DNA of 64,000 nucleotides, taken from assembly GCA_002813105.2 (NCBI GenBank), contig CP017966.2:434001-498000 (forward strand), read 5' to 3'. The notes beneath the pieces were generated by a model. That model was not told the DNA's origin. It saw nothing but the letters and a program-made list of their open reading frames with translations, and did not search any database. The DNA comes from Methanosarcinales archaeon Met12. Its GTDB lineage: Archaea; Halobacteriota; UBA148; JAJOKI01. Below are positions 1 through 64,000 of the stretch, piece after piece (the stretch's first letter is position 1; each line of letters opens with the position of its first letter). Position numbers and translations under genes: made by a program.

Positions 1-165
1 CTGGGCAAAAATAACATCAACATAGCCGGGATGCAGGTGGGACGTGAATCGATCGGCGGCGAAGCGGTGATGGTGTTAAACATCGATGGCCCGGTCTCAG
101 ATGGCATACTGAAGCAAATCGAGGCAGTGGATGGTATTCAAAATATTAAACTCGTCGTGCTTTAA
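1..165 (+). CDS. serA: D-3-phosphoglycerate dehydrogenase, C-terminal end (partial)
   Basis: The window opens inside this gene, in frame 1, and the stop is TAA at 163-165. The 54 visible residues match the C-terminal ACT domain of SerA: they contain NINIAGMQVGRE, then GGEAVMVLNIDGPVSDGIL, and end KLVVL. In the family this domain follows the NAD-binding catalytic core and often senses serine, while the enzyme makes the first step of serine synthesis from 3-phosphoglycerate. The catalytic part lies upstream of the window and cannot be judged. The call rests on the characteristic GMQVGR and GGEAVMVLN segments. Confidence 0.85.
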   Translation: MGKNNINIAGMQVGRESIGGEAVMVLNIDGPVSDGILKQIEAVDGIQNIKLVVL

Positions 166-180
166 ATAACGGCTTTAGAC

Positions 181-292
181 GTCCCAGCCGGGACTTGAAC
201 CCGGGTCTTAGGCTATCTGCAAGTTTTCCATCAACGCTTTTTGCGAAAAGGGTTGCCGCAGGCCTAAAGGATATCCGCTACCCTACTGGGAC
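181..292 (-). tRNA. tRNA-Arg (anticodon GCG) with a 41-nt intron
   Basis: Read on the minus strand, the acceptor arms GTCCCAG and CTGGGAC pair fully. The T arm is CCGGG-TTCAAGT-CCCGG and the anticodon stem is TAGGC/GCCTA. The mature anticodon loop reads CTGCGGA, giving anticodon GCG (arginine, CGC codons). An intron lies between positions 37 and 38 (plus-strand 215-255). Around it CTGC pairs with GCAG, leaving 3-nt bulges GGC and ATA, which is the canonical bulge-helix-bulge of archaeal tRNA splicing. Exon 1 is 256-292 and exon 2 is 181-214, so the mature tRNA is 71 nt. No CCA is encoded. The first 10 nt overlap the last codons of the upstream pyrophosphatase gene. Confidence 0.93.
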
Positions 293-822
293 TTTTTATA
301 TTCTTCTTTATATAACTTTATTGATTTCTCAATCGACCTCTTTGCCTCTTCCGCACCTTTCCATCCCACCAATTCTACTTTTTTCCCTTCGAGCTCTTTA
401 TACACCTGGAAGAAGTGCGCTATTTCCCTTAAGTTCTGATGCGGTATATCTTCCATATCTCTTGCCTCTCCAAATCTTGGGTCATGTTTTGGCACGCAGA
501 GTAGCTTATCGTCTTGCTTGCCCACATCCATGAGTCTCAGCATGGCTATAGGTCTACATTCTATCAATATCCCTGGATGTGTCGGATTTGTCACAAGCAC
601 CAGTGCGTCGAGTGCATCTCCATCCTCTGCCAATGTCTGTGGCATTATCCCATAGTCCCCTGGATAATGGAAGGGAGAGAATAACACCCTATCCAGCTTG
701 AATATGTTGCGCTTCTTGTCATATTCGTATTTGTTCTGGGAGCCTTTCGGTATCTCCACTATCACGTTAATTATGTGCGGTGGCCTTTCTCCTGGCTCTA
801 TATCATGCCACATATTCCCCAT
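283..822 (-). CDS. ppa: Inorganic pyrophosphatase (soluble, family I)
   Basis: A 179-residue cytoplasmic enzyme that hydrolyses pyrophosphate and so pulls biosynthetic reactions forward. It has the family I layout: an N-terminal IVEIPKGSQNKYEYD, then the signature DGDALDALVLV with clustered metal-binding aspartates, then the lysine/tyrosine-rich C-terminal helix. The length fits the archaeal family (about 170-180). The C-terminal end EYKKSQ is slightly long. Its TAG stop (283-285) sits inside the 5' end of the following tRNA-Arg gene, so the two transcription units share DNA. It lies 15 nt after leuB on the same strand and may be cotranscribed. Confidence 0.95.
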   Translation of the reverse strand: MGNMWHDIEPGERPPHIINVIVEIPKGSQNKYEYDKKRNIFKLDRVLFSPFHYPGDYGIMPQTLAEDGDALDALVLVTNPTHPGILIECRPIAMLRLMDVGKQDDKLLCVPKHDPRFGEARDMEDIPHQNLREIAHFFQVYKELEGKKVELVGWKGAEEAKRSIEKSIKLYKEEYKKSQ

Positions 823-837
823 TTCACTTCACCTCTC

Positions 838-1965
838 TTAAGCTTCCCTTATGATCCTTGCGATGTTGTCACCAACATCCGAAGTACTGGATGACCCGCC
901 CATGTCGCGTGTCTTTACCTTTCCTTCTTTGGTGTTTCGTTCTATGGCATTCACCACCGTATCCGCCGCCTCCTTCTCACCCAAGTGTTCCAGTAGCATG
1001 GAGCCAGCCCATATCGTCGCGATGGGATTTGCCGTGTTCATTCCCTTGTATTTCGGAGCGGAGCCGTGAATTGGCTCGAACATGCTTGTTCCTTCTGGAT
1101 TGATGTTTCCGCCTGGTGCAAATCCAAGACCGCCCTGGATCATGGCTCCCAGATCGGTGATGATATCTCCGAACATATTGGGCGTAACAACTATATCAAA
1201 CCACTCTGGATTCTTGACGAACCACATCGTTATGGCATCTACGTAGTTGAAGTCGGTTTTAACATCGATGTAGTCTGCTGCGACTTCCTCGAATATTCGC
1301 CTCCAGAGCCCATATATATCTGTCAGCACGTTTGCCTTGTCCACAGAAGAAAGATGTCCTTTACTATTCTGAGCAAGTTCAAACGCATATCGAATCACGC
1401 GTTCGGTGCCTTCTCTGCTGATCATGCCGATCTGGTATGCGATCTCGCCGCTGTCTGAATCGATGTCAAGGTCAAATTTGACCTTGTATAATTTCCGGAT
1501 GACGTCCAGTTCATGCGCAGATACTCTTTTATTCGTGGAACCCCCGATTCCAATATAGAAATCCTCGGTGTTCTCCCTCACGACCGTGAAGTCTATGTCC
1601 TTTGTTCCCTTGTCTCTCAATGGCGTCCAGACGCCCTTCAATAATTTTACGGGGCGGAGATTGATGTACTGGTCAAAGTAGAATCGCATCGCCAGCAGAA
1701 TTCCCTTTTCCAGTATACCCGGTTTTACTCTATCATCTCCCACTGCGCCCAGATATATCGCCTTGTACTGCTCCAGTTCGCGCAAAACGTCCTCTGATAT
1801 CAACTCGCCGGTCGCCAGATAATGGTCGGCTCCATGTGGATAATCGATCCACTCTATATCAAAACCGTGTACCTCGGCAACTGTCTCGAGGACTTTTTTG
1901 CCCTGAGCGATGACCTCGGGGCCGATTCCATCGCCTGCTATAACTGGAATTTTGTATAAGGTCAT
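838..1965 (-). CDS. leuB: 3-isopropylmalate dehydrogenase (or homoisocitrate-type homologue)
   Basis: This 375-residue protein is an NAD-dependent beta-decarboxylating dehydrogenase. It starts with [14 protein letters not shown], has the substrate-binding segment around INLRPVKLL, the acid/base tyrosine region [16 protein letters not shown], and the metal-binding [15 protein letters not shown]. It lies 34 nt after leuD on the same strand, and leuC is further upstream, which supports leucine synthesis. Methanogens also use paralogues of this family for 2-oxosuberate (coenzyme B) synthesis, and sequence reading alone does not exclude that. The ATG at 1963-1965 fits the family start. Confidence 0.88.
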
Positions 1966-1999
1966 CTGGTTTTCTCTCCCTGAGTCGTAGTTATTTATA

Positions 2000-2512
2000 C
2001 TATTCTGGGCTTAACCCCGCTCGTGTATATTTAATCAACCCGCCGCACTCGATAATCTTTCTCACGAACTCTGGCATTGGCGTAGCTTGGTGTGTCTCGC
2101 CCGTCGTTTTGTTATTGATAAAGCCCTTCCTGAAATCCACCACGAGGATGTCCCCCTCTTTAATGCGCTCTGTTTCGGCGCATTCGAGAATGGGCAACCC
2201 AGTGTTGATGGCGTTCCTGAAGAATATCCCTGCAAATGATTTCGCGATGACGCATTTGATTCCAGCGCCATTCAATGCCAGTGGCGCATGCTCCCTGGAG
2301 GAGCCGCAACCGAAGTTTTTTCCTGCGACGATAATATCGCCTGGTTTTACTTCGCGTGCGAATCCAGGGCGAACGCCCTCAAAGAGGTGGTTTGCCAGCT
2401 TCTTCGGGTCGTTTATCGTAAGATACCTGCCAGGAATGATGGCATCCGTATCGACGTCGTCGCCGAATCTCCAGACGTTTCCTTTCATGATGTGGTGATT
2501 GTCGCTTGTCAT
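2000..2512 (-). CDS. leuD: 3-isopropylmalate dehydratase, small subunit (LeuD/HacB family)
   Basis: A 170-residue swivelling domain of the aconitase superfamily. It pairs with the iron-sulfur large subunit to isomerise 2-isopropylmalate to 3-isopropylmalate. The signature [18 protein letters not shown] is at residues 16-33 and the active-site loop [17 protein letters not shown] follows. The tetrapeptide after the conserved tyrosine, which helps set substrate choice between isopropylmalate and homoaconitate in methanogens, reads YLTI here. I cannot assign specificity from it. The first ATG (2510-2512) is used; a second one eight codons later would also fit. The large subunit gene is separated by the HicBA insertion. 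Confidence 0.88.
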
Positions 2513-2531
2513 ACTTAAAGGATATCTTCTG

Positions 2532-2760
2532 CTAAAAATCCTCTAAATCATAGGCTAAATATCCCTGCTCTCTCAGTTTCCCGCCCCAATCAACGAATTT
2601 TGATTTTTCTTTTTTTCTTAATTCTGTGAGAATTTTTAATGCTTCTCTCTTTGCTCAATGAGTTCCTCAAAGAAGGCAACCCGTTTATCTCCATTTGAAT
2701 CTGTCCGGGAGCTCTTTTACGACAAGTTTTTATGCTCTTGGACCCACCTAATCGTGTCTG
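2532..2760 (-). pseudogene. Frameshifted remnant of a small antitoxin-like gene
   Basis: No intact gene lies between leuD and hicB, but the minus strand carries a coherent protein fragment broken into two frames. One frame reads VAFFEELIEQREKH before a stop. The next continues with AKREALKILTELRKKEK and ends WGGKLREQGYLAYDLEDF with TAG at 2532-2534. Upstream, a third short piece reads KLVVKELPDRFKW. The composition (charged, helical, about 70 codons) resembles small antitoxins of toxin-antitoxin loci. The family is not certain. It lies beside the intact HicBA pair, which suggests repeated insertions at this site. Confidence 0.4.
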
Positions 2761-2788
2761 GAAGAGATGATAACTCAAGGTGATTGAC

Positions 2789-2989
2789 ATGAAGTTCAAG
2801 GTCGTAATCAGAGAAGGAGAGGATGGCTGGTACGTAGTTGAGTGCCCATCTTTACCTGGCTGTATTTCGCAAGGAAAAACTAAGAAAGAAGCTTTGGAGA
2901 ACATCAAAGAAGCCATTGAGCTTTACCTGGAGCCGGAAGAAGTTCAGGTGACACAGAAAGGAGAGCAAATGGTGGAGATAACAGTGTGA
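2789..2989 (+). CDS. hicB: HicB-family antitoxin
   Basis: A 66-residue protein with the HicB partial RNase H fold: a beta-strand start MKFKVVIREGEDGWYVVECP, the typical LPGCISQGKTKKEALENI turn and helix, then a strand-rich end. HicB binds and neutralises the HicA mRNA interferase and often represses its own operon. The ATG at 2789 is preferred over the GTG at 2780 because AAGGTGAT ends 6 nt before it. The order hicB-hicA is the reverse of the second pair in this window (40032-40468). The C-terminal DNA-binding domain of longer HicB proteins is absent. Confidence 0.85.
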   Translation: MKFKVVIREGEDGWYVVECPSLPGCISQGKTKKEALENIKEAIELYLEPEEVQVTQKGEQMVEITV

Positions 2990-3213
2990 CAAAACTGCCG
3001 GTCATCTCTGGAGAAGAAGCAATTAAGGTGTTGAATAAAGCTGGTTTTGTTTTCGTTAGGCAGAAAGGAAGTCATGTGAGAATGAAAAGGGTCACAGCTG
3101 AGCGAGCCATTAATGTGACTATACCTCTCCATGACGTTTTAGATAGAGGCACATTGAGGAGCATTATTAAGGCTGCTAACTTGACTGTTGAGGGGTTTGT
3201 TGAGCGGTTGTAA
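2986..3213 (+). CDS. hicA: HicA-family mRNA interferase toxin
   Basis: A 75-residue HicA toxin with the double-stranded-RNA-binding-like fold. GEEAIKVLNKAGFVFVRQKGSH is its recognition helix and strand, and the histidine of the GSHVRM motif is the predicted catalytic residue. The family cleaves mRNA when not bound by HicB. It starts with GTG overlapping the hicB stop by 4 nt (GTGA), so translation is coupled. The pair runs opposite to the flanking leu genes and separates leuD from leuC. Confidence 0.85.
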   Translation: MTKLPVISGEEAIKVLNKAGFVFVRQKGSHVRMKRVTAERAINVTIPLHDVLDRGTLRSIIKAANLTVEGFVERL

Positions 3214-3322
3214 GATCGTTTAACCTGTTATGAGAGTTGGTGTGGTTGGCTTTAAGACGAAAGTGCAAAAGTTTAGTTAGTATTTAAAACTTTGCAGTTC
3301 TTGGTGAGTTTAAGCTTTGCCC

Positions 3323-4597
3323 TTATATCTCCCTGGGGTCGGTTATACTGCCCGTAATCGCAGACGCAGCTGCAGTAGCTGGCGAGCACAGATATACGAA
3401 TGCCTTGGCGCTGCCCTGCCTGCCCTTGAAGTTCCTGTTGGAAGTTGCAAGCCCGACCTCTCCGTCCCCGAGAAGCCCAAACGAGCCTCCCATGCATGGG
3501 CCGCAGCATGGTGCTTCCACAAGCGCGCCAGCCTCTACGAAACATTCGATGAATCCTACCTCCAGCGCCTTTAAATATTCCATGCGCGATGCCGGTATGA
3601 TTATCACGCGGACGCCATTGGCAATATGATGACTACCGAGAATCTCCGCAACGACTTTCAAATCCTCAAATCGACCATTGGTACACGAGCCGATGAATAT
3701 CTGGTCGATTTTCGTGCCCTCAACATCACTCACGTTTTTGACGTTGTCCACGTTGTGCGGACAGGCTATCTGCGGCCGAAGGTCAGATATATCGTATTCA
3801 TGATGCTGTGCATAGTTGGCATCTTCGTCGCTGCACCAATGCAAATCGAGTTTGAAGTCGGGAATGCACTGCTTCAGATATTTCTCGGTCTCTCTATCAG
3901 GCTCGATGATGCCTACTGCCCCGCCCATCTCGATCGCCATGTTGGACATCGTCATCCGCTCGGAGATGCTCATGTTCCTCACCGTTGGTCCAGCATACTC
4001 GCAGGCAGAATACGCCGCCCCGTCTGCACCCACGTCGCCGATTATGTGCAGTATCACGTCTTTTGAGTACACTCTGTCAGGCAGTTTGCCTTCAATCTCA
4101 AACCGGATGGACTGCGGAACCTTAAACCATAATTTTCCAGTAGCCAGAGCAGACGCCATATCCGTGGAGCCGACGCCAGTAGAGAATGCGCCGAGTGCGC
4201 CATACGTACAGGTGTGCGAATCCGACCCGATTATCAGGTCCCCTGAGTTTACATGGCCTTTTTCAGGCATTACCTGGTGGCACACCCCCTCATACACGTC
4301 ATAATTCAGGATGCCTTGTTCATCCGCAAACTTCCTGAGCATTATATGATTATTGGCCGCATTCAGCGAGTCGGCTGGAACCTGATGGTCAAACAACATC
4401 ACGATTTTGCTTGGGTCCCACACGCGCTTCTTTTTCCGACCTGCCATGATCTCGTAGAACCCATGGATGGCAAGCGGTCCGGTAATGTCGTGAATCATGG
4501 CACAATCTATATCGGCAAATACAAATTCGCCTGCCACAACGGGTTTTCCAGATGCTCGAGAGAATATCTTCTCAGTAATAGTCAGACCTGTGGACAT
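3323..4597 (-). CDS. leuC: 3-isopropylmalate dehydratase, large subunit (LeuC/HacA family)
   Basis: The [4Fe-4S] aconitase-family large subunit, 424 residues from the ATG at 4595-4597 ([20 protein letters not shown]). The reading frame stays open upstream but would invade the divergent promoter, and family members begin here. It shows the DHQVPA segment, [22 protein letters not shown], and three cluster cysteines, one in [13 protein letters not shown] and two in PCCGPCMGG. With LeuD it performs the isomerisation step of leucine synthesis. A homoaconitase role in coenzyme B synthesis is the alternative. leuD lies about 0.8 kb downstream past the HicBA insertion. Confidence 0.9.
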
Positions 4598-4653
4598 GAT
4601 TGACAAAATAATGGCAGAGTACCTAAATAAATCAATCGATATGTTGAAATCCT

Positions 4654-5805
4654 TTGCAAGTAAATGATGAAAACATGAAGGAGATTCTACAAACCCACGA
4701 ACAAGTAGAATGGGCCTCATCAGAGGAGTTTAAAGAGAAGGTGGCAGAGAAGCTCAAACTGATGGGGGGCCTGTGCGATGAAAAGACTGCTGCCATGCTC
4801 GTGGCACATGACCTCGATGCGGAAATGTCGATGTCAAAATCCAAGTCGGATGCTATAAAAATCAATGATATATCATTAGAGAAGAAAAACGTGTGTTTCA
4901 TCGGCAAGGTTACGGATGTAGATAGAGTACGTGAGTTCAGTAGGGAAGATGGCTCACGTGGGAGGGTCGCAAACATCCTGGTCTCTGATGATACTGGCTC
5001 GATTCGGGTTGTCCTCTGGGATGAGCTTGCGGACCTGGTCAAAGTAGATGAGGTCAAAATCGGACAGGTTATCGAGGCCAGTGGATATGTGAAAGATGGG
5101 TATTCTGGCGTTGAGGTTAACATCGGCAGGGGCGGCAGCCTCAATTTCGTCGAGGACAGGGACGTCACCGTTAAGACATATAAGATATGCGACATCAAGG
5201 TTGGCATGGGTGGCATAAACATTGCAGGAAAGGTTATCGACGTCGGAGGGATGCGCACGTTTTCCAGAAAAGATGGAACAGAGGGGCACGTGAACAACAT
5301 CACGATAGGAGATGAAACGGGCAAGATTCGGGTGACACTGTGGGACGACCTTGCTAAGGGTGCAAAGTTTGCGGTTGGAGATACTATCGAGACCACAAAC
5401 GGATATTCCAGGGAGAACTTCGGCCAGATGGAGATACACATTGGAAACAGGGGCTCCATCAAAATTGGAGATAAAAAGGTGGAGTATTCGGAGCAGATTA
5501 TGAAAATCGGGGACATCGGGGTAAATGAATCCTGTGACATAGTGGGGGTGGTGACCGAAATCGAGGGCGTGCGGGAGTTCAATAAAAGCGATGGCAGTAC
5601 TGGAAAGGTGGCAAATCTAAGGGTCGCTGACGAGACGGGCGGCATCCGAGTAGCACTGTGGGGAGAGCATGCAGATATAGTCAATAGCATCAGCATCGGA
5701 ACCAAGCTCAAAATCATGGACTGCTATGCCAAGGTAAGATGGAATGATAAAGTGGAGTTGAATGTCGGTTGGCGTAGTAAAGTGTCACTGATGGGCAAGG
5801 GGTAA
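4654..5805 (+). CDS. rpa: Replication protein A-like single-stranded DNA-binding protein with three OB folds
   Basis: A 383-residue protein with three consecutive OB-fold repeats, at about residues 75-165, 175-265 and 280-375. Each has the same core: [18 protein letters not shown]..., then [12 protein letters not shown]; the later copies read [13 protein letters not shown] and [14 protein letters not shown]. This is the archaeal RPA pattern for coating single-stranded DNA in replication and repair. An N-terminal helical segment of about 60 residues precedes the folds. The start is uncertain: TTG at 4654 or ATG at 4675. A TATA-like box CCTAAATAAA lies near 4622. The gene diverges from leuC and precedes radA, which fits a DNA repair role. 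Confidence 0.88.
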
Positions 5806-5901
5806 GATTGAATCACCAGCTTATTATCACGGATGACCACTTTCACACTACATACTCGAAGTATTTATGAGATTCTGTGTTTATTAGCATAGGGAGATAG
5901 T

Positions 5902-6870
5902 ATGAGCGAAAAGATATCATTGGATGAGTTGCCAGGCGTAGGAGTTGCAACAGCCGAGAAACTTAAAGATGCTGGCTTTGGTTCGATAGAGGCGATTGCG
6001 GTTGCATCACCATCTGAATTGGCGGGCGCTGCAGAGATAGGAGAGACGGTAGCAGCAAAAATAATAAAGGCGGCGCGAGACGCTGCAGATGTTGGCGGAT
6101 TCGAGACAGGAGATATCGTATTCGAGCGAAGAAAGCAGGTCGGAAAATTGACGACCGGTTGCAACCCTCTTAATGAGCTGCTTGGGGGCGGTATTGAGAC
6201 GCAGTCTATTACGGAATTCTATGGAGAGTTTGGCTCGGGAAAGACCCAAATTGCTCATCAATTGGCCATAAATGTACAATTGCCAAAAGAGAAGAGTGGA
6301 CTGAGTGGTTCTGCTATCATCATCGACACGGAGAATACGTTTCGTCCCGAGCGAATCCAGCAGATGGCGGAAGGAGTTGGATTGGATTACGAGGGGCTCC
6401 TCAAAAACATACACGTCGCCAGGGCGTATAATTCGAGTCATCAAATGTTGTTGGTCGAAAGGGCGTCTGAACTGGCAGAGCAGTTGAAGGAATCCGACTA
6501 TCCGGTAAGGTTGATAGTCGTCGATTCGCTGACAGCGCATTTCAGGGCAGAATATATAGGGAGGGGGACGCTCGCAAACCGGCAACAACAGCTCAACAAA
6601 CATCTGCACGACCTCATGCGGTTTGGTGACCTGAACAATGCCGTAGTGATGGTGACCAATCAGGTCATGTCCAAACCCGATGCCTTCTTTGGCGACCCAA
6701 CCAGACCGATAGGTGGCCACATCCTGGGGCATACTGCTACGTTTAGATTATACCTGCGAAAGTCCAAGGGCGAGAAAAGAATTGCCAGACTGGTGGATTC
6801 GCCATCTTTGCCCGAGGGAGAGGCCGTGTTCTCGGTAACGAAAGAGGGAATCGTGGGGCTCGAAGATTGA
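5902..6870 (+). CDS. radA: DNA repair and recombination protein RadA
   Basis: The archaeal RecA/Rad51-type recombinase, 322 residues. An N-terminal helix-hairpin-helix domain ([15 protein letters not shown]) is followed by the linker [20 protein letters not shown] and the ATPase core. Walker A is GEFGSGKTQ, Walker B is LIVVDSLT, and the L1/L2 DNA-binding loops follow, including [10 protein letters not shown]. It polymerises on single-stranded DNA for strand exchange. A good ribosome site GGGAGATAGT precedes the ATG. The stop overlaps the start of the next gene by 4 nt. A paralogue, RadB, is at 13007. Confidence 0.97.
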
Positions 6871-7529
6871 AAATATTAGTCCTGGACATCGATGGCACCA
6901 TTACAGACGACGAACGGAGGGTCAATTGTAAGGTGATAGAGGTTATTCGCCGTTTAGATATACCGATAGTCCTCGCAACAGGAAATATAGTATGCTTTGC
7001 CTCCGCTACTGCAAGGCTCATCGGCACCGGCGGTATCGTTATCGCTGAGAATGGCGGAGTCGTAAAGACAAGTCTTGATGGCAAAGAATACGTCCTCGGA
7101 GACATCGTGCGGTGTCGACGCGCATTTGACCTTTTAAAAACGCATTTCAAACTCGAGAAACTCGACTCAGAATATCGAGGGACCGAGATTGCGGTGCGAA
7201 AAAATTTTAATTTAGACGTGGCAAGGGCGATTCTGGATGGAGCCAATCTTGGTGTGAATATGGTAGACAGCAGATTTGCCATACACATCAAAGACAAGCG
7301 CATCGATAAAGGGACTGGATTGAAAAAAGTCGTAGAACTGCTGGGTTGGTCAACTGAAGATGTCATAGCGATCGGTGACGCTGAAAACGACGTCGAGATG
7401 CTTCAGACCGCGGGACTGGGCATAGCGGTTGGCAATGCAGACCAAAAACTAAAAACGGTAGCGGATTTTGTGATGGAGGGCAAGTACGGCGCTGGCGTGA
7501 TTGAGGCAGTCGAGCGGTTTATAAACTAA
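6867..7529 (+). CDS. pgp: Phosphoglycolate phosphatase (archaeal HAD family)
   Basis: A 220-residue haloacid dehalogenase-fold phosphatase. Motif I is [10 protein letters not shown] with the nucleophile Asp, motif II is VLATGN, the lysine motif is [10 protein letters not shown], and the last motif is [11 protein letters not shown]. The C2B-type cap lies between. The archaeal family acts on phosphoglycolate, which can arise when oxidative DNA damage at 3' ends is repaired, so cotranscription with radA is plausible. It starts with TTG, sharing TTGA with the radA stop. Specificity is inferred from family length and layout; other sugar phosphates are possible. Confidence 0.85.
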
Positions 7530-7627
7530 AGATGTAGCTCCGTATAAGACCAAGGTCAAACTGGTGATATACGATATCGACACGTAAATCAAGAAAACAT
7601 TTATGTTCGTTCAAATAGAGGTTTTCT

Positions 7628-8836
7628 CTACAAGGTCGATTTAAATCGACTCCAAGCAACCTCCTCTACCCTCCTGATTACCTCTTTTACGGGTATGCCG
7701 TTTTCGTTGGCTATTCTTTTGCAATCCTCGAACTCGGCAGAGATGTTCATCAGTTTTCCATTGCTATCTGTTGCGATTTTGACATCGGCTTTGTGTTTTT
7801 TCCCGGCAATCTCGATAGCAACCGATGCCATTTTCCTCTTGGCGATCAGCCTGTGTCTTACAGGCATTATTCGCACACCGAGTGAGCCCGTTTCCTCGAT
7901 GACCTTTCTTGCCAGCACGCTCACGTCTGCTGGTTTTGCGATTATCTGTATTATATGCCCACTTCGTCCTTTTTTCATCGTGGCAGGAATGATGGCAACG
8001 TCCTTCGCACCCAACTTCATCAACTCCTCGAGGAGGTTGCCAAGTATTTCGCCAGTGACGTCATCGACGTTTGTTTCAAGTACTTCAATTGAGTCATGAA
8101 TAAGTGCATCCATCTCTCCAACTACAATGCGCAACGCATTTGGCATCTCGAGCTCTTTTGATCCAGCGCCATATCCAATTTTTTTGACGGCAATCTCGGG
8201 GAAAAATGTGCTGCATTTCTGGACGAAATGCGCAAGTATCGCCGCCCCTGTAGGGGTTAACAATTCTTCTTCCACCGGACCTCCTCTAAAAATCAAACCG
8301 GAATTGCGAAGTATTTCCAACGTCGCCGGTGCCGGTACTGGCAGGCGCCCATATTTTGTATCTACAAAGCCGCTGCCGACATATACTGGGGTGCTGTGAA
8401 TTGCGCACTCCCTAAAACCAAGGTCATGAAATGCTGCGCACGCACCCATCACATCTGCGATTGCGTCAGCAGTCCCAACTTCGTGAAAATGCAATCGGTT
8501 TTTGGGCACCCCATGTATTCTCGATTCAGCATCGGCAATCTTCTCATATATTGCGATAGCGTCCCTGATTATTGCATCATCAAGCCCACACGATTCAACT
8601 GCCTTCACGATGTCCGCATATCTTCGGTCACCGTTGTCATCGCTGGTCACGCTCACCATGGTCCCATCGATACCCTGTCTATTCGTTTTCGTGATATCGA
8701 CCTCGACCTCTCCGAAATCGGTGATGCACGTCATCGCATTTTCTACTATATCCTTCCTTGCTCCCAGATCGACCAAGCCCCCGATGATCATATCTCCAGA
8801 GGCGCCAGAGACGGGGTCGAATACAACTGCCTTCAT
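7628..8836 (-). CDS. larC: LarC-like nickel insertion / DUF111 family protein
   Basis: A 402-residue protein of the LarC family. It begins MKAVVFDPVSGASGDMI, has a histidine-rich middle (HFHEVGTADAIADVMG), and a C-terminal domain containing ETNVDDVTGEILG. In lactate racemase maturation LarC inserts nickel into the pincer cofactor with CTP. Many archaea carry the gene without a known racemase, so its substrate here is open. The ATG at 8834-8836 is chosen because a longer GTG start would overlap the promoter, and GGTGCGACG precedes it. It is convergent with pgp and divergent from cdc48. No larB or larE lies nearby. Confidence 0.85.
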   Translation of the reverse strand: MKAVVFDPVSGASGDMIIGGLVDLGARKDIVENAMTCITDFGEVEVDITKTNRQGIDGTMVSVTSDDNGDRRYADIVKAVESCGLDDAIIRDAIAIYEKIADAESRIHGVPKNRLHFHEVGTADAIADVMGACAAFHDLGFRECAIHSTPVYVGSGFVDTKYGRLPVPAPATLEILRNSGLIFRGGPVEEELLTPTGAAILAHFVQKCSTFFPEIAVKKIGYGAGSKELEMPNALRIVVGEMDALIHDSIEVLETNVDDVTGEILGNLLEELMKLGAKDVAIIPATMKKGRSGHIIQIIAKPADVSVLARKVIEETGSLGVRIMPVRHRLIAKRKMASVAIEIAGKKHKADVKIATDSNGKLMNISAEFEDCKRIANENGIPVKEVIRRVEEVAWSRFKSTL

Positions 8837-8871
8837 CGTCGCACCATAATTTTTATATCTCACTGTGCATT

Positions 8872-8898
8872 AGATACAATAATATATAACAATAGTAC
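8872..8898. promoter_or_regulatory. Shared AT-rich promoter between larC and cdc48
   Basis: The 71-nt divergent gap contains ACAATAATATATAAC, a TATA-like box readable on both strands. It is about 25 nt from the likely start of transcription of each gene: leader of about 25 nt for larC, and about 20 nt before GTG 8935 for cdc48. The cdc48 leader carries a strong ribosome site GGAGGAGAAC at 8921-8930. Confidence 0.45.
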
Positions 8899-8934
8899 AA
8901 TGGATGTCTTATTACTATTTGGAGGAGAACGCCC

Positions 8935-11157
8935 GTGGATGAACTTTACTTGAATGTTGCAAAAGCATATCCTATTGACTCTGCAAGAGGCATTGCACGC
9001 CTTGATCCAACCTCGTTGTTGGAGTTGAAACTTTCGCCTGGCGATATCGTCGAAATAAAGGGCAAATCGGTTACTGCTGCAAAGGTATGGCGCGCAGATA
9101 AACAGGACTGGGAACAAAAAATCATCAGGGTTGACGGATTCACCCGGCAGAACGCTGATGTTGGTATCGGGGAACGGGTTGTGGTCAGAAAGGCAGAGGT
9201 CAAAGAGGCAAAAAAAGTAGTCCTAGCACCGCCCGAGGGGGCGGCAATTCGATTTAGTGATGATGCCGTGGATATGATAAAGCGCCAGGTCCTCAAGCGT
9301 CCGGTTGTACAGGGCGACATCGTGCCGATAATAAGTTCTATGGTGCAGCCAATTATGGGACGAATGATTATGGGACAGGTGATACCACTGGTAGCGGTCA
9401 ACACGACTCCTTCTGGAATTGTTCTCATCACCGAAACTACCCTGCTCGAGCTACGGGAAAAACCGGTCAGCGGATATGAATCTGCCGTAATGACCGGCAT
9501 AACTTATGAGGACATAGGCGGATTAAAGGATGAAATTCAACGCGTAAGAGAAATGATCGAACTGCCGATGAAACACCCAGAAGTATTCCAGAAGCTGGGC
9601 ATAGAACCGCCCAAGGGGGTTTTGTTGCATGGGCCACCAGGAACTGGAAAGACGCTCATCGCAAAAGCGGTTGCAAACGAGTCTGGAGTGAACTTCTTCT
9701 CAATCGCCGGTCCCGAGATCATGAGTAAATACTATGGCGAGAGCGAGCAGCGCCTTCGCGAGATTTTCGAGGAGGCACGCGAAGAGGCGCCCTCGATAAT
9801 ATTCATCGATGAGATCGACTCGATTGCACCCAAGAGGGAGGAAGTGACCGGGGAGGTCGAACGCAGGGTCGTTGCGCAGTTATTGTCCCTGATGGATGGG
9901 TTGGAAGCAAGGGGAGAAGTCATAGTAATAGGGGCTACCAATAGAGTAGATGCGATTGATCCAGCACTTAGGCGCCCGGGTCGTTTCGACCGAGAAATTG
10001 AAATTGGTGTGCCTACCAGGGCTGACCGAATTGAAGTCTGGCAGATTCATGCGAGGGGAATGCCATTGGCAGACGATGTGAATGTTGAGGAGCTGGCAGA
10101 CCACACGCATGGTTTTGTGGGGGCTGATATATCCGCCCTCGTTAAAGAAGCGGCGATGAAGACGTTGCGCAGATATCTACCAAAGATCGACCTGGATGAG
10201 GCGGAGATACCCAAGGAGATACTGGAAAAGATGAAAGTTACCAGAGCTGATTTTTTCAATGCGTTGAAGGAGGTCGAACCATCAGCACTACGGGAAATCT
10301 TCATCGAGATACCAAAAGTCTCCTGGAGCGATGTGGGGGGATTGGACGACGTCCGCCAGGAGATCATCGAGGCGGTGGAATGGCCGTTGCGAAGTCCTGA
10401 AACATTTACCCGAATGGGCATCCATTCACTAAAGGGCATTTTGCTGTATGGGCCGCCAGGAACCGGAAAAACCCTCATTGCCAAAGCGATCGCCAACGAG
10501 TCGGCTGCAAATTTCATCAGCATCAGGGGACCCCAATTATTCTCTAAATGGGTTGGTGAGTCGGAGAAGGCGATAAGAGAGATATTCAGAAAGGCACGAC
10601 AGTGCGCGCCATCGATCATATTCATCGATGAGCTGGATGCCATTGCCCCCATACGCGGTGTAGACGAAGGTTCCAAGGTATCAGAGAGAGTTGTAAATCA
10701 GCTACTTACAGAATTGGACGGTCTGGTGGAGTTGGAGGGCGTCATCGTAATCGCTGCAACCAACAGGCCTGACATGATCGATCCGGCGTTATTGCGGCCA
10801 GGTAGATTTGACAGAATGACGCTTGTAGGGGCGCCAAACAAGCCCAGCAGGGTCGAGATATTTAAGATTCATACTGCTGACATGCCCATAGCAGACGACG
10901 TCGACATCAATGAACTCGCGGATGTTACCGAAGGATACGTGGGCGCTGACATTGAATCATTGTGCAGGGAGTCGGCCCTACTTGCTTTGAGGGAGGATTT
11001 CGATTCCAGTCATGTGGAGATGCGACATTTCAGAGAGGCATTGAAGAAAATAAGGCCGACCATCAACGAAAGCATAAATGGATATTATGAGCGCATTCAA
11101 GAGCAGTTCAAAGGCGGCACGCCTGTTGAAGCGAGGTCTTATATAGGATACCGATAG
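8935..11157 (+). CDS. cdc48: Cdc48/VCP-like AAA+ ATPase
   Basis: A 740-residue unfoldase with the VAT/p97 order: an N domain (double-psi barrel, about 1-180), then two AAA modules. Walker A motifs [13 protein letters not shown] lie near residues 232 and 505, Walker B motifs are [12 protein letters not shown] and [12 protein letters not shown], and arginine-finger regions [13 protein letters not shown] and [13 protein letters not shown] follow. In archaea it unfolds substrates, and its C-terminal tail can dock on the 20S proteasome. The tail here ends RSYIGYR, with the penultimate tyrosine of an HbYX-like motif but glycine in the hydrophobic place. GTG start after GGAGGAGAAC. The DNA of the tail is duplicated just downstream. 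Confidence 0.96.
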
Positions 11158-11224
11158 AAATTTATTTATAAGTGTAAGCATAAGTAAGGACTTAAGGTTG
11201 AAGCGAGGTCTTATATAGGATACC
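11125..11224 (+). repeat. 28-bp direct repeat: duplicated Cdc48 tail sequence
   Basis: Positions 11125-11152 and 11197-11224 are identical over 28 nt, 72 nt apart. The first copy encodes the last residues of Cdc48 (VEARSYIGY then R and stop). The second, outside the gene, keeps the same frame and would read [10 protein letters not shown] then stop. The 44 nt between them are not similar to the sequence upstream and include TATTTATAAG, a good TATA box for the next gene. Confidence 0.95.
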
Positions 11225-11249
11225 AGTAGGAATTAAAGTGTGATCAAAA

Positions 11250-11501
11250 ATGACGAAAATATTCACAAAAAATTTGTTTGACAAGCACATCATGGGAATA
11301 GATGGGACTGAAACGGGAATACTGCATAATATAATAGCTGATTTCAGGACGGGCAATCTACTCGACCTTGTGATCAAGCCCGATATTGCGTTAAATACAG
11401 AGGGATTCAGGATGGAAGATGGTTTTTTACTCCTTCCATTTGATTCCGTCAGGGCCGTGAGCGACTACATCGTAGTTGATAAAAAAGTATTGGCGCCCTA
11501 A
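11250..11501 (+). CDS. PRC-barrel domain protein
   Basis: An 83-residue protein that is almost entirely a PRC-barrel: FTKNLFDKHIMGIDGTETG, then FRTGNLLDLVIKPD, and DGFLLLPFDSVRAVSDYIVV. The fold occurs in the ribosome maturation factor RimM and in small archaeal proteins of unknown role, often linked to RNA or cell division. The ATG follows AAAGTGTGATCAAAA, and a TATA box TTTATTTATAAG is at 11160-11171, giving a short leader that begins near the second copy of the Cdc48 tail repeat. Confidence 0.75.
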   Translation: MTKIFTKNLFDKHIMGIDGTETGILHNIIADFRTGNLLDLVIKPDIALNTEGFRMEDGFLLLPFDSVRAVSDYIVVDKKVLAP

Positions 11502-11634
11502 ATTATCAACGGGTATCTCCTCACTAATTTATCAATCACCTCTTACTCTTAGCCCTAGTTGTTCTAGTATGCAAAATCATCCCTTTTGTCTTATCAATGA
11601 GGTTAAGGGAGAGGATTTCTACAGAGCCATTTAA

Positions 11635-12171
11635 ATGATAAAATTTAAGAAAATTGGAATCATCGTCTCGATCGTTGGCATATTAACCATAGCTGCGTCT
11701 GCAGCACTATACATGCAACCACCACAGCCGATACGCGCTGTGGATTTTGCGCCAACGGAGTTGATTGGCATGCCCGTCGTCTTTAAATCAGAGGGCGAAG
11801 AAGCCATCGAAAGGACGAGACGCATACACGCTGGACCCGTCCTGTACATACAGGATGCAGCGATAATTTACTATGGTCCAGAAATGCACCAAATAAAATT
11901 ATGGATATCTACATACGAAAACGAGAGTATGGCGTATGCCGAAAATGAAAAAATGCGGGATGCTATCGTTAGATTCGCCAAAGGTTATTGGGCAGAAAAC
12001 CTGGAAGAAATGACCATCGACGGCGAAAGCATATATAAAACATCCCCGCACCCGCCATCGAGTGGACATTACCATTATTTCTGGGCGGATGGACGGGCTA
12101 TCTTCTACGTCGAAATACCGCCAGCCCTTCAAGAAATGACTGACGATATTATCAGGGCAATAAAAGGTTAA
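11635..12171 (+). CDS. Hypothetical membrane-anchored protein
   Basis: A 178-residue protein I cannot place in a family. Residues 7-28 (IGIIVSIVGILTIAASAALY) form one membrane helix after a lysine-rich start, so the rest is probably outside the cell. The body contains the segments VLYIQDAAIIYYGP and SGHYHYFWADGRAIFYVEIP, rich in aromatics and histidine. There is no lipobox cysteine. It is convergent with, and overlaps by 4 nt, the gene on the other strand. Its ATG is preceded by CCATTTAA with no clear ribosome site. Confidence 0.6.
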   Translation: MIKFKKIGIIVSIVGILTIAASAALYMQPPQPIRAVDFAPTELIGMPVVFKSEGEEAIERTRRIHAGPVLYIQDAAIIYYGPEMHQIKLWISTYENESMAYAENEKMRDAIVRFAKGYWAENLEEMTIDGESIYKTSPHPPSSGHYHYFWADGRAIFYVEIPPALQEMTDDIIRAIKG

Positions 12172-12965
12172 GATGAGTCAACAGGTGGTCGCCCATTTGC
12201 AGTATGGCATAGTATCGCTTCCTCAAGTGCCAATTCGCCTCTGGCAACCTGACGGGCTAATTTTCTTGGAATGGTCGTCTGACCGTTTGATCGTTCTCGA
12301 CTCTGCTCTTGTATGACCCTGATCTCTCCTTTTGATGGCTCGATTCGCTGCCTACTGACTGGAATTCCCTCGAGGCTGGCTATGTTGATGGCTGCCACCA
12401 CGTCGGAAATCATTTGCCCCCTTATTCCCCTTCCAAGATGGGGCGTGGTAAAACTTTCGTCAACTAACTCCACACGTATCCCTAAATCAAGTAGCGTATT
12501 TATGATTTGTGCCCTGACAAGCCGAGCACCGTGTCCAATCCGAGCCACAACGTTTTGAATGGGTTGTTCTCCCAAGACGTGCTGTACGACCGCACCAACT
12601 CTGTTGATCGATACCTGATGCACTGATACGACCATTTCGTCTGCAACGACCGCAATTCCTGGATATTTGCCAGGGTCAATACCGATTATGACCTTATCGT
12701 ACTTGCGGACGCCGCCAAGCAAACGCTGGGCTTCGTCCACGGCGGTGCGCACTCTTTTGGCAATCACAATACGGTCTGAATCAAAATTAATTCGATTAAA
12801 TTCAGCTTCCGTTGTGATGACTACGCCGACATTAATGGGTATCGCATCTTTTAATGAAAGTAATACGAAGTGTAAATTCCGTGCCCTCAGCTCCTCCACC
12901 AAGGGTCTATAGATCGAAAAGTCCTCGGTTATTGCGGCGATATACTTATGCCTCAAAGCCCCCAC
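12168..12965 (-). CDS. Conserved archaeal protein with RuvC/YqgF-like RNase H fold
   Basis: A 265-residue protein. At residues 90-110 it has VIIGIDPGKYPGIAVVADE, the strand-loop with the first catalytic aspartate of RuvC/YqgF-type RNase H folds. A later RIGHGARLVRAQIINTLL and VELVDESFTT fit the following strand, helix and acidic residue. The N-terminal 85 residues form a separate alpha/beta domain. This suggests a nuclease or resolvase-like function but activity is not proven. It starts with GTG at 12965, essentially leaderless behind ATTTAAGTA, and is divergent from radB, which adds a recombination context. Confidence 0.6.
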   Translation of the reverse strand: MGALRHKYIAAITEDFSIYRPLVEELRARNLHFVLLSLKDAIPINVGVVITTEAEFNRINFDSDRIVIAKRVRTAVDEAQRLLGGVRKYDKVIIGIDPGKYPGIAVVADEMVVSVHQVSINRVGAVVQHVLGEQPIQNVVARIGHGARLVRAQIINTLLDLGIRVELVDESFTTPHLGRGIRGQMISDVVAAINIASLEGIPVSRQRIEPSKGEIRVIQEQSRERSNGQTTIPRKLARQVARGELALEEAILCHTANGRPPVDSS

Positions 12966-13006
12966 ATTTAAAATGTGTGTTGGAAATACTTAAATGTTGC
13001 CTATGG

Positions 13007-13723
13007 ATGGATGTGAAAATCATTAAAATCAAAAAATACACCAGTGGATGTGGAAAACTCGACGAATTATTGGGCGGGGGTTTCGAGTCCGGGACCGTGA
13101 CCCAGTTATTTGGAGAGGCAGGTAGCGGTAAAACCAATATCTGTCTCCAATTGGCGATTGAAACCGTGAAAAGCGGAAAAAAGGTCATATTTGTCGATAG
13201 CGAGGGGTTCTCCGCCGAGCGATTTAAACAGATAGCCGGAGATGATGCGAAGAAGCTTGCAGAAGGCATCATAATCTATGAACCGATGGACTTCGAACAG
13301 CAGTATTCCGCCATTAAAGATATGGAAAAAGTGTTAAATGAAAATATAGGGGTGATAATACTCGACTCTGCTACGCTATTTTATCGAGCTGAACTTGTCC
13401 CTAACTCACAGATTTCACGATATGATTATGGGCGTGGCATTGTACCAATAAGAGAGCTGGCGGGTCAAGTGGCACACCTGTTAGTACTTGCCAGAAAATA
13501 TGATGTGGCAGCCATCATCACAAACCAGGTATATACCAATATAGATGACAACCAATTCCATCCCCTCGGCGGGAATATGATGGAGCACCTCTCCAAGAAC
13601 ATCATCCAGCTGGAAAAGATAAAGAATGGGAGGAGGAGAGCGAGCATACGAAAGCATAGGTCCCAGCCGGAAGGGATTTCGTGTGAGTTTGTGCTAACTC
13701 GGGATGGTGTGAAAGACATATAA
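13007..13723 (+). CDS. radB: DNA repair and recombination protein RadB
   Basis: The euryarchaeal RadA paralogue, 238 residues, without the N-terminal helix-hairpin-helix domain. It begins YTSGCGKLDELLGGGFESG, has Walker A GEAGSGKTNI, Walker B VIILDSATLFYR, and the C-terminal HPLGGNMMEHLSKNII segment. RadB is thought to assist RadA filament handling. The frame is open 51 codons upstream but that would overlap the divergent gene; the ATG at 13007 lies about 20 nt after ATACTTAAATG, fitting a leaderless start. The stop is 4 nt from dapF on the other strand. Confidence 0.92.
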   Translation: MDVKIIKIKKYTSGCGKLDELLGGGFESGTVTQLFGEAGSGKTNICLQLAIETVKSGKKVIFVDSEGFSAERFKQIAGDDAKKLAEGIIIYEPMDFEQQYSAIKDMEKVLNENIGVIILDSATLFYRAELVPNSQISRYDYGRGIVPIRELAGQVAHLLVLARKYDVAAIITNQVYTNIDDNQFHPLGGNMMEHLSKNIIQLEKIKNGRRRASIRKHRSQPEGISCEFVLTRDGVKDI

Positions 13724-13727
13724 ACCG

Positions 13728-14522
13728 TCAAAATGTAGACCTGATTATTCCTTCGTAAACGGTTTCTGCTTTTCCCTCCATGAACGCGCGACCGCCTTCC
13801 AGCGATATGCACAATTCGCCCCCCTCGGTTTTGACCGTTACATTGTTGCCCACCATCCCAAGTTTATTCGCAATGGCGACGGATGCGACGGCTCCAGTGC
13901 CGCAGGCAAGCGTCTCGGCTTCAACACCCCTCTCATAGGTTCGTATCTTGATATCGCCCCCTTCTACTTTGACAAAGTTCACGTTTGCCCCGTTTGGAAA
14001 TATGGGATTATACCGAATCTTTGGCGCAATCTCCATTATTGGGAGGCCCATATCATCCACAAAGATGACTGCATGCGGCACTCCCGTATTCACTGCAGAT
14101 ACTTTCACACCTGCGACATCTTTTTCCAGAAACTTGAACCTGGGCTCTCCCATGTCTACTTTTGCCCAGATTTGATTCTCCGAGTCCTCTCTTGTCTCGA
14201 CTTTCATATCTCCAACAACCGTCTCGACCGTAACGGTTCCCGGTCCAATATAGCCGGCGTCGATTGCATATTTTACGAGGCATCTAATGCCATTGCCACA
14301 CATTTCTGCCTCTGAACCATCTGGATTGAAAATCCGCATTTTGAGATTTGCGTGTCTTGATATCAAAAGGAACAAAACGCCATCCGCACCTATTCCAAAT
14401 TGCCGATCGCAAAATCGCCTGGCAAAATCGCTCTTTTTATCATCAGGTATAACTCCTCTGTCATATTCGTCTATCAGAATGAAGTCGTTGCCGTTTCCAT
14501 GTAATTTGGTGAACATGATCAT
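13728..14522 (-). CDS. dapF: Diaminopimelate epimerase
   Basis: This 264-residue enzyme converts LL- to meso-diaminopimelate. It has the start FTKLHGNGNDFILID, the first active-site cysteine in EMCGNGIRCLVKYA, and the second in ETLACGTGAVASVA. It is the last gene of dapL-lysA-dapF, 9 nt after lysA. Two ATGs are possible (14522 and 14516); the first has GTGAG at a better distance. Together with dapA, dapB and asd further along, it completes lysine synthesis. Confidence 0.95.
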   Translation of the reverse strand: MIMFTKLHGNGNDFILIDEYDRGVIPDDKKSDFARRFCDRQFGIGADGVLFLLISRHANLKMRIFNPDGSEAEMCGNGIRCLVKYAIDAGYIGPGTVTVETVVGDMKVETREDSENQIWAKVDMGEPRFKFLEKDVAGVKVSAVNTGVPHAVIFVDDMGLPIMEIAPKIRYNPIFPNGANVNFVKVEGGDIKIRTYERGVEAETLACGTGAVASVAIANKLGMVGNNVTVKTEGGELCISLEGGRAFMEGKAETVYEGIIRSTF

Positions 14523-14531
14523 GGATACAAC

Positions 14532-15818
14532 TCACGAAATCCTCGGCGGGATAATCTGATTCGCCAGCAGAGCGTCATATGACTCGCGCTTTCGGATGAT
14601 GTCAACTTTTCCATTGTGCACGAGCAGTTCAGCGCATCTCAGCCGTCCATTATATTGTGAGCTCATCGAGAATCCATATGCGCCCGTGTCGAGGATCGCG
14701 ATGAGGTCGTCCTTCGCAATTTCTGGTAGAGCGCGATCCTTCGCGAGAATATCGCCGGATTCGCAAATCGGCCCCACTATCGTGTATTCTTCTGATGGCT
14801 CCTGGTCTGCCTTGTTTGCGACCATGACCTCGTGATGTGCATCGTACATCGTTGGTCTGAGGAGGAGATTGAAACCCGCATCGACGCCGACGAAGGTCTT
14901 GTGTGCCTGCTTGACCGCATTTACCCTGGTCAAAAGAATCGTGGAATCACCAACGACGTATCTCCCTGGCTCGAGTATAAGCTTTGGGCTGATGCCCAGA
15001 GATGTCGTGCGCTCATCGAAAATTGGCAGGATGGCATCCGCAAGGTCTGACGGCGATGGTGCTACGTCGTCTTCCCTATATGGGATGCCAAGTCCGCCCC
15101 CCATGTCAACGAACTCAAGCTCGATGCCGAGTTCTGTTACTCCTTCCACTAGGTCGAGCACCCTCGCTATAGCCTCTGTGAAAGGCGCAACATCGAGTAT
15201 CTGCGAGCCAATATGGCAGTGAATGCCCATCGGCTTTATGCCATCAAGTGAGCCTGCCCGCTTATATGCAGATACAACCTCTGTATGAGGAATGCCAAAC
15301 TTGGATTTTTTAAGCCCTGTGCTGATCTTTGGATGCGTAACTGGCGATACGTCTGGATTGACTCTGAATGCAATCTCGACTTCGGAGTCATGTCGACTTG
15401 CGATCTTCGAGATGGTTTTCAATTCATCTAACGAGTCGACCGATATCCTCACTCCTTTTTTCACTGCCATTTCCAGTTCGGCATCCGTTTTGGAATTACC
15501 ATTGAACAAGATTTTTTGTTGTGGAATTCCCGCCATGAGAGCACAGTATAGTTCCCCATCCGAAAAGACGTCTGCTCCTGCTCCTTCTTGCGCCAGTATT
15601 TTTAGCACGGTTAAATTATAGTTCGCCTTCGCCGCATAATATATGTCGGCATCTGGAAAAGCGCTTTGAAATCGCTGATAATTTGCCCTGATGCGAGATT
15701 CGTCCATCACGTAGAGCGGCGTGCCGAATTTCTCAGCCAAGACAGTGGTGTCAACGCTGCCGATGGTGAGGTGTCCGTCTTCAATTCCCAAATGTGTCCT
15801 ATGTTGTAATATATTCAT
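14532..15818 (-). CDS. lysA: Diaminopimelate decarboxylase
   Basis: A 428-residue PLP enzyme of the alanine racemase-like fold that releases CO2 from meso-diaminopimelate to give lysine. The PLP lysine is in [24 protein letters not shown], the glycine-rich [10 protein letters not shown] and the C-terminal [11 protein letters not shown] (substrate cysteine from the partner subunit) follow, then [16 protein letters not shown]. It overlaps the dapL stop by 4 nt, so the two are translationally coupled. Confidence 0.96.
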
Positions 15819-16972
15819 ATCTCCAAAGTCCTCAACCGCTCAACCGCTTCCTTGATTCTCTCTACTGGTTTTGTCAGCGCAAAGCGCATATACCCCTCGC
15901 CGTAATCACCAAAACCTATACCGGGTGTCGCCACGATGCCTGCCCGCTCCAGCAACAATCTCGAGAACTCTAACGAATTGAATCCAACGGGAACTGGTGC
16001 CCAGACATAAAACGTTGCTTTCGGCGGTGTTACTGGCATCCCCAGTTCATTGAGCCCTGCAATTAGAGCGTCCCGTCTCTTTTTATATATTTTTCTCATG
16101 TACTGGACACAACTCTGGGGGCCCGTCATCGCGACGATTCCCGCCATTTGTACCGCCATGAACGCACCCGAATCTACGTTGGTCTTTACCTTTCCGAGAC
16201 CACTGATGATGTCCGCATTGCCGACAGCGAAGCCGATGCGCCATCCTGTCATGTTGTACGTCTTGGAGAGGGAGTGGAACTCAATTCCAATGTCCGTAGC
16301 CCCTTCCACCTCCAAGAGAGATGGTGCCCGAAACCCATCATATGTCATCTCCGAATATGCATTGTCATGGCAGACGATCATGTCGTTGTCGGTCGCAAAA
16401 TCGATGATTTCTTTGAAGAATTTCATGTCCGCAACCGCAGATGTCGGATTGTTTGGGTAGTTAATGAACATGAGCTTGGATTTCTTCGCAGTCGTTGAGT
16501 CGATCGAATTCAAATCGGGCTTGAAATCGTTTTCAGACAACAGAGGCATGATGTGTGGGGTGCCGCCTGCGAGTATCGTCCCGATTTTGTATACGGGATA
16601 GGCTGGGTCCGGCACCAATGTCATATCGCCGTGATTTACAAATGCCAGAGGGATGTGCGCAATGCCCTCTTTTGATCCGATGAGGGCGAGCACCTCTTTC
16701 TCTGGGTCCAATTCAATGCCAAACGTCCTTTTATACCATTGGGACACTGCCTCCCTGAAGGAGGGCATACCGACATAAGAAGGATACTGATGAGTAGATG
16801 GGTCCTGAACGGCATCACACAGCGCCTTGATGATGTGCTCTGGCGTCGGATGGTCGGGGTCGCCCACCCCCAAATCGATGACGTCCACACCCTGTTTGAG
16901 CTTCTCCGACTTCAATTTGTCAATGGTCGCAAAGAGATATGGCGGCAATGCATTTATTCTATCGGCGTACAT
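15815..16972 (-). CDS. dapL: LL-diaminopimelate aminotransferase
   Basis: A 385-residue fold-type I PLP aminotransferase. [16 protein letters not shown] is near the start, [11 protein letters not shown] marks the substrate and PLP-binding asparagine, and the Schiff-base lysine is in [15 protein letters not shown]. In archaea DapL converts tetrahydrodipicolinate directly to LL-diaminopimelate, bypassing acylated intermediates. Its position at the head of dapL-lysA-dapF supports this over a general aspartate aminotransferase. The promoter side contains a CRISPR-like repeat copy about 60 nt upstream. Confidence 0.93.
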
Positions 16973-17031
16973 GTTCCCAGTCTAACATCATGCAGAGGAT
17001 AAAAATACTTTTGCCATATTGGCTAAATGAT

Positions 17032-17081
17032 TTTCAATCCTTGTTTTACGAGCTTGCTGAAAGAAGCTCGGTTTATTGGAT
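17032..17081 (+). repeat. 50-bp direct repeat, copy 1 (CRISPR-repeat-like, with hairpin)
   Basis: This 50-bp block is identical to 18381-18430. It begins TTTCAATCCTTGTTTTA, which resembles the conserved end of archaeal CRISPR repeats (complement ending ATTGAAA). It continues with a hairpin, CGAGCTT and AAGCTCG around an 8-nt loop, and ends GTTTATTGGAT. A diverged third start (GTTTCAACCCTTGTTTT) is at 17159. The two copies bracket the small membrane protein and the MNT/HEPN pair. Confidence 0.85.
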
Positions 17082-17174
17082 AGGAATTTCGAACACGAAA
17101 TTCTGATGTTGCGATGTAACGTGGTTTGCAATACATCCCCCACACAGAAACACCACAGTTTCAACCCTTGTTTT

Positions 17175-17375
17175 TTAGAGCGCTTTCCACACCTCTACCT
17201 CCTGAACAGGATCAGGCAGCACTACCACTGGCACTAGCTCTGGTTCTAACTCTATCTTCTCAACTAAGTCTGCAAGCTTCCTTTCCAAAGCAAGTATCTC
17301 GGCTCTAATTTCCTCGGGCACTTGTTGCCAAAGCAAATATCCGGCAGCAGCAACCAATCCTACCAACATCATCAC
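17175..17375 (-). CDS. Small membrane protein, unknown
   Basis: A 66-residue open frame. The first residues MMMLVGLVAAAGYLLW form one membrane helix; then comes an acidic amphipathic helix (EEIRAEILALERKLADLVEKI) and a proline/valine-rich end (LPDPVQEVEVW). The look is of a real single-pass protein, not a shadow. It starts with consecutive ATGs at 17375, 17372 and 17369. No family is recognised. It lies between the first 50-bp repeat and the MNT/HEPN pair, on the same strand as both. Confidence 0.5.
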   Translation of the reverse strand: MMMLVGLVAAAGYLLWQQVPEEIRAEILALERKLADLVEKIELEPELVPVVVLPDPVQEVEVWKAL

Positions 17376-17516
17376 TATATTTTTTATTTTTTTCTGCTCA
17401 ATTCATATCAATAGATATTCAGTTTTAAAAGAACCATTGAAAGAATGAGCTATTTAAAATTTATCATATCTCAAAAACCTTGTCAAATCTTTAGACCCCA
17501 TTTTTCCCCATATAAT

Positions 17517-17870
17517 CTAAACCTCCCAGTATTCTTTTTTAATGAAATTTTGATACCATCCTTTAAACTCCTCAAGAGTTGCTAAATGGATTTGGAAAGG
17601 AGAAAAAGGGCCAATTTTTTCCTTAATTTTTGTCCTAATTTTTGCTCTTTCATCAAAATCACTGGGCAAATTCTGCGAAATAATTAAAACGTCAATATCA
17701 CTACTTGGCCCCCATTTATTTTGGACAATTGAACCAAATACCAAAACCCTTGCCTCCCCTAATATTTTTTTGCTAATCTCTTTAATTCTTCGGGAGTAAT
17801 TTTTCCAATTCTTAAAATACTCCTTCTTTCTTTTTTGAGTATCTAATAAGATATCCACTAAAGTTGTCAT
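17517..17870 (-). CDS. Minimal nucleotidyltransferase (MNT), antitoxin of a MNT/HEPN pair
   Basis: A 117-residue DNA polymerase beta-like nucleotidyltransferase. The motif reads FGSIVQNKWGPSSDIDVLI, with the GS and the two metal-binding aspartates. Such MNT proteins neutralise HEPN toxins, in studied cases by adding nucleotides to the HEPN partner. The start overlaps the HEPN stop by 4 nt, the usual coupled arrangement. Base composition is clearly AT-richer than the flanking dapL and hel308 genes, in line with transfer. Confidence 0.85.
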   Translation of the reverse strand: MTTLVDILLDTQKRKKEYFKNWKNYSRRIKEISKKILGEARVLVFGSIVQNKWGPSSDIDVLIISQNLPSDFDERAKIRTKIKEKIGPFSPFQIHLATLEEFKGWYQNFIKKEYWEV

Positions 17871-18367
17871 AAAAGCTTTTCTCCAGTTAAATCTTCAAGT
17901 AATTTTATAAATTCTTTTACTTTCTCTAAGAGCATCTTCACTCCATTTTCTGTAAACTGCTTTGGAAAATAGCGAGAAGTAAAATAGGCATCTTCTAAAC
18001 TATCAAAAAATAATTCATTTTCTCTATAAAACTCTGAGATTTTCTCTTCCTCATATACTTTAGCGAGTTGAGGAGTTAACTCAGAGAAATAATGAGTTTT
18101 TGGCCAATCTCCAATCTTTTTACCAATTAGATATTTTATCCAAAGCTGAAAAGCTTGCTCTAAATTGAAAGCAGCCAGATTATATTTTTTCTTTTGAAGT
18201 AATTCCTCTGCCTCCTCAAAAAATTCCTGTCCTCTTATTTTAAGAAAATCAAATTTAAGCATTAATTTTGCTATATCGTCTTTAATTGGTTTAAAGGTTT
18301 TTCTGGATTTAACAAGGGCTATGTTTTTTAGAGTGCTTTGCAACGAAGACAGGGGATTATAACTCAT
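17867..18367 (-). CDS. HEPN domain protein, toxin partner of the MNT gene
   Basis: A 166-residue all-helical protein. The segment EEAEELLQKKKYNLAAFNLE followed by QAFQLWIKYLIGKK is the HEPN core, and DAYFTSRYFP is the conserved tail of HEPN partners of MNT proteins. The RX4-6H RNase motif of active HEPN toxins is not evident, so its activity or regulation may differ from the studied systems. It is transcribed first, then MNT, with a 4-nt overlap. It ends 14 nt from the second 50-bp repeat on its upstream side. Confidence 0.78.
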   Translation of the reverse strand: MSYNPLSSLQSTLKNIALVKSRKTFKPIKDDIAKLMLKFDFLKIRGQEFFEEAEELLQKKKYNLAAFNLEQAFQLWIKYLIGKKIGDWPKTHYFSELTPQLAKVYEEEKISEFYRENELFFDSLEDAYFTSRYFPKQFTENGVKMLLEKVKEFIKLLEDLTGEKLL

Positions 18368-18380
18368 GGGGGCTGGGCAG

Positions 18381-18430
18381 TTTCAATCCTTGTTTTACGA
18401 GCTTGCTGAAAGAAGCTCGGTTTATTGGAT
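18381..18430 (+). repeat. 50-bp direct repeat, copy 2 (CRISPR-repeat-like, with hairpin)
   Basis: Identical over 50 bp to 17032-17081, and extended by one base so that it starts GTTTCAATCC. It lies between the HEPN gene (start 18367) and the end of the HNH gene (18449). The hairpin CGAGCTT/AAGCTCG is conserved. On the minus strand it could also act as a terminator for the HNH gene. Confidence 0.85.
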
Positions 18431-18448
18431 GTTGGTCTACAAAGGAGC

Positions 18449-19087
18449 TTATCGATCAGAGGCTACCTCTATTGATGTAGTTTCACTACACATTGAATAG
18501 AGATTTCTACCGTTAATATCTGTGATTATTAGGGAGTTAGTGCGATACCCTTCCTTACTCAACTCACCCACTATATACTTAAGGAACCTGATCCAGCCTC
18601 TAACCTCTAAATCTTTTAATGGTATTCTGTAGTGTATTCCTTCTCTCCCTGCTAAGCTACCTGTTTTATAGTCTTTAAGTATACACCTATCCATTTTCAT
18701 CTGGCAGTCTATTCCCATCTTCTGTAGTCTTTCTTTAATAGGGTCTATCAATGTAAACAACCTTACTGTATTGAGAGTTTTTATTTCTACATACTCTACT
18801 GCCTCTCTTTCGAGGTGCCTGTACCTCTCCAAACTGGGTTTATCATAGTGTAAGATGTTGTGGCAGTTTGCACATAACGTAACCGTGGCCTTAAACGTTT
18901 TGTCTTCTTTTACATGGTGGTTATGTAGTGCCCTATGGTCTGAAAAGCCACATTCCTGACATTTGTTTTTTTTGCCCATTTTTAAGTACCCCCGGCTCTT
19001 TCGCTCGACGAGCTCATCGCCTTTTCTAACAGGCTTCCATCCTTGCTTTATTAGATTTTTCTTCAACCTTAGACTAAGCCGCCACAA
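18449..19087 (-). CDS. HNH nuclease-like protein, possibly 5'-truncated
   Basis: A 212-residue protein. It has a zinc-finger HNH domain at about residues 38-80: CQECGFSDHRALHNHH, then TVTLCANCHNILHYD, giving CxxC, HH and CxxCH. The C-terminal half (about 100-212) contains a strand-rich domain with VRGWIRFLKYIVGEL and is not recognised. The only start in frame is TTG at 19087, but the frame is open for about 20 more codons upstream with plausible protein sequence (GISFDEVFDRSERSTRLW). The gene may therefore have lost its start when Hel308's promoter side was joined. AT-rich, part of the island. Confidence 0.6.
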   Translation of the reverse strand: MWRLSLRLKKNLIKQGWKPVRKGDELVERKSRGYLKMGKKNKCQECGFSDHRALHNHHVKEDKTFKATVTLCANCHNILHYDKPSLERYRHLEREAVEYVEIKTLNTVRLFTLIDPIKERLQKMGIDCQMKMDRCILKDYKTGSLAGREGIHYRIPLKDLEVRGWIRFLKYIVGELSKEGYRTNSLIITDINGRNLYSMCSETTSIEVASDR

Positions 19088-19228
19088 TCTTGTTGATCTC
19101 TCTGACCTGTCAAAAACCTCATCAAAGCTTATGCCATCGAGCCATTAACGATCGCTTGATTGAAGTGATTAGAACTCTGCCCGTTGGACAGAAATACTTT
19201 TCTCACGTCCAGCCATTGGTTTATGGCA

Positions 19229-21388
19229 ATGAAAATAACCGAGCTGTCCTTGCCCAAAAACGTTATTCAATTTTATATGGACTCAGGAATCACAGAGATA
19301 TATCCTCCGCAGGCGGACGCGATCCGACGCGGCCTGCTCGATGGAAAAAACATCGTCGCGGCAATCCCCACCGCATCGGGCAAAACTCTGCTCGCAGAGT
19401 TCGCCATGCTGAAATCCGTGCTAAATGGCGGCAAGGCGATTTACATCGTACCGTTGCGCGCGCTCGCCTCCGAGAAATATGATAGGTTCTCCCAATTCGC
19501 GTCGCTCGGCATCGAAACTGGCATCTCCACAGGCGATTTCGATTCAAAGGACGAGTGGCTGGGCAAATACGATATCATCGTGGCTACCTCTGAAAAAGTG
19601 GACTCGTTGCTAAGAAACAAGGCAAGCTGGATGTACGATATCACCGTGATAGTCGCAGATGAAATCCACCTTATCAACTCTCCTGACAGGGGGCCCACAC
19701 TTGAAATAACGCTGGCAAAACTGATGAAATTGAACCCAAAAGCACAGATCCTTGCGCTGAGTGCTACGATCGGAAACGCTAGCGAGCTGGCAAAATGGTT
19801 GGATGCCGAACTTGTCCAAAGCGACTGGCGCCCCGTAGAGCTGCGAGAGGGCGTCCTCTTTGGAAAAGCGATCAAGTTCATGGACGGGGGGAAGGAAGTC
19901 GATGCGACGAACGAAGACGATGCCATTGCACTCTCGGTCGATACCATAAGGGAGGGGGGGCAATGTCTCATCTTCGCCAATACGCGCAAAAATTCTGAGA
20001 GCATGGCCAGAGAGGTTGGCAAAGCGATCCAAGATTTGATCGATCCCGATGATGATAATAAGCTGGCCGAACTGGCAGGAGAAATCCGCGAGACAGGAGA
20101 GACGAGCTTATGCGAAAAACTTGCCTCCTGCATTGAAAACGGAGCGGCGTTTCACCACGCCGGACTACTAGGTGGACATCGACGCATCATAGAGAATGGC
20201 TACAGATCCAATGTGATCAAGGTCATAGCGTGCACTCCTACGCTAGCGGCAGGTCTCAACTTACCGGCAAGGCGAGTGGTCATCAGAGACTATAGGCGGT
20301 ACGACGCTAACTTTGGATTGACACCCATACCAGTGCTGGAGATCAAACAAATGTGCGGAAGGGCGGGTCGCCCAGGCTTAGACCCATATGGCGAGTCCGT
20401 CCTGATCGCCAAGAGTCTTGATGAATTCGATATGCTGATGGAAAACTACGTACTTGCGAATCCAGAAGACATATGGTCCAAACTTGGCGTAGAGACCACA
20501 TTGCGCACGCATCTACTGTCCACTATCGCGACCGGGTTTGCCCAATCCAGAGAACAGTTATTCGATTTTATAGAGTCTACGTTCTATGCATGTCAGCAGG
20601 AGAGGTGGAGTCTGGAACACGTGGTCGATGCTGTGCTGGAATTTCTTGAAAAGGAGGGCATGATAATCCGGTCAGGTGACGACATCCATGCTACTGAGCT
20701 GGGAGAATTGGTCTCAAGACTGTATATAGACCCGGTGTCCGCATCGATAATTATCAAGGGGCTGAAAAGCGTCGACGATGCCACCACGTTTACACTGCTA
20801 CATTTAATCTGCCAAACACCCGATGTGCGAAAGTTGTACCTCCGCAGCAATGATGGCTCTTGGGTCAATGAGTTAGTAGAGCGGCATCGTGATGAGTTTA
20901 TCTGCGTGCCAGACCCATACGAAAAAGAGTATGAGTGGTTCCTTGCCGAAGCCAAGACTGCGATGCTGTTTTACGACTGGATTTGCGAAGAACATGAAAA
21001 TGACATAATTAAAAAATTCGGCATTGGTCCCGGAGATATAAGAGCGCTGTGCGAACTCGCGGAGTGGCTCATGCACAGCACTGCCGAGTTGTCCGCGCTG
21101 TTGGGTTTAAGATTTACACAAGATGCAAGAGATTTGGTCGAGCAGATTAAATATGGCGCCAGTCCTGAATTGCTTAAACTGATAAAAATAAAGGATGTGG
21201 GCAGAGTCAGAGCGCGCAGGTTGTACAATGCCGGCTATACCGATATCGCCAAACTCAGAGATGCGAATCCCAAAGCGATCATGCGATTGGTCGGGACCAG
21301 AATCGGAATAAAAATCATGAGGCAGTTGGGCGTAGATGTGGAAGCGACGGACAGAAAAACAGGACAGGCAAATCTTCTCGAGTTTTAA
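19229..21388 (+). CDS. hel308: Hel308-type ATP-dependent DNA helicase
   Basis: A 719-residue superfamily 2 helicase. It begins MKITELSLPKNVIQFYMDSG, has the Q-motif YPPQADAIRRG, Walker A IPTASGKTLLAEFA, the DEIH box VIVADEIHLIN, the SAT motif ALSATIGNA and the QMCGRAGRPGLD motif VI. The winged helix, ratchet and helix-hairpin-helix domains follow. It unwinds stalled fork DNA in archaea. Other starts exist (ATG 19223 and 19184), but a TATA-like box near 19190 and the family N-terminus favour 19229. The last residues GQANLLEF could be a clamp or partner-binding tail. Confidence 0.94.
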   Translation: MKITELSLPKNVIQFYMDSGITEIYPPQADAIRRGLLDGKNIVAAIPTASGKTLLAEFAMLKSVLNGGKAIYIVPLRALASEKYDRFSQFASLGIETGISTGDFDSKDEWLGKYDIIVATSEKVDSLLRNKASWMYDITVIVADEIHLINSPDRGPTLEITLAKLMKLNPKAQILALSATIGNASELAKWLDAELVQSDWRPVELREGVLFGKAIKFMDGGKEVDATNEDDAIALSVDTIREGGQCLIFANTRKNSESMAREVGKAIQDLIDPDDDNKLAELAGEIRETGETSLCEKLASCIENGAAFHHAGLLGGHRRIIENGYRSNVIKVIACTPTLAAGLNLPARRVVIRDYRRYDANFGLTPIPVLEIKQMCGRAGRPGLDPYGESVLIAKSLDEFDMLMENYVLANPEDIWSKLGVETTLRTHLLSTIATGFAQSREQLFDFIESTFYACQQERWSLEHVVDAVLEFLEKEGMIIRSGDDIHATELGELVSRLYIDPVSASIIIKGLKSVDDATTFTLLHLICQTPDVRKLYLRSNDGSWVNELVERHRDEFICVPDPYEKEYEWFLAEAKTAMLFYDWICEEHENDIIKKFGIGPGDIRALCELAEWLMHSTAELSALLGLRFTQDARDLVEQIKYGASPELLKLIKIKDVGRVRARRLYNAGYTDIAKLRDANPKAIMRLVGTRIGIKIMRQLGVDVEATDRKTGQANLLEF

Positions 21389-21430
21389 CATAGTAGATGG
21401 AAAATAATTTAAAGCTATGATTTGAAAGAA

Positions 21431-21943
21431 ATGACCCATATGACCATCAAAATTATCGGTGGCATCGCCGAGGTTGGCGACGTTGACGAATTCATCAAAA
21501 CGATGAGCGATATCGCAAGGCGTCACAGCGTCACAATTCAAGCATTAGACGCAGACAGAACTGCGGGTGCAGAACACCTTCGTTTTGCGGCCGAAAAGGC
21601 GATGCGGTCGATTCGAGAGGGACGAAACATCGCCGAGGATTTGGGACTTGAAATTCTTTTGTACGCCTCCGGAAAGCGCCAGATCGAGCGCGCCTTACAG
21701 ATGGGGATTTCGCCTGGCAGGAACAGGATAGCCATCGCCATAGTCGGCAATGATGCGGAGCGTGCAGGCAAGGATGTAATGGAATTTGTTCAAGAGGCGC
21801 CTGTGCTGGACTATAACGAGCGAAAAAAAGATTTAATCGTTAAAACGTTTGGCATCACCGATGCCGAAATCGAAGCAGTCGGGGAGGGGAAAATCCCGGA
21901 GCTGGTGTTGGAAAGAGTGGCATTGTTGGATATCATGAAGTGA
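21431..21943 (+). CDS. cgi121: KEOPS complex subunit Cgi121
   Basis: About 170 residues of the CGI121/TPRKB family, the KEOPS subunit that helps present tRNA for N6-threonylcarbamoyl-adenosine (t6A) formation at position 37. The family patterns are ALDADRTAGAEHLRFAAEKA, ILLYASGKRQIERALQMGI and NRIAIAIVGND. A TATA box AATAATTTAAAG lies at 21400-21411, so transcription would begin near 21430 and the ATG at 21431 or 21440 would be leaderless. The 4-nt gap to cofC is convergent. No other KEOPS gene is in the window. Confidence 0.88.
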   Translation: MTHMTIKIIGGIAEVGDVDEFIKTMSDIARRHSVTIQALDADRTAGAEHLRFAAEKAMRSIREGRNIAEDLGLEILLYASGKRQIERALQMGISPGRNRIAIAIVGNDAERAGKDVMEFVQEAPVLDYNERKKDLIVKTFGITDAEIEAVGEGKIPELVLERVALLDIMK

Positions 21944-21947
21944 TTCT

Positions 21948-22511
21948 CTAATCCCTGCCCGATATCGTGGAGATGGTCACGTCAATCTCACATAAATACC
22001 GTGCCGCGGCGCCAGTCCCATGTATCAATAATTCAACTAAATCCTCGGGCACATCCATGTCAGTGCTGACAAAGAACGAATCATAGATATCAACAGACAT
22101 CCCCCTATCCTGTGCGATTTGGACGTGTCTCAAAAAACTTGTGTTATGATATTGCACTTTGAATAGGTGCGGCTCCCTCAAAAACAACAGATTCGTCCCA
22201 CCGCCCCTCCCAGGCGCTATGACGACATCCGCACTCGAGCCGACGACCTCGTTTATGTGTCTGGGCTGGATCAGTGGCAGGTCAGGCATCACTATCAAAA
22301 TCGGCGTCTGGACATCTCGAATTGCGCCATTGATGGCATCATCCAACGTGCCTCCTGTGAGCACCTCATATTTTCTTACCACAGAGTTGTCGAGTGCATG
22401 GATGACGTCCTCAAGCATGCGCTCCGCAAATTCTTTCCGCTCGAGCGCACTAAGTAGAGGAGACAGACGCGATTTTGCATTCTCCATTTTAAAGGGAATT
22501 ATTGCCTTCAT
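21948..22511 (-). CDS. cofC: 2-phospho-L-lactate guanylyltransferase (or phosphoenolpyruvate guanylyltransferase)
   Basis: A 187-residue nucleotidyltransferase that activates the three-carbon unit of coenzyme F420 with GTP. Family features are MKAIIPFKMENAKSRLSPLLS at the start, ILIVMPDLPLI with the metal aspartate, VIAPGRGGGTNLL, and the C-terminal DMDVPEDLVELL. It diverges from cofG over about 45 nt containing one TATA-like element used by both. The ATG at 22511 fits a leaderless message; GTG 22520 is the alternative. Confidence 0.92.
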   Translation of the reverse strand: MKAIIPFKMENAKSRLSPLLSALERKEFAERMLEDVIHALDNSVVRKYEVLTGGTLDDAINGAIRDVQTPILIVMPDLPLIQPRHINEVVGSSADVVIAPGRGGGTNLLFLREPHLFKVQYHNTSFLRHVQIAQDRGMSVDIYDSFFVSTDMDVPEDLVELLIHGTGAAARYLCEIDVTISTISGRD

Positions 22512-22523
22512 ATCGACCACGGA

Positions 22524-22539
22524 TATGCTTATTTAACCC
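22524..22539. promoter_or_regulatory. Divergent cofC/cofG promoter
   Basis: The element ATGCTTATTTAACCC sits between the two F420 genes. On the minus strand it reads GTTAAATAAGCAT. It is about 15-25 nt from both proposed starts, so one AT-rich box could set both transcripts, giving nearly leaderless messages. No other promoter-like stretch is present in the gap. Confidence 0.4.
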
Positions 22540-22557
22540 TCCTCATATGTGGATGTG

Positions 22558-23502
22558 ATGATTGCTGATTACGTCACCTTCTCTAAAAACGTTTTCATTC
22601 CGGTCACCAACGTCTGCAGAAACAGATGTCATTATTGTGGTTTTAGACGTGATGCCGCCCATCCCGATGCATTTCTGATGACGCCTGAGCAGGTTGACGA
22701 AGTGTTGAGAGTGGGTAGTTCCAGCAGTTGTACCGAAGCGTTGTTTACATTTGGCCAGCCGAGCCATCATGACGTCATCGATTATGTGGCGGAGCTGTGC
22801 CAGATGGCGATCGAGCGTGGCCTTCTCCCACATACAAATGCGGGCGTAGTCAGTTATGCAGACCTCAAAAAATTGAAACCCTTGAACGTCAGCATGGGAT
22901 TGATGGTGGAGACGGTTGGGGAGTTGGAGGCGCACCGCGACAGTCCAGACAAGGTCCCTGCACTGCGCCTGAAGACCATCGAGGATGCTGGGCGATTGAA
23001 GATTCCCTTCACAACAGGCATCCTCGTCGGCATTGGTGAAACGTGGAACGACCGCATTGAATCTCTATTGGCAATTAAAAAATTGCATGCTAAATACGGG
23101 CACATCCAGGAAGTTATCATCCAGAATTTTTTGCCGAAGCCGAACACGCCGATGGCCAATCATCCCCCGCCGACTATACGTGATATGCAGCAGATGATTG
23201 CAACAGCGCGGGAGATTCTGCCGCAAGAAATTGCGATACAAGTGCCGCCAAATCTCATGCCTCCGCAACTGTCAATACCATGGGGCGCATCAGATTTGGG
23301 GGGCATTTCGACTGAAACTGTAGATCATATCAATCCTGAAAGAGAATGGCCTGCTGTAAACGAACTTAATGCGATGGGAATATCTATGAAGGAGCGATTG
23401 CCGATATATCCGCGTTTCATTGCAGCGGGTTGGCATGGTGAAGAAGTTGGCGAACTGGTGGAAAGATATGCCGATGAAAATGGATTCAGAAACGATGAAT
23501 GA
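22558..23502 (+). CDS. cofG: FO synthase subunit 1 (7,8-didemethyl-8-hydroxy-5-deazariboflavin synthase CofG)
   Basis: A radical SAM enzyme, about 314 residues, with the cluster motif CRNRCHYCGF (CxxxCxxC). TGILVGIGETWNDRIESLL and IQNFLPKPNTPM are typical of CofG. With CofH it joins a tyrosine-derived fragment to 5-amino-6-ribitylamino-uracil to make the F420 chromophore. The ATG at 22558 is preferred (leaderless behind the shared box); GTG 22549 is possible. The coding region overlaps the start of cofH. Confidence 0.94.
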   Translation: MIADYVTFSKNVFIPVTNVCRNRCHYCGFRRDAAHPDAFLMTPEQVDEVLRVGSSSSCTEALFTFGQPSHHDVIDYVAELCQMAIERGLLPHTNAGVVSYADLKKLKPLNVSMGLMVETVGELEAHRDSPDKVPALRLKTIEDAGRLKIPFTTGILVGIGETWNDRIESLLAIKKLHAKYGHIQEVIIQNFLPKPNTPMANHPPPTIRDMQQMIATAREILPQEIAIQVPPNLMPPQLSIPWGASDLGGISTETVDHINPEREWPAVNELNAMGISMKERLPIYPRFIAAGWHGEEVGELVERYADENGFRNDE

Positions 23503-24538
23503 TATCATAGAACGGATATGGGGCGGGGAGGTCACAAAGGGTGATGCGCTATTTCTGGCGACCATGGATGTGCACGAATTGTCCCATCTTGCCGACCGAT
23601 TGAGGGCTGCCGCAGCAGGGGACGTCGTCACCTATGTGGTAAATCGCAACGTCAACTTCACGAATTTGTGTATAAACGATTGTGCCTTTTGCGCATTTAG
23701 GAGCGATTCTGGATATGTTCTCAGTACCGAACAAATCTTGCAAAAAGTCGAAGAGGCGGTGGATTCCGGCGCGACCGAGATATGCATTCAGGGCGGTCTG
23801 CGCAGGGGTGCGGCGCTGGATTACTACTGCGAGATGCTGGAATGCATAAAATCACAATTTCAGGTGCATTTACATGCCCTTTCGCCAATGGAGGTACACC
23901 ATGCGGCCGATAATTCCGACATGAGCATATCTGCCGCCCTAACAGCGCTAAAGCGCAGCGGACTGGACTCGATGCCGGGAACCGCCGCGGAGATCCTCGA
24001 CGATCGGGTCCGCCAAAAAATCTGCCCGCGCAAGATTTCCACGGCGCAGTGGGTGGAAGTAATATCCACAGCACACAAGACAGGAATCCCGACGACTGCT
24101 ACGATGTTATACGGGCACATCGAAACCAGAGAAGATAGAATCAACCACCTTCTTTTGATAAGGGACCTGCAGCGAAAAACTCATGGATTTACCGAGTTCA
24201 TACCGCTTCCATTCATGGCGAAAAACAATCGTCTGGGCAAAATCGCACACGGACCGACCGAAATCGACAGCCTTGAGGTGCATGCCCTCTCTCGAATCCT
24301 ATTGCACCGACACATCAAAAACATCCAGGCGTCATGGGTGAAGCTGGGGCGCAGGCTGGCGCAGACGACACTTCTCTGTGGAGTTAACGACCTTGGAGGG
24401 ACCTTGATAGAGGAAAATATATCCAAATCTGCCGGTGGAACGTCTGGCGAGTACATGTCACCCGAGGAGTTTGAGGAGACCATCATCGGCGCAGGGCGCA
24501 TACCGAGAAGAAGGACCACGTTGTACGAGTTAATCTAA
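23468..24538 (+). CDS. cofH: FO synthase subunit 2 (CofH)
   Basis: A radical SAM enzyme of about 356 residues with the motif CINDCAFCAF. It contains VNRNVNFTNLC before the cluster, EICIQGGLRRG after it, and HIKNIQASWVKLG near the end, all typical of CofH, which generates the tyrosine-derived adduct used by CofG. Four in-frame ATGs between 23468 and 23495 overlap the end of cofG. The one at 23468 has GGTGGAAAG before it. It is 67 nt before purS, which has its own leader. Confidence 0.94.
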   Translation: MPMKMDSETMNDIIERIWGGEVTKGDALFLATMDVHELSHLADRLRAAAAGDVVTYVVNRNVNFTNLCINDCAFCAFRSDSGYVLSTEQILQKVEEAVDSGATEICIQGGLRRGAALDYYCEMLECIKSQFQVHLHALSPMEVHHAADNSDMSISAALTALKRSGLDSMPGTAAEILDDRVRQKICPRKISTAQWVEVISTAHKTGIPTTATMLYGHIETREDRINHLLLIRDLQRKTHGFTEFIPLPFMAKNNRLGKIAHGPTEIDSLEVHALSRILLHRHIKNIQASWVKLGRRLAQTTLLCGVNDLGGTLIEENISKSAGGTSGEYMSPEEFEETIIGAGRIPRRRTTLYELI

Positions 24539-24605
24539 ATATTAAAAGTTACTATATACCAAAAGAATCAAATGTCCAGTGAAGTATCTCCAAGATGGTG
24601 ACCTC

Positions 24606-24845
24606 ATGGAAGTCAATGTTACGATAAGTCTAAAAAAAGGAGTTGCTGACCCAGAGGGGGCGAATATTAAGAAGGCCCTGAACTTGCTCGGGTTTGACAA
24701 TGTGATGGACGTAAAGTCGATGAAAACTTTTAGAATAAACATAGATACGAATGACCGAAAAGAGGCTGAAATTGTGTGCGAGAAAATGTGCAAAAAGCTT
24801 CTTGCCAATCCGGTTATCCAGAACTACACGATAGAGATAAGGTGA
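24606..24845 (+). CDS. purS: Phosphoribosylformylglycinamidine synthase, PurS subunit
   Basis: A 79-residue bridging subunit of the FGAM synthase complex. It begins [18 protein letters not shown], contains [19 protein letters not shown], and ends with a conserved strand. The ATG at 24606 is chosen over an upstream one because GATGGTGACCTC gives a ribosome site. It is the first gene of purS-purL-purQ, and purL starts 4 nt after its stop. Confidence 0.93.
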
Positions 24846-24849
24846 TGCC

Positions 24850-27180
24850 ATGCTCCATACAAGGCGCCCCCTCCCTTTTGAATTATGTGATGTCAATTTA
24901 AAGGATGCAAATGATCGGCAGCTAAAAGAGATAAGCGTAGAACTGGGACTTGCGCTCAGTCTGGACGAGATGAAGCGAATACGGGAATACTTCACTAAAA
25001 AAAACAGAAATCCGACCGATATCGAACTTCAGTCGCTGGGTCAGGCGTGGTCGGAACATTGCTGCTATAAAAGCTCTAAATCAATTTTGAAGCAATTCGT
25101 CTTCGGCATAGATGCGCCACAAAATTTCCTCCTGGGAGAGGACGCGGGCGTCGTCGAGTTCGACGACGAGCATGCATATGTGGTTGCACTGGAATCGCAC
25201 AATCACCCATCGGCGATAGAGCCGTATGGTGGTGCTGCGACAGGAATCGGCGGAATCGTAAGGGATGTGGTTTGCATGGGGGCGCAGCCCATTGTGTTGG
25301 CCGATTCGCTGTTCTTTGGGCCGCTGGATTATCTGCACCAAAAGCTTCCGAAGGGCATCAAACACCCCATCTATCTGTTTTCAGGGGTGGTGGCTGGCAT
25401 CAGAGATTACGGAAATAGAATCGGCATCCCGACGACTACGGGGATGGTAGCTTTCGACGATAGTTATCTCGGAAATTGTCTGGTGAATGTCGGATGTGTC
25501 GGCATCGCGAAGAAAAAACACATCATCAGAAGCAGGGTCAAAAGACCGGGGGATGTGTTCGTACTGGCAGGTGGAAGGACAGGGAGAGATGGAATACATG
25601 GGGTCACGTTTGCGTCTATGGAATTGACTGAAACGTCAGAAGAGGAGTCAAGGGGAGCAGTTCAGCTTGGAGATCCTATCACGAAGGAGCCGCTGATCCA
25701 TGCCTGCTTGGAGGCGAATGAGCGAGGATTGCTGAACGGGATGAAGGACCTCGGCGGCGGCGGACTGTCCTGTGTTATCGGCGAGATGGCGCTGGCGGGC
25801 GGATGGGGCGCCAGCATCCAATTGGATAAAGTTCCACTTAAAGAGGGGGGACTGGCGCCGTGGGAAATTTGGGTCTCAGAATCACAGGAGCGCATGATGC
25901 TGGCAGTCGACCCGAAAAATCTTGAGGAAGTATTGAAAATCTTCGGGGACTGGGACATTCTCGCAACTGCCATAGGAGCGGTTATGCCCAAAAAGACGTT
26001 GCGGCTTTCCTATCAAGACGAGAAAATCTTCGAGATGGACTTGGAATTTCTTGTAGATGGGCCGACCTACTGTAAATCACATAGGATTAAAAAACTGGAA
26101 AGAGCGGGACAGGAGGAGAAAGCGTTCAGGGAACCGCAAGATTACGACCAGGTCTTATTGGATTTGTTATCATCGCCAAACATCGCTAGCAAGGAGTGGG
26201 TCATTAGGCAGTATGACCATGAGGTGAGGGCATGCACAATCATAAAGCCTATGCAGGGCATCATTGGACAGCAAACTCATGGAGACGCTGCCGTCATAAA
26301 GCCGCTGGAGAATTCGTATCGAGGTTTGGCACTTAGCGCAGATGTAAACCCCTCGTACACCAAGATAGATCCATACTGGGGCTCAGCGTCTGCTATCGAT
26401 GAGGTGTGTAGAAACTTGACCGCCGTCGGCGCGATACCGCACTCGTTTGCGGACTGCCTGAATTTCGGGAACCCAGATAAGCCAGAAAGGCTGGGCGAGT
26501 TGTACGAGGCGGCAAGGGGTCTTGGATTCGTAGCAAAGGCGCTCGGCATCCCATTCGTATCGGGAAATGTCAGCCTTTATAACGAGGCTCCTACCGGGAC
26601 TATAGCACCAACTCCAACCATTCTCGGTGTGGGCATCGTGCCCGACATCAGACAATGTGTCACAACCGATTTAAAGAGGGGCGGAAATCCGATATATCTG
26701 ATTGGAAAAACCCGTAGAGAATTCGGCGGCTCGGCGTACTCCAAACTCATGCAGGACGCTGCGATGGGCGTTCCGAGGGTTGACCCGGGTGTTTTGAAAA
26801 AATGCATGAATGCGCTTCTGTCTGCGATTCACAATGGTTTTGTATTATCCTGTCATGATGTCTCTGAAGGCGGAATTGCAGTATGCCTGGCCGAGATGAT
26901 GATAGGCGGAGACATCGGAGCAAGCGTCAACGTCAGCGAAATTGCAAATTTGAGAAGCGATTATAAATTGTTCTCCGAATCGAATACGCGGTGGGTCGTT
27001 GAGGTGAAACGCGGCATGGCAGACGAGTTTGAAAAAACATTCAAGGACACTCCACTTTTCGAAATTGGGGAGACAGGAGGGAACGATTTATTAATAGCAG
27101 ATGACAGGGAGTTAATCGACCTGCCGATAGAAGATATGCGAAGCTCCTGGCAAAGGCCGATTTACGATTATATGGGATAA
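24850..27180 (+). CDS. purL: Phosphoribosylformylglycinamidine synthase, PurL subunit
   Basis: A 776-residue small-type PurL, the ATP-dependent synthetase part that makes formylglycinamidine ribonucleotide in purine synthesis. The signatures are [15 protein letters not shown], the [21 protein letters not shown] loop, the [11 protein letters not shown] second-lobe motif and the [12 protein letters not shown] region. The length is typical for archaea with separate PurS and PurQ. AAGGTGATGCC precedes the ATG, and the gene is flanked without gaps by purS and purQ. Confidence 0.97.
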
Positions 27181-27183
27181 ATC

Positions 27184-28011
27184 ATGAAAGTAGAAGACAT
27201 TAATATCTGCATTCTGCGGATAGAGGGTACGAACAACGAGCAGGAGACATGTCTTGCGTTCAAGCGCCTGGGTGCAAAGCCCGAATTAGTTCATCTGAAG
27301 CAATTGACTGGCGAGGTTGCTGAAGCGAGGCGCAGGAACCTGTTCGATTATCAGTGCCTGATGATTCCGGGCGGCTTTTCCTCGGGCGATTACGTTAGGG
27401 CAGGAGCCATCCTGGCCGCCAGGATGAAAAGTACCATGAAGGATGATTTGACCGAATTCGCTGGGGCGGGTTACCCAATCGGCGGCATATGCAACGGATT
27501 TCAGGTGCTGGTTGAACTCGGGCTTCTGCCTGCATTTGATGAAACCATGACCGATTGCCCGGAGGCATGTCTGACGACCAACGACTCGGCGAAATTCGAG
27601 TGCAGGCCGACCCTGTTGAGACATGAAAATAATGGGAATTGTGTTTTTACTGGAAGGATACCAGAAAAGGAAATCCTGTTGATGCCGTCTGCACATGCCG
27701 AGGGGAAAATCGTCTTTTCGCCGCAGGAGCAGGAGCGGTATCTGCAACGCCTAATTGACAACGACCAGGTCGTCTTTCGATATGTAAGCCCAGAAGGGGA
27801 CTATGCCGGGTATCCCTGGAATCCCAATGGTTCCCTGTACAACATCGCAGGGATATGCAATCCAGAAGGAAACGTCTTTGGAATGATGCCGCATCCAGAG
27901 AGGGTGTTTTTTGGCCATCAACATCCTGACTGGACGAGAATCGACAAAGAAAATGGGGACGGCAGGGTGATATTCGAGTCTGTCTTGGGATATATCAGGG
28001 AAAAATTTTAG
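27184..28011 (+). CDS. purQ: Phosphoribosylformylglycinamidine synthase, PurQ glutaminase subunit
   Basis: A 275-residue class I glutamine amidotransferase that feeds ammonia to PurL. It has LMIPGGFSSGDYVRAGA, the nucleophile elbow IGGICNGFQVLVELG, and the His-Glu pair in MPHPERVFFGHQ. The length is near the archaeal form. It starts 4 nt after purL and ends the operon. The 95 nt that follow have no other feature and separate it from a convergent ABC permease gene. Confidence 0.95.
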   Translation: MKVEDINICILRIEGTNNEQETCLAFKRLGAKPELVHLKQLTGEVAEARRRNLFDYQCLMIPGGFSSGDYVRAGAILAARMKSTMKDDLTEFAGAGYPIGGICNGFQVLVELGLLPAFDETMTDCPEACLTTNDSAKFECRPTLLRHENNGNCVFTGRIPEKEILLMPSAHAEGKIVFSPQEQERYLQRLIDNDQVVFRYVSPEGDYAGYPWNPNGSLYNIAGICNPEGNVFGMMPHPERVFFGHQHPDWTRIDKENGDGRVIFESVLGYIREKF

Positions 28012-28106
28012 TCTCTAAGGCTTCAAGTCAATGCAGGGATAAAATAATACTCTACCATGGATGACGGGGTTTAAATATCGTGTTTTTGCACCATCAGAAA
28101 TACCGA

Positions 28107-29309
28107 TTACTCATGCCTTAACGCCTCAATAGGTCTCATTTTGGCCGCTCTCCTGGCAGGATACAGCCCACCGATAATTCCGGTTACGAGAGCAATTATT
28201 AATCCTCCGATTAAAACCCCAGGGGCGATGATAAGCGGCATGTCAGCAATAATGAATCCAGAAATAAATGTACTTACAACAGCGCTAATAGCTACCCCTG
28301 CTAAAACGCCCAATATTCCCCCCATCAAACTAATAGTGGCCGCTTCCACCAGAAACAGAGAAAGAATATCTTCACTTGTTGCTCCTATCGCCTTCATAAT
28401 TCCTATCTCTCGTGTTCTTTCGATAACTGACATCAACATAACGTTTACAACTCCTATACATCCCACAATAAGTGCAATAAAGGCAATACTGACAACAACA
28501 GCTTGTATGATGAGAAAAACCATCCCCACCTGACCCAGCACTCCTTCTGCGGAAATTGCGGTGGTTAATCCGCTTACGCCATGTCTTTCATCCAGCGTTT
28601 CTTTAATCTGTTCCTTAAGTTCATCAACCCGGCCTAAATCATCAATTCGTACCAGCATAAGCATCACATCGTCAGACTGTGTGATCTCTTTTGCAGCTTC
28701 TTTGGAAAGCAAGACCCGGTGACTAACCTCTATGCCTGCAATGTCATAAGCCATAACCCCAACTATGGTGAACTCTACGCCATTGATTATCAAGATATCA
28801 TCGACTTTTATCTCTGCTTCAAGCCACCTGTTTATATGCTCAAGGGTTGAGGTACTGAGTATCACCTCTCTGTCTGCACCTTCTTTGATCAACCTTCCTT
28901 CTTCAAGTTCGATAACTCCTCCCAGAAATCTCCTGATATCGGCCGGGTCACCTCCCATCAATTCGACCGGAGCAAGTCGCCCTTCATATCCTGCTTGGGC
29001 AATTTCAATCATCCAGCTGGAGACATCTGCAACACCATCAATTTCTTTTATTATCCTTACATCTTCTTCCGTAAAAGAGCCATAAGGGACAAAGTCTCTG
29101 CCAGGGATTATATGACCGGGGAACACCCGGATAACATCTACCGTTCCATGAAGCCTTTCGCCTACAGCGCTCTCCATGCTCTGGCTAATGATTATCAAAG
29201 AGACTATTGTCGCAATGCCTATCGCTATGCTCAAAAGAGTCAAAAAGGAGCGCGTTTTACGTTCTTTTACATTTTTGTACGCAAGCTTTGTTGCATGCAG
29301 TCTCCTCAT
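28107..29309 (-). CDS. ABC transporter permease, MacB/FtsX family
   Basis: A 400-residue membrane protein. One helix lies at about residues 22-42 (FLTLLSIAIGIATIVSLIII), a large extracytoplasmic domain follows (about 50-270), then three helices, the usual MacB/FtsX plan. The segment NVMLMSVIERTREIGIMKAIGAT is the conserved cytoplasmic coupling helix. Such permeases work with a LolD-like ATPase in export of peptides or lipoproteins or in mechanotransmission, not in bulk uptake. The ATG overlaps the ATPase stop by 4 nt. The substrate cannot be told. Confidence 0.88.
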   Translation of the reverse strand: MRRLHATKLAYKNVKERKTRSFLTLLSIAIGIATIVSLIIISQSMESAVGERLHGTVDVIRVFPGHIIPGRDFVPYGSFTEEDVRIIKEIDGVADVSSWMIEIAQAGYEGRLAPVELMGGDPADIRRFLGGVIELEEGRLIKEGADREVILSTSTLEHINRWLEAEIKVDDILIINGVEFTIVGVMAYDIAGIEVSHRVLLSKEAAKEITQSDDVMLMLVRIDDLGRVDELKEQIKETLDERHGVSGLTTAISAEGVLGQVGMVFLIIQAVVVSIAFIALIVGCIGVVNVMLMSVIERTREIGIMKAIGATSEDILSLFLVEAATISLMGGILGVLAGVAISAVVSTFISGFIIADMPLIIAPGVLIGGLIIALVTGIIGGLYPARRAAKMRPIEALRHE

Positions 29310-29995
29310 ATCTCTCCCTCCATTCTCGGCTCTTCATCTATAAATTGTCCATCCTTCATTTGCATGACCCCATGTGCCATATTTGCAACTGCCGGGTTAT
29401 GAGTAACGATTATAAGCGTTTGACCTTCTTTATTTAATCTGTTCAGTAGGTTCATCACGACATTACCGGTCTTGCTGTCAAGGTTACCTGTTGGTTCATC
29501 ACCAATAATGAGCGCCGGATCATTGCTTAGCGCCCTTGCAATTGCAACCCTCTGCTGTTCACCCCCGCTCAGCTCTGATGGCTTGTGTTCCATTCTCTCT
29601 TTCATCCCCACAAGTTCAAGCAACATCTTTGCCCTCTCAGATAGCTTGCTGTCATCTCCTCCGGCAAATATCATCGGGAGTTTCACATTCTCAAGAGCAT
29701 TCAGAGTCGGAATTAAGTTATAGCTTTGAAACACAAATCCTATCTTATCTCTTCTGATTTTGGCAAGTTCATTGTCATTCAGTTGTGATACATCTATACC
29801 GTCAATTAAAATTTCCCCGCTTGTCGGGCTCTCCAAGCAGCCAATTATATTCAAAAGTGTAGATTTTCCGCATCCAGACGGCCCCCGTATCGCGATAAAA
29901 TCCCCCTGCTCTACAGTCAAATCGATACCATCTAAAGCTCTTACCGCTGTATTGCCACTGCCATATATCTTTGATAGGTTTTTTGTCTGAATCAC
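29306..29995 (-). CDS. ABC transporter ATP-binding protein, MacB/LolD family
   Basis: A 229-residue ATPase. Walker A is [11 protein letters not shown], the signature is [15 protein letters not shown], Walker B is [17 protein letters not shown]. The last segment, DEPTGNLDS, is typical for MacB/LolD proteins. The start is taken as GTG 29995, because TGGTGAGC lies 6 nt before it; the frame is open to 30133 but the extra residues resemble leader. Together with the permease it makes a two-gene exporter. Confidence 0.92.
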
Positions 29996-30138
29996 TTCCA
30001 GCTCACCACCATATTTTAGAGGAGTCGTTCCGAAAATACCTTCGCCACACCTTATCAGGTCATCTAAAAACCCGATCAAATAATTAGTATTGCCAAAATA
30101 TTTAAAACTTCTTAGTACTTTGACATATTCCAATTACA

Positions 30139-30163
30139 AATATATATATAAGTATATATATAA
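30139..30163. promoter_or_regulatory. Divergent TATA-rich promoter
   Basis: An alternating stretch (TATATATATAAGTATATATA) lies between the ABC operon on the minus strand and a decayed shikimate kinase start on the plus strand. It could drive either. The minus-strand message would have a leader of about 120 nt before GTG 29995, unusually long beside the other genes here. Confidence 0.4.
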
Positions 30164-30172
30164 GTCAAGTAG

Positions 30173-30303
30173 TAAGGGGGTGAGCAGCGTATCCTGCAGG
30201 TACAATCATAAATGCCATTGCAACGTGGTTGCTGTTGATTTACGAACTACTGTCGAAGTCTTGCCAACAGCTTTTACAAGCACTCTTTTTAAAGAGAGTA
30301 TCT
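30173..30303 (+). pseudogene. Remnant of an archaeal shikimate kinase (GHMP family), 5' end only
   Basis: The plus strand reads YPAGTIINAIATW in one frame (about 30188-30226) and, after a shift, VVAVDLRTTVEVLPTAF in another (about 30228-30275). AGTIINAIAT is the N-terminal signature of archaeal GHMP-type shikimate kinase, and the second part matches the strand that follows in that enzyme. The rest of the gene is missing and stops follow at 30303. An AT-rich promoter is still present at 30139-30163. No intact copy lies in this window. Confidence 0.6.
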
Positions 30304-30394
30304 AAAAATTCATTTAGATCGATCATTTTGGAGAACATGATTAAAGCCGCTGCCCCTGAAATGAGATAAAGTAACATCTTATGCTTTCTGTTCA

Positions 30395-30973
30395 TCATCT
30401 CTCCTCATCTTTTACGATCAGATGGGATGCTTCGATGGCAAACCCACAGTGGTGGACTGTAGATTTGATGTATGGTTCATATCTACCAATGAGTTCCCTG
30501 TCCCTGTAAACTGCTTCAAATGACTTCTTTGCGCTCCTATAGATGATTTTTGCCCCCGACTGACAAGTAGCAAACACGTTTGATAGTACTGCTTCTTTGG
30601 GAGTCACATGAAGAGATATGATTATGGCATCAAAATCTGATGCAGGAAAGTTCATTCCATCGGCAAGAATGACCTTGATTTTATCACCGAGCCCATAACT
30701 TCCAACACATCTGCGTGCTATATCTACCACCTTGGGATTGTTGTCAAGTACCACGACTTCAGCTCCAGTCGAACGCGCTATGATGATCGCTGTGAATGGG
30801 ACACCACCGCCGATATGGAGGGCTCTTGTTTGCGCTCCAATTTCTGCCATCTCAATCTCCTTGTGCACAATGACACGATATGCCTTCAGGTAAAACATAC
30901 CTATCAGTTTTTGATGAGCGACAAGTCTTTCTAAAAGATAGACCAACTCAAGCAGTAGCTTTCGCACTATCAT
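30395..30973 (-). CDS. SAM-dependent methyltransferase-like protein, nicotianamine synthase-like
   Basis: A 192-residue Rossmann-fold protein. It starts with a helical segment (about 1-45), then ALHIGGGVPFTAIIIARSTG, the glycine-rich SAM loop, and VVVLDNNPKVVDIARRCV, with the acidic ribose-binding residue. ADGMNFPASDFDAIIISLHV follows. The organisation resembles archaeal nicotianamine-synthase-like proteins that make metal-binding opine-like metallophores. It is shorter than those, so it is only a family-level call. It is transcribed alone, divergent from nothing close, and reads toward the shikimate kinase ghost. Confidence 0.6.
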   Translation of the reverse strand: MIVRKLLLELVYLLERLVAHQKLIGMFYLKAYRVIVHKEIEMAEIGAQTRALHIGGGVPFTAIIIARSTGAEVVVLDNNPKVVDIARRCVGSYGLGDKIKVILADGMNFPASDFDAIIISLHVTPKEAVLSNVFATCQSGAKIIYRSAKKSFEAVYRDRELIGRYEPYIKSTVHHCGFAIEASHLIVKDEER

Positions 30974-31141
30974 ATTTGCCTTAGAACCCGTTTCAAACGT
31001 ATTTATAGTTTAATTGTCATAAGGCACAAAAGACTGGTCAGAACATACCAGGCGTTCATCAATCTGGCCAACATCCTCCCCTTATGGAAGGTTTTGAAAT
31101 GAGTTCTTTAAATGTTCTATTCATAGGAATCGTCACTCTCT

Positions 31142-32269
31142 TTATATCTCGCCTCGCCGCATCTCATCCAATCTCCTCATTATTTTTATGGCGCTATCCT
31201 CGTACTCTGATTTGAGTTCCTGATATTCGCCCTTTGTAATGGCTCCTGCCTTGTAGTCATCCTCTATCTGTTTTAGCATCGATATCAACGCATCCTTCTT
31301 CATTTTCAGTTCTTTTATATTTTCCTTCGCCCCAAGCTTTTTGATTTTTGTGTCGGGCATGTGAACCTTATCAGGACTTCTCGATGCAGCTCTCTTTGTC
31401 TCAGGTTCTGCAGTATCCTCCCTTATCTTATCCAATTTTTTCATTATCTTGATGACATTCTTCTCATACTCTGATTTAAGTTCTTGATACTCTACTTCTG
31501 ATATCTCTCCGGCCTGGTGGTCGTCCTCTATCTGGTTCAACGTCGATAGCAATGCCTTCTTCCTGTACTCCAACTCCTCGCGCCCCTCCTTTTTAATTCC
31601 TCTACTTTTTATTTTTAAGATGGGCAGTGCTATGAGCACCATCACCAAGGCAATCACCCCGGCATATTGAGCTGCTGTGGAAACTTCCGTCCACTCCATC
31701 GCAAGCCTCACTCTCTGCGGAGGCATGTTGGCCCCGACAAATAGTGCGACGTTCATGCCTAATGTCTCATCGTATTCGCTCTCCTGCATGGTCGTCAAGC
31801 CCGCAGTACTGGCCACCACATCTCTTTCGGTTATGGCCACCAAGATGAGCCTGCCTGTGGGATATTGCAGTTCTTTTTCAAAAATTGAATTTTTCCATAT
31901 AAGTCCTGAGACATGGGGCGTCACCGTGTAAACCAATCCCATCCTTGCCGATTCGCCCGGGGACAATACAAGTGACCAACAAACATGGGCGCCTTCTCCA
32001 CCGTGAACATGAAACTGCCCAGTAGCGGATTCAACGCGAGCATTGCCAGGGGTGCGTGTTATTACTTTACCTTCAAACACTCCATCGCCGGTATTGTTGA
32101 ACAACATCGACTCTGAAATTATCAATATTCCTCCCTCTTGTCTCACCTCGATGTCGTGCTCCATTACAACAATTTCACCCGCCGCCATGCCGGGCGGAGC
32201 ATCGTGTGCACCCGCCACCAATATCAACGACAATATAAAGCAGAAGGATAGCAAATAGTTTAACTTCAT
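31142..32269 (-). CDS. Membrane protein with duplicated coiled-coil tail, cytochrome c maturation cluster
   Basis: A 375-residue protein. Residues 1-21 form a signal peptide (LLSFCFILSLILVAGA), about 25-205 a beta-rich domain outside the membrane, and about 208-228 a membrane helix (VIALVMVLIALPIL). The cytoplasmic tail has two homologous units of about 55 residues. Each reads KKALLSTLNQIEDDHQAGE or KKDALISMLKQIEDDYKAG, then EYQELKSEYE and IKIMKKLD or IKIMRRLD. Short helical units of this kind occur after CcmH/CcmI-like or other cytochrome biogenesis proteins. The start overlaps the CcmF C-terminal gene by 4 nt. Function is inferred from context only. Confidence 0.65.
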   Translation of the reverse strand: MKLNYLLSFCFILSLILVAGAHDAPPGMAAGEIVVMEHDIEVRQEGGILIISESMLFNNTGDGVFEGKVITRTPGNARVESATGQFHVHGGEGAHVCWSLVLSPGESARMGLVYTVTPHVSGLIWKNSIFEKELQYPTGRLILVAITERDVVASTAGLTTMQESEYDETLGMNVALFVGANMPPQRVRLAMEWTEVSTAAQYAGVIALVMVLIALPILKIKSRGIKKEGREELEYRKKALLSTLNQIEDDHQAGEISEVEYQELKSEYEKNVIKIMKKLDKIREDTAEPETKRAASRSPDKVHMPDTKIKKLGAKENIKELKMKKDALISMLKQIEDDYKAGAITKGEYQELKSEYEDSAIKIMRRLDEMRRGEI

Positions 32270-32964
32270 GTGCCCCTCTCTCTAAGTTTTTTAAGCTCTT
32301 CCTGGAGCCTTTCTTCATACCTCTTCTTGACGTCCTTCTTTCTGATATATTCGACCTCAATAGGTTCTTTAGAGGGGGCATAAAATGCTGCTGTGCATCC
32401 AACAGTTAGGACTAAACAACCGGCCCACATGATACCATCTGCGTGCACGATCCCATTTGTGTCAAGGATGACCCCTATGGCTATGATGGCCATCCCAAGA
32501 TGTGTGGTGTGAGATGCAGGAAGAGCCCCTTTTAAAACTCTTCTGCAACTATCAATATTAAACCCAAGTTTTGCTTTCTTACTTAATATGCTCGTAAGAC
32601 CGGTATATATCTGTATAAGACATAGAGCCGAAATAGCTATCGAAAGTAGGAGGAGCGTGTGTACCCAGCTTGATACAATGCCTGCGGCAAAACACGGCAA
32701 AACTATAAAGGTACCAACATGAACCACCCCGCGTGATGGAACTAACCCTCGCAAGGAACAATAAATCAGAAGGCTGGAGTAGATGATGATCCATGGAAGT
32801 AATGTAGCAACATGCCATTCAATCGCCAGGCCAGGTCTTTCTGCCTCTAACGCCGAATATATAAATATACCATAAGTAACAATCCAAGCTATCACTAAAA
32901 GTGTGATGAAAAGAATAACAATTGATATTAACAAGACATTCCTACCACTTTTTATGCTTACCAT
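32266..32964 (-). CDS. ccmF2: Cytochrome c maturation protein CcmF, C-terminal half (CcmF2-like)
   Basis: A 232-residue integral membrane protein with five to six helices and a basic C-terminal tail. The segment LPASHTTHLGMAIIAIGVI matches the end of CcmF, where a histidine in the last transmembrane part ligates heme. Upstream helices contain GLVPSRGVVHVGTFIVL. It lies 13 nt after the WWD-containing half, so the usual 600-residue CcmF is split into two genes here, as reported for some archaea and bacteria. The charged tail (KKDVKKRYEERLQEELKK) may pair with the adjacent coiled-coil protein. Confidence 0.68.
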   Translation of the reverse strand: MVSIKSGRNVLLISIVILFITLLVIAWIVTYGIFIYSALEAERPGLAIEWHVATLLPWIIIYSSLLIYCSLRGLVPSRGVVHVGTFIVLPCFAAGIVSSWVHTLLLLSIAISALCLIQIYTGLTSILSKKAKLGFNIDSCRRVLKGALPASHTTHLGMAIIAIGVILDTNGIVHADGIMWAGCLVLTVGCTAAFYAPSKEPIEVEYIRKKDVKKRYEERLQEELKKLRERGT

Positions 32965-32977
32965 TCATTCACCACCT

Positions 32978-33829
32978 CTACCTCGTCCACGGCATAACCA
33001 GTATTTCCAATATGAAATATGAAAATGCCAATAATATGCATCCTATTATGCCAAGCATTATGGTGACTATTTCCATATTTTCATTTTTTTTCATCAATCG
33101 CCTTGTGTGAATATATGCCGTCCATACTATCCAAGGAACCAGTGGAGCGGTTTCTATAGGGTCCCATCCCCAGTATATTGGATGCAATGCGCCCCAATGT
33201 GTCACAGATATCACGTAGATCCAGATACCACCGGTTATTATGCCCGCAGTTAGGAGCACGTAGCTAGCCATTAAAAAAGGGTATGTAAACTCATCCCACC
33301 GCCGATCCTCTGTTATGAGGTATCCTATGTATCCGGCAAATGCTATCACCATTAAGCTCCTGCTCGCGAATAGTGTGAGAGGATGTGAAATTAGTAACCA
33401 TGTATATGCAAGACAGCAAGGGCATAGCGTACGGAGTCCATACGGATCATAGTAAAATACAAGGAAATATATGATGACGAGCGATGTTAAGTTGACTGTT
33501 GCTGGAGTATATTTAAGAAGTGGTAGATCGTCTTCCCTATATTTTTGTCTAACCCAGAAATAGCAGAGATATGTTCCCCAAACCCAGAGTGCTAGGCTAC
33601 CGCCTCTACCCATTACCGTCATGAGTAATGGTGTATCAGGAATGTCTAGTACCCAAATCATGTGACCACGAATAACAAAAAATATAGTGATAAGAATAAA
33701 ACCTGCTAGCATAGCAAAAATGGTTAGCTTATCCCAATAAGGGTCCTTTTTAAATAGGTAAGCTATGCTTGCTCCGCTAGCTATGATAACTGCGGTCATC
33801 ATCATTATTGGGATACTTTCAACTAACAT
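32978..33829 (-). CDS. ccmF1: Cytochrome c maturation protein CcmF, N-terminal half with WWD domain (CcmF1-like)
   Basis: A 283-residue protein with about eight membrane helices. Residues near 215-240 read HPIYWGWDPIETAPLVPWIV, the tryptophan-rich heme-handling WWD segment of CcmF/CcmC/CcsA proteins. The WDP.E pattern is the CcmF type rather than CcmC. A CPCC motif at about residue 138 may handle heme or redox. Together with ccmF2 it would form the heme lyase that attaches heme from CcmE to apocytochrome c. A TATA-like box (TTTCATATATATTT on the minus strand) lies upstream near 33940. Confidence 0.78.
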   Translation of the reverse strand: MLVESIPIMMMTAVIIASGASIAYLFKKDPYWDKLTIFAMLAGFILITIFFVIRGHMIWVLDIPDTPLLMTVMGRGGSLALWVWGTYLCYFWVRQKYREDDLPLLKYTPATVNLTSLVIIYFLVFYYDPYGLRTLCPCCLAYTWLLISHPLTLFASRSLMVIAFAGYIGYLITEDRRWDEFTYPFLMASYVLLTAGIITGGIWIYVISVTHWGALHPIYWGWDPIETAPLVPWIVWTAYIHTRRLMKKNENMEIVTIMLGIIGCILLAFSYFILEILVMPWTR

Positions 33830-34026
33830 TGGTATTATCCTGAATGTGGAGATTATTACTCTTTTCGGTTCCGTTGCACTATAACTTTACGTTAATCAAT
33901 ATAAAACTTAGCCTATCGCATAATTCCTGATTTTTCGAAATATATATGAAACTTTGAGAGGTAATAGGAGTGGGCGCTCGTAATTGGGCTTGTGGCAACA
34001 AGCACGGTATTTGCTCCAGAGGCATC

Positions 34027-34404
34027 TCAAGATGGCTGCGCACCAACATACATCGTGGGGCATCTCATTATTATTTTACGAGCCTCTATTTTTTCGTTCG
34101 TGACCAGCGTTCCTATGACTACGACACCCTCTCCGTCGGTGATGTCAACCTGTGCTTCGCCGATGTATATGACGTTTATGTCTGCACTCCCATCTGTAAG
34201 CACAAATGAGGTCTCGCTCAGATTTACTTGGATTGTACCCTCCTTTACGGTACCTATGAGCCTTACATCTCTTCCGATGTATTGTGGGTCGGATGTGACC
34301 TCGGAGATCGATAGATATCCTCCCGTACCAACGCCCCATAGCATCACAATCAACAATCCAACAATCAAGAGTACTCCAATGACTGCCTTATCTCTTTTTT
34401 TCAA
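34027..34404 (-). CDS. ccmE: Cytochrome c maturation heme chaperone CcmE, CxxxY type
   Basis: A 125-residue protein: a lysine-rich start, one membrane helix (AVIGVLLIVGLLIVMLWGVG), and an OB-fold domain with GRDVRLIGTVKEGTI, ADINVIYIGEAQVDITDGEGVVV. The heme-binding site near the C-terminus reads RCPTMYVG, that is CxxxY instead of the bacterial HxxxY. The CxxxY form is known from archaea and some sulfate reducers. Start: TTG at 34404, overlapping the ccmD stop by 4 nt with GAGGGGATGG before it. An upstream ATG at 34536 in this frame would bury ccmD and is rejected. Confidence 0.87.
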   Translation of the reverse strand: MKKRDKAVIGVLLIVGLLIVMLWGVGTGGYLSISEVTSDPQYIGRDVRLIGTVKEGTIQVNLSETSFVLTDGSADINVIYIGEAQVDITDGEGVVVIGTLVTNEKIEARKIIMRCPTMYVGAQPS

Positions 34405-34529
34405 GTACCATCCCCTCTTCTCTGTCCCTCTATCTTTCGTATCAACTTTGCCTTTTTCACGTGAAGCGAAACCATATAGGCGATCAATACGGCCCAGGTT
34501 ATCCCAAAGGCACTTAATAGATATTCCAT
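34401..34529 (-). CDS. ccmD: CcmD-like small membrane protein
   Basis: A 42-residue gene read on the minus strand: MEYLLSAFGITWAVLIAYMV, then SLHVKKAKLIRKIEGQ and a short end. One membrane helix with a basic cytoplasmic tail is exactly the CcmD layout, which in System I tethers CcmE to the heme export complex. It overlaps the ccmE TTG start by TTGA. It would be missed by any length filter near 60 residues. This makes the operon order ccmD-ccmE-ccmF1-ccmF2. Confidence 0.8.
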   Translation of the reverse strand: MEYLLSAFGITWAVLIAYMVSLHVKKAKLIRKIEGQRRGDGT

Positions 34530-34632
34530 AGCACAATATATTTGGATTCCCTTACTTTAAACTTTTGGTACATTGAGTGATGGTAGCATAGGATGGAAAA
34601 GAATATGATGTCGATAAACGTTCTCTGAGATT

Positions 34633-35150
34633 GTGGATATTGTGGACATCATAGATATGATTCGGAACAGGAGGAGTATTCGGAAGTTCGGGGATGCTAA
34701 CGTCGAGGACGAGAAGGTAGACATCATACTCGATGCCGGAAGGTGGGCACCGTCTGGCATGAACAACCAGCCATGGCAGTTCATCAGCGTGAAGGACGAG
34801 AAAACCATTGAGGAGGTGGCGGAGTGCACCACCTATGGCGACATAGTCCGCTCTGCGAACCTTTTGATTGCCGTTTTTCTGGACGAGGGCAAGATGTATG
34901 ACCAAACAAAAGATATTATGGCAATAGGTGCATGCATCCAGAACATGCTTTTGACTCATTGGGGTTAGGCGCGGTCTGGCTGGGCGAGATACTCAATAAA
35001 AGAGAGAAGGTAAATCAAATACTGAACGTACCTGACTCTTTGAAGTTGATGGCGGTCATTGCCATTGGCTATTCTGTGGAGAGGGCAAGGTCGACGAGAA
35101 GGGCGCTGAGCGAGATAGCACATCTGGAACGGTACGGACATCCGTACTGA
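34633..35150 (+). pseudogene. Nitroreductase family FMN protein, frameshifted
   Basis: Two overlapping open frames give one nitroreductase. The first reads VDIIDMIRNRRSIRKFGDANVE, then GRWAPSGMNNQPWQFISVKD (FMN-binding), and ends after ACIQNMLLTHWG with TAG at 34966-34968. The next frame continues LGLGAVWLGEILNKREKVN and IAIGYSVE to the TGA at 35148-35150. Joined, they make about 170 residues, the full family length. The break lies near 34950-34960, where a few bases (the expected ALSLG-like helix) are missing. It is either a recent pseudogene or a sequencing error. Confidence 0.8.
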
Positions 35151-35158
35151 AGGATATA

Positions 35159-35518
35159 TCACTCAAAATATTCCTCGTAGACCTCCATCCAGACGTCGCC
35201 TTCTATCTTGTAGTGCTTCGATGCCCTGTCATTTGACAGGATATGGCGTTCAACACAGTACTTGTTGTCTTTTATGATATCGCCAATCGGGGTTTTCTGC
35301 TCGCGCACCTGACGTAAAAAAGCGAGGGGGTTGTCCTTAGGGATTGTGGCCGTCGATATAATCAGCGGCTCTCCATCTAAAACGAACTGCGCCCTTCTGA
35401 TTATCGCATCACTGGTCTCATGCTGTCTAATAATCCCAAATTGAACTTTTTTAAACCTGCCCTTCACGAATTCTGTCGTGGACCGATTCGAATTTAGCAG
35501 GTCTGAGTACCACGGCAT
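35159..35518 (-). CDS. DUF98 / chorismate lyase-like protein
   Basis: About 119 residues from ATG 35518, chosen because GGAGGGCG lies before it. The pattern LDGEPLIISTATIPKDN and KNPLAFLRQV-like, then EQKTPIGDII resembles the chorismate-lyase/UTRA fold of DUF98 proteins in archaea. Those have been linked to 4-hydroxybenzoate supply for methanopterin synthesis. An alternative is a ligand-binding UTRA-like domain without a DNA-binding part. It is convergent with the frameshifted nitroreductase (8 nt apart). The upstream 35552-35816 contains no gene on its strand. Confidence 0.55.
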   Translation of the reverse strand: MPWYSDLLNSNRSTTEFVKGRFKKVQFGIIRQHETSDAIIRRAQFVLDGEPLIISTATIPKDNPLAFLRQVREQKTPIGDIIKDNKYCVERHILSNDRASKHYKIEGDVWMEVYEEYFE

Positions 35519-35678
35519 ATTTTGCGCCCTCCAATATGTACGGTGCCACATATCACAGATGGCGCATCAAGAATATCTGCAGCCGTTGTAATGTGGCATT
35601 TGCTTTGTAAATTCATTAATATTCACAGTTACTTCTCTCCATAATCTAAAACCTTTTGCTACAATCGCATATAGCGTC

Positions 35679-35795
35679 TTTTGAACGAAAGAGGGAGCGT
35701 TCTGAACTTTTTTGAACGAAATGGGACAATCTCGTCGTTTTTGGAAAAACAAGACTATAAAAAGCCTTAAATTGATGGAAAATATATAAAAACAT
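35679..35795 (+). promoter_or_regulatory. Paired 12-bp direct repeats and TATA box before the secreted-protein gene
   Basis: TTTTGAACGAAA occurs exactly at 35679-35690 and again at 35710-35721, start-to-start 31 bp, three helical turns. A TATA-like AAAATATATAAAAAC follows near 35780. The ribosome site GGAGGTGA (35809-35816) and the ATG 35823 come after. The spacing suggests a two-site activator or repressor. The remainder of 35552-35816 shows nothing else. Confidence 0.45.
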
Positions 35796-35822
35796 GTAAA
35801 AAAACAAAGGAGGTGAATGAAA

Positions 35823-36938
35823 ATGAGAAAAATCCAGAGTATGATGGTGGCTGCAATGCTTCTCTTAGCTACAGCTATGCCATCATTTGCTCAAGAAAGA
35901 CCAGCTGTAAGGATACCAGTAGAGGTAGCAGGCACAACTCCGGACAGTCTACTCTATGGACTGGACGTGGCTCTTGACAGAATCAGCTTGCTAATAGCCA
36001 GCCTTGAAGGGGCACAGGCCCATGCACGAAAAGGCCTGGAGATAGCCGATGAGCGGCTTGCAGAATCAGAAGTGATGGCGGAACAAGGGAACTTTGAGGC
36101 AATGGCAAGTGCAGAGCACGAACACGACCAAATGTTAGCTGTTGTAAAGGAACGCATCAAGGATATAGAGCATGCCAATGCAACCAGGGAGATCGAGATG
36201 CGAATCGAATTAGAACGAGATGTCACAAGACACAGAGGAAATATCGAGGGATTCAGCAACAGGCTGGAACTTCGCATTGAAATCGAGGGCGGCGTCACGC
36301 CAGAGCAGATAGCCCTTATCACCTCTATACTAAACAGTCTGCGAGTCCGGACTGGTGAAGTGGAAATTGAAATAGAGATTAGGAAGGGCGAGACGAGGAT
36401 CGAGATCATACAGCAGACTGGCATGAGCGAAGAAGAAGTCGATACTGAGATCAGAGGGATCGAAAGGCGAATGGGTCTTGTAGAAGCAGAGATGGGCAGA
36501 CAACTAAACGCAGCACTGACGGCGGTAAACCGTGAATTCTCTTTACCACCCACAGGGTTTACGGTGGTCTCTAAAGACATTGATATTGAAGACGACACAC
36601 TATCTATAACAAAAACGCTCACGACGAACGAAACCGTAACGCTGAGTAAACTGAAGGATGCGCTACTGCTGAGAAGAGCAGTGAACTGGGAAGGAGATGT
36701 CAGTCTCACCGAGGACTCCCTGGACTTCACCATGGAAAAGGATATGGACATAGTGGATGTCAGAGGAGTTTCATATACGCCGAGCGTGACAATAACGGTT
36801 AGCGTGACAGTATTTGCAGCATATACGGAGATGCATTATACCATAGGCATCACGCTCGAGGAGCTCGAGGATGAGGTCGAGGACGAGGAGCTCGAGGATG
36901 AGGTCGAGGACGAGGAGCTCGAGGATGAGGAGCAGTAA
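35823..36938 (+). CDS. Secreted helical protein (DUF5667-like) with acidic repeat tail
   Basis: A 371-residue protein. A signal peptide (MMVAAMLLLATAMPSFAQ, cleavage after AQ) is followed by PDSLLYGLDVALDRISLLIA, the DUF5667-type start, and a long helical region with many EIEIEIR-like heptads (about 60-230). A beta-rich domain covers about 240-340 (VTITVSVTVFAAYTEMHYTI). The tail consists of 9-residue acidic repeats (ELEDEVEDE). The ATG 35823 is used since GGAGGTGA ends 6 nt before it. It is likely exported. The frame just after its stop carries a Pro/Thr-rich tail in other frames (see the next two entries). Confidence 0.75.
   Translation: MRKIQSMMVAAMLLLATAMPSFAQERPAVRIPVEVAGTTPDSLLYGLDVALDRISLLIASLEGAQAHARKGLEIADERLAESEVMAEQGNFEAMASAEHEHDQMLAVVKERIKDIEHANATREIEMRIELERDVTRHRGNIEGFSNRLELRIEIEGGVTPEQIALITSILNSLRVRTGEVEIEIEIRKGETRIEIIQQTGMSEEEVDTEIRGIERRMGLVEAEMGRQLNAALTAVNREFSLPPTGFTVVSKDIDIEDDTLSITKTLTTNETVTLSKLKDALLLRRAVNWEGDVSLTEDSLDFTMEKDMDIVDVRGVSYTPSVTITVSVTVFAAYTEMHYTIGITLEELEDEVEDEELEDEVEDEELEDEEQ
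36861..36932 (+). repeat. 27-bp tandem repeat coding ELEDEVEDE
   Basis: The unit GAGCTCGAGGATGAGGTCG plus eight bases, 27 bp in all, runs from 36861 to 36887, is repeated exactly at 36888-36914, and a partial third copy follows before the stop at 36936-36938. The unit length keeps the frame, so copy number can change by recombination without breaking the protein. The sequence is entirely purine-biased on the plus strand. Confidence 0.9.
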
Positions 36939-37019
36939 CTCCAATCCCCGTACCGACACCAGTACCGACACCAGAGCCATAGAGGAACACCGACAGCAAC
37001 GCCAACTATAGCACCATAA
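36935..37019 (+). other. Pro/Thr-rich coding remnant after the stop, in shifted frames
   Basis: Directly past the TAA at 36936-36938 the sequence still looks coding. In the frame starting 36935 it reads VTPIPVPTPVPTPEP and stops at 36980. In the frame starting 36984 it reads GTPTATPTIAP and stops at 37017. Proline/threonine linkers of this kind are typical ends of secreted archaeal proteins. So the present gene may be frameshifted upstream of its original tail. Confidence 0.5.
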
Positions 37020-37030
37020 ACCACCAACAG

Positions 37031-37085
37031 GTAAGTGACTTAGTCACTTACCCCCTCTTTTTATTTTTATATATTTTTTATAATA
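37031..37085 (+). terminator. Palindrome and T-rich run after the secreted-protein gene
   Basis: GTAAGTGAC-TTA-GTCACTTAC is a perfect 9-bp stem with a 3-nt loop at 37031-37051, followed by CCCCCTCTTTTTATTTTTATATATTTTTT. Archaeal termination uses T-rich runs, so the run is the main signal, with the hairpin likely protecting the end. Confidence 0.6.
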
Positions 37086-37205
37086 TGTTGCAACTCTCGT
37101 AGATGAGACATTGCGACGTGTGCCAATCCATCAAAGAGAGTGTTTTCGATTGCCGAACTCTCACAGTGTAGCGATTCAAAGAATAGTCACTTCGTCTAAC
37201 TGTCC

Positions 37206-37413
37206 CAAATCGAAGATTTGCGGACCCCGTCTAAATCTTTTGATTTAGTCGGTTTCCGAGTTAGTCGGTGTTGAATTTCCGAAGGAAATACAACTCCACC
37301 AGAGGGTCACAGATGAAACATCTGTGAGTCCGTCTAACTCTTCCGAGTTAGTCGGTGTTCCATCACCTGAAACTTCATAGGAATTGCAGGTCCACCACTT
37401 CTTTGAAGTGGTG
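37206..37413 (+). repeat. Array of six short-loop hairpins
   Basis: Six hairpins with 3-4-nt loops lie in 208 bp: 37206-37220 (CAAATC-GAA-GATTTG), 37227-37252 (CCGTCTAAATC-TTTT-GATTTAGTCGG, one T-T mismatch), 37270-37294 (GTTGAATTTCC-GAA, mirrored), 37307-37327 (TCACAGATG-AAA, mirrored), 37330-37355 (CCGTCTAACTC-TTCC-GAGTTAGTCGG, same mismatch) and 37393-37413 (CACCACTTC-TTT-GAAGTGGTG). A 19-nt piece of the fifth hairpin with its flank, TTCCGAGTTAGTCGGTGTT, is repeated at 37254-37272. No gene is credible across it. Its function is unknown. Confidence 0.9.
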
Positions 37414-37480
37414 CATCTCAAAACTGCGAACACCCAAAACTATTAATTCATCCATCTCCGATTAGACAATGGGAGTAGGG

Positions 37481-38398
37481 ATGACAAGAAGGTGGATATC
37501 TTTTCTATTTGTTCTCCTGCTTCTTTTTGGCTCAGTATTTTTCTCAGCAACACCTGCCCTTGCGCAGGAAACTGAATATAGGGCCACATACACGCTGATA
37601 GATGTACATGGTGGCGGGTCTGCGACGTGGACGATAGGGCACAGGATTGCGTTGGCGACACGAGAAGAGGAGGATGCCTTTAGAAAATACATGGAAGAAT
37701 TTGAAGCAATAGAAGGCACCTATATAAAGGAGTTCTCAAATCGAATAAATCGGATTATCAGAGATGCCGAAGCAGCGACCGGGCGGGGTATGATGGCTAA
37801 AAATTTCGACATCTCTTATGAGGTGACAGACGCGGCAATCGGTAGATTTGGCGTGATCAAATATCAATTCGATTGGATTGGTTTTGCTGAAGTTAAAGAT
37901 GGGAACATCGTAGTGGGAGATGTGTTCGTGGATGGATTTTTCCTCTCCAGGGACGATGCGTTGGTCATAAGGTCCCCCTATAATTACAAAGTCGATTCCG
38001 TGACGCCAAAACCAGATGTTACAAGAGATGATGAGTTAATATGGTACGGGCTCAGGGACTTTGGCCCAGGTGAGCCCAATGTCGTGCTGACGTACATGCC
38101 AGTGGCGCCCATATGGATATTTGGCATCATAGCAATTCTCGTTGTTGCGATTGCCTTATCCATCTTGAAAAGAAAAAAGACCAAACGCAGAATGACCGAA
38201 GACGAAATAATGAAATCTGATGAAGACCGGGTCACTGAACTGCTGCGAGAAGCGGGAGGGAGTATGTATCAATCAGCCATAGTCAAAAAAACTGGCTTCT
38301 CGAAGTCGAAGGTCAGCGCAATACTGAAATCCATGAAGGATAACGGCACCATACAAAAAGTCAAAAAGGGAAAGGAAAATCTAATTAGGATGTCTTAG
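37481..38398 (+). CDS. Membrane-tethered winged-helix regulator
   Basis: A 305-residue protein. A signal peptide or signal anchor (ISFLFVLLLLFGSVFF...LAQ) precedes an extracytoplasmic beta-rich domain (about 30-205). A membrane helix follows at about 208-228 (APIWIFGIIAILVVAIALSI). The cytoplasmic end is a winged helix (about 240-305): DRVTELLREAGGSMYQSAI, KKTGFSKSKVSAILKSMKDNGTIQKVKKG. Proteins of this plan occur in archaea as one-component sensors that regulate transcription from the membrane. ATG 37481 is used, with GGGAG 5 nt before it. It faces the hairpin array, which may hold its own operator. The ligand is unknown. Confidence 0.78.
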   Translation: MTRRWISFLFVLLLLFGSVFFSATPALAQETEYRATYTLIDVHGGGSATWTIGHRIALATREEEDAFRKYMEEFEAIEGTYIKEFSNRINRIIRDAEAATGRGMMAKNFDISYEVTDAAIGRFGVIKYQFDWIGFAEVKDGNIVVGDVFVDGFFLSRDDALVIRSPYNYKVDSVTPKPDVTRDDELIWYGLRDFGPGEPNVVLTYMPVAPIWIFGIIAILVVAIALSILKRKKTKRRMTEDEIMKSDEDRVTELLREAGGSMYQSAIVKKTGFSKSKVSAILKSMKDNGTIQKVKKGKENLIRMS

Positions 38399-39807
38399 AG
38401 CCTTGCAAGGTCTATATTGGTCTTAAGTATGTGGCGGATAAGGGCTGGAATGTGCCTTGGCTTTATAATCCCGCATCTCATGAAATCATAGCCTATCCTG
38501 AGATTATTTTTTATCATATTTGGCCTGAGATAGAACTCTTTGTATGCCTTTCTGTTCAATTCCCTGACCTCACCTATGGATATTTGTTCGGTCTCTATAA
38601 TCGGATTTGTCGCATCATATTTGCCCCAGTCCAGCTCCTTAATCATGCCCATTTTTTCAGCAGTTTCATAGAACATCGTTCCTGGATATGGTGTGGGTAG
38701 GAAGAACAGTGCATATTCTGGGTCAAGTTCCTTAGCAAATTCTATGCTCTCTTCTAGGTCTTTCTTGGTTTCCCCTGGCAGGCCGAGAATGATGTTAGCA
38801 ATTCGCACCATGCCCAGCTCCCCTGATATCTGGAACACGTCCCTGATCTGTTGCACGTCGATCTTCTTCTTCATCACATCGATGGACTTGCGCGATGACG
38901 TTTCAATACTGTATGTCAGAATGCGACATCCTGCATTTCGCAATTTCCTCAACATTTCCCCATCATTGATCACGCTTGCGCTCTGGTACCCCCATGTGAG
39001 CTCCAGCCCGCGTTTTGCTATTTCATCACAGAGTGTCATGACCCGTTTTTTATCCAGATCGAAGCTATCATCCATGAACATTACCATGTCAACATCGTAG
39101 TCGTCACATAAATGCTTCATTTCATCCGCGATGAGCTCTGGCTTGCGTGCCCTCCACTTCCTGCCATATATCGCGGCGACGCTACAGTAATAGCAACCAT
39201 GAGTGCACCCCCTGCTGGATATCATGGTGCCCAGCTTGAATGCGCCAAAAAGCCGATACCGGTCCATCGGCAATAGATGTCTTGCGGGATAGGGGAGGGA
39301 ATCGATGTCTGCGGGCTCTCGCGGAGGATTTCTAATGATTCGTCCGTCTTCCCGAAAGACCGCACCCCTGACTTTAGCAAGGTCGCCGCCAGATTCCCAC
39401 GCATGAATCAATTCGGATGTGGTGAGCTCTCCATCACCACAGACCACTGCATCCAGGTTGGGGTTTCCCTCCAAACAATCGCCCCCCAACAACGATGCAT
39501 GGGGGCCTCCCATCATGGTTTTGATATCCGGGTTCACCTCTTTAGCGGCGTTCACAACTTGATTTGCATATGGCACGCGATACGTTGCGCAATAAACGCC
39601 GACAGCGCCCGGTTTGAACTTTCTAATATCCTCCTTGACATCGAGAATGTCCTTTTCCTCGGCAGGCATATCGATGATTTTGACAGCATATCCGTCGTTT
39701 TCAAGCGCTGCTGCCACATACGCCAATCCAATCGGCGGCGCAACCAATCCGAGAAAGCGCTGATATATCTCTCCTTCACACGAGGGATGAATCAATAGCG
39801 TCTTCAT
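38395..39807 (-). CDS. B12-binding domain radical SAM protein
   Basis: A 470-residue enzyme. It has an N-terminal cobalamin-binding Rossmann domain (about 1-140; PPIGLAYVAAALENDGYAVKIID and the MMGGPHASLL loop) and a radical SAM barrel (about 190-400) with CTHGCYYCS (CxxxCxxC). The DxHxxG cobalamin lower-ligand motif is not obvious. Substrates of this class include C-methylation, ring contraction and cyclisation reactions. Its neighbours give no strong clue. The 4-nt overlap with the winged-helix gene is convergent. The substrate is unassigned. Confidence 0.85.
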   Translation of the reverse strand: MKTLLIHPSCEGEIYQRFLGLVAPPIGLAYVAAALENDGYAVKIIDMPAEEKDILDVKEDIRKFKPGAVGVYCATYRVPYANQVVNAAKEVNPDIKTMMGGPHASLLGGDCLEGNPNLDAVVCGDGELTTSELIHAWESGGDLAKVRGAVFREDGRIIRNPPREPADIDSLPYPARHLLPMDRYRLFGAFKLGTMISSRGCTHGCYYCSVAAIYGRKWRARKPELIADEMKHLCDDYDVDMVMFMDDSFDLDKKRVMTLCDEIAKRGLELTWGYQSASVINDGEMLRKLRNAGCRILTYSIETSSRKSIDVMKKKIDVQQIRDVFQISGELGMVRIANIILGLPGETKKDLEESIEFAKELDPEYALFFLPTPYPGTMFYETAEKMGMIKELDWGKYDATNPIIETEQISIGEVRELNRKAYKEFYLRPNMIKNNLRIGYDFMRCGIIKPRHIPALIRHILKTNIDLARL

Positions 39808-40031
39808 GTTCTCAGCCCAACCTTATCTCCTAAAACATATTTTTGTGGAGTTTTAATCACACATCATCATATTCTCAATAACCATTTATTGTTTCCCATT
39901 GGTTGACGGTTATATCCCTGTTTTGCTGGTTCGATGATATCTTCTTCAGAGGTAACTATTTTGGCATAGAAGTTTATGTGTATGTGACTAAAACATCATC
40001 AAAGTTAATATATAGAAAGAAACATCTTTTT

Positions 40032-40226
40032 ATGATGAAAGTCAGGGATGCTATCAAGCTCATTGTGTCTGATGGGTGGCATCTGATAAAGAGCAAAGGA
40101 AGCCACAAACAGTTCAAACATCCAACGAAAAAAGGTCGAGTTACCATAGCAGGACATCCTAACCATGACCTTGCAGCAGGAACCCTAAACAGCATCCTGA
40201 AACAAGCACAACTAAAAGAGAGGTGA
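40032..40226 (+). CDS. hicA: HicA-family mRNA interferase toxin (second pair)
   Basis: About 64 residues from ATG 40032 or 40035. MKVRDAIKLIVSDGWHLIKSKGSHKQFKHP is split here for length: the recognition helix (DAIKLIVSDGWHLI) is followed by KSKGSHKQFKHPTKKG with the catalytic histidine, and GHPNHDLAAGTLNSILKQA follows. The frame is open upstream but without HicA-like sequence. It precedes hicB, whose ribosome site lies at its stop. Confidence 0.85.
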   Translation: MMKVRDAIKLIVSDGWHLIKSKGSHKQFKHPTKKGRVTIAGHPNHDLAAGTLNSILKQAQLKER

Positions 40227-40234
40227 ATGCATAT

Positions 40235-40468
40235 ATGTATAAATTCATGATAGTGCTGGAACAAACAGGGAGGGGGTATTCAGCGTATTCTCCAGATCTT
40301 CCGGGGTGTGTAGCCACCGGTTCCACAAAGGAGGAAACAGAACAAAACATGTACGGGGCCATTGAAATGCACATTAAAGGATTGTTAGAAGACGATCTTC
40401 CGATTCCCAAATCAAGAACGTCCTCCGAATATGTTGTCTTTAAATGCCACGCCCAACAAATCGCATAA
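40235..40468 (+). CDS. hicB: HicB-family antitoxin (second pair)
   Basis: A 77-residue antitoxin: MYKFMIVLEQTGRGYSAY, then SPDLPGCVATGSTKEETEQNM and an amphipathic helix ending in KGLLEDDLPIPKS. The ATG 40235 is preferred to GTG 40223 as GAGGTGA lies 6-7 nt before it. In contrast to the first HicBA pair, the toxin comes first here. It lies beside the heme cluster and does not disrupt it. Confidence 0.87.
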   Translation: MYKFMIVLEQTGRGYSAYSPDLPGCVATGSTKEETEQNMYGAIEMHIKGLLEDDLPIPKSRTSSEYVVFKCHAQQIA

Positions 40469-40607
40469 CACAGGGTTTGTGGTTCGCTACGTCTGCCAAA
40501 ATGCCGTAGTATTTTGTAGATTTCGCAAAGCTTTTCCCCCCTTATGGCCTTGCAAAACCTCACATTCATAAACTTAATAAACGTTCTAAACAATTAGTGG
40601 CGAATTG

Positions 40608-41669
40608 ATGAGCATTATCGTGAAGCAAATTCTACCAAGGCTGATTGCATGGGAGCTTACCAGCGCATGCAATCTCGAATGCGTACACTGTCGCGCATCA
40701 GCCACAAAAGAGCAGGATCCGAACGAGTTATCTACGGAAGAGGCAAAGCGATTTATCGACGACGTCGCGAATTTTGCCAAGCCGGTCATGATACTCACCG
40801 GCGGCGAACCGCTGATACGGGACGACATATATGAAATCGCACAATACGGTTCGGGCAAGGGTCTGCGGATGGTGCTGGCAACCAATGGAGTATTGATAAC
40901 CTCTGGCGTCGCGCGCAAGCTGAAGGAGGCTGGCATACAGCGCGTCAGCATCAGCATAGATGGTGCGAGTGCTAAAACGCATGACGAGTTCAGGGGCATG
41001 CCAGGTGCATTTGACGGCGCACTGAGAGGCATAGAAGCATTGAAGACGGTTGGCATGGGAGTTCAGATCAATACGACCATTACCAAGCGCAACCTGGATG
41101 AAACGCCAAAGATTCTGGATTTGGCGCTGGAATTGGGGGCAGTCGCGTTGCACATCTTCATGCTCGTGCCGACGGGCAGGGGAGAAATACTCAGGGGCGA
41201 AGAAATCCCGCCAGAAGAATACGAGCGTGCGCTGAACTGGTTCTATGATATGCAAAGAGAGGTACCAATCCAACTGAAGGCCACGTGCGCCCCACATTAC
41301 TTCAGAATCATGTACCAGAGGGCAAAGCAGGAGGGCGCTCCAATCGATATGAAGGGGGAGGGATTTGGCGCCATGACGAGAGGATGTCTCGGTGGCACGA
41401 GCTTTTGTTTCGTATCAAAGGTTGGCGAAATATATCCGTGCGGATATCTGCCCGCACTTGCTGGAAATATCAGAGAGCGGCCGTTCGAGGAAATCTGGCG
41501 CGATTCGAAGGTCTTCAACGATTTGAGAGATGTTGACAAATTAAAGGGCAAATGCGGCATCTGCGAGTATAAACGAGTATGTGGCGGTTGCCGTGCCAGG
41601 GCATATGCAAAGACCGGCGATTATTTAGTAGAGGAGCCGTACTGCATATATCAACCAAGGAGGCGATAG
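40608..41669 (+). CDS. ahbD: Heme b synthase AhbD (iron-coproporphyrin III oxidative decarboxylase)
   Basis: A radical SAM/SPASM enzyme, 353 residues. The cluster motif is [10 protein letters not shown], followed by [34 protein letters not shown] and LVPTGRGE. The C-terminal SPASM region ends in [19 protein letters not shown] with auxiliary cluster cysteines. AhbD performs the last step of the siroheme-dependent heme pathway, turning two propionates into vinyl groups. The [19 protein letters not shown] pattern and the [20 protein letters not shown] motif distinguish it from AhbC. The gene starts the first heme operon with an AT-rich box (AAACTTAATAAACG) before it. Confidence 0.92.
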
Positions 41670-41671
41670 AA

Positions 41672-42115
41672 GTGGATGAGGTCGACAAAGCGATTCTGAA
41701 TATCATTCAGGTAAGATTTCCACTTACACGTCGGCCCTTCGACGAAGTGGGAAGAGGGCTGGGAATCAGTGGAGAAGAGGCGATTTCACGCGTCAAACGA
41801 CTGAAAACGGCTGGAGCAATCAGGCACATAGGTCCAATCATCGACATGAAAAAATTGGGTGGCTCCAGTACCTTGATAGCGATGAACACGCCATCGGAGA
41901 GGGTGGACGAGGTGGCAGCCATAATCAACGAATATTCCGAAGTATCGCATAATTATTTGCGCCCAAACAAATACAATATATGGTTTACGGTTTCGGCATC
42001 CAGCAAAGAGCGGCTGGACCAAATACTCGGGGAGATAAAGGATAAAACTGGCTGCGAGTGCCTCAATCTGCCAGTGGTAAAGATGTTCAAACTCGGAGTT
42101 CAATTTGACATATGA
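41672..42115 (+). CDS. ahbA: Siroheme decarboxylase subunit AhbA
   Basis: A 147-residue Lrp/AsnC-related protein. It has an N-terminal winged helix (DKAILNIIQVRFPLTRRPFDEVG), then GAIRHIGPIIDMKKLGGSS, the segment equivalent to the heme-contacting strand, and an ACT-like alpha/beta C-terminal part. AhbA and AhbB together decarboxylate siroheme to 12,18-didecarboxysiroheme. GTG start 41672, 2 nt after ahbD, with AAGGAGGCG before it. The frame is open upstream but inside ahbD. Confidence 0.87.
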   Translation: MDEVDKAILNIIQVRFPLTRRPFDEVGRGLGISGEEAISRVKRLKTAGAIRHIGPIIDMKKLGGSSTLIAMNTPSERVDEVAAIINEYSEVSHNYLRPNKYNIWFTVSASSKERLDQILGEIKDKTGCECLNLPVVKMFKLGVQFDI

Positions 42116-42131
42116 CGGGGTTGTAAGACGC

Positions 42132-42593
42132 ATGGATACTATAGATAGAAAGCTACTGAAGTTAACGCAAGACGGAATCCCGCTGGTTCCAGAGCCATTT
42201 GTCGCCATTGCCAGTTCATTAGGCATCACCGAGGATGAGGTGCTAAAAAGGATTCAAAAATTAGTAGATGGGGGCGTAATCCGCCGCTTTGCCGCCTCCA
42301 TTGGTCACAGGGCAATCGGCATCACCGCAAACGCCATGTGCGCCTGGAAGGTGCCTGATAAACGGGCAGATGTAGCTGGAAAAATCATAGCGAACTTCGA
42401 TGAGGTTACGCACTGCTATGAGCGCTCATGCCATCCTGACTGGGAGTACAACGTCTTTGCGATGATTCACGGCCGCACCAGGAAGGACTGCGAGGAAACG
42501 GTGAAACGAATCTCCAAGGCGATCGCCATATATGACTATAAAGTCCTATTTAGTGAACGGGAATTCAAAAAGACAGGTGTTAGAATTGAGTAA
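42132..42593 (+). CDS. ahbB: Siroheme decarboxylase subunit AhbB
   Basis: A 153-residue homologue of AhbA: DRKLLKLTQDGIPLVPEPFV at the start, then GVIRRFAASIGHRAIGITAN, with RRFAAS being the conserved AhbB strand, and HCYERSCHPDWEYNVF with the histidine expected to ligate iron. It overlaps or abuts ahbA depending on start (TTG 42105 or ATG 42132). It acts with AhbA. The next gene begins at its stop. Confidence 0.88.
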   Translation: MDTIDRKLLKLTQDGIPLVPEPFVAIASSLGITEDEVLKRIQKLVDGGVIRRFAASIGHRAIGITANAMCAWKVPDKRADVAGKIIANFDEVTHCYERSCHPDWEYNVFAMIHGRTRKDCEETVKRISKAIAIYDYKVLFSEREFKKTGVRIE

Positions 42594-42594
42594 A

Positions 42595-43227
42595 ATGCTC
42601 CCTTTAATCATCGATGTTGAAAATAGAAAGGTCGTCATATTTGGGGGTGGTGCGGTCGGCGAGCGGAAGGCAGAGTTATTCAGGGATGCAGACACATATG
42701 TGGCGAGCAGGGACTTTGCCCCAGGGATACAAAAGCTCGCAGAGGGTGGCTTCATCAAATTGGTCAAGAGCGATTTGAATGACATCGACATAAAATCCAT
42801 CATCAAAGACGCGTTTTTGGTCATCCCGGCTACCGACGACCTGGCGTTGAACTCGAGGATCCTCAAGATGGCCGGAGAGCGCAACATCCTGGTGAACCAG
42901 GTTAACGCGGTTGGCGATGTGCTCATTCCCTCGGTGATCAAAAAAGGCGACATCATAATCGGCATATCTACGCAGGGAAAAAGCCCTGCGGTGTCGAAAT
43001 TCATACGGAAGAAACTGGAGCAGATAGTCACACAGAAATATGCGGATATGGTCAGGCTTCAGGACGAAATCAGGGAACTTTTGAAAGAGCGGATTACAAG
43101 CCAGAAAATCAGAGAAAAAGTGATATGGGAAATACTGAATGATGAAGTTATCTGGGATGCGCTAGAGACGTCCTATGATAAAGCATATGCGCTGTCAATC
43201 GCCCATATAGATTCATATTCAGAGTGA
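42595..43227 (+). CDS. sirC: Precorrin-2 dehydrogenase (SirC/CysG N-terminal/Met8 type)
   Basis: A 210-residue protein: MLPLIIDVENRKVVIFGGG with an NAD-binding GGGAVGERKAELF, then STQGKSPAVSKFIRKKLE, typical for the siroheme synthase N-terminal module. It oxidises precorrin-2 to sirohydrochlorin. Met8-type homologues also chelate iron, and no CbiX/SirB chelatase is in the window. ATG 42595 starts just after the ahbB stop; TTG 42586 is an alternative. This is the last gene of the first heme operon. Confidence 0.9.
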   Translation: MLPLIIDVENRKVVIFGGGAVGERKAELFRDADTYVASRDFAPGIQKLAEGGFIKLVKSDLNDIDIKSIIKDAFLVIPATDDLALNSRILKMAGERNILVNQVNAVGDVLIPSVIKKGDIIIGISTQGKSPAVSKFIRKKLEQIVTQKYADMVRLQDEIRELLKERITSQKIREKVIWEILNDEVIWDALETSYDKAYALSIAHIDSYSE

Positions 43228-43233
43228 GTTAAG

Positions 43234-43569
43234 TCAAATAGTGTTCGGTAATGCAAAGCCCAGCATCGCATTTATCGCTATCAGCGCCACGGCGAACATC
43301 GATATGTAGAAGACATCCCTTTGTTTTGCCCTCAATGCAATGGTGTTAACTATATTCATGACCAATGCGAAGAGACCTGCAACCATATGCCCTATTCCGC
43401 CAGCACCGATGATCATCGCCATATATATCGCAATCATGCTCAGCACTGCCAGAGAAGAGGTCATCATATACTTGCGCTCGTAGTTCCTGCCCCAGACACA
43501 TAAAGCCACTCCGAGTACCACGGCAAAAATAAAACCAGTTAGGTTATTATGTATAGTTATAAGTTCCAT
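43234..43569 (-). CDS. Hypothetical four-helix membrane protein
   Basis: A 111-residue protein with four predicted membrane helices: GFIFAVVLGVALCVW, SLAVLSMIAIYMAMIIG, MVAGLFALVMNIVNTIAL and ISMFAVALIAINAMLGFA. The loops contain NYERKYMM and RAKQRDV. It lies between the two heme operons on the other strand, ends 6 nt from sirC, and starts about 90 nt before hemA. I do not recognise the family. Position suggests, but does not prove, a link to heme or cytochrome handling. Confidence 0.65.
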   Translation of the reverse strand: MELITIHNNLTGFIFAVVLGVALCVWGRNYERKYMMTSSLAVLSMIAIYMAMIIGAGGIGHMVAGLFALVMNIVNTIALRAKQRDVFYISMFAVALIAINAMLGFALPNTI

Positions 43570-43659
43570 ATTCTCGCCAGATAGTTTATTTCTACCCTAT
43601 CATATATATATTGTGTTTCCCAGAAAGTGTATGCATGGCATCTTAATCAGAGTGATTTA

Positions 43660-44913
43660 ATGGCTGAAATAACAAGTATGCAGGCCACTCACAAGTGGGC
43701 AAGCGTAGAAGACCTTGAAAAAGCAAGGTATGATGATATAGGGGCGTCCCTCAAGGAACTGTACTCTTTTGATGGGATAGATGAGTGCATCATCATCCAG
43801 ACCTGTAATCGAATCGAGACATATATCGTTTCCTCTGACAACGGCAAGCATGTGCTTGAGGAGTATGTTCGCTATAAGGGTGTGCCAGCAAATCTCGTTA
43901 GATATTATAACAACGAGCAATCACTTAGGCACCTGTTCAGGCTTGCTTCCGGCCTTGAATCCATGGTCATCGGCGAGGATCAGATTCTCGGGCAAATCAA
44001 GGATGCATTCGATATCGCGCGATCGCTTGGCATTACAGGCAACATACTCAACACGACGTTTGGCAAGGCTATCAACGTCGGCAAGAGAAGTAGGACCGAG
44101 ACCGATATCAATAGGGGCTCGGTATCGATTGGCTCTGCTGCCGTGGACCTGGCAGAGCAAATACTTGGCACACTGGATGGCAAAACGATCATGGTAATTG
44201 GTGCGGGCGAGATGGGGGCGCTGGTTGCAAAGGCACTCTCGCAGAGGAAGATTCGTGCAATTATCATATCGAGCCGGACGCACGAGCATGCACTGGAGTT
44301 GGCAAAGGAGTTGGATGGAAAAGCAGTGTATTTTGAGGACATCATGGACTACATACCCCAATCAGACGTAGTGATAAGCGCTACGGCCGCTCCACATATA
44401 GTAATCGACAGAAAGATGATAGAGGAGGCAATGGATAAACAAAATAATAGAAAACTCCTCCTCATTGACATAGCAAATCCAAGAGACATAGAGACGTCCG
44501 TAGCCGAGATTCCAGGCGTCGAGTTGCACAACATCGACTCTTTGAAGAAAATAAGAGATGCAAACATAGAAAAACGGAAAGTCGAGGCTTTAAAAGTTGA
44601 AGAGATAATCGAGGAAGAGCTTGAGTTACTCGAAAGACAATACAAACGGAAAAGAGCAGATGGGGTCATCTCATCGTTATACGCCCAGGTCGAGAATATC
44701 AGGGTCCAAGAGCGGAAGAGGGCGATCAATAGGCTAAGGGCCATCGGGGGAGTAGATGAATATCAGCTCGAGGTCATAGACGACCTGACCAAATCGCTCG
44801 TCAACAAGATACTCGCCCACCCAACAAAAACCCTGAGAGATGGGAGCGAGGACGGGGATGACGATTTCCTGCGCTCGATTATGAAATTATTTAAGATAGA
44901 TGGCGGGGATTGA
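43660..44913 (+). CDS. hemA: Glutamyl-tRNA reductase
   Basis: A 417-residue enzyme. It has the catalytic cysteine in [11 protein letters not shown], then [20 protein letters not shown], the NADPH domain [15 protein letters not shown], and a helical dimerisation tail. It reduces glutamate on tRNA-Glu to the semialdehyde, the first committed step of tetrapyrrole synthesis. ATG 43660 with GAGTGATTTA before it; the frame is open 11 codons upstream. AT-rich box ATCATATATATATTG at 43599. It opens the second heme operon. Confidence 0.96.
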
Positions 44914-45887
44914 ATATTATGTCTCTTGTATCGAGAATGCGAAGACTACGGCAGCCCAAGATAAGGGATATGGTTCGAGAAACCGAACTTACGAATAATG
45001 ATTTGGTTTATCCCATGTTCATCAGCGAGAGTGATACAAAACCTGTTGAAATCGCGTCCATGCCCGGACAGTTTCGATACCCGCTGAATATGGTTGCAGA
45101 TGAGGCAAGAGCGGTGGCAGACCTTGGCATCCCCGCCATCATATTATTTGGAATACCATCGCATAAGGATGATGTAGGCACCCAGGCATATGCTCCAGAT
45201 GGTGTCGTACAGAAAGCGATACGCTCCATCAAGGATGAGGTGAACGATCTGATCGTTATCACTGATGTATGCCTCTGCGAATATATTACTCATGGGCACT
45301 GCGGCATCGTCGAGGGCGGGCGCATTTTAAACGATCCAACGCTGGAGATTCTCGCCAAGACCGCAGTCAGTCATGCCCATGCAGGGGCGGACATCGTCGC
45401 TCCATCTGGAATGATGGATGGAATGGTCGGCGCCATACGAAGTGCGCTGGACGAAGAGGAGTTTCTGGATACGATTATAATGTCATATGCGGTGAAATAT
45501 GCCTCTGCCTTCTATGGTCCTTTCAGGGAGGCTGCCGACTCTGGTTATGCATTTGGCGATAGAACGACCTACCAAATGGACCCTGCCAATTCTGATGAGG
45601 CGTTGCAGGAGATACAGCTCGACCTGGCAGAGGGTGCTGACATCGTCATGGTAAAGCCAGCACTGCCGTATCTGGACGTGATCTACAGGGTCAAATCCGA
45701 GTTCGGCGTGCCGACATCTGCGTATAGCGTCAGCGGAGAGTATGCGATGCTCAAAGCAGCGTCTCGACACGGATGGCTTGATGAAGAGGCAGTTGTCATG
45801 GAATCCTTATTGTCGATCAAGAGGGCGGGCGCTGATATGATCATTACCTATTTTGCCAAAGATGTTGCGGGGTGGCTAATGAGTTGA
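44910..45887 (+). CDS. hemB: Delta-aminolevulinic acid dehydratase (porphobilinogen synthase)
   Basis: A 325-residue enzyme condensing two 5-aminolevulinates. [15 protein letters not shown] has the cysteine-rich metal site, and the Schiff-base lysine is in [24 protein letters not shown] follows. Start TTG 44910 shares TTGA with the hemA stop; ATG 44919 is possible. It lies between hemA and hemL, and hemL overlaps its end. Confidence 0.96.
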
Positions 45888-45889
45888 AT

Positions 45890-47146
45890 ATGGAGACATC
45901 GAAAAAACTCTTCGACAAGGCGAAAGCTCTTTTGCCAGGAGGCGTGAGCTCTCCAGTGAGAGCGATTAAGCCATACCCTTTTTATACGAAATTCGCGAAA
46001 GGCTCCAAAATATATGACGTGGATGGAAATGGGTACATCGATTACTGCATGGCATATGGTCCCTTGATCCTCGGTCATGCACATCCTGCCATCAAGAGGG
46101 CAATCGTGAATCAGTTGGATAATGGCTGGCTCTACGGCACTCCAATCGAGCAGGAAATAACATTGGCGAAGCGAATTACAGAATATTATCCGAGCATCGA
46201 TATGGTCCGCTTCGTCAACACCGGCACTGAAGCGACCATGGGCGCCATACGTGCAGCGCGTGGCTTCACAGGTAAGAGCGGAATCATAAAAATCGAGGGC
46301 GGATTTCACGGTGCACACGATGCGGTTCTTGTGAAGGCTGGATCTGGTGCCGCTACGACGGGCGTGCCGGATTCACTTGGAATTCCAGCCGACTTCACGA
46401 AGCACACCTTACAGGTTCCCTTCAACGACATAGATGCGATGGCCGATGTGATGGATGCGTATGACGACATAGCCGCAGTCATAATGGAACCTGTGATGGG
46501 CAATGTAGGGCCGATTTTGCCGGAGAAGGGATATCTACGAGAGGTGCGGACACTGACGGAAAAAAATGGCATCGTGCTGATATTCGACGAGGTCATCACT
46601 GGTTTTAGATTATCGATGGGTGGCGCTCAAGAATATTATGGCGTCACGCCTGACATGACCACACTTGGCAAGATTCTTGGAGGGGGGCTTCCCATAGGCG
46701 TCATAGGCGGGAAAAAAGACATCATGGAAAACATATCGCCTGCCGGGGGAGTATATCAGGCCGGTACGTTCAACGGCAATCCATTATCGCTTACTGTGGG
46801 TCTGGTGACCATGGATATATTGAAGCAGGATAACGTCCACAAGGAGATAAATCGCACAGGAGATTCGCTCAGGGCGCAATTGGAGGATGTTATAGCCGAT
46901 CTGCATCTCGACTACAGCGTTACTGGCATCGGCTCTATGTTCGAGGTATTTTTCAGGACAGAGGTGCGCAATTACCAGGATGCCATGAAGTGCGATAAGG
47001 TTGGCTATCTTGATTTTTTCCATCGAATGCTTAAAAGTGGCATATTCTTGCCGCCATCTCAATTCGAAACCAACTTTGTATCTTATGCCCACACACCAGA
47101 CGATATTCAAAAAACAATAGAAGCATACAGGGAAAACTTAAAATGA
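45890..47146 (+). CDS. hemL: Glutamate-1-semialdehyde 2,1-aminomutase
   Basis: A 418-residue PLP enzyme: [18 protein letters not shown] at the start, [17 protein letters not shown], and the PLP lysine in [17 protein letters not shown]. It moves the amino group to give 5-aminolevulinate. Starts at ATG 45890, TTG 45884 or GTG 45872 are possible because the 5' end overlaps hemB; 45890 is closest to family length. The stop overlaps hemC by 4 nt. Confidence 0.95.
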
Positions 47147-48033
47147 TAATCGGTTCCAGAGGCAGTGCACTCGCACTGGCACAGGTAGAGACGGTGCGGT
47201 CGCTGTTACGAAAAAATGGCATTGAAACCGAGCTAAAAATCATCAAGACCAGCGGAGATGTATTTACAAATCGGCCGTTACACGAAATCGGCGTTGGCAT
47301 CTTCGTCAGGGAGATCGACGAGCTGATGTTGAAGGGCGAGATTGATGCGGCGGTGCACAGCATGAAAGACATACCGACAGAACGTCCGGCAGAGCTAAGT
47401 ATAGGGGCCGTTCTGCACAGGGATTCGCCCTATGATGTGTTGATTAGCGATTACGGGTTCGACGATTTGCCATGTGGCGCCGTGATAGGGACATCGAGCA
47501 TGCGGCGGCGGGCACAATTGTTGAGATTAAGGCCCGACCTGGACATCAGGGGTATGCGAGGGAACATCGATACCAGACTGCGGAAGCTGCGGGAAGGAAA
47601 GTATGATGGAATTGTTCTTGCCGAGGCAGGGCTGGAGCGGCTGAAATTGGATATCGGTGCCGAGAGGCTTATTATCACTCCGTCTGCCAACCAGGGAACC
47701 ATCGCCGTGGTCGTGAAAAAAGGCACGGATGTGGAGAGGCAGGTTAAATTATTGGATTGCGGGCGATCCAGGATCGAAACGGAAATAGAGCGGACGATTC
47801 TGGGGATTCTGGGTGGGGGCTGTGTCGCTCCCATCGGTATCCTGGCACGATTCGACGACGAAATTGTGGTCAGGGCGGAAGTTCTCTCTCCGGGGGGCGA
47901 GCGATGCATCTCTGTCGAGCGTTCAACAGAGGTCAGTAATTATAAATCCGCGGCAGTGGAAATTGGAAATGATTTAAAAAATAAAGGTGGGGCGGAATTA
48001 ATTGAAGAAGCGAACAAAAGGATTCGAGGGTAG
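47143..48033 (+). CDS. hemC: Hydroxymethylbilane synthase (porphobilinogen deaminase)
   Basis: A 296-residue enzyme building the linear tetrapyrrole from four porphobilinogens. [17 protein letters not shown] is at the start, [10 protein letters not shown] has the catalytic aspartate region, and the dipyrromethane-carrying cysteine is in [13 protein letters not shown]. The ATG shares ATGA with the hemL stop. The next gene overlaps its 3' end by 32 nt. Confidence 0.96.
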
Positions 48034-48766
48034 AGTTTTTCTGGTCGGCGCGGGACCTGGCGATCCGGAATTGCTCACGAAAAAAGCAGAGCGCATCATC
48101 AAAGAAGCCGATGTGATACTGTATGATCAACTGATTGGGAGCGAAATCATCAAGTCGTTTCCTGCTGGAGCGGAGCTGATCGACGTCGGTAAGCACGCAG
48201 GTCTTCACAAGTTCGAGCAGGATGAGATTACCCAGATGCTCATCGAACACGCCAGAGAGGGGAAAATAGTCGTAAGGCTCAAGGGAGGAGATCCATACCT
48301 GTTTGGACGGGGCGGCGAAGAGGCAGAGGCACTGGCTGCCGAAGGAATAGGAGTAGAGGTCGTTCCAGGAGTCACATCAGCGATAGCCGCCCCTGCATGT
48401 GCAGGGATACCTGTTACGCACAGGGAATGTGCATCGATGGTGACGTTCATCACTGGACACGAAGACCCGACCAAGGAAAAATCGGCACTCGATTGGAATT
48501 TGCTTGCGAAAATGTCTGGGACGCTGGTCGTTTTAATGGGTGTGAAGGGCATCGAGCGCAATGTAAATGCGCTGTTGAGACGTGGCAAAAACCCAGAGAC
48601 GCCAGTGGCTTTAGTTGAACGTGGAACGACAGATGAGCAGAAGGTCACCATCGGGGTGCTGCGCAACATCGTCCAGCTTGCAGAAGCAGTAGGTGTAAAA
48701 CCGCCTGCAGTCATGGTCATCGGCGATGTCGTCAGGCTACACGAAACGCTTGGGAGAAGGAAATGA
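48002..48766 (+). CDS. cobA: Uroporphyrinogen-III C-methyltransferase
   Basis: A 254-residue SUMT: VFLVGAGPGDPELLTKKA is at the start, KGGDPYLFGRGGEEAEAL carries the SAM and substrate loop, and VTHRECASMVTFITGH follows. It makes precorrin-2, committing uroporphyrinogen III to siroheme and hence to heme b by the Ahb route. The start is TTG 48002, inside the end of hemC. It overlaps hemD by ATGA. Confidence 0.94.
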   Translation: MKKRTKGFEGRVFLVGAGPGDPELLTKKAERIIKEADVILYDQLIGSEIIKSFPAGAELIDVGKHAGLHKFEQDEITQMLIEHAREGKIVVRLKGGDPYLFGRGGEEAEALAAEGIGVEVVPGVTSAIAAPACAGIPVTHRECASMVTFITGHEDPTKEKSALDWNLLAKMSGTLVVLMGVKGIERNVNALLRRGKNPETPVALVERGTTDEQKVTIGVLRNIVQLAEAVGVKPPAVMVIGDVVRLHETLGRRK

Positions 48767-49569
48767 AGACGATCGCGATAATGCGCCCTGAACAACATTT
48801 AAAGAAGTCCATCGAACTGGCAAAATCCCATGAGTATAAGGTGATCGCCGCGCCAATGGTGGAAATTAAAGAAAGAGATGCTCCTGAGTTTGACGTGTTC
48901 GCCCATCGTGTTTTGGGTGGCGAAGTGGACTATGTGATATTCACCAGCGTCAATGGCGTTCGATTCACGCTGAAAAAGGTGGGCCGATTATCTTCCATCT
49001 GCGACATCACCGAATTCATCGATGCATTGAATGCCTGCAAAACGGTAGCGGTCGGACCCAGCACGCAGCGAGGGATGGAGAAACACGGCATACGTGTTGA
49101 CGTGGTGCCGGGGGCATACAGCTCGGAAGGAATCATTAGCGCTTTGGCGCCGTATATCAGAGGTAAAAAAGTCGAGATTGTGCGAAGTTCGCATGGTGCG
49201 CCGTTGCTGGTCGATGGATTGAAGAAACATGGCGCCATAATACATGAGGTCAAAGTATATGATATCGTTCGGCCCGTTGGTAAATGCCAGAGAAAGCTGA
49301 TAGAGGCCGCGTTGAATGATGAGATTGATGTATATGCCTTCACGAGCGCGATGAGCGTGAAAAATTTCTTGAAGACGGCGGAAGACTTAGGTAAGAAGGG
49401 CGAACTCGTAGAGGGCATGAAGCACAGAACTGTGGCAGCCATAGGAAACCCTACTGCAGAGGCTTTAAGGGAAAACGGCATTTGCGTGGATGTGCTTCCG
49501 GAGCGATTTACCTTCAAATGCATGCTGGATGCACTGATCAGAAAAACACATGGAGAATTAAAAATATGA
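48763..49569 (+). CDS. hemD: Uroporphyrinogen-III synthase
   Basis: A 268-residue enzyme that cyclises hydroxymethylbilane with inversion of ring D. The family diverges widely; recognisable parts are IAIMRPEQHLKKSIELAKS, VDYVIFTSVNGVRFTLKK, VVPGAYSSEGIISAL and DVYAFTSAMSVKNFLKTAE. Its position between cobA and ahbC in a tetrapyrrole operon strongly supports the call. The stop overlaps the ahbC start. Confidence 0.9.
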   Translation: MKTIAIMRPEQHLKKSIELAKSHEYKVIAAPMVEIKERDAPEFDVFAHRVLGGEVDYVIFTSVNGVRFTLKKVGRLSSICDITEFIDALNACKTVAVGPSTQRGMEKHGIRVDVVPGAYSSEGIISALAPYIRGKKVEIVRSSHGAPLLVDGLKKHGAIIHEVKVYDIVRPVGKCQRKLIEAALNDEIDVYAFTSAMSVKNFLKTAEDLGKKGELVEGMKHRTVAAIGNPTAEALRENGICVDVLPERFTFKCMLDALIRKTHGELKI

Positions 49570-50750
49570 TCATCTTTTCAAAAATATTGGCAGATAGGGG
49601 CACGGTATGGGACGCCATACGAGCGAAGGAGATGGCAGCGGCAGATGCACCAGATGACCTGATTAGGTTTTCTTCTGAAATCAAGCCCGTTGTGATGTGG
49701 AACATCACACAGGAGTGTAATTTGAGGTGCAAGCACTGCTATTCCAGCGCATCGTCGGGTCCACACCCAGATGAGCTGACATTGAAAGAAGGCATAAAGT
49801 TCATCGATGAACTTGCAGAGCTGGGTATCCCAATGTTGATATTTACAGGGGGCGAGCCGCTTGCCAGCAAGAACTTCTTCTCATTCGCCCGTCATGCGAA
49901 GAAGAAGGGAGTGCGCACCGTCATCTCCACGAACGGAACCCTGATCACGCCAGAGGTTGCACGGATGATGAAGGAGGCGGACATACGCTATGTGGGCGTC
50001 AGCATCGATGCCGCAGATCCAGAAATACATGATGAGTTCAGAGGAGTAAGGGGCGCATGGCAGATGGCGATGGATGGAATAAGGAATGCGATGGACGCGG
50101 GTTTGCGGACAGGCATCAGGATCACCATCGACAAGAATAATTGGAATCAGGTGCCTGCATTGCTTGATTTGGCAGTAGAAATGGGAGTTCCACGATTCTG
50201 CTTGTATCATCTGGTCCCCACTGGGAGGGGGGAGAACATCGCGGAATTGGATGTCACGAAAGCGCAGAGGGTCGAGGTGCTAAAGCATCTATATGATAAA
50301 GCCATCGAGCTGAAGGACAGGGATATCGAAATCCTCACGACGGATTCGCCGATGGATGGCGTTTACATCCTGGAGCGACTTAAAAAGGAGGACCCGGAGC
50401 GGCTGGATGATGTGCGAGAACTGCTGAGGATGTCCGGAGGATGCTCGATTGGAAATAAGGTCGCAAACATCGACTATCTGGGCAACGTCAATCCGTGTCA
50501 TTTTGTCCTGCATAAGACCGCCGGAAACATACGGGAACGCTCGTTCAACGAGCTCTGGAACGAAAATCCATGCAAGTTGCTGTGCGAGTTGCGTAGACAA
50601 AAAGAGTTGTTGAAGGGTAAATGCGGCATCTGCGATTATAAGGACGTCTGTGGGGGCTGCAGGCAGAAGGCATGGTTCTTTGAGGGCGACTTCTTCGAGG
50701 AAGACCCAACGTGCATATATAATCCCGAAACGAAGAGGATTGAGGTGTAA
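49566..50750 (+). CDS. ahbC: 12,18-didecarboxysiroheme deacetylase AhbC
   Basis: A radical SAM/SPASM enzyme, 394 residues from ATG 49566 (MIIFSKILADRGTVWDA), which overlaps the hemD stop. The motif is CNLRCKHCYSSASSG, then IFTGGEPLASKNFFSF, SIDAADPEIHDEFRG, and the SPASM-type CGICDYKDVCGGCRQKAWF. AhbC removes the two acetate side chains to give iron-coproporphyrin III, the AhbD substrate. The extra N-terminal 45 residues and the GCSIGNKVANIDYLGNVNPC region tell it from AhbD. It ends the heme operon. Confidence 0.92.
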   Translation: MIIFSKILADRGTVWDAIRAKEMAAADAPDDLIRFSSEIKPVVMWNITQECNLRCKHCYSSASSGPHPDELTLKEGIKFIDELAELGIPMLIFTGGEPLASKNFFSFARHAKKKGVRTVISTNGTLITPEVARMMKEADIRYVGVSIDAADPEIHDEFRGVRGAWQMAMDGIRNAMDAGLRTGIRITIDKNNWNQVPALLDLAVEMGVPRFCLYHLVPTGRGENIAELDVTKAQRVEVLKHLYDKAIELKDRDIEILTTDSPMDGVYILERLKKEDPERLDDVRELLRMSGGCSIGNKVANIDYLGNVNPCHFVLHKTAGNIRERSFNELWNENPCKLLCELRRQKELLKGKCGICDYKDVCGGCRQKAWFFEGDFFEEDPTCIYNPETKRIEV

Positions 50751-50866
50751 AATCAGACCATAATAGAATTGATTTTTAGGACGGTGGCATCGATATTAAT
50801 ATCTATTTTTCACACTATGCTCTTACGGAGTAAGTGGTATTTGCATTCTATTTCTTAAAAAATTGA

Positions 50867-50983
50867 GCATATAAATATCTCGATAAAACCAAAAAAGAAA
50901 TAAAGGGAGAAAGAGGCACAGATGACAAGACGTCTTTTTCCGATGCTGTTGAATCACTGATTAATAAAATAACTAATAAATAA
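50867..50983 (+). pseudogene. Remnant of a RelB/VapB-like antitoxin before relE
   Basis: The 326-nt gap between ahbC and relE contains, in one frame ending in TAA at 50981-50983, the sequence KYLDKTKKEIKGERG then TSFSDAVESLINKIT. KGER...SFSDAVESLI is the C-terminal pattern of small ribbon-helix-helix antitoxins (KGERxSFSDVIxxLI). No start codon fits upstream, so the front half is gone. The rest of the gap is AT-rich, and relE has its own TATA box near 51053. Confidence 0.5.
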
Positions 50984-51076
50984 CAAAAATAATGACAAAA
51001 ATACATATTATTTCTTTAAAATATCACTATTTTTACATACTCCTTCAACACATATTTATACAAGGAGTATATATCG

Positions 51077-51337
51077 ATGACATACACAGTTATAGTTCCT
51101 GACGAAATTGAAAGAATAGTGAGTAAGAAACTCAAAAATAAGGAACTGATCAACAGAGTCTATAAAAAGCTCAAAAAGCTTGAGAAAAAACCAACCGTTT
51201 ATGGCAAACCGCTAAGAAAACCACTCGCAGGAATCTGGGAGATTTATTTTGAGAAAAGATGGAGAATTCTATTTGAAATATATGAGGAGCAAAAAATTGT
51301 GCTCATCGTTGGTTTTAAGCACAAGGATGAGATGTAA
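51077..51337 (+). CDS. relE: RelE/ParE-family toxin
   Basis: An 86-residue RelE-fold protein: PDEIERIVSKKLKNKELINRV, then GKPLRKPLAGIWEIYFEKRWRILFEIYE, with the conserved strand RWRILFEI, and VLIVGFKHKDEM at the end. RelE toxins cut mRNA on the ribosome; ParE members target gyrase. The fold alone does not tell which. AAGGAGT lies 8 nt before ATG 51077. An intact antitoxin is not upstream; one lies tail-to-tail downstream (51339-51533). Confidence 0.85.
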   Translation: MTYTVIVPDEIERIVSKKLKNKELINRVYKKLKKLEKKPTVYGKPLRKPLAGIWEIYFEKRWRILFEIYEEQKIVLIVGFKHKDEM

Positions 51338-51338
51338 T

Positions 51339-51533
51339 CTACTCTGTTTCCTTAATTAAGTCGGAAAGTTTCTTGAATTTGCCTTTTTTAAAATCTTCTC
51401 TACTTTTTTGTATTTGTTTTAATAGTTTGGAGTCAGAAAGAACTTCAATAGTCGCTTTCATGCTTTCATACTTATCAGTAGAAATAGTAATCCATCTCGC
51501 TTTATGTTCACCTTCTACCTCAATCTCATTCAT
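51339..51533 (-). CDS. Phd/RelB-like antitoxin, convergent with relE
   Basis: A 64-residue protein with WITISTDKYESMKATIEVLSD, the second part (YESMKATIEVLSD) matching the middle of Phd/YefM-like antitoxins, then KLLKQIQKSREDFKKGKFKKLSDLIKE as the toxin-binding tail. The DNA-binding front is shortened. It is on the other strand, and its stop codon is one base away from that of relE. It could neutralise RelE in trans, but the orientation is unusual. Confidence 0.65.
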   Translation of the reverse strand: MNEIEVEGEHKARWITISTDKYESMKATIEVLSDSKLLKQIQKSREDFKKGKFKKLSDLIKETE

Positions 51534-51729
51534 TTTAATCGTAAATTAAATTATTCATCAAACTATATAAACGTTAGAGGCAGATCAACTTTATGCACCA
51601 GAACCCCTCCTGAATATGTTGATTTAGATGGAATTGAGATATATTTATCAATCAAACCTTTTAAGGTCAGCGCCAACAAAAATTATATAAGCTGGTTCAT
51701 TCCAATATTATTATTGAAAGGTGATTTGA

Positions 51730-52158
51730 ATGTGGGATTTGGAACCGTTTGATGAAATTAGGCGGATGCAGAGACAACTCGACGGGATGTTCAGAGAGAT
51801 TAAACCACCGACCTTTGCACCAACCTTTGGGGATAAAATGTCTCCTTTTGTCGATATAGTAGATGCCGACAAAGAGATAGTGGTGACCGCAGACATTCCT
51901 GGCGCACAAAAAGAGGATATTTCGATCAACGTTAGGGGTGATATCATGGAGATCGTGGCATCCAGGCGGGAAGAAAAAGAGGAGAAAAAGAAGGACTACT
52001 GGAGGAGAGAGCGATCATATAATCAATTCTATCGGTCCATTCAACTTCCAGTAAGCGTCGATGATAAAAGGGCGAAGGCATCGTTCAAGAATGGTGTGCT
52101 GGAGGTCAGGCTTCCGAAGTTGGAGATAGAGAAGAAGAGGGGCATTCCGATCGAATAA
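51730..52158 (+). CDS. hsp20: Hsp20/alpha-crystallin small heat shock protein
   Basis: A 142-residue chaperone with the alpha-crystallin domain: MSPFVDIVDADKEIVVTADIPGAQKEDI, then FYRSIQLPVSVDDKRAKASFKNGVLEVRLPK, and the C-terminal IPI-like motif in GIPIE. It forms oligomers that hold unfolding proteins. AAAGGTGATTTGA gives a good ribosome site, and TTATATAAG at 51685 a TATA box, so its own promoter is likely. A small hairpin AACTCC-GCA-GGAGTT after the gene at 52183 may mark its end. Confidence 0.93.
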   Translation: MWDLEPFDEIRRMQRQLDGMFREIKPPTFAPTFGDKMSPFVDIVDADKEIVVTADIPGAQKEDISINVRGDIMEIVASRREEKEEKKKDYWRRERSYNQFYRSIQLPVSVDDKRAKASFKNGVLEVRLPKLEIEKKRGIPIE

Positions 52159-52309
52159 ATCCCTCTCTTTTATCTTTTACGAAACTCCGCAGGAGTTCGC
52201 ACTGGCGCATGTTGAGATGAGATGATGACCGTTACACCCCTACATTTCCACTGGAGACAGGATGAGTATTTATTATAGAATATTACATTATTAAGTAGAG
52301 GTCAAACGA

Positions 52310-52465
52310 TTATTTGGCGTCCAATTCGTTTGCAAATATCTCATCGATGTCAAGTCTTTTCGCCAATTGATTCGCTGCCAGTTAGTAGCTATCGGTGACT
52401 GTCGCGGTTGTCATGCCCGCCTCTTTTTTTATGGCGGCAATCGTTTTTTGGGCAGCCTTTCCTTA
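52310..52465 (-). pseudogene. Remnant of a HAD-type phosphatase (SerB-like)
   Basis: The 359-nt gap between hsp20 and thiDN has no intact gene. On the minus strand one frame reads KAAQKTIAAIKKEAGMTTATVTDSY, stop, then LAANQLAKRLDIDEIFANELDAK and stop, which is split for length. The pattern 'TVTDSY..AA..LAKRLDIDEIFANEL' fits the middle of phosphoserine phosphatase-like HAD proteins, with an internal stop in place of a lysine or glycine. Only about 50 codons remain. Promoter AATAATTCTTTAAATAATAAGC for thiDN overlaps its upstream end. Confidence 0.45.
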
Positions 52466-52517
52466 TGCAGATAATTCTTTAAATAATAAGCCATATTTTT
52501 ACAGGGGTTAAATAAAC

Positions 52518-53834
52518 TTGGACAAAGTAGTGATGACTATTGCTGGCTCTGACTCTGGTGGCGGGGCTGGTATCCAGGCCGATCTGAAGACGTTTTCGGC
52601 GCTAGGTGTGCATGGAACATGTGCCATCACAGCCATCACAGCGCAGAACACGCTCGGCGTGCAGGACTCCTATGATTTGCCGGCAGAGATAATAGCGAGC
52701 CAAATAGAGGCGATATTATCTGATTTTGATGTCGCATATGCAAAAACAGGCATGCTGTCGTCATTGGAGATAATCAAGACCGTCGCCAGAGAAGTTAAAA
52801 AACACAAAATTCCACTGGTAGTTGACCCTGTGATGGTCGCGGAGGCAGGAGGGACGTTACTCAAAGATGATGCAGTTTCAGTACTCGTGGAGCGGTTGTT
52901 TCCCCTGTCAACGGTCGTGACGCCAAATGTCTTTGAGGCAGGTGTTCTCACGGACATGAAAATAACGGATAAAAAAAGCGCAAAAAAGGCGGCAGTTGAA
53001 ATACACAACCGTGGCGCAAGAGCAGTTATAATCACAGGAGGACACCTCGATGCCGTCGATGTGCTGTACGATGGCGAATTTCACTTCATAGAGGGGAAAT
53101 TGATTGCTGGCGGCACGCATGGTGCGGGATGCACATATTCTGCTGCGCTCACAGCATATCTGGCAAATGGTCTTGCACTGAAAAATGCTGCAATAAAGGC
53201 AAAAGAATTCGTGACCGCTGCTATCGCTGGCGGTGTGCGGGTCGGGCACGGAAGCAACCCAGTGAATCAATTGGCGAGCCTATCAAAAGATGCTGAAAGA
53301 TATCATGTGCTGATGGATGTAAGGGGCGCTGTTTCGATGCTAAAGAATTGCAGAGGATTTTCTGAGTTGATTCCAGAAGTTGGTACCAACATCGGGATGG
53401 CGGTCCATGGGGCCAGCATGAAAGATGATGTCGCTGCCGTCAGTGGAAGAATCGTGCGCGCAGATGGTGCAAGGGCAGTAGGAGACGTTGACTTCGGCGC
53501 GAGCAATCATATTGCGCGAGTGATACTCACAGCGATGCGATTTGATGAAAAGATGGTGGGAGCCATGAACGTCAAATATTCGCAGGACATATTATCGGTC
53601 TGCAAAAAATTGGGATTCTCGATTGCCTCGTTTGACAGGGGCGATGAACCAACAGGCGTCAGCACGATGGATTGGGGAGTCGAAGAGGCAATCCAAAAAT
53701 CAGGGCGCATGCCAGATGTCATCTATGACGTGGGCGCCACTGGAAAAGAGCCGATGGTTCGATTGCTTGGCAAGAGCGCGAGGGAGGTTGCAGAAAAAGC
53801 AGTTAGGATTTGCGAAGTACTTTTTTCAAAATGA
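52518..53834 (+). CDS. thiDN: Hydroxymethylpyrimidine/phosphomethylpyrimidine kinase fused to thiamine-phosphate synthase ThiN
   Basis: A 438-residue fusion. Residues 1-255 are the ThiD ribokinase-fold kinase ([54 protein letters not shown]). Residues 265-438 are ThiN ([41 protein letters not shown]), which replaces ThiE in many archaea. Together they phosphorylate HMP twice and join it to the thiazole. TTG start 52518 after AGGGGTTAAATAAAC. No TPP riboswitch-like structure is visible upstream. Confidence 0.95.
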
Positions 53835-53839
53835 GACTA

Positions 53840-54445
53840 TCATTGCCCATGTTCAATACCAGCTAACAGAATCCCTGCTGATATCAAAAGCCTTCGATCA
53901 ATTGAGGGTTCCAGCTCTACTATGGTCATGCTGTACTTGAGTACGAACGGATTAAAATGTTGCTTGATTTCAGCAATTTTTCTACCACCTGTTGAGGTGA
54001 TAACATATGTTTGTGGAACTAAATTAAAGAACCATAAATCAATGAACCTGTTCAAAAGGGCTCCTGCCATACTACTTTCAGTTAGTTTTCCAACCTCTTG
54101 ACCTTCGTTAGAAAGGAAAATCCATTCATCCTTAATAATGGATTTAATGCCCTTTCGTCTTATGGCGCCAATAGCCTCGCCTGTGGTTGCATCTTGCACA
54201 TTATACGTTGCCCCAATATCAAGAATCTCGGGGGTTTTAATAGTCAAAAGTTCTTCCGTCTGACGTTCATCTGAGTAGACTCGGAAGTCCTCTCTTAACT
54301 TAAATGCCTTCTGCTCTGAATAGAAAAGAGGTTTTCCATACTTATCATATACATGAAAAGCCCCTCCAAATAATTTGAATACCTTCCTGCGAAATATGTA
54401 GTGACTGTGCTGGAATGCAGGATGAAGTTCTTTTATTGTTGCCAT
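53840..54445 (-). CDS. LURP-one/scramblase-like beta-barrel protein
   Basis: A 201-residue protein of the tubby-like, LURP-one/phospholipid scramblase class: FRRKVFKLFGGAFHVYDKYGKPLFYSEQ, then LLTIKTPEILDIGATYNVQD, GEAIGAIRRKGIKSIIKDEW and a long C-terminal hydrophobic helix. The role in archaea is not known. ATG 54445 (MATIKELHPAF) is chosen; an earlier ATG lies at 54478. It is convergent with thiDN (5-nt gap) and divergent from eS17. Confidence 0.7.
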   Translation of the reverse strand: MATIKELHPAFQHSHYIFRRKVFKLFGGAFHVYDKYGKPLFYSEQKAFKLREDFRVYSDERQTEELLTIKTPEILDIGATYNVQDATTGEAIGAIRRKGIKSIIKDEWIFLSNEGQEVGKLTESSMAGALLNRFIDLWFFNLVPQTYVITSTGGRKIAEIKQHFNPFVLKYSMTIVELEPSIDRRLLISAGILLAGIEHGQ

Positions 54446-54657
54446 TTCGCATCTCTTTTCAAATTTGCCCCATGGCATAACACATAACTACCCACATACA
54501 AAATAATAGGGAAATATATAAAGTTACGTGTCCTTGGGTTGATAGGTTGATATATTCTTCTTGGCATATCGGAAAAGATTAAGTGTAAAGGATGCATAGC
54601 GATTGTATCAGGATTGTATTAGAATTACATTGGTGATTTGGTAAAGGAGATACAAGG

Positions 54658-54849
54658 ATGGGCATTAAGCCAACATATATCAAAAAAACAGGAAACGCCC
54701 TATTAAAACTACATCGGGATGTGTTTGCGGCCGACTTCGAAGAGAACAAAAATCTGGTGTCCGAACTCACAGATATCAGAAGTAAACGAATTAGAAACCG
54801 CGTTGCAGGATACGTAACCAGCAAATTAAAAATAAAGAAGGCGGAGTAG
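54658..54849 (+). CDS. rps17e: Small subunit ribosomal protein eS17
   Basis: A 63-residue archaeal/eukaryotic ribosomal protein: MGIKPTYIKKTGNALLK, then DFEENKNLVSELTDIRSKRIRNRVAGYVT, which is the strongly conserved part (split here). It sits on the small subunit. AAGGAGATACAAGG precedes the ATG. The next gene, dapA, begins 6 nt after the stop, so eS17 is cotranscribed with lysine synthesis genes, an arrangement seen in related archaea. Confidence 0.95.
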   Translation: MGIKPTYIKKTGNALLKLHRDVFAADFEENKNLVSELTDIRSKRIRNRVAGYVTSKLKIKKAE

Positions 54850-54855
54850 AAAAAC

Positions 54856-55728
54856 GTGTTTAAAGGTGTAGCGCCAGCGCTCGTCACACCATTTACAAAG
54901 GATAACAGGGTGGATGAGGAGGGGCTCAGGGAGAATATCGAATTCGTCATAAAAAATGGCGTATCCGGAATCGTTCCAGCAGGATGCACTGGAGAGGCTG
55001 CTACGCTCTCTTTTCAGGAGCAGAAAAGGGTCATCGAGGTGGCAGTAGACGTTTCTACGGTTCCCGTCATCGCTGGGACAGGGTCTAATAATACAAAAGA
55101 GGCGGTCGAACTCACAAAATACGCAGAGGACGCTGGCGCAGATGCCGCAATGTTGATATCTCCATATTATAACAAGCCGACTGATTCGGGTTTAATTAAA
55201 CATTATGAAACCGTCGCCAATTCGTGTGACATTCCAATACTGTTGTACAACGTGCCATCCAGAACCGGGATAAACATGGGGGCGCACATATCAGCTGAAT
55301 TGGCGAAAATTGAAAACATCGTCGGTATCAAAGAAGCCAGCGGGAACATATATCAAATTTCCCAAATCATCAGGCTAACACAAGGTCAGAACTTCGCCGT
55401 GTTTTCTGGAGACGATGGCATGACCTTTCCAATTTTAACGCTTGGCGGGAAGGGCGTGATATCGGTTGCGGCCAACATAATCCCAAAGCAGATAAGTGAC
55501 ATGACATCCGCATTCTTCGAGGGAAATATCGATGCAGCAAGAAGGATTCACCACGCCACATCTCCTCTGATGCATGCCCTGTTTCTGGAGACCAATCCAA
55601 TTCCAGTAAAGACTGCAATGAACTTGATGGGCTTGGCAGCTGGCGGACTTAGATTGCCTTTGACCCCCATGGACGAAGAAAATGTAGCCAAGTTGCGTTA
55701 CACTATGGAATCGTTGGGATTATTATGA
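54856..55728 (+). CDS. dapA: 4-hydroxy-tetrahydrodipicolinate synthase
   Basis: A 290-residue class I aldolase barrel. GCTGEAATLSFQEQKRVIE contains the active-site Thr pair, NVPSRTGINM the catalytic tyrosine region (LLYNVPSRTG), and the Schiff-base lysine is in GIKEASGNIYQI. It condenses pyruvate with aspartate semialdehyde. GTG start 54856 with GGCGGAG before it, inside eS17. It overlaps dapB by 4 nt. Confidence 0.96.
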   Translation: MFKGVAPALVTPFTKDNRVDEEGLRENIEFVIKNGVSGIVPAGCTGEAATLSFQEQKRVIEVAVDVSTVPVIAGTGSNNTKEAVELTKYAEDAGADAAMLISPYYNKPTDSGLIKHYETVANSCDIPILLYNVPSRTGINMGAHISAELAKIENIVGIKEASGNIYQISQIIRLTQGQNFAVFSGDDGMTFPILTLGGKGVISVAANIIPKQISDMTSAFFEGNIDAARRIHHATSPLMHALFLETNPIPVKTAMNLMGLAAGGLRLPLTPMDEENVAKLRYTMESLGLL

Positions 55729-56450
55729 TTGGTGTTGCAGTTGCCGGTGCATCTGGGCGGATGGGCAAACTGATCATCCAGAATGTCGCCAGTGCGGACG
55801 ACATGAAGCTTGTAGCTGCATTCGATGTCAAAGGAATTGGCACGAATGTTGGAGATGTGCGTATATCGGATGCAAAGGATGTCCGCAGAGTGCTGATGGA
55901 AACCAACCCGGATGTCTTGGTCGACTTCACGATTGCGCATGCAGCGGTAGAAAATGTAAAATCCGCTGCCGAGCGCGGCGTGAATCTGGTGGTCGGCACG
56001 ACGGGGTTCACACAAGAACAACATGCAGAGATGGAGAGGGCAATCGATAAAAAAGTGGCGGCAGTCATCTCTCCCAATTTCTCGGTTGGCGTGAACGTCT
56101 TTTGGAAAATAATTACAAATGCGGCAAGGCACCTCAGTGGTTGCGATATCGAGATCGTCGAGGTGCATCATCGCCATAAGAAAGATGCGCCAAGCGGTAC
56201 TGCGATAAAAGCGGCAAAATTAATCGGTAAAGCGTTGGGAGGGGTGGAAATACCCGTTCACTCCATAAGAAGTGGGGATATCGTTGGCGACCATATCATA
56301 TTATATGCCGGGGATGGAGAGCGAATGGAGATCAAACATCAGGCACACAGCAGGCAGGCATTCGCATCCGGCGTCATGATAGGCATACGGTGGGTTGTGA
56401 ATGCGGAAAAAGGAATACATTCGATGGACGATGTGCTTGGAATATGCTAA
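55725..56450 (+). CDS. dapB: 4-hydroxy-tetrahydrodipicolinate reductase
   Basis: A 241-residue enzyme: GVAVAGASGRMGKLII, the NAD(P) loop, then VVGTTGFTQEQHAEM, and EIVEVHHRHKKDAPSGTAIKAAKLI with the catalytic histidine and lysine. It reduces the DapA product. The ATG shares ATGA with the dapA stop. A 10-bp hairpin follows its stop at 56454-56484. Confidence 0.96.
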   Translation: MIGVAVAGASGRMGKLIIQNVASADDMKLVAAFDVKGIGTNVGDVRISDAKDVRRVLMETNPDVLVDFTIAHAAVENVKSAAERGVNLVVGTTGFTQEQHAEMERAIDKKVAAVISPNFSVGVNVFWKIITNAARHLSGCDIEIVEVHHRHKKDAPSGTAIKAAKLIGKALGGVEIPVHSIRSGDIVGDHIILYAGDGERMEIKHQAHSRQAFASGVMIGIRWVVNAEKGIHSMDDVLGIC

Positions 56451-56453
56451 ACC

Positions 56454-56484
56454 ATGTTCTGTCCCCGAATTTACGACAGAACAT
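56454..56484 (+). terminator. Hairpin after dapB
   Basis: ATGTTCTGTC and GACAGAACAT pair perfectly (10 bp) around an 11-nt loop, just after the dapB stop at 56450. No T run follows, so it may be a transcript-end or processing element. Its 3' part, GAACATTA, is one copy of the target duplication of the adjacent element. Confidence 0.5.
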
Positions 56485-56486
56485 TA

Positions 56487-56576
56487 GGCAGTGTTAACTT
56501 AAGGACTACCTGAAACGTAAAACAGGTAGGTGCTATGCGTTTTGAAATCGTCATTTCTGCTTAAGTTAACAGCACC
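56487..56576 (+). mobile_element. 90-bp miniature inverted-repeat element (MITE) with 8-bp target duplication
   Basis: The left end reads GGCAGTGTTAACTTAAG and the right end, on the other strand, GGTGCTGTTAACTTAAG: 17-bp inverted termini with 14 matches. An exact 8-bp duplication, GAACATTA, flanks it (56479-56486 and 56577-56584). Internally a hairpin CTACCTG/CAGGTAG and another GAAAT/ATTTC give a three-way folded structure. Ends starting GG and an 8-bp duplication are features of IS6-family elements, so a non-autonomous derivative is likely. It carries no gene. Confidence 0.85.
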
Positions 56577-56644
56577 GAACATTAAACCAAAAAAGATAAA
56601 TATTATAGTTCCATAGTGCAAATATTCCAAAAAGGTGATGTAAT

Positions 56645-56815
56645 ATGGTGATAAAGATTGATTTAGATGCGTGTATTGGATGTGGAGCGTGTGTTGACGA
56701 GTGTCCAGTGGATGCGATTTCATTGAACGATGATGTGGCTTCGGTCGATGAGGGTTTGTGCACCGATTGTGGCATGTGCATCGATGTCTGCCCGATCAAT
56801 GCAATTTCATTTTGA
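56645..56815 (+). CDS. Two-cluster [4Fe-4S] ferredoxin
   Basis: A 56-residue protein with two classical cluster motifs: [12 protein letters not shown] near residue 10 and [12 protein letters not shown] near residue 39. It is a small soluble electron carrier. GGTGATGTAAT precedes the ATG, and a TATA-like box AAAGATAAATATTATAG lies about 45 nt upstream, so it has its own promoter after the MITE. It is 10 nt before asd on the same strand and probably shares a transcript. Confidence 0.92.
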
Positions 56816-56825
56816 TGTTGAAGCA

Positions 56826-57860
56826 ATGGTTAAAGTAGGGGTCATAGGAGCAACTGGCGCAGTAGGCCAGCGATTCGTTCAGCTGTTAGCGGAGCATCCG
56901 TGGTTCGAGTTGGTAGCGTTAGCCGCTTCTGGGCGGAGTGCTGGAAAGAGATATGGAGATGTTGCAAACTGGCGACTGGGCACCCCCATTCCAGAGAATG
57001 TGAGGGATTTTGAAGTTCTGCCGACTGACCCAAAACAGGTAGATGTAGATGTCGTATTTTCAGCATTGCCCGCGTCGATAGCAAGGGAAGTCGAGCCCAG
57101 ATTTGCGGAGGCGGGATTTGTAGTAGCCAGCAACGCCAGCTCGTACAGAATGGAGAGTGATGTGCCCCTCATGATTCCCGAGGTCAATCCAGATCATCTG
57201 GGTCTAATCAAGATCCAGAGAGATGCTCGCAATTGGGATGGATGCATAATCACCAATCCAAATTGTACTACGATCGTGATGGCACTCACGCTGAGACCAT
57301 TGATGCGCTTCGACATAGAAAGAGTATACGTAGCAACGATGCAGGCCGTCTCGGGTGCGGGTTATGAAGGAGTGGCGTCAATGACAATCCTCGATAACGT
57401 CATTCCATACATCAAAGATGAGGAAGAGAAGGTAGAGACTGAGGCGCAGAAGATCTTGGGCAAATTCGATGGTTCTAAAGTGAAAAATGCTGACTTTTCG
57501 GTTAGCGCAAGTTGCCATAGGGTTCCTGTGATGGATGGACATACTGAGGCAATATGGGTAATGATGAGGGACAACCCCACAATAGAGGAGGTCAGGAATG
57601 CATTTCGCACATTCAGATGCGATGAAGTAAAAGGACTTCCGACCGCTCCAGAAAAACCGATCATCGTGCACGATGCAGACGACAGACCACAGCCGAGAGT
57701 AGATAGAAATGCCGGAAGGGGGATGAGCGTGTCGGTCGGGAGGGTCAGAGAACATGCTGGCGGCGTCAAATACATCGCGATGGGGCACAACACGATTAGG
57801 GGTGCAGCAGGCGCATCCGTGTTGAACGCAGAGCTCCTCGTTAAGAAGAAGATGATTTAG
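56826..57860 (+). CDS. asd: Aspartate-semialdehyde dehydrogenase
   Basis: A 344-residue NADP-dependent enzyme, archaeal type: [20 protein letters not shown], the active-site cysteine in [17 protein letters not shown], and [19 protein letters not shown] with the catalytic histidine. It supplies aspartate semialdehyde to DapA. ATG 56826 is used, since the open frame upstream lies inside the ferredoxin gene. It closes the lysine set with dapA and dapB nearby and dapL-lysA-dapF at 13.7-17 kb. Confidence 0.95.
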
Positions 57861-58177
57861 TCTTTTGTCTCTTGACGGATGATGTAGCCAAGAACACCTC
57901 TCAAAACTATGATAACGCCCACTATCATCAGTTCTTCTAATGTCCTGACGACGATCGTCTTTATGATTTCGGCTCCAAGCAAGTAATCCAACGATAATTT
58001 TAGATAATGTGCCAACTCGTGGCTGAACGATTTAAGCTGTGAACGTTCGAAAAAAGGCCCTGCTTTAACCATCTTCAGCGTGCAGACTCCGACGCCATAG
58101 CATATTATTGTGATTCCGAGGAGTTCCAGTATAAATACGATCGTAAGAAGTACTGGTGTAAATATATCGTAAGACAT
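57857..58177 (-). CDS. DUF1622 family membrane protein
   Basis: A 106-residue protein with three predicted membrane helices: [41 protein letters not shown] and [30 protein letters not shown] with the following ELxxVGxIVxxRxxL pattern identifies DUF1622, a widespread family without known function. It is convergent with asd (4-nt overlap). An inverted repeat at 58235-58276 lies in its promoter region. Confidence 0.85.
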
Positions 58178-58234
58178 TGTTTTATCAACTTCACTACGTT
58201 TCTACCGCTATTTATTATTTTTGTCGGTTGGGGA

Positions 58235-58276
58235 TTTGCTCCTAAAGTCTAGTTTTTGAGGTACTTTAGGAGCAAA
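58235..58276. repeat. 14-bp perfect inverted repeat
   Basis: TTTGCTCCTAAAGT (58235-58248) and ACTTTAGGAGCAAA (58263-58276) pair perfectly around a 14-nt loop. A further half-copy AAAGGAGCAAA follows at 58283, and AGGAGCAA again at 58386. It lies upstream of the DUF1622 gene and before the modification genes. It may be an operator or the end of an inserted element. Confidence 0.7.
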
Positions 58277-58416
58277 CGGATTAAAGGAGCAAACCCACGG
58301 TTGGAACACGTAGATGTGCGGGGATCGTGTTGAGACATGGTTAAGCTATCGACAGGCAGATTTATGCGCCCCCTATCAAATAAGTAGGAGCAAGCGAAGT
58401 TGAGCGAAACAGCGGT

Positions 58417-58659
58417 TTGTTTATAACGAGCGATGACGATATGAGAACGATGGAAATGAAATCTCCTGAAGAAATCTTATATCTATTCGATACGAAAAAG
58501 ATAGATAATGACTGGTCGTTTGTAGAGTACAAGCCCTCAGATACAAGCAAATGGACACATGGTTACTACAATGTCGAAAGGATTATTACTTTCAGTTTTG
58601 ACTTAGTAAAAACTTATCATCTAACACACCCAAATAATGGCGAGAATTATAAATGCTAA
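58417..58659 (+). pseudogene. Truncated DNA methylase N-terminal fragment
   Basis: An 80-codon open frame. Its front half, containing PEEILYLFDTKKIDNDWSFVE and SKWTHGYYN, matches the N-terminus of DNA methylases that continue THGYHRYPAKFIPQ. After HGYYN the homology ends and the rest (VERIITFSFDLVKTYHLTHP) looks random to the stop at 58659. It directly precedes the intact modification gene. It appears to be the remains of another methylase gene. Confidence 0.5.
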
Positions 58660-58685
58660 TGACGAAGTGAGGGATAAAGGAAGCG

Positions 58686-59570
58686 ATGGAGAAGGAAGAG
58701 CCAACAATAGAGAATTTATATGCAGAGCAAGAGATGAATTTAATAAAGAGAGGAGATATGGGAACAGATGAAACACCTTATTTAAAGGCAAGAGATATCC
58801 AGATATATAATGATGACTTTTTATCCACTGAGCACATCCATAAGGGGTCGGTGGATTTAATTGTTACTTCGCCCCCATATAATTTAGACATTAGGTACAA
58901 CTCTTATGATGATCAGATTTCCCATGATGTTTATCTCGAATTTACTCGAAAATGGCTTGAGAAAGCTTATAAATTAATAAAAGATGATGGTCGCCTTTGT
59001 TTAAACATCCCACTGGATAAAAACAAGGGAGGGCAACAAAGCGTTTATGCTGATATAGTAACAATTGCCAAAGATATTGGTTGGAAGTATCATTCTACTA
59101 TTGTTTGGAATGAGCAGAATATTTCAAGGCGAACTGCATGGGGCTCTTGGTTAAGTGCGTCTGCACCGTTTGTTATAGCTCCGGTCGAAATGATTGCTGT
59201 CCTGTACAAAAAACGATGGAAAAAAACGAGTGGCAGTCGGAAATCTGATATTACTAAAGGAGAGTTTATGGAATGGACAAATGGCGTCTGGAATTTTACG
59301 GGTGAAAGTAAAAAACGAGTAGGACACCCCGCCCCATTTCCATTAGAACTTCCAAGGAGATGTATAAAATTATTCACATTTTTAGGTGATACTGTGCTTG
59401 ACCCATTCTTAGGCAGTGGCTCCACCTTAATTGCTTGTGTTTTAACGAATAGAAAAGGAATTGGAGTTGAAATCGATAAAAATTATTGTGAAATTGCGAA
59501 ACAAAGATTGACAAATGAGGCGAAGATAAACCAACTCAAACTGGAGATGATTCAAGAGGCGGGGAGATAA
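58686..59570 (+). CDS. Site-specific DNA methyltransferase (SPPY type, beta class)
   Basis: A 294-residue methyltransferase. The catalytic motif is VDLIVTSPPYNLDIRY near residue 60, and the SAM motif DTVLDPFLGSGSTLIACV comes after it, the beta-class order. SPPY usually means N4-cytosine methylation, though N6-adenine is possible. The target recognition domain would lie between (about 130-220). AAGGAAGCG precedes ATG 58686. It overlaps the HNH nuclease gene by one base. Low GC compared with its neighbours suggests horizontal gain. Confidence 0.9.
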   Translation: MEKEEPTIENLYAEQEMNLIKRGDMGTDETPYLKARDIQIYNDDFLSTEHIHKGSVDLIVTSPPYNLDIRYNSYDDQISHDVYLEFTRKWLEKAYKLIKDDGRLCLNIPLDKNKGGQQSVYADIVTIAKDIGWKYHSTIVWNEQNISRRTAWGSWLSASAPFVIAPVEMIAVLYKKRWKKTSGSRKSDITKGEFMEWTNGVWNFTGESKKRVGHPAPFPLELPRRCIKLFTFLGDTVLDPFLGSGSTLIACVLTNRKGIGVEIDKNYCEIAKQRLTNEAKINQLKLEMIQEAGR

Positions 59571-60163
59571 TGGGGAAAACAAACACAACTATTTCTGATT
59601 TGATTATGGAGTATTTTCGAATGCATCCTAAGGAAGACTTGGAACATGCACCTGTTGTAGATTGGGTAGAAGAACGTTATTTACAGTTATACAAAAAGAA
59701 ACCAAGAGACCCCTGGAGAGCCATAAGAAAACTACACCAAGAAGGAAAACTGATCAAAGTCAAAAAAGGAGTCTACAGATATGATCCAGATTATGTTCAT
59801 GATGTTGAATTACGGGATTTTTCACAAAAAACAAAAGAGGCAGCATTAAAAATAGATGGCTATCGCTGTGTGTTTTGTGAAAGAGGAGAAAAAGAAGGCG
59901 TTGAATTGACTGTTGATCATATAATACCAAGAGACCAAGGCGGTACAAATGATGTTAGTAATGCTCAAACCTTGTGTACCCCGTGTAATTTAATGAAAAA
60001 GAATTATTCGCAAACTGGGGCAGGAAAACGATATTTCATCAAAATATATGAAAAAGCAGTGGCGAACAATGATGAGAGGATAATTAATTTTTGCAGATGT
60101 ATTTTCAACTGCTATGATAAACATGAGGTAAATAGCCACATTCAGAGACCAAATAATGAATAA
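59570..60163 (+). CDS. HNH restriction endonuclease-like protein
   Basis: A 197-residue protein. The N-terminal 80 residues resemble a winged helix (DPWRAIRKLHQEGKLIKVKKGVYRYD). The HNH domain at about 100-150 reads CVFCERGEKEGVELTVDHIIPRDQGG, in which DHIIPRDQGGTNDVSNAQTLC has the histidines and asparagine (split here), then CTPCNLMK. The overlap TAATG with the methyltransferase strongly suggests a type II restriction pair. The recognised sequence cannot be predicted. Confidence 0.85.
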   Translation: MGKTNTTISDLIMEYFRMHPKEDLEHAPVVDWVEERYLQLYKKKPRDPWRAIRKLHQEGKLIKVKKGVYRYDPDYVHDVELRDFSQKTKEAALKIDGYRCVFCERGEKEGVELTVDHIIPRDQGGTNDVSNAQTLCTPCNLMKKNYSQTGAGKRYFIKIYEKAVANNDERIINFCRCIFNCYDKHEVNSHIQRPNNE

Positions 60164-60217
60164 GGTGATGATAAAATACTTGACAGACAAGTTGTAAGAG
60201 AGTTTCTGGAAGAAGAG

Positions 60218-60412
60218 TTGGATGGAACTGAAGTCCCAGAGGATATATTATTTGACAATTTAGTAGAGGCTTTCTGTAAATATACTGAAGATGACTTCTA
60301 TGAGTGGCTAAAAGATAACTACAAAAGTTTTTTCCACTCTCTATCTGAGGGTGAAACTGATTGGAACTGGATTAAAGAGAGGATTAGGCACTATTCGAAA
60401 GTAGTTTTATGA
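60218..60412 (+). CDS. Small acidic protein after the restriction genes, unknown
   Basis: A 64-residue frame starting TTG 60218: VPEDILFDNLVEAFCKYTEDDFYEWLK, then SEGETDWNWIKERIRHYSKVV. It looks like a real helical acidic protein. The same frame is open back to just after the HNH stop (reading ILDRQVVREFLEEELDG), with GGTGAT at the right place but no ATG, GTG or TTG start there. So the true beginning is unclear, and an ATA start or a small lesion is possible. No family is recognised. Confidence 0.45.
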   Translation: MDGTEVPEDILFDNLVEAFCKYTEDDFYEWLKDNYKSFFHSLSEGETDWNWIKERIRHYSKVVL

Positions 60413-60606
60413 AGACGCCGTATGTATCACCGACTTTGTAACTATTTCGAGCCCATTGACATGATTTGCGTCGCCAGACGCCATCAAACATCGAATACTC
60501 CCATCTGGCACGATAGAGCCAGAAAATTCAATTTTTATCTTCGGGGTTTCAAATATCTTTTTATTATGAAAAAACGGATGATTTAAAACTGTCAGAGGTC
60601 ATAAAA

Positions 60607-61512
60607 ATGGATGTCGTTGGTCTGGGCGCATTGAACTATGATAGGCTGTATGCAGTCGATAAATGCACCACTTCAAAGAAGTTCGCAAAACCAGGCGAAG
60701 AAGCTGATATTATCAACGCGAAAGGTTGCCCAGGCGGCTCTGCCGCGAATACTATAGTGGGGTTGGCGCGATTGGGGCTGAGCACAGGATTCATCGGCAT
60801 CGTGGGCGATGATGCAGAGGGGGATGTCATCATGGATGAGTTTGCTGTTGAAGGTGTCGATGTCAGCAGAATCAGGAGAGAAGTGGGGTGCAGTGGAGCG
60901 GCACTTGTGTTTGTCGATGCACAAGGGGAACGGGCATTATACATAAGCCCAGGAGTCAATGATGCGCTGTACATTGATAAGGGCGATCTGGAGTATGCCA
61001 ACAATGCCCAGTTCGTTCATATGGATTCGTTCGTGAGCGCAGAACAACTGGAGATGCAGAAGAAGTTCATGAAGGAGACGAGGGCGGCGGTCAGTTTCGC
61101 ACCAGGAATGATGTGCTTCAAGTTTAAGTTTGATGTGTTAAAACCAATCATCGAGAGCTGCCATATCGTATTCCTAAATGAGGGAGAGATTCATTCGCTG
61201 ACCAGCGTAGGTTATAAAAAGGGCGGCGAAATTTTGTTGAATGTTGGTGCTGAAATGGTGGTGGTGACGCTTGGCAAAAAAGGTTGCTATATCGCCAACG
61301 AGGACATCTACATAGCGGCGTCGGGGGCATGTGCCGTGGATACAACTGGCGCAGGAGATGCCTTTGCAGCAGGGTTTTTGTATGGATTATCAAAGGGAGA
61401 GCGCATGAGGCGATGTGGCGAGTTGGGAACTGCTGTCGCATCCATGTGCATAGGAAAATACGGAGCAAGAGAGGGGCTGCCATATAAAAGGGATTTAGAG
61501 GAATTTCGATAA
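60607..61512 (+). CDS. PfkB-family carbohydrate/nucleoside kinase
   Basis: A 301-residue ribokinase-fold kinase. GCPGGSAANTIVGLARLGLS is the N-terminal signature, GIVGDDAEGDVIMDEF follows, and VDTTGAGDAFAAGFLYGL holds the catalytic aspartate. The substrate cannot be fixed by reading; ribose, adenosine or ADP-dependent-like sugars are possible. GAGGTC before ATG 60607. Transcribed alone, with an upstream gap of about 190 nt showing no clear signal besides ATTTAAAAC near 60583. Confidence 0.85.
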   Translation: MDVVGLGALNYDRLYAVDKCTTSKKFAKPGEEADIINAKGCPGGSAANTIVGLARLGLSTGFIGIVGDDAEGDVIMDEFAVEGVDVSRIRREVGCSGAALVFVDAQGERALYISPGVNDALYIDKGDLEYANNAQFVHMDSFVSAEQLEMQKKFMKETRAAVSFAPGMMCFKFKFDVLKPIIESCHIVFLNEGEIHSLTSVGYKKGGEILLNVGAEMVVVTLGKKGCYIANEDIYIAASGACAVDTTGAGDAFAAGFLYGLSKGERMRRCGELGTAVASMCIGKYGAREGLPYKRDLEEFR

Positions 61513-61621
61513 AAATCGAGGTTGGCGTAAAATAAAAGTTTTCCCAGAAATTTATCTGATAGTCTAAACTTTTGCACTTTTTGAGGTGGGGGATGAGGAT
61601 GCCGTATGAGGGTGATTTAGA

Positions 61622-62215
61622 TTAAGAAAAATGCTTCAGCAAATCGTCCCTTTTTGCGGCATGCAGCCGTTCCTTGATCAAAAATCTCAACTCGCCGACC
61701 TGCCCCTTCTTCGCGCACATTAATGCGATCCGGTCGCGCCATTGTCTCCAAGGGGGGAGCATATCAAAACGTTCTATGAGCTGGTCCACCTCCGAATCGA
61801 TGTCCTTTAGTTTGTCGATTTTGTTCACAGCGAGGATGACTGGAATGTCCAGATCGTGCAAAAAGTGGAACAGTTCCACATCAATTGGGATTTCGCCACG
61901 GCGCTCCCATCGGTCCGTGATTTCGATGAAAGATGATGCATCGATGACCTGTACTGCCGCCAGAATTCGGTCTGCGTTTTCATCCAGATATTGAACTATC
62001 ATGTCCTTTATCTGCTCTTGTCCCTGTCTGGATATGCCGCTCATGAATCCAAATCCTGGCATATCTGTGATGAGTAAATCATCGAGATAGAAGTGATTGG
62101 GTTTGAGGGTAACTCCTGGACGGCGGCCAACCCTGACGTTCTTGCCGATCAGTTGACGAAGAAGAGTGGATTTGCCCACATTTGAGCGTCCTACAAATAC
62201 GATTTCATATCCCAT
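61622..62215 (-). CDS. engB: GTP-binding protein EngB
   Basis: A 197-residue small GTPase: G1 FVGRSNVGKSTLLRQL, G2/G3 region PGVTLKPNHFYLDDLLITDMPGFGF, G4 VNKID and G5 near the end. EngB-like GTPases in bacteria aid large subunit assembly; the archaeal role is inferred. ATG 62215 fits the family start (MGYEIVFVGRSN). ATG 62227 would overlap the Sec61-beta stop. It follows that gene directly on the same strand. Confidence 0.9.
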   Translation of the reverse strand: MGYEIVFVGRSNVGKSTLLRQLIGKNVRVGRRPGVTLKPNHFYLDDLLITDMPGFGFMSGISRQGQEQIKDMIVQYLDENADRILAAVQVIDASSFIEITDRWERRGEIPIDVELFHFLHDLDIPVILAVNKIDKLKDIDSEVDQLIERFDMLPPWRQWRDRIALMCAKKGQVGELRFLIKERLHAAKRDDLLKHFS

Positions 62216-62217
62216 GG

Positions 62218-62391
62218 TCAGGGCCATAAGCCATAATAAGCATTCAGCGCTAATGTCGTGACCGCTGCTACGATGCCTACGACCATTATCGTTTTTGGAT
62301 CGATGGCAATGGCTGACTTATCTGCGTCATAATACCTCATCAAACCTGCGGATGACATAAAGCCACTTTTAGATTTTTTCTTTTTCGCCAT
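62218..62391 (-). CDS. Preprotein translocase Sec61-beta (SecG) subunit
   Basis: A 57-residue protein hidden by its size. It begins MAKKKKSKSGFMSSAGLMRY, continues YDADKSAIAIDPKTI, and ends in one membrane helix MVVGIVAAVTTLALNAYYG. Lysine/serine-rich start, AGLxRYYD and a single tail helix are the Sec61-beta pattern. The protein would sit beside SecYE in protein export. It starts at ATG 62391 and stops 2 nt before engB's likely start. Confidence 0.88.
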   Translation of the reverse strand: MAKKKKSKSGFMSSAGLMRYYDADKSAIAIDPKTIMVVGIVAAVTTLALNAYYGLWP

Positions 62392-62527
62392 GTGACTCCT
62401 CTATTCTATCTATGTTGGCGTTCCTATTTATCTTTTGTGCCATCAGATACGGGACTCGCATCGAAAACATTTTTAAGAGATGAGGAGAAGTATTTAAGTT
62501 CAGCACCATTTAATGGAGTGGAAATAT

Positions 62528-62965
62528 ATGAGTCCGTATAAAAAAATTTTGATCGCAACTGACGGGTCTCTGCAGACAGGAAAAGCAGTGAAACAAGGCA
62601 TTGAGCTTGCAAAATTGTTGGATGCGAAATTGTATGTGGTCTTCGTGATTGACACTTCTGCATTCGATTTCTTTTCTGTTGACACAGCAGTGGAGAAGGC
62701 GCATGATTTGCTCCGCGAAAAGGGGGAGAAGATAACAGGAGCGGTCGAAGAAATGGCTAAGGAGAATGATGTAGATGTTCGTTCGGAGGTCCTAGTTGGA
62801 CAGCCTGCCATCGAAATCGTTAACTTTGCCGAGGAGGGCAACATCGACCTGATCGTGATGGGCACGCTTGGAAAAGCTGGCATCGAACGATTCTTGTTGG
62901 GAAGTGTGTCAGAAAAGGTCATAAGAACGTCACCAGTTCCGGTGATGGTCGTGAGGAATAGATAA
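62528..62965 (+). CDS. Universal stress protein (UspA family)
   Basis: A 145-residue alpha/beta protein: YKKILIATDGSLQTGKAVKQ, then VGQPAIEIVNFAEEGNIDLIVMGTLGK and GIERFLLGSVSEKVIRTSPVPVMVVR. The GTLGKxGxERFLLGSV segment indicates an ATP-binding member. ATG 62528 with GGAGTGGAAAT; a TATA-like box GTATTTAAG is at 62490. The next gene begins within its stop, so the two act together, probably in energy or stress sensing. Confidence 0.92.
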   Translation: MSPYKKILIATDGSLQTGKAVKQGIELAKLLDAKLYVVFVIDTSAFDFFSVDTAVEKAHDLLREKGEKITGAVEEMAKENDVDVRSEVLVGQPAIEIVNFAEEGNIDLIVMGTLGKAGIERFLLGSVSEKVIRTSPVPVMVVRNR

Positions 62966-63807
62966 TGTCAGTAAAAGTCGAAGACATAATGGTAAAAGAC
63001 GTTGTATGCGCAACAGTACCAGGATCAAGGGATGATGTGCTGGCGCTGATGAAGAGGGAGAACATTTCCGGCGTTCCCGTGGTCAAGGGGAAGAAACTAA
63101 TAGGGATAGTAACGCGTAAGGATATTTTCAAGCATCCGGAGGAAGAGCAGATCGCATTGTTAATGTCGAGAAACCCCATTTCGATTTCCCCTGAAGCCAG
63201 CATCGTCGATGCCGCAAAACAAATCCTCAACAACAACATACGGCGGTTGCCTGTGGTGACTGGCCACACGCTTGTCGGCATCATAACCGTTGTCGATTTA
63301 ATGGGCGCCATCGCCAATATGAACCTTACAGAACCCATTGAAGATTACGCCCAGCGTAATCTGCTTGCTATGTGGGATGAGACGCCGCTGCCCGTGGCCC
63401 TGGAGATATTGAGACTGGGTGATGTGGATGCGGCATCTGTGCTCGACGCCAAAAGAGACCTTGTTGGCATAATAAGCCATACTAATTTAATCGTCATAAG
63501 CGATATCGAGGACTCTGTTGAGATGTCAGATATGTCTGCAGGGTCTGATGATAATCCCTGGACTTGGGAAAGCATACGCGATACGATGAGTTTGTACTAT
63601 GGCGTCTCACATGTAAAATTACCAGATGTGCCGGTAAACGAGGTGATGACCAAAGAGGTTATTACCGCTTTCCATCACTCGGAGATCAGCGACTGCGCAC
63701 GAAAGATGTACCGGGCAAGAATTGAACAGATGCCCGTCATCACCGCGGACAATAAGCTGATTGGATTGCTTAGAGACGTGGACCTGCTCAGAGTATTGAT
63801 CGAATAG
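62965..63807 (+). CDS. CBS-domain protein (four CBS motifs)
   Basis: A 280-residue protein made of two Bateman modules: VKVEDIMVKDVVCATVPGS then GIVTRKDIF; RNPISISPEASIVDAAKQIL then GIITVVDLMG; a third motif DVDAASVLDAKRDLVGIIS; and VNEVMTKEVITAFHHSEISD with LRDVDLLRVL. CBS pairs bind adenyl ligands and regulate partners. The ATG overlaps the UspA stop by one base. No enzymatic domain is attached; the partner is unknown, with UspA the obvious candidate. Confidence 0.9.
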   Translation: MSVKVEDIMVKDVVCATVPGSRDDVLALMKRENISGVPVVKGKKLIGIVTRKDIFKHPEEEQIALLMSRNPISISPEASIVDAAKQILNNNIRRLPVVTGHTLVGIITVVDLMGAIANMNLTEPIEDYAQRNLLAMWDETPLPVALEILRLGDVDAASVLDAKRDLVGIISHTNLIVISDIEDSVEMSDMSAGSDDNPWTWESIRDTMSLYYGVSHVKLPDVPVNEVMTKEVITAFHHSEISDCARKMYRARIEQMPVITADNKLIGLLRDVDLLRVLIE

Positions 63808-63824
63808 CCTCGTCGGAGGATGAG

Positions 63825-64000
63825 ATGGACAAGTACGAGCGCGTTATCGAGATGGCAAAGCGACGGGGATTTCTTTGGCAATCTTTCGAAATTTATGGTG
63901 CCACTGCCGGCTTTTGGGATTTTGGGCCGCTCGGCACCGTTCTGAAAAGACGAATTGAAAATCTCTGGCGCGAGTTCTATGTGATAAGTGAGGGGTTCTA
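63825..64000 (+). CDS. glyS: Glycyl-tRNA synthetase, N-terminal end (partial)
   Basis: 58 codons run off the window edge. MDKYERVIEMAKRRGFLWQS is followed by FEIYGATAGFWDFGPLG and LKRRIENLWREFYV, the class II glycyl-tRNA synthetase motif 1 region. GGAGGATGAG lies before the ATG. It charges tRNA-Gly with glycine. The rest of the gene lies beyond 64000. Confidence 0.93.
   Translation, partial: MDKYERVIEMAKRRGFLWQSFEIYGATAGFWDFGPLGTVLKRRIENLWREFYVISEGF

Follow-up and report, generated by a model that had tools for sequence, protein, structure and literature searches.

The stretch of DNA analysed here (the window; 64,000 bp) comes from Methanosarcinales archaeon Met12 and corresponds to positions 434001-498000 of its genome, G000, a single contig of 1,067,436 bp that is 97% complete. 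Positions in the contig are marked G000 below, and all others are those of the window. Three genes on the forward strand frame the locus: dapB (55725..56450, +), a gene for a two-cluster ferredoxin of 56 aa (56645..56815, +) and asd, which encodes aspartate-semialdehyde dehydrogenase (56826..57860, +). These are the flanking genes named in a preliminary description of the sequence, which placed a small transposon between dapB and a ferredoxin-asd unit.

The space between dapB and the ferredoxin gene contains an element of 90 bp (56487..56576, no strand assigned) with no gene inside it. Its left terminal inverted repeat, GGCAGTGTTAACTTAAG (56487..56503, +), matches its right one, which reads GGTGCTGTTAACTTAAG inward on the minus strand (56560..56576, -), at 14 of 17 positions; the mismatches are at positions 3-5 and a 12-bp core is perfect. 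The 8-bp sequence GAACATTA adjoins the element on both sides (56479..56486 and 56577..56584, unstranded). Element, ends and exact duplication thus agree to the base with what had been proposed. The window was scanned exhaustively for 8-bp sequences that recur without mismatch, in the same orientation, at a distance of 60-300 bp. Of the 493 pairs, only the GAACATTA pair has inner 17-base ends that agree in inverted orientation at no fewer than 11 positions. The target was also said to be the arm of a hairpin, and a 10-bp perfect hairpin does lie downstream of dapB (56454..56484, unstranded; 56454-56463 pairs with 56475-56484). Its 3' arm overlaps the target duplication, and the insertion has left it intact.

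Copies in the host genome

As anticipated in the preliminary description, the element is found elsewhere in the genome. Six full-length copies start at G000 98880 (-), 490487 (+, the window copy), 513616 (+), 645879 (-), 652092 (+) and 701092 (-). The window copy is 100% identical to those at 98880-98969 and 701092-701181, the remaining three are 98% identical, and two of the six measure 91 bp. Target duplications of 8 bp are exact at five copies: CTTGTAAT at 98880, GAACATTA at 490487, ATCGATGT at 645879, TGACGCAG at 652092 and CACAGAGA at 701092. At the sixth, 513616, the two sides (ATTTTATA/AGTTTATA) match at 7/8 positions. A short fragment of the element at G000 551576, in a context common to the same-genus species G001, looks like an old remnant. 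The exact core of the element has no match in the viral contigs or genome contigs searched, and a similarity search of plasmids gave none either.

Of the six copies, four are in intergenic positions. At 98880 the insertion breaks a reading frame that encodes PDIIFYYKDKPYYLECK, which we take to resemble the core motif of PD-(D/E)XK nucleases; a DNA methyltransferase gene adjoins it, and the frame is open once the flanks are joined. Besides carrying the insertion, this restriction-endonuclease-like gene (G000 98570-99360) appears to be frameshifted further on. The effects of the element are local: dapB is separated from ferredoxin-asd in the window, and the restriction-endonuclease-like gene is broken at the other site.

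Insertion beside a hairpin arm holds for the window copy and one other, only weakly above expectation. At two of the six sites there is overlap with the arm of a perfect hairpin (8 bp or longer), compared with 0.85% of sites placed at random in the window and 3.4% of sites in non-coding DNA; a binomial estimate against the 3.4% rate is roughly 0.015, with a threshold picked after looking. For that reason we do not claim a preference for hairpins, which is not established.

The copy at 652092 sits inside another dispersed hairpin repeat. A dispersed repeat of ~52 bp, roughly TGTCGCAGATnnnnnATCTGCGAGAGTTGTAATTCCnnnnGGAATTTCAACA, is seen at G000 652150-652235. It contains two hairpins, in which the arms seem to vary in concert from copy to copy, and it has no Rfam match of its own. 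Further copies are found in L267, L268, L269, L270, L271, L272, L273, L275, L278, L280, L282, L283 and L285, and its CTGCGAGAGTTG core is present eight times exactly in G000 and also in G001, G003, G005 and G008. In L268, a tRNA covariance match of 158 bp (1419-1576), double the normal length, includes a copy of the ~52-bp repeat, and it looks as if the repeat lies in a tRNA intron or has gone into a tRNA gene; ARAGORN predicts no tRNA at this place. Near 3526-3700 of L051 (G001, contig C79), the dispersed hairpin repeat appears to interrupt a copy of the 90-bp element near its right end, the reverse of the nesting in G000.

Terminal repeats and the likely transposase

The ends of the element were attributed to an IS6-family transposase supplied in trans. 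The end motif GGYRSTGTTAACTTAAG was scanned over 84,980 species genomes, where many of the matches are due to chance; among the matches listed, Nitrososphaeraceae and one Thermoplasmatales genome recur. Several of the listed matches are one end of a complete element (L139, 672 bp; L136, 674 bp; L133, 689 bp; L199, 843 bp). The motif of the right terminal repeat is thus also the boundary of entire IS6 elements, which come from Nitrososphaeraceae and Thermoplasmatales. Matches of their proteins to the NCBIfam IS6 model NF033587 have E-values of 4e-30, 1e-29, 1e-24 and 2e-31, scores that are under the curated cut-off, yet far above those of any other family. In the same order as the host, an IS6 transposase fragment at the edge of contig C21 of G008 (NF033587, E 9e-17) adjoins the near-identical end ACTGTCAACTTAAGGA. 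These findings, together with two host remnants with the same ends, bear out the attribution to IS6. In a small comparison, some of the complete elements in other archaea are without matching flanks, whereas all six copies of the 90-bp element have them.

An alternative is an origin from a different DDE family in which 8-bp duplications and GG ends occur as well, for instance IS1 or IS1595. IS1 ends look loosely similar to those of the element, and the IS1 model is a distant second match for the same transposases. The IS6 E-values of the transposases with these ends (1e-24 to 1e-31) stand against ~1e-5 to 1e-8 at best for IS1, however, and Pfam assigns them the IS240/IS6 domain (PF13610), which makes such an origin very improbable. 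We conclude, with a probability of about 93%, that the segment is an IS6-type miniature transposon (MITE) that is non-autonomous and consists only of two transposase-binding ends and ~56 bp of filler, which is non-coding. Duplications of 8 bp and GG ends are common among archaeal IS6 elements (PMC6807381, PMC7986276). The archaeal members have been argued to form a family of their own (PMC6807381), and ‘IS6-type’ here therefore means the archaeal group as filed today.

From the sequences, the copies are best explained by the action in trans of an IS6-type transposase. A DDE transposase of this family, made elsewhere in the cell, would bind ends of the GG...CTGTTAACTTAA type and join them to a staggered cut in the target DNA, and repair of the gaps would leave the 8-bp duplication. 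The simple insertions could each derive from a cointegrate that then recombined, or from direct insertion without replication, and movement would now have stopped because the helper has decayed to remnants.

While complete IS6-type elements with the same ends exist in other archaea, only remnants are present in G000, which has no intact IS6 transposase and no PF13610 or NF033587 match. The main remnant (G000 514074-514399) begins GGTACTGTTAACTTAAA and encodes scraps that resemble the N-terminal region of IS6 transposases: one protein is matched in two segments, at 47% over 30 aa and at 67% over 12 aa (E 7e-4), a short and modest similarity from a search that covered the window and fetched stretches of G000. 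The second remnant (G000 419320-419403) corresponds at 85-90% to two stretches of the first that are not adjacent, as would be expected of an internally deleted relative. A third candidate (G000 98453; 29 bp, E 0.007) was too weak to be counted. The element copy at 513616 is ~370 bp away from the main remnant (G000 513616-514399 spans both). Outside the ends, the filler of the MITE bears no resemblance to that remnant, so a simple deletion of that element does not account for the MITE.

The helper thus appears to have lived once in the host genome and to be dead now and, with only two broken remnants and no intact transposase, the element looks orphaned. The helper is either lost, within the roughly 3% of the genome that is not assembled, or on an unsampled plasmid or virus. 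No transposase like the G008 fragment was found in the viral contigs searched, and a plasmid search with that fragment returned only distant haloarchaeal relatives (34-43% identity).

Empty sites, folding and host function

The sites of three other copies can be compared in G001, in which the readable part of dapB is 95% identical to that of the host in protein; the window site is outside this comparison, as the G001 contig ends inside dapB. The element is absent at all three. Sites 6 and 4 are the clearest: at site 6 the left flank is 88% identical and the element and the surrounding repeat are both missing, and at site 4 there is an AT-rich spacer without the element. The spacer at site 2 is also without it, but the surrounding region is shortened as well. 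Given the absence at these sites, the element most likely moved in the host lineage after the split from G001. In genomes of another family of the order, dapB and asd are together with no element between them; in G008, which belongs to that other family, the ferredoxin gene lies between dapB and asd and starts ~10 bp after dapB. The empty sites sought in relatives are therefore present, and six copies, target duplications, empty sites and the lack of coding capacity all agree with the designation as a MITE. Divergent copies of the element are present in G001, G008 and G004; clear target duplications were not found for the copies in G001 and G008.

The same comparison bears on a different explanation, in which the segment is a structured RNA gene or a regulatory hairpin of dapB/asd and not a transposon. 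The element does fold well for its composition (z -2.6 on the plus strand and -3.9 on the minus strand), with a fold that is dominated by the inverted ends. Two further hairpins had been described inside it, which find no support as functional structures: among eleven copies from four genomes, pairing and covariation are not above those of shuffles, and the element has no Rfam match above threshold. The lack of covariation in the internal hairpins speaks against an RNA gene, and this reading was rejected. It is also contradicted by copies in unrelated contexts with duplicated targets and by the dapB-asd loci of relatives, which are without the element, and we regard it as almost certainly wrong.

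It is conceivable that the MITE has acquired a host role at this locus, for example by terminating transcription or by acting as a barrier that keeps dapB apart from ferredoxin-asd, since it can fold in RNA and separates two units that are close together in G008. Against this, the other copies are in unrelated places, one of them inside a gene, and no structure is kept beyond the ends; such a role has a slim chance at most, and the element probably has no host function.

Comparison with known elements

IS6-type MITEs have rarely been recorded. ISfinder files MITEBth2 and MITEHarch3 under the IS6 family (PMC6807381), and the 2021 review of the family gives two, of 227 and 336 bp (PMC7986276). 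Compared by description only, those in ISfinder share with our element two IS6-type ends, the lack of a transposase gene and dependence on a helper; the 90-bp element differs from the 227- and 336-bp MITEs in its size, its archaeal lineage, its six copies and the lack of an intact helper.

A second family of tiny elements, with ends nearly the same as those of the 90-bp MITE, was seen in the Thermoanaerobacteraceae MAG GB_MAG15_131. Elements of 54 bp (L163, near 1880-1933) and 216 bp (L173, near 3515-3730) begin GGTAGTGTTAACTTAAG and have exact 8-bp flanking duplications, GATTCTAG and ATTTACTA.

The typical products of IS6 transposition are cointegrates that are resolved by host recombination, and alternative routes have been proposed (PMC7986276). 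IS6 elements have long been reported as forming cointegrates only, yet the 90-bp elements here are clean single insertions. One idea, which we think unlikely, is that with very short elements the archaeal IS6-type transposases bypass the usual cointegrate and make simple insertions directly. If this were true, six clean 90-bp insertions within a single small chromosome would document it in nature. For an archaeal IS6 transposase, the element offers a natural substrate of minimal size, from a methanogen-related lineage.

Among archaeal IS6 insertion sequences (ISH14, ISH29 and ISHarch types), many have GG ends, G at position 7, an end consensus of ~18 bp and 8-bp duplications (PMC6807381), and the end motif GGYRSTGTTAACTTAAG is also found at the ends of L139, L136 and L199. 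In contrast to the 90-bp non-coding element, those insertion sequences are ~700-850 bp long and encode a transposase. The element is thus an ordinary kind of parasite, an IS6-type MITE, in an unusually small version; otherwise it follows a familiar pattern in which a transposon decays and a small derivative persists. The Sulfolobus MITEs SM3A and SMN1 are likewise short, non-coding and archaeal, and SM3A, like the element described here, persists in strains without a functional helper transposase; these two differ in depending on the transposases of ISC1058 and ISC1733 and in their lengths of 164 and 320 bp (PMC3718332).
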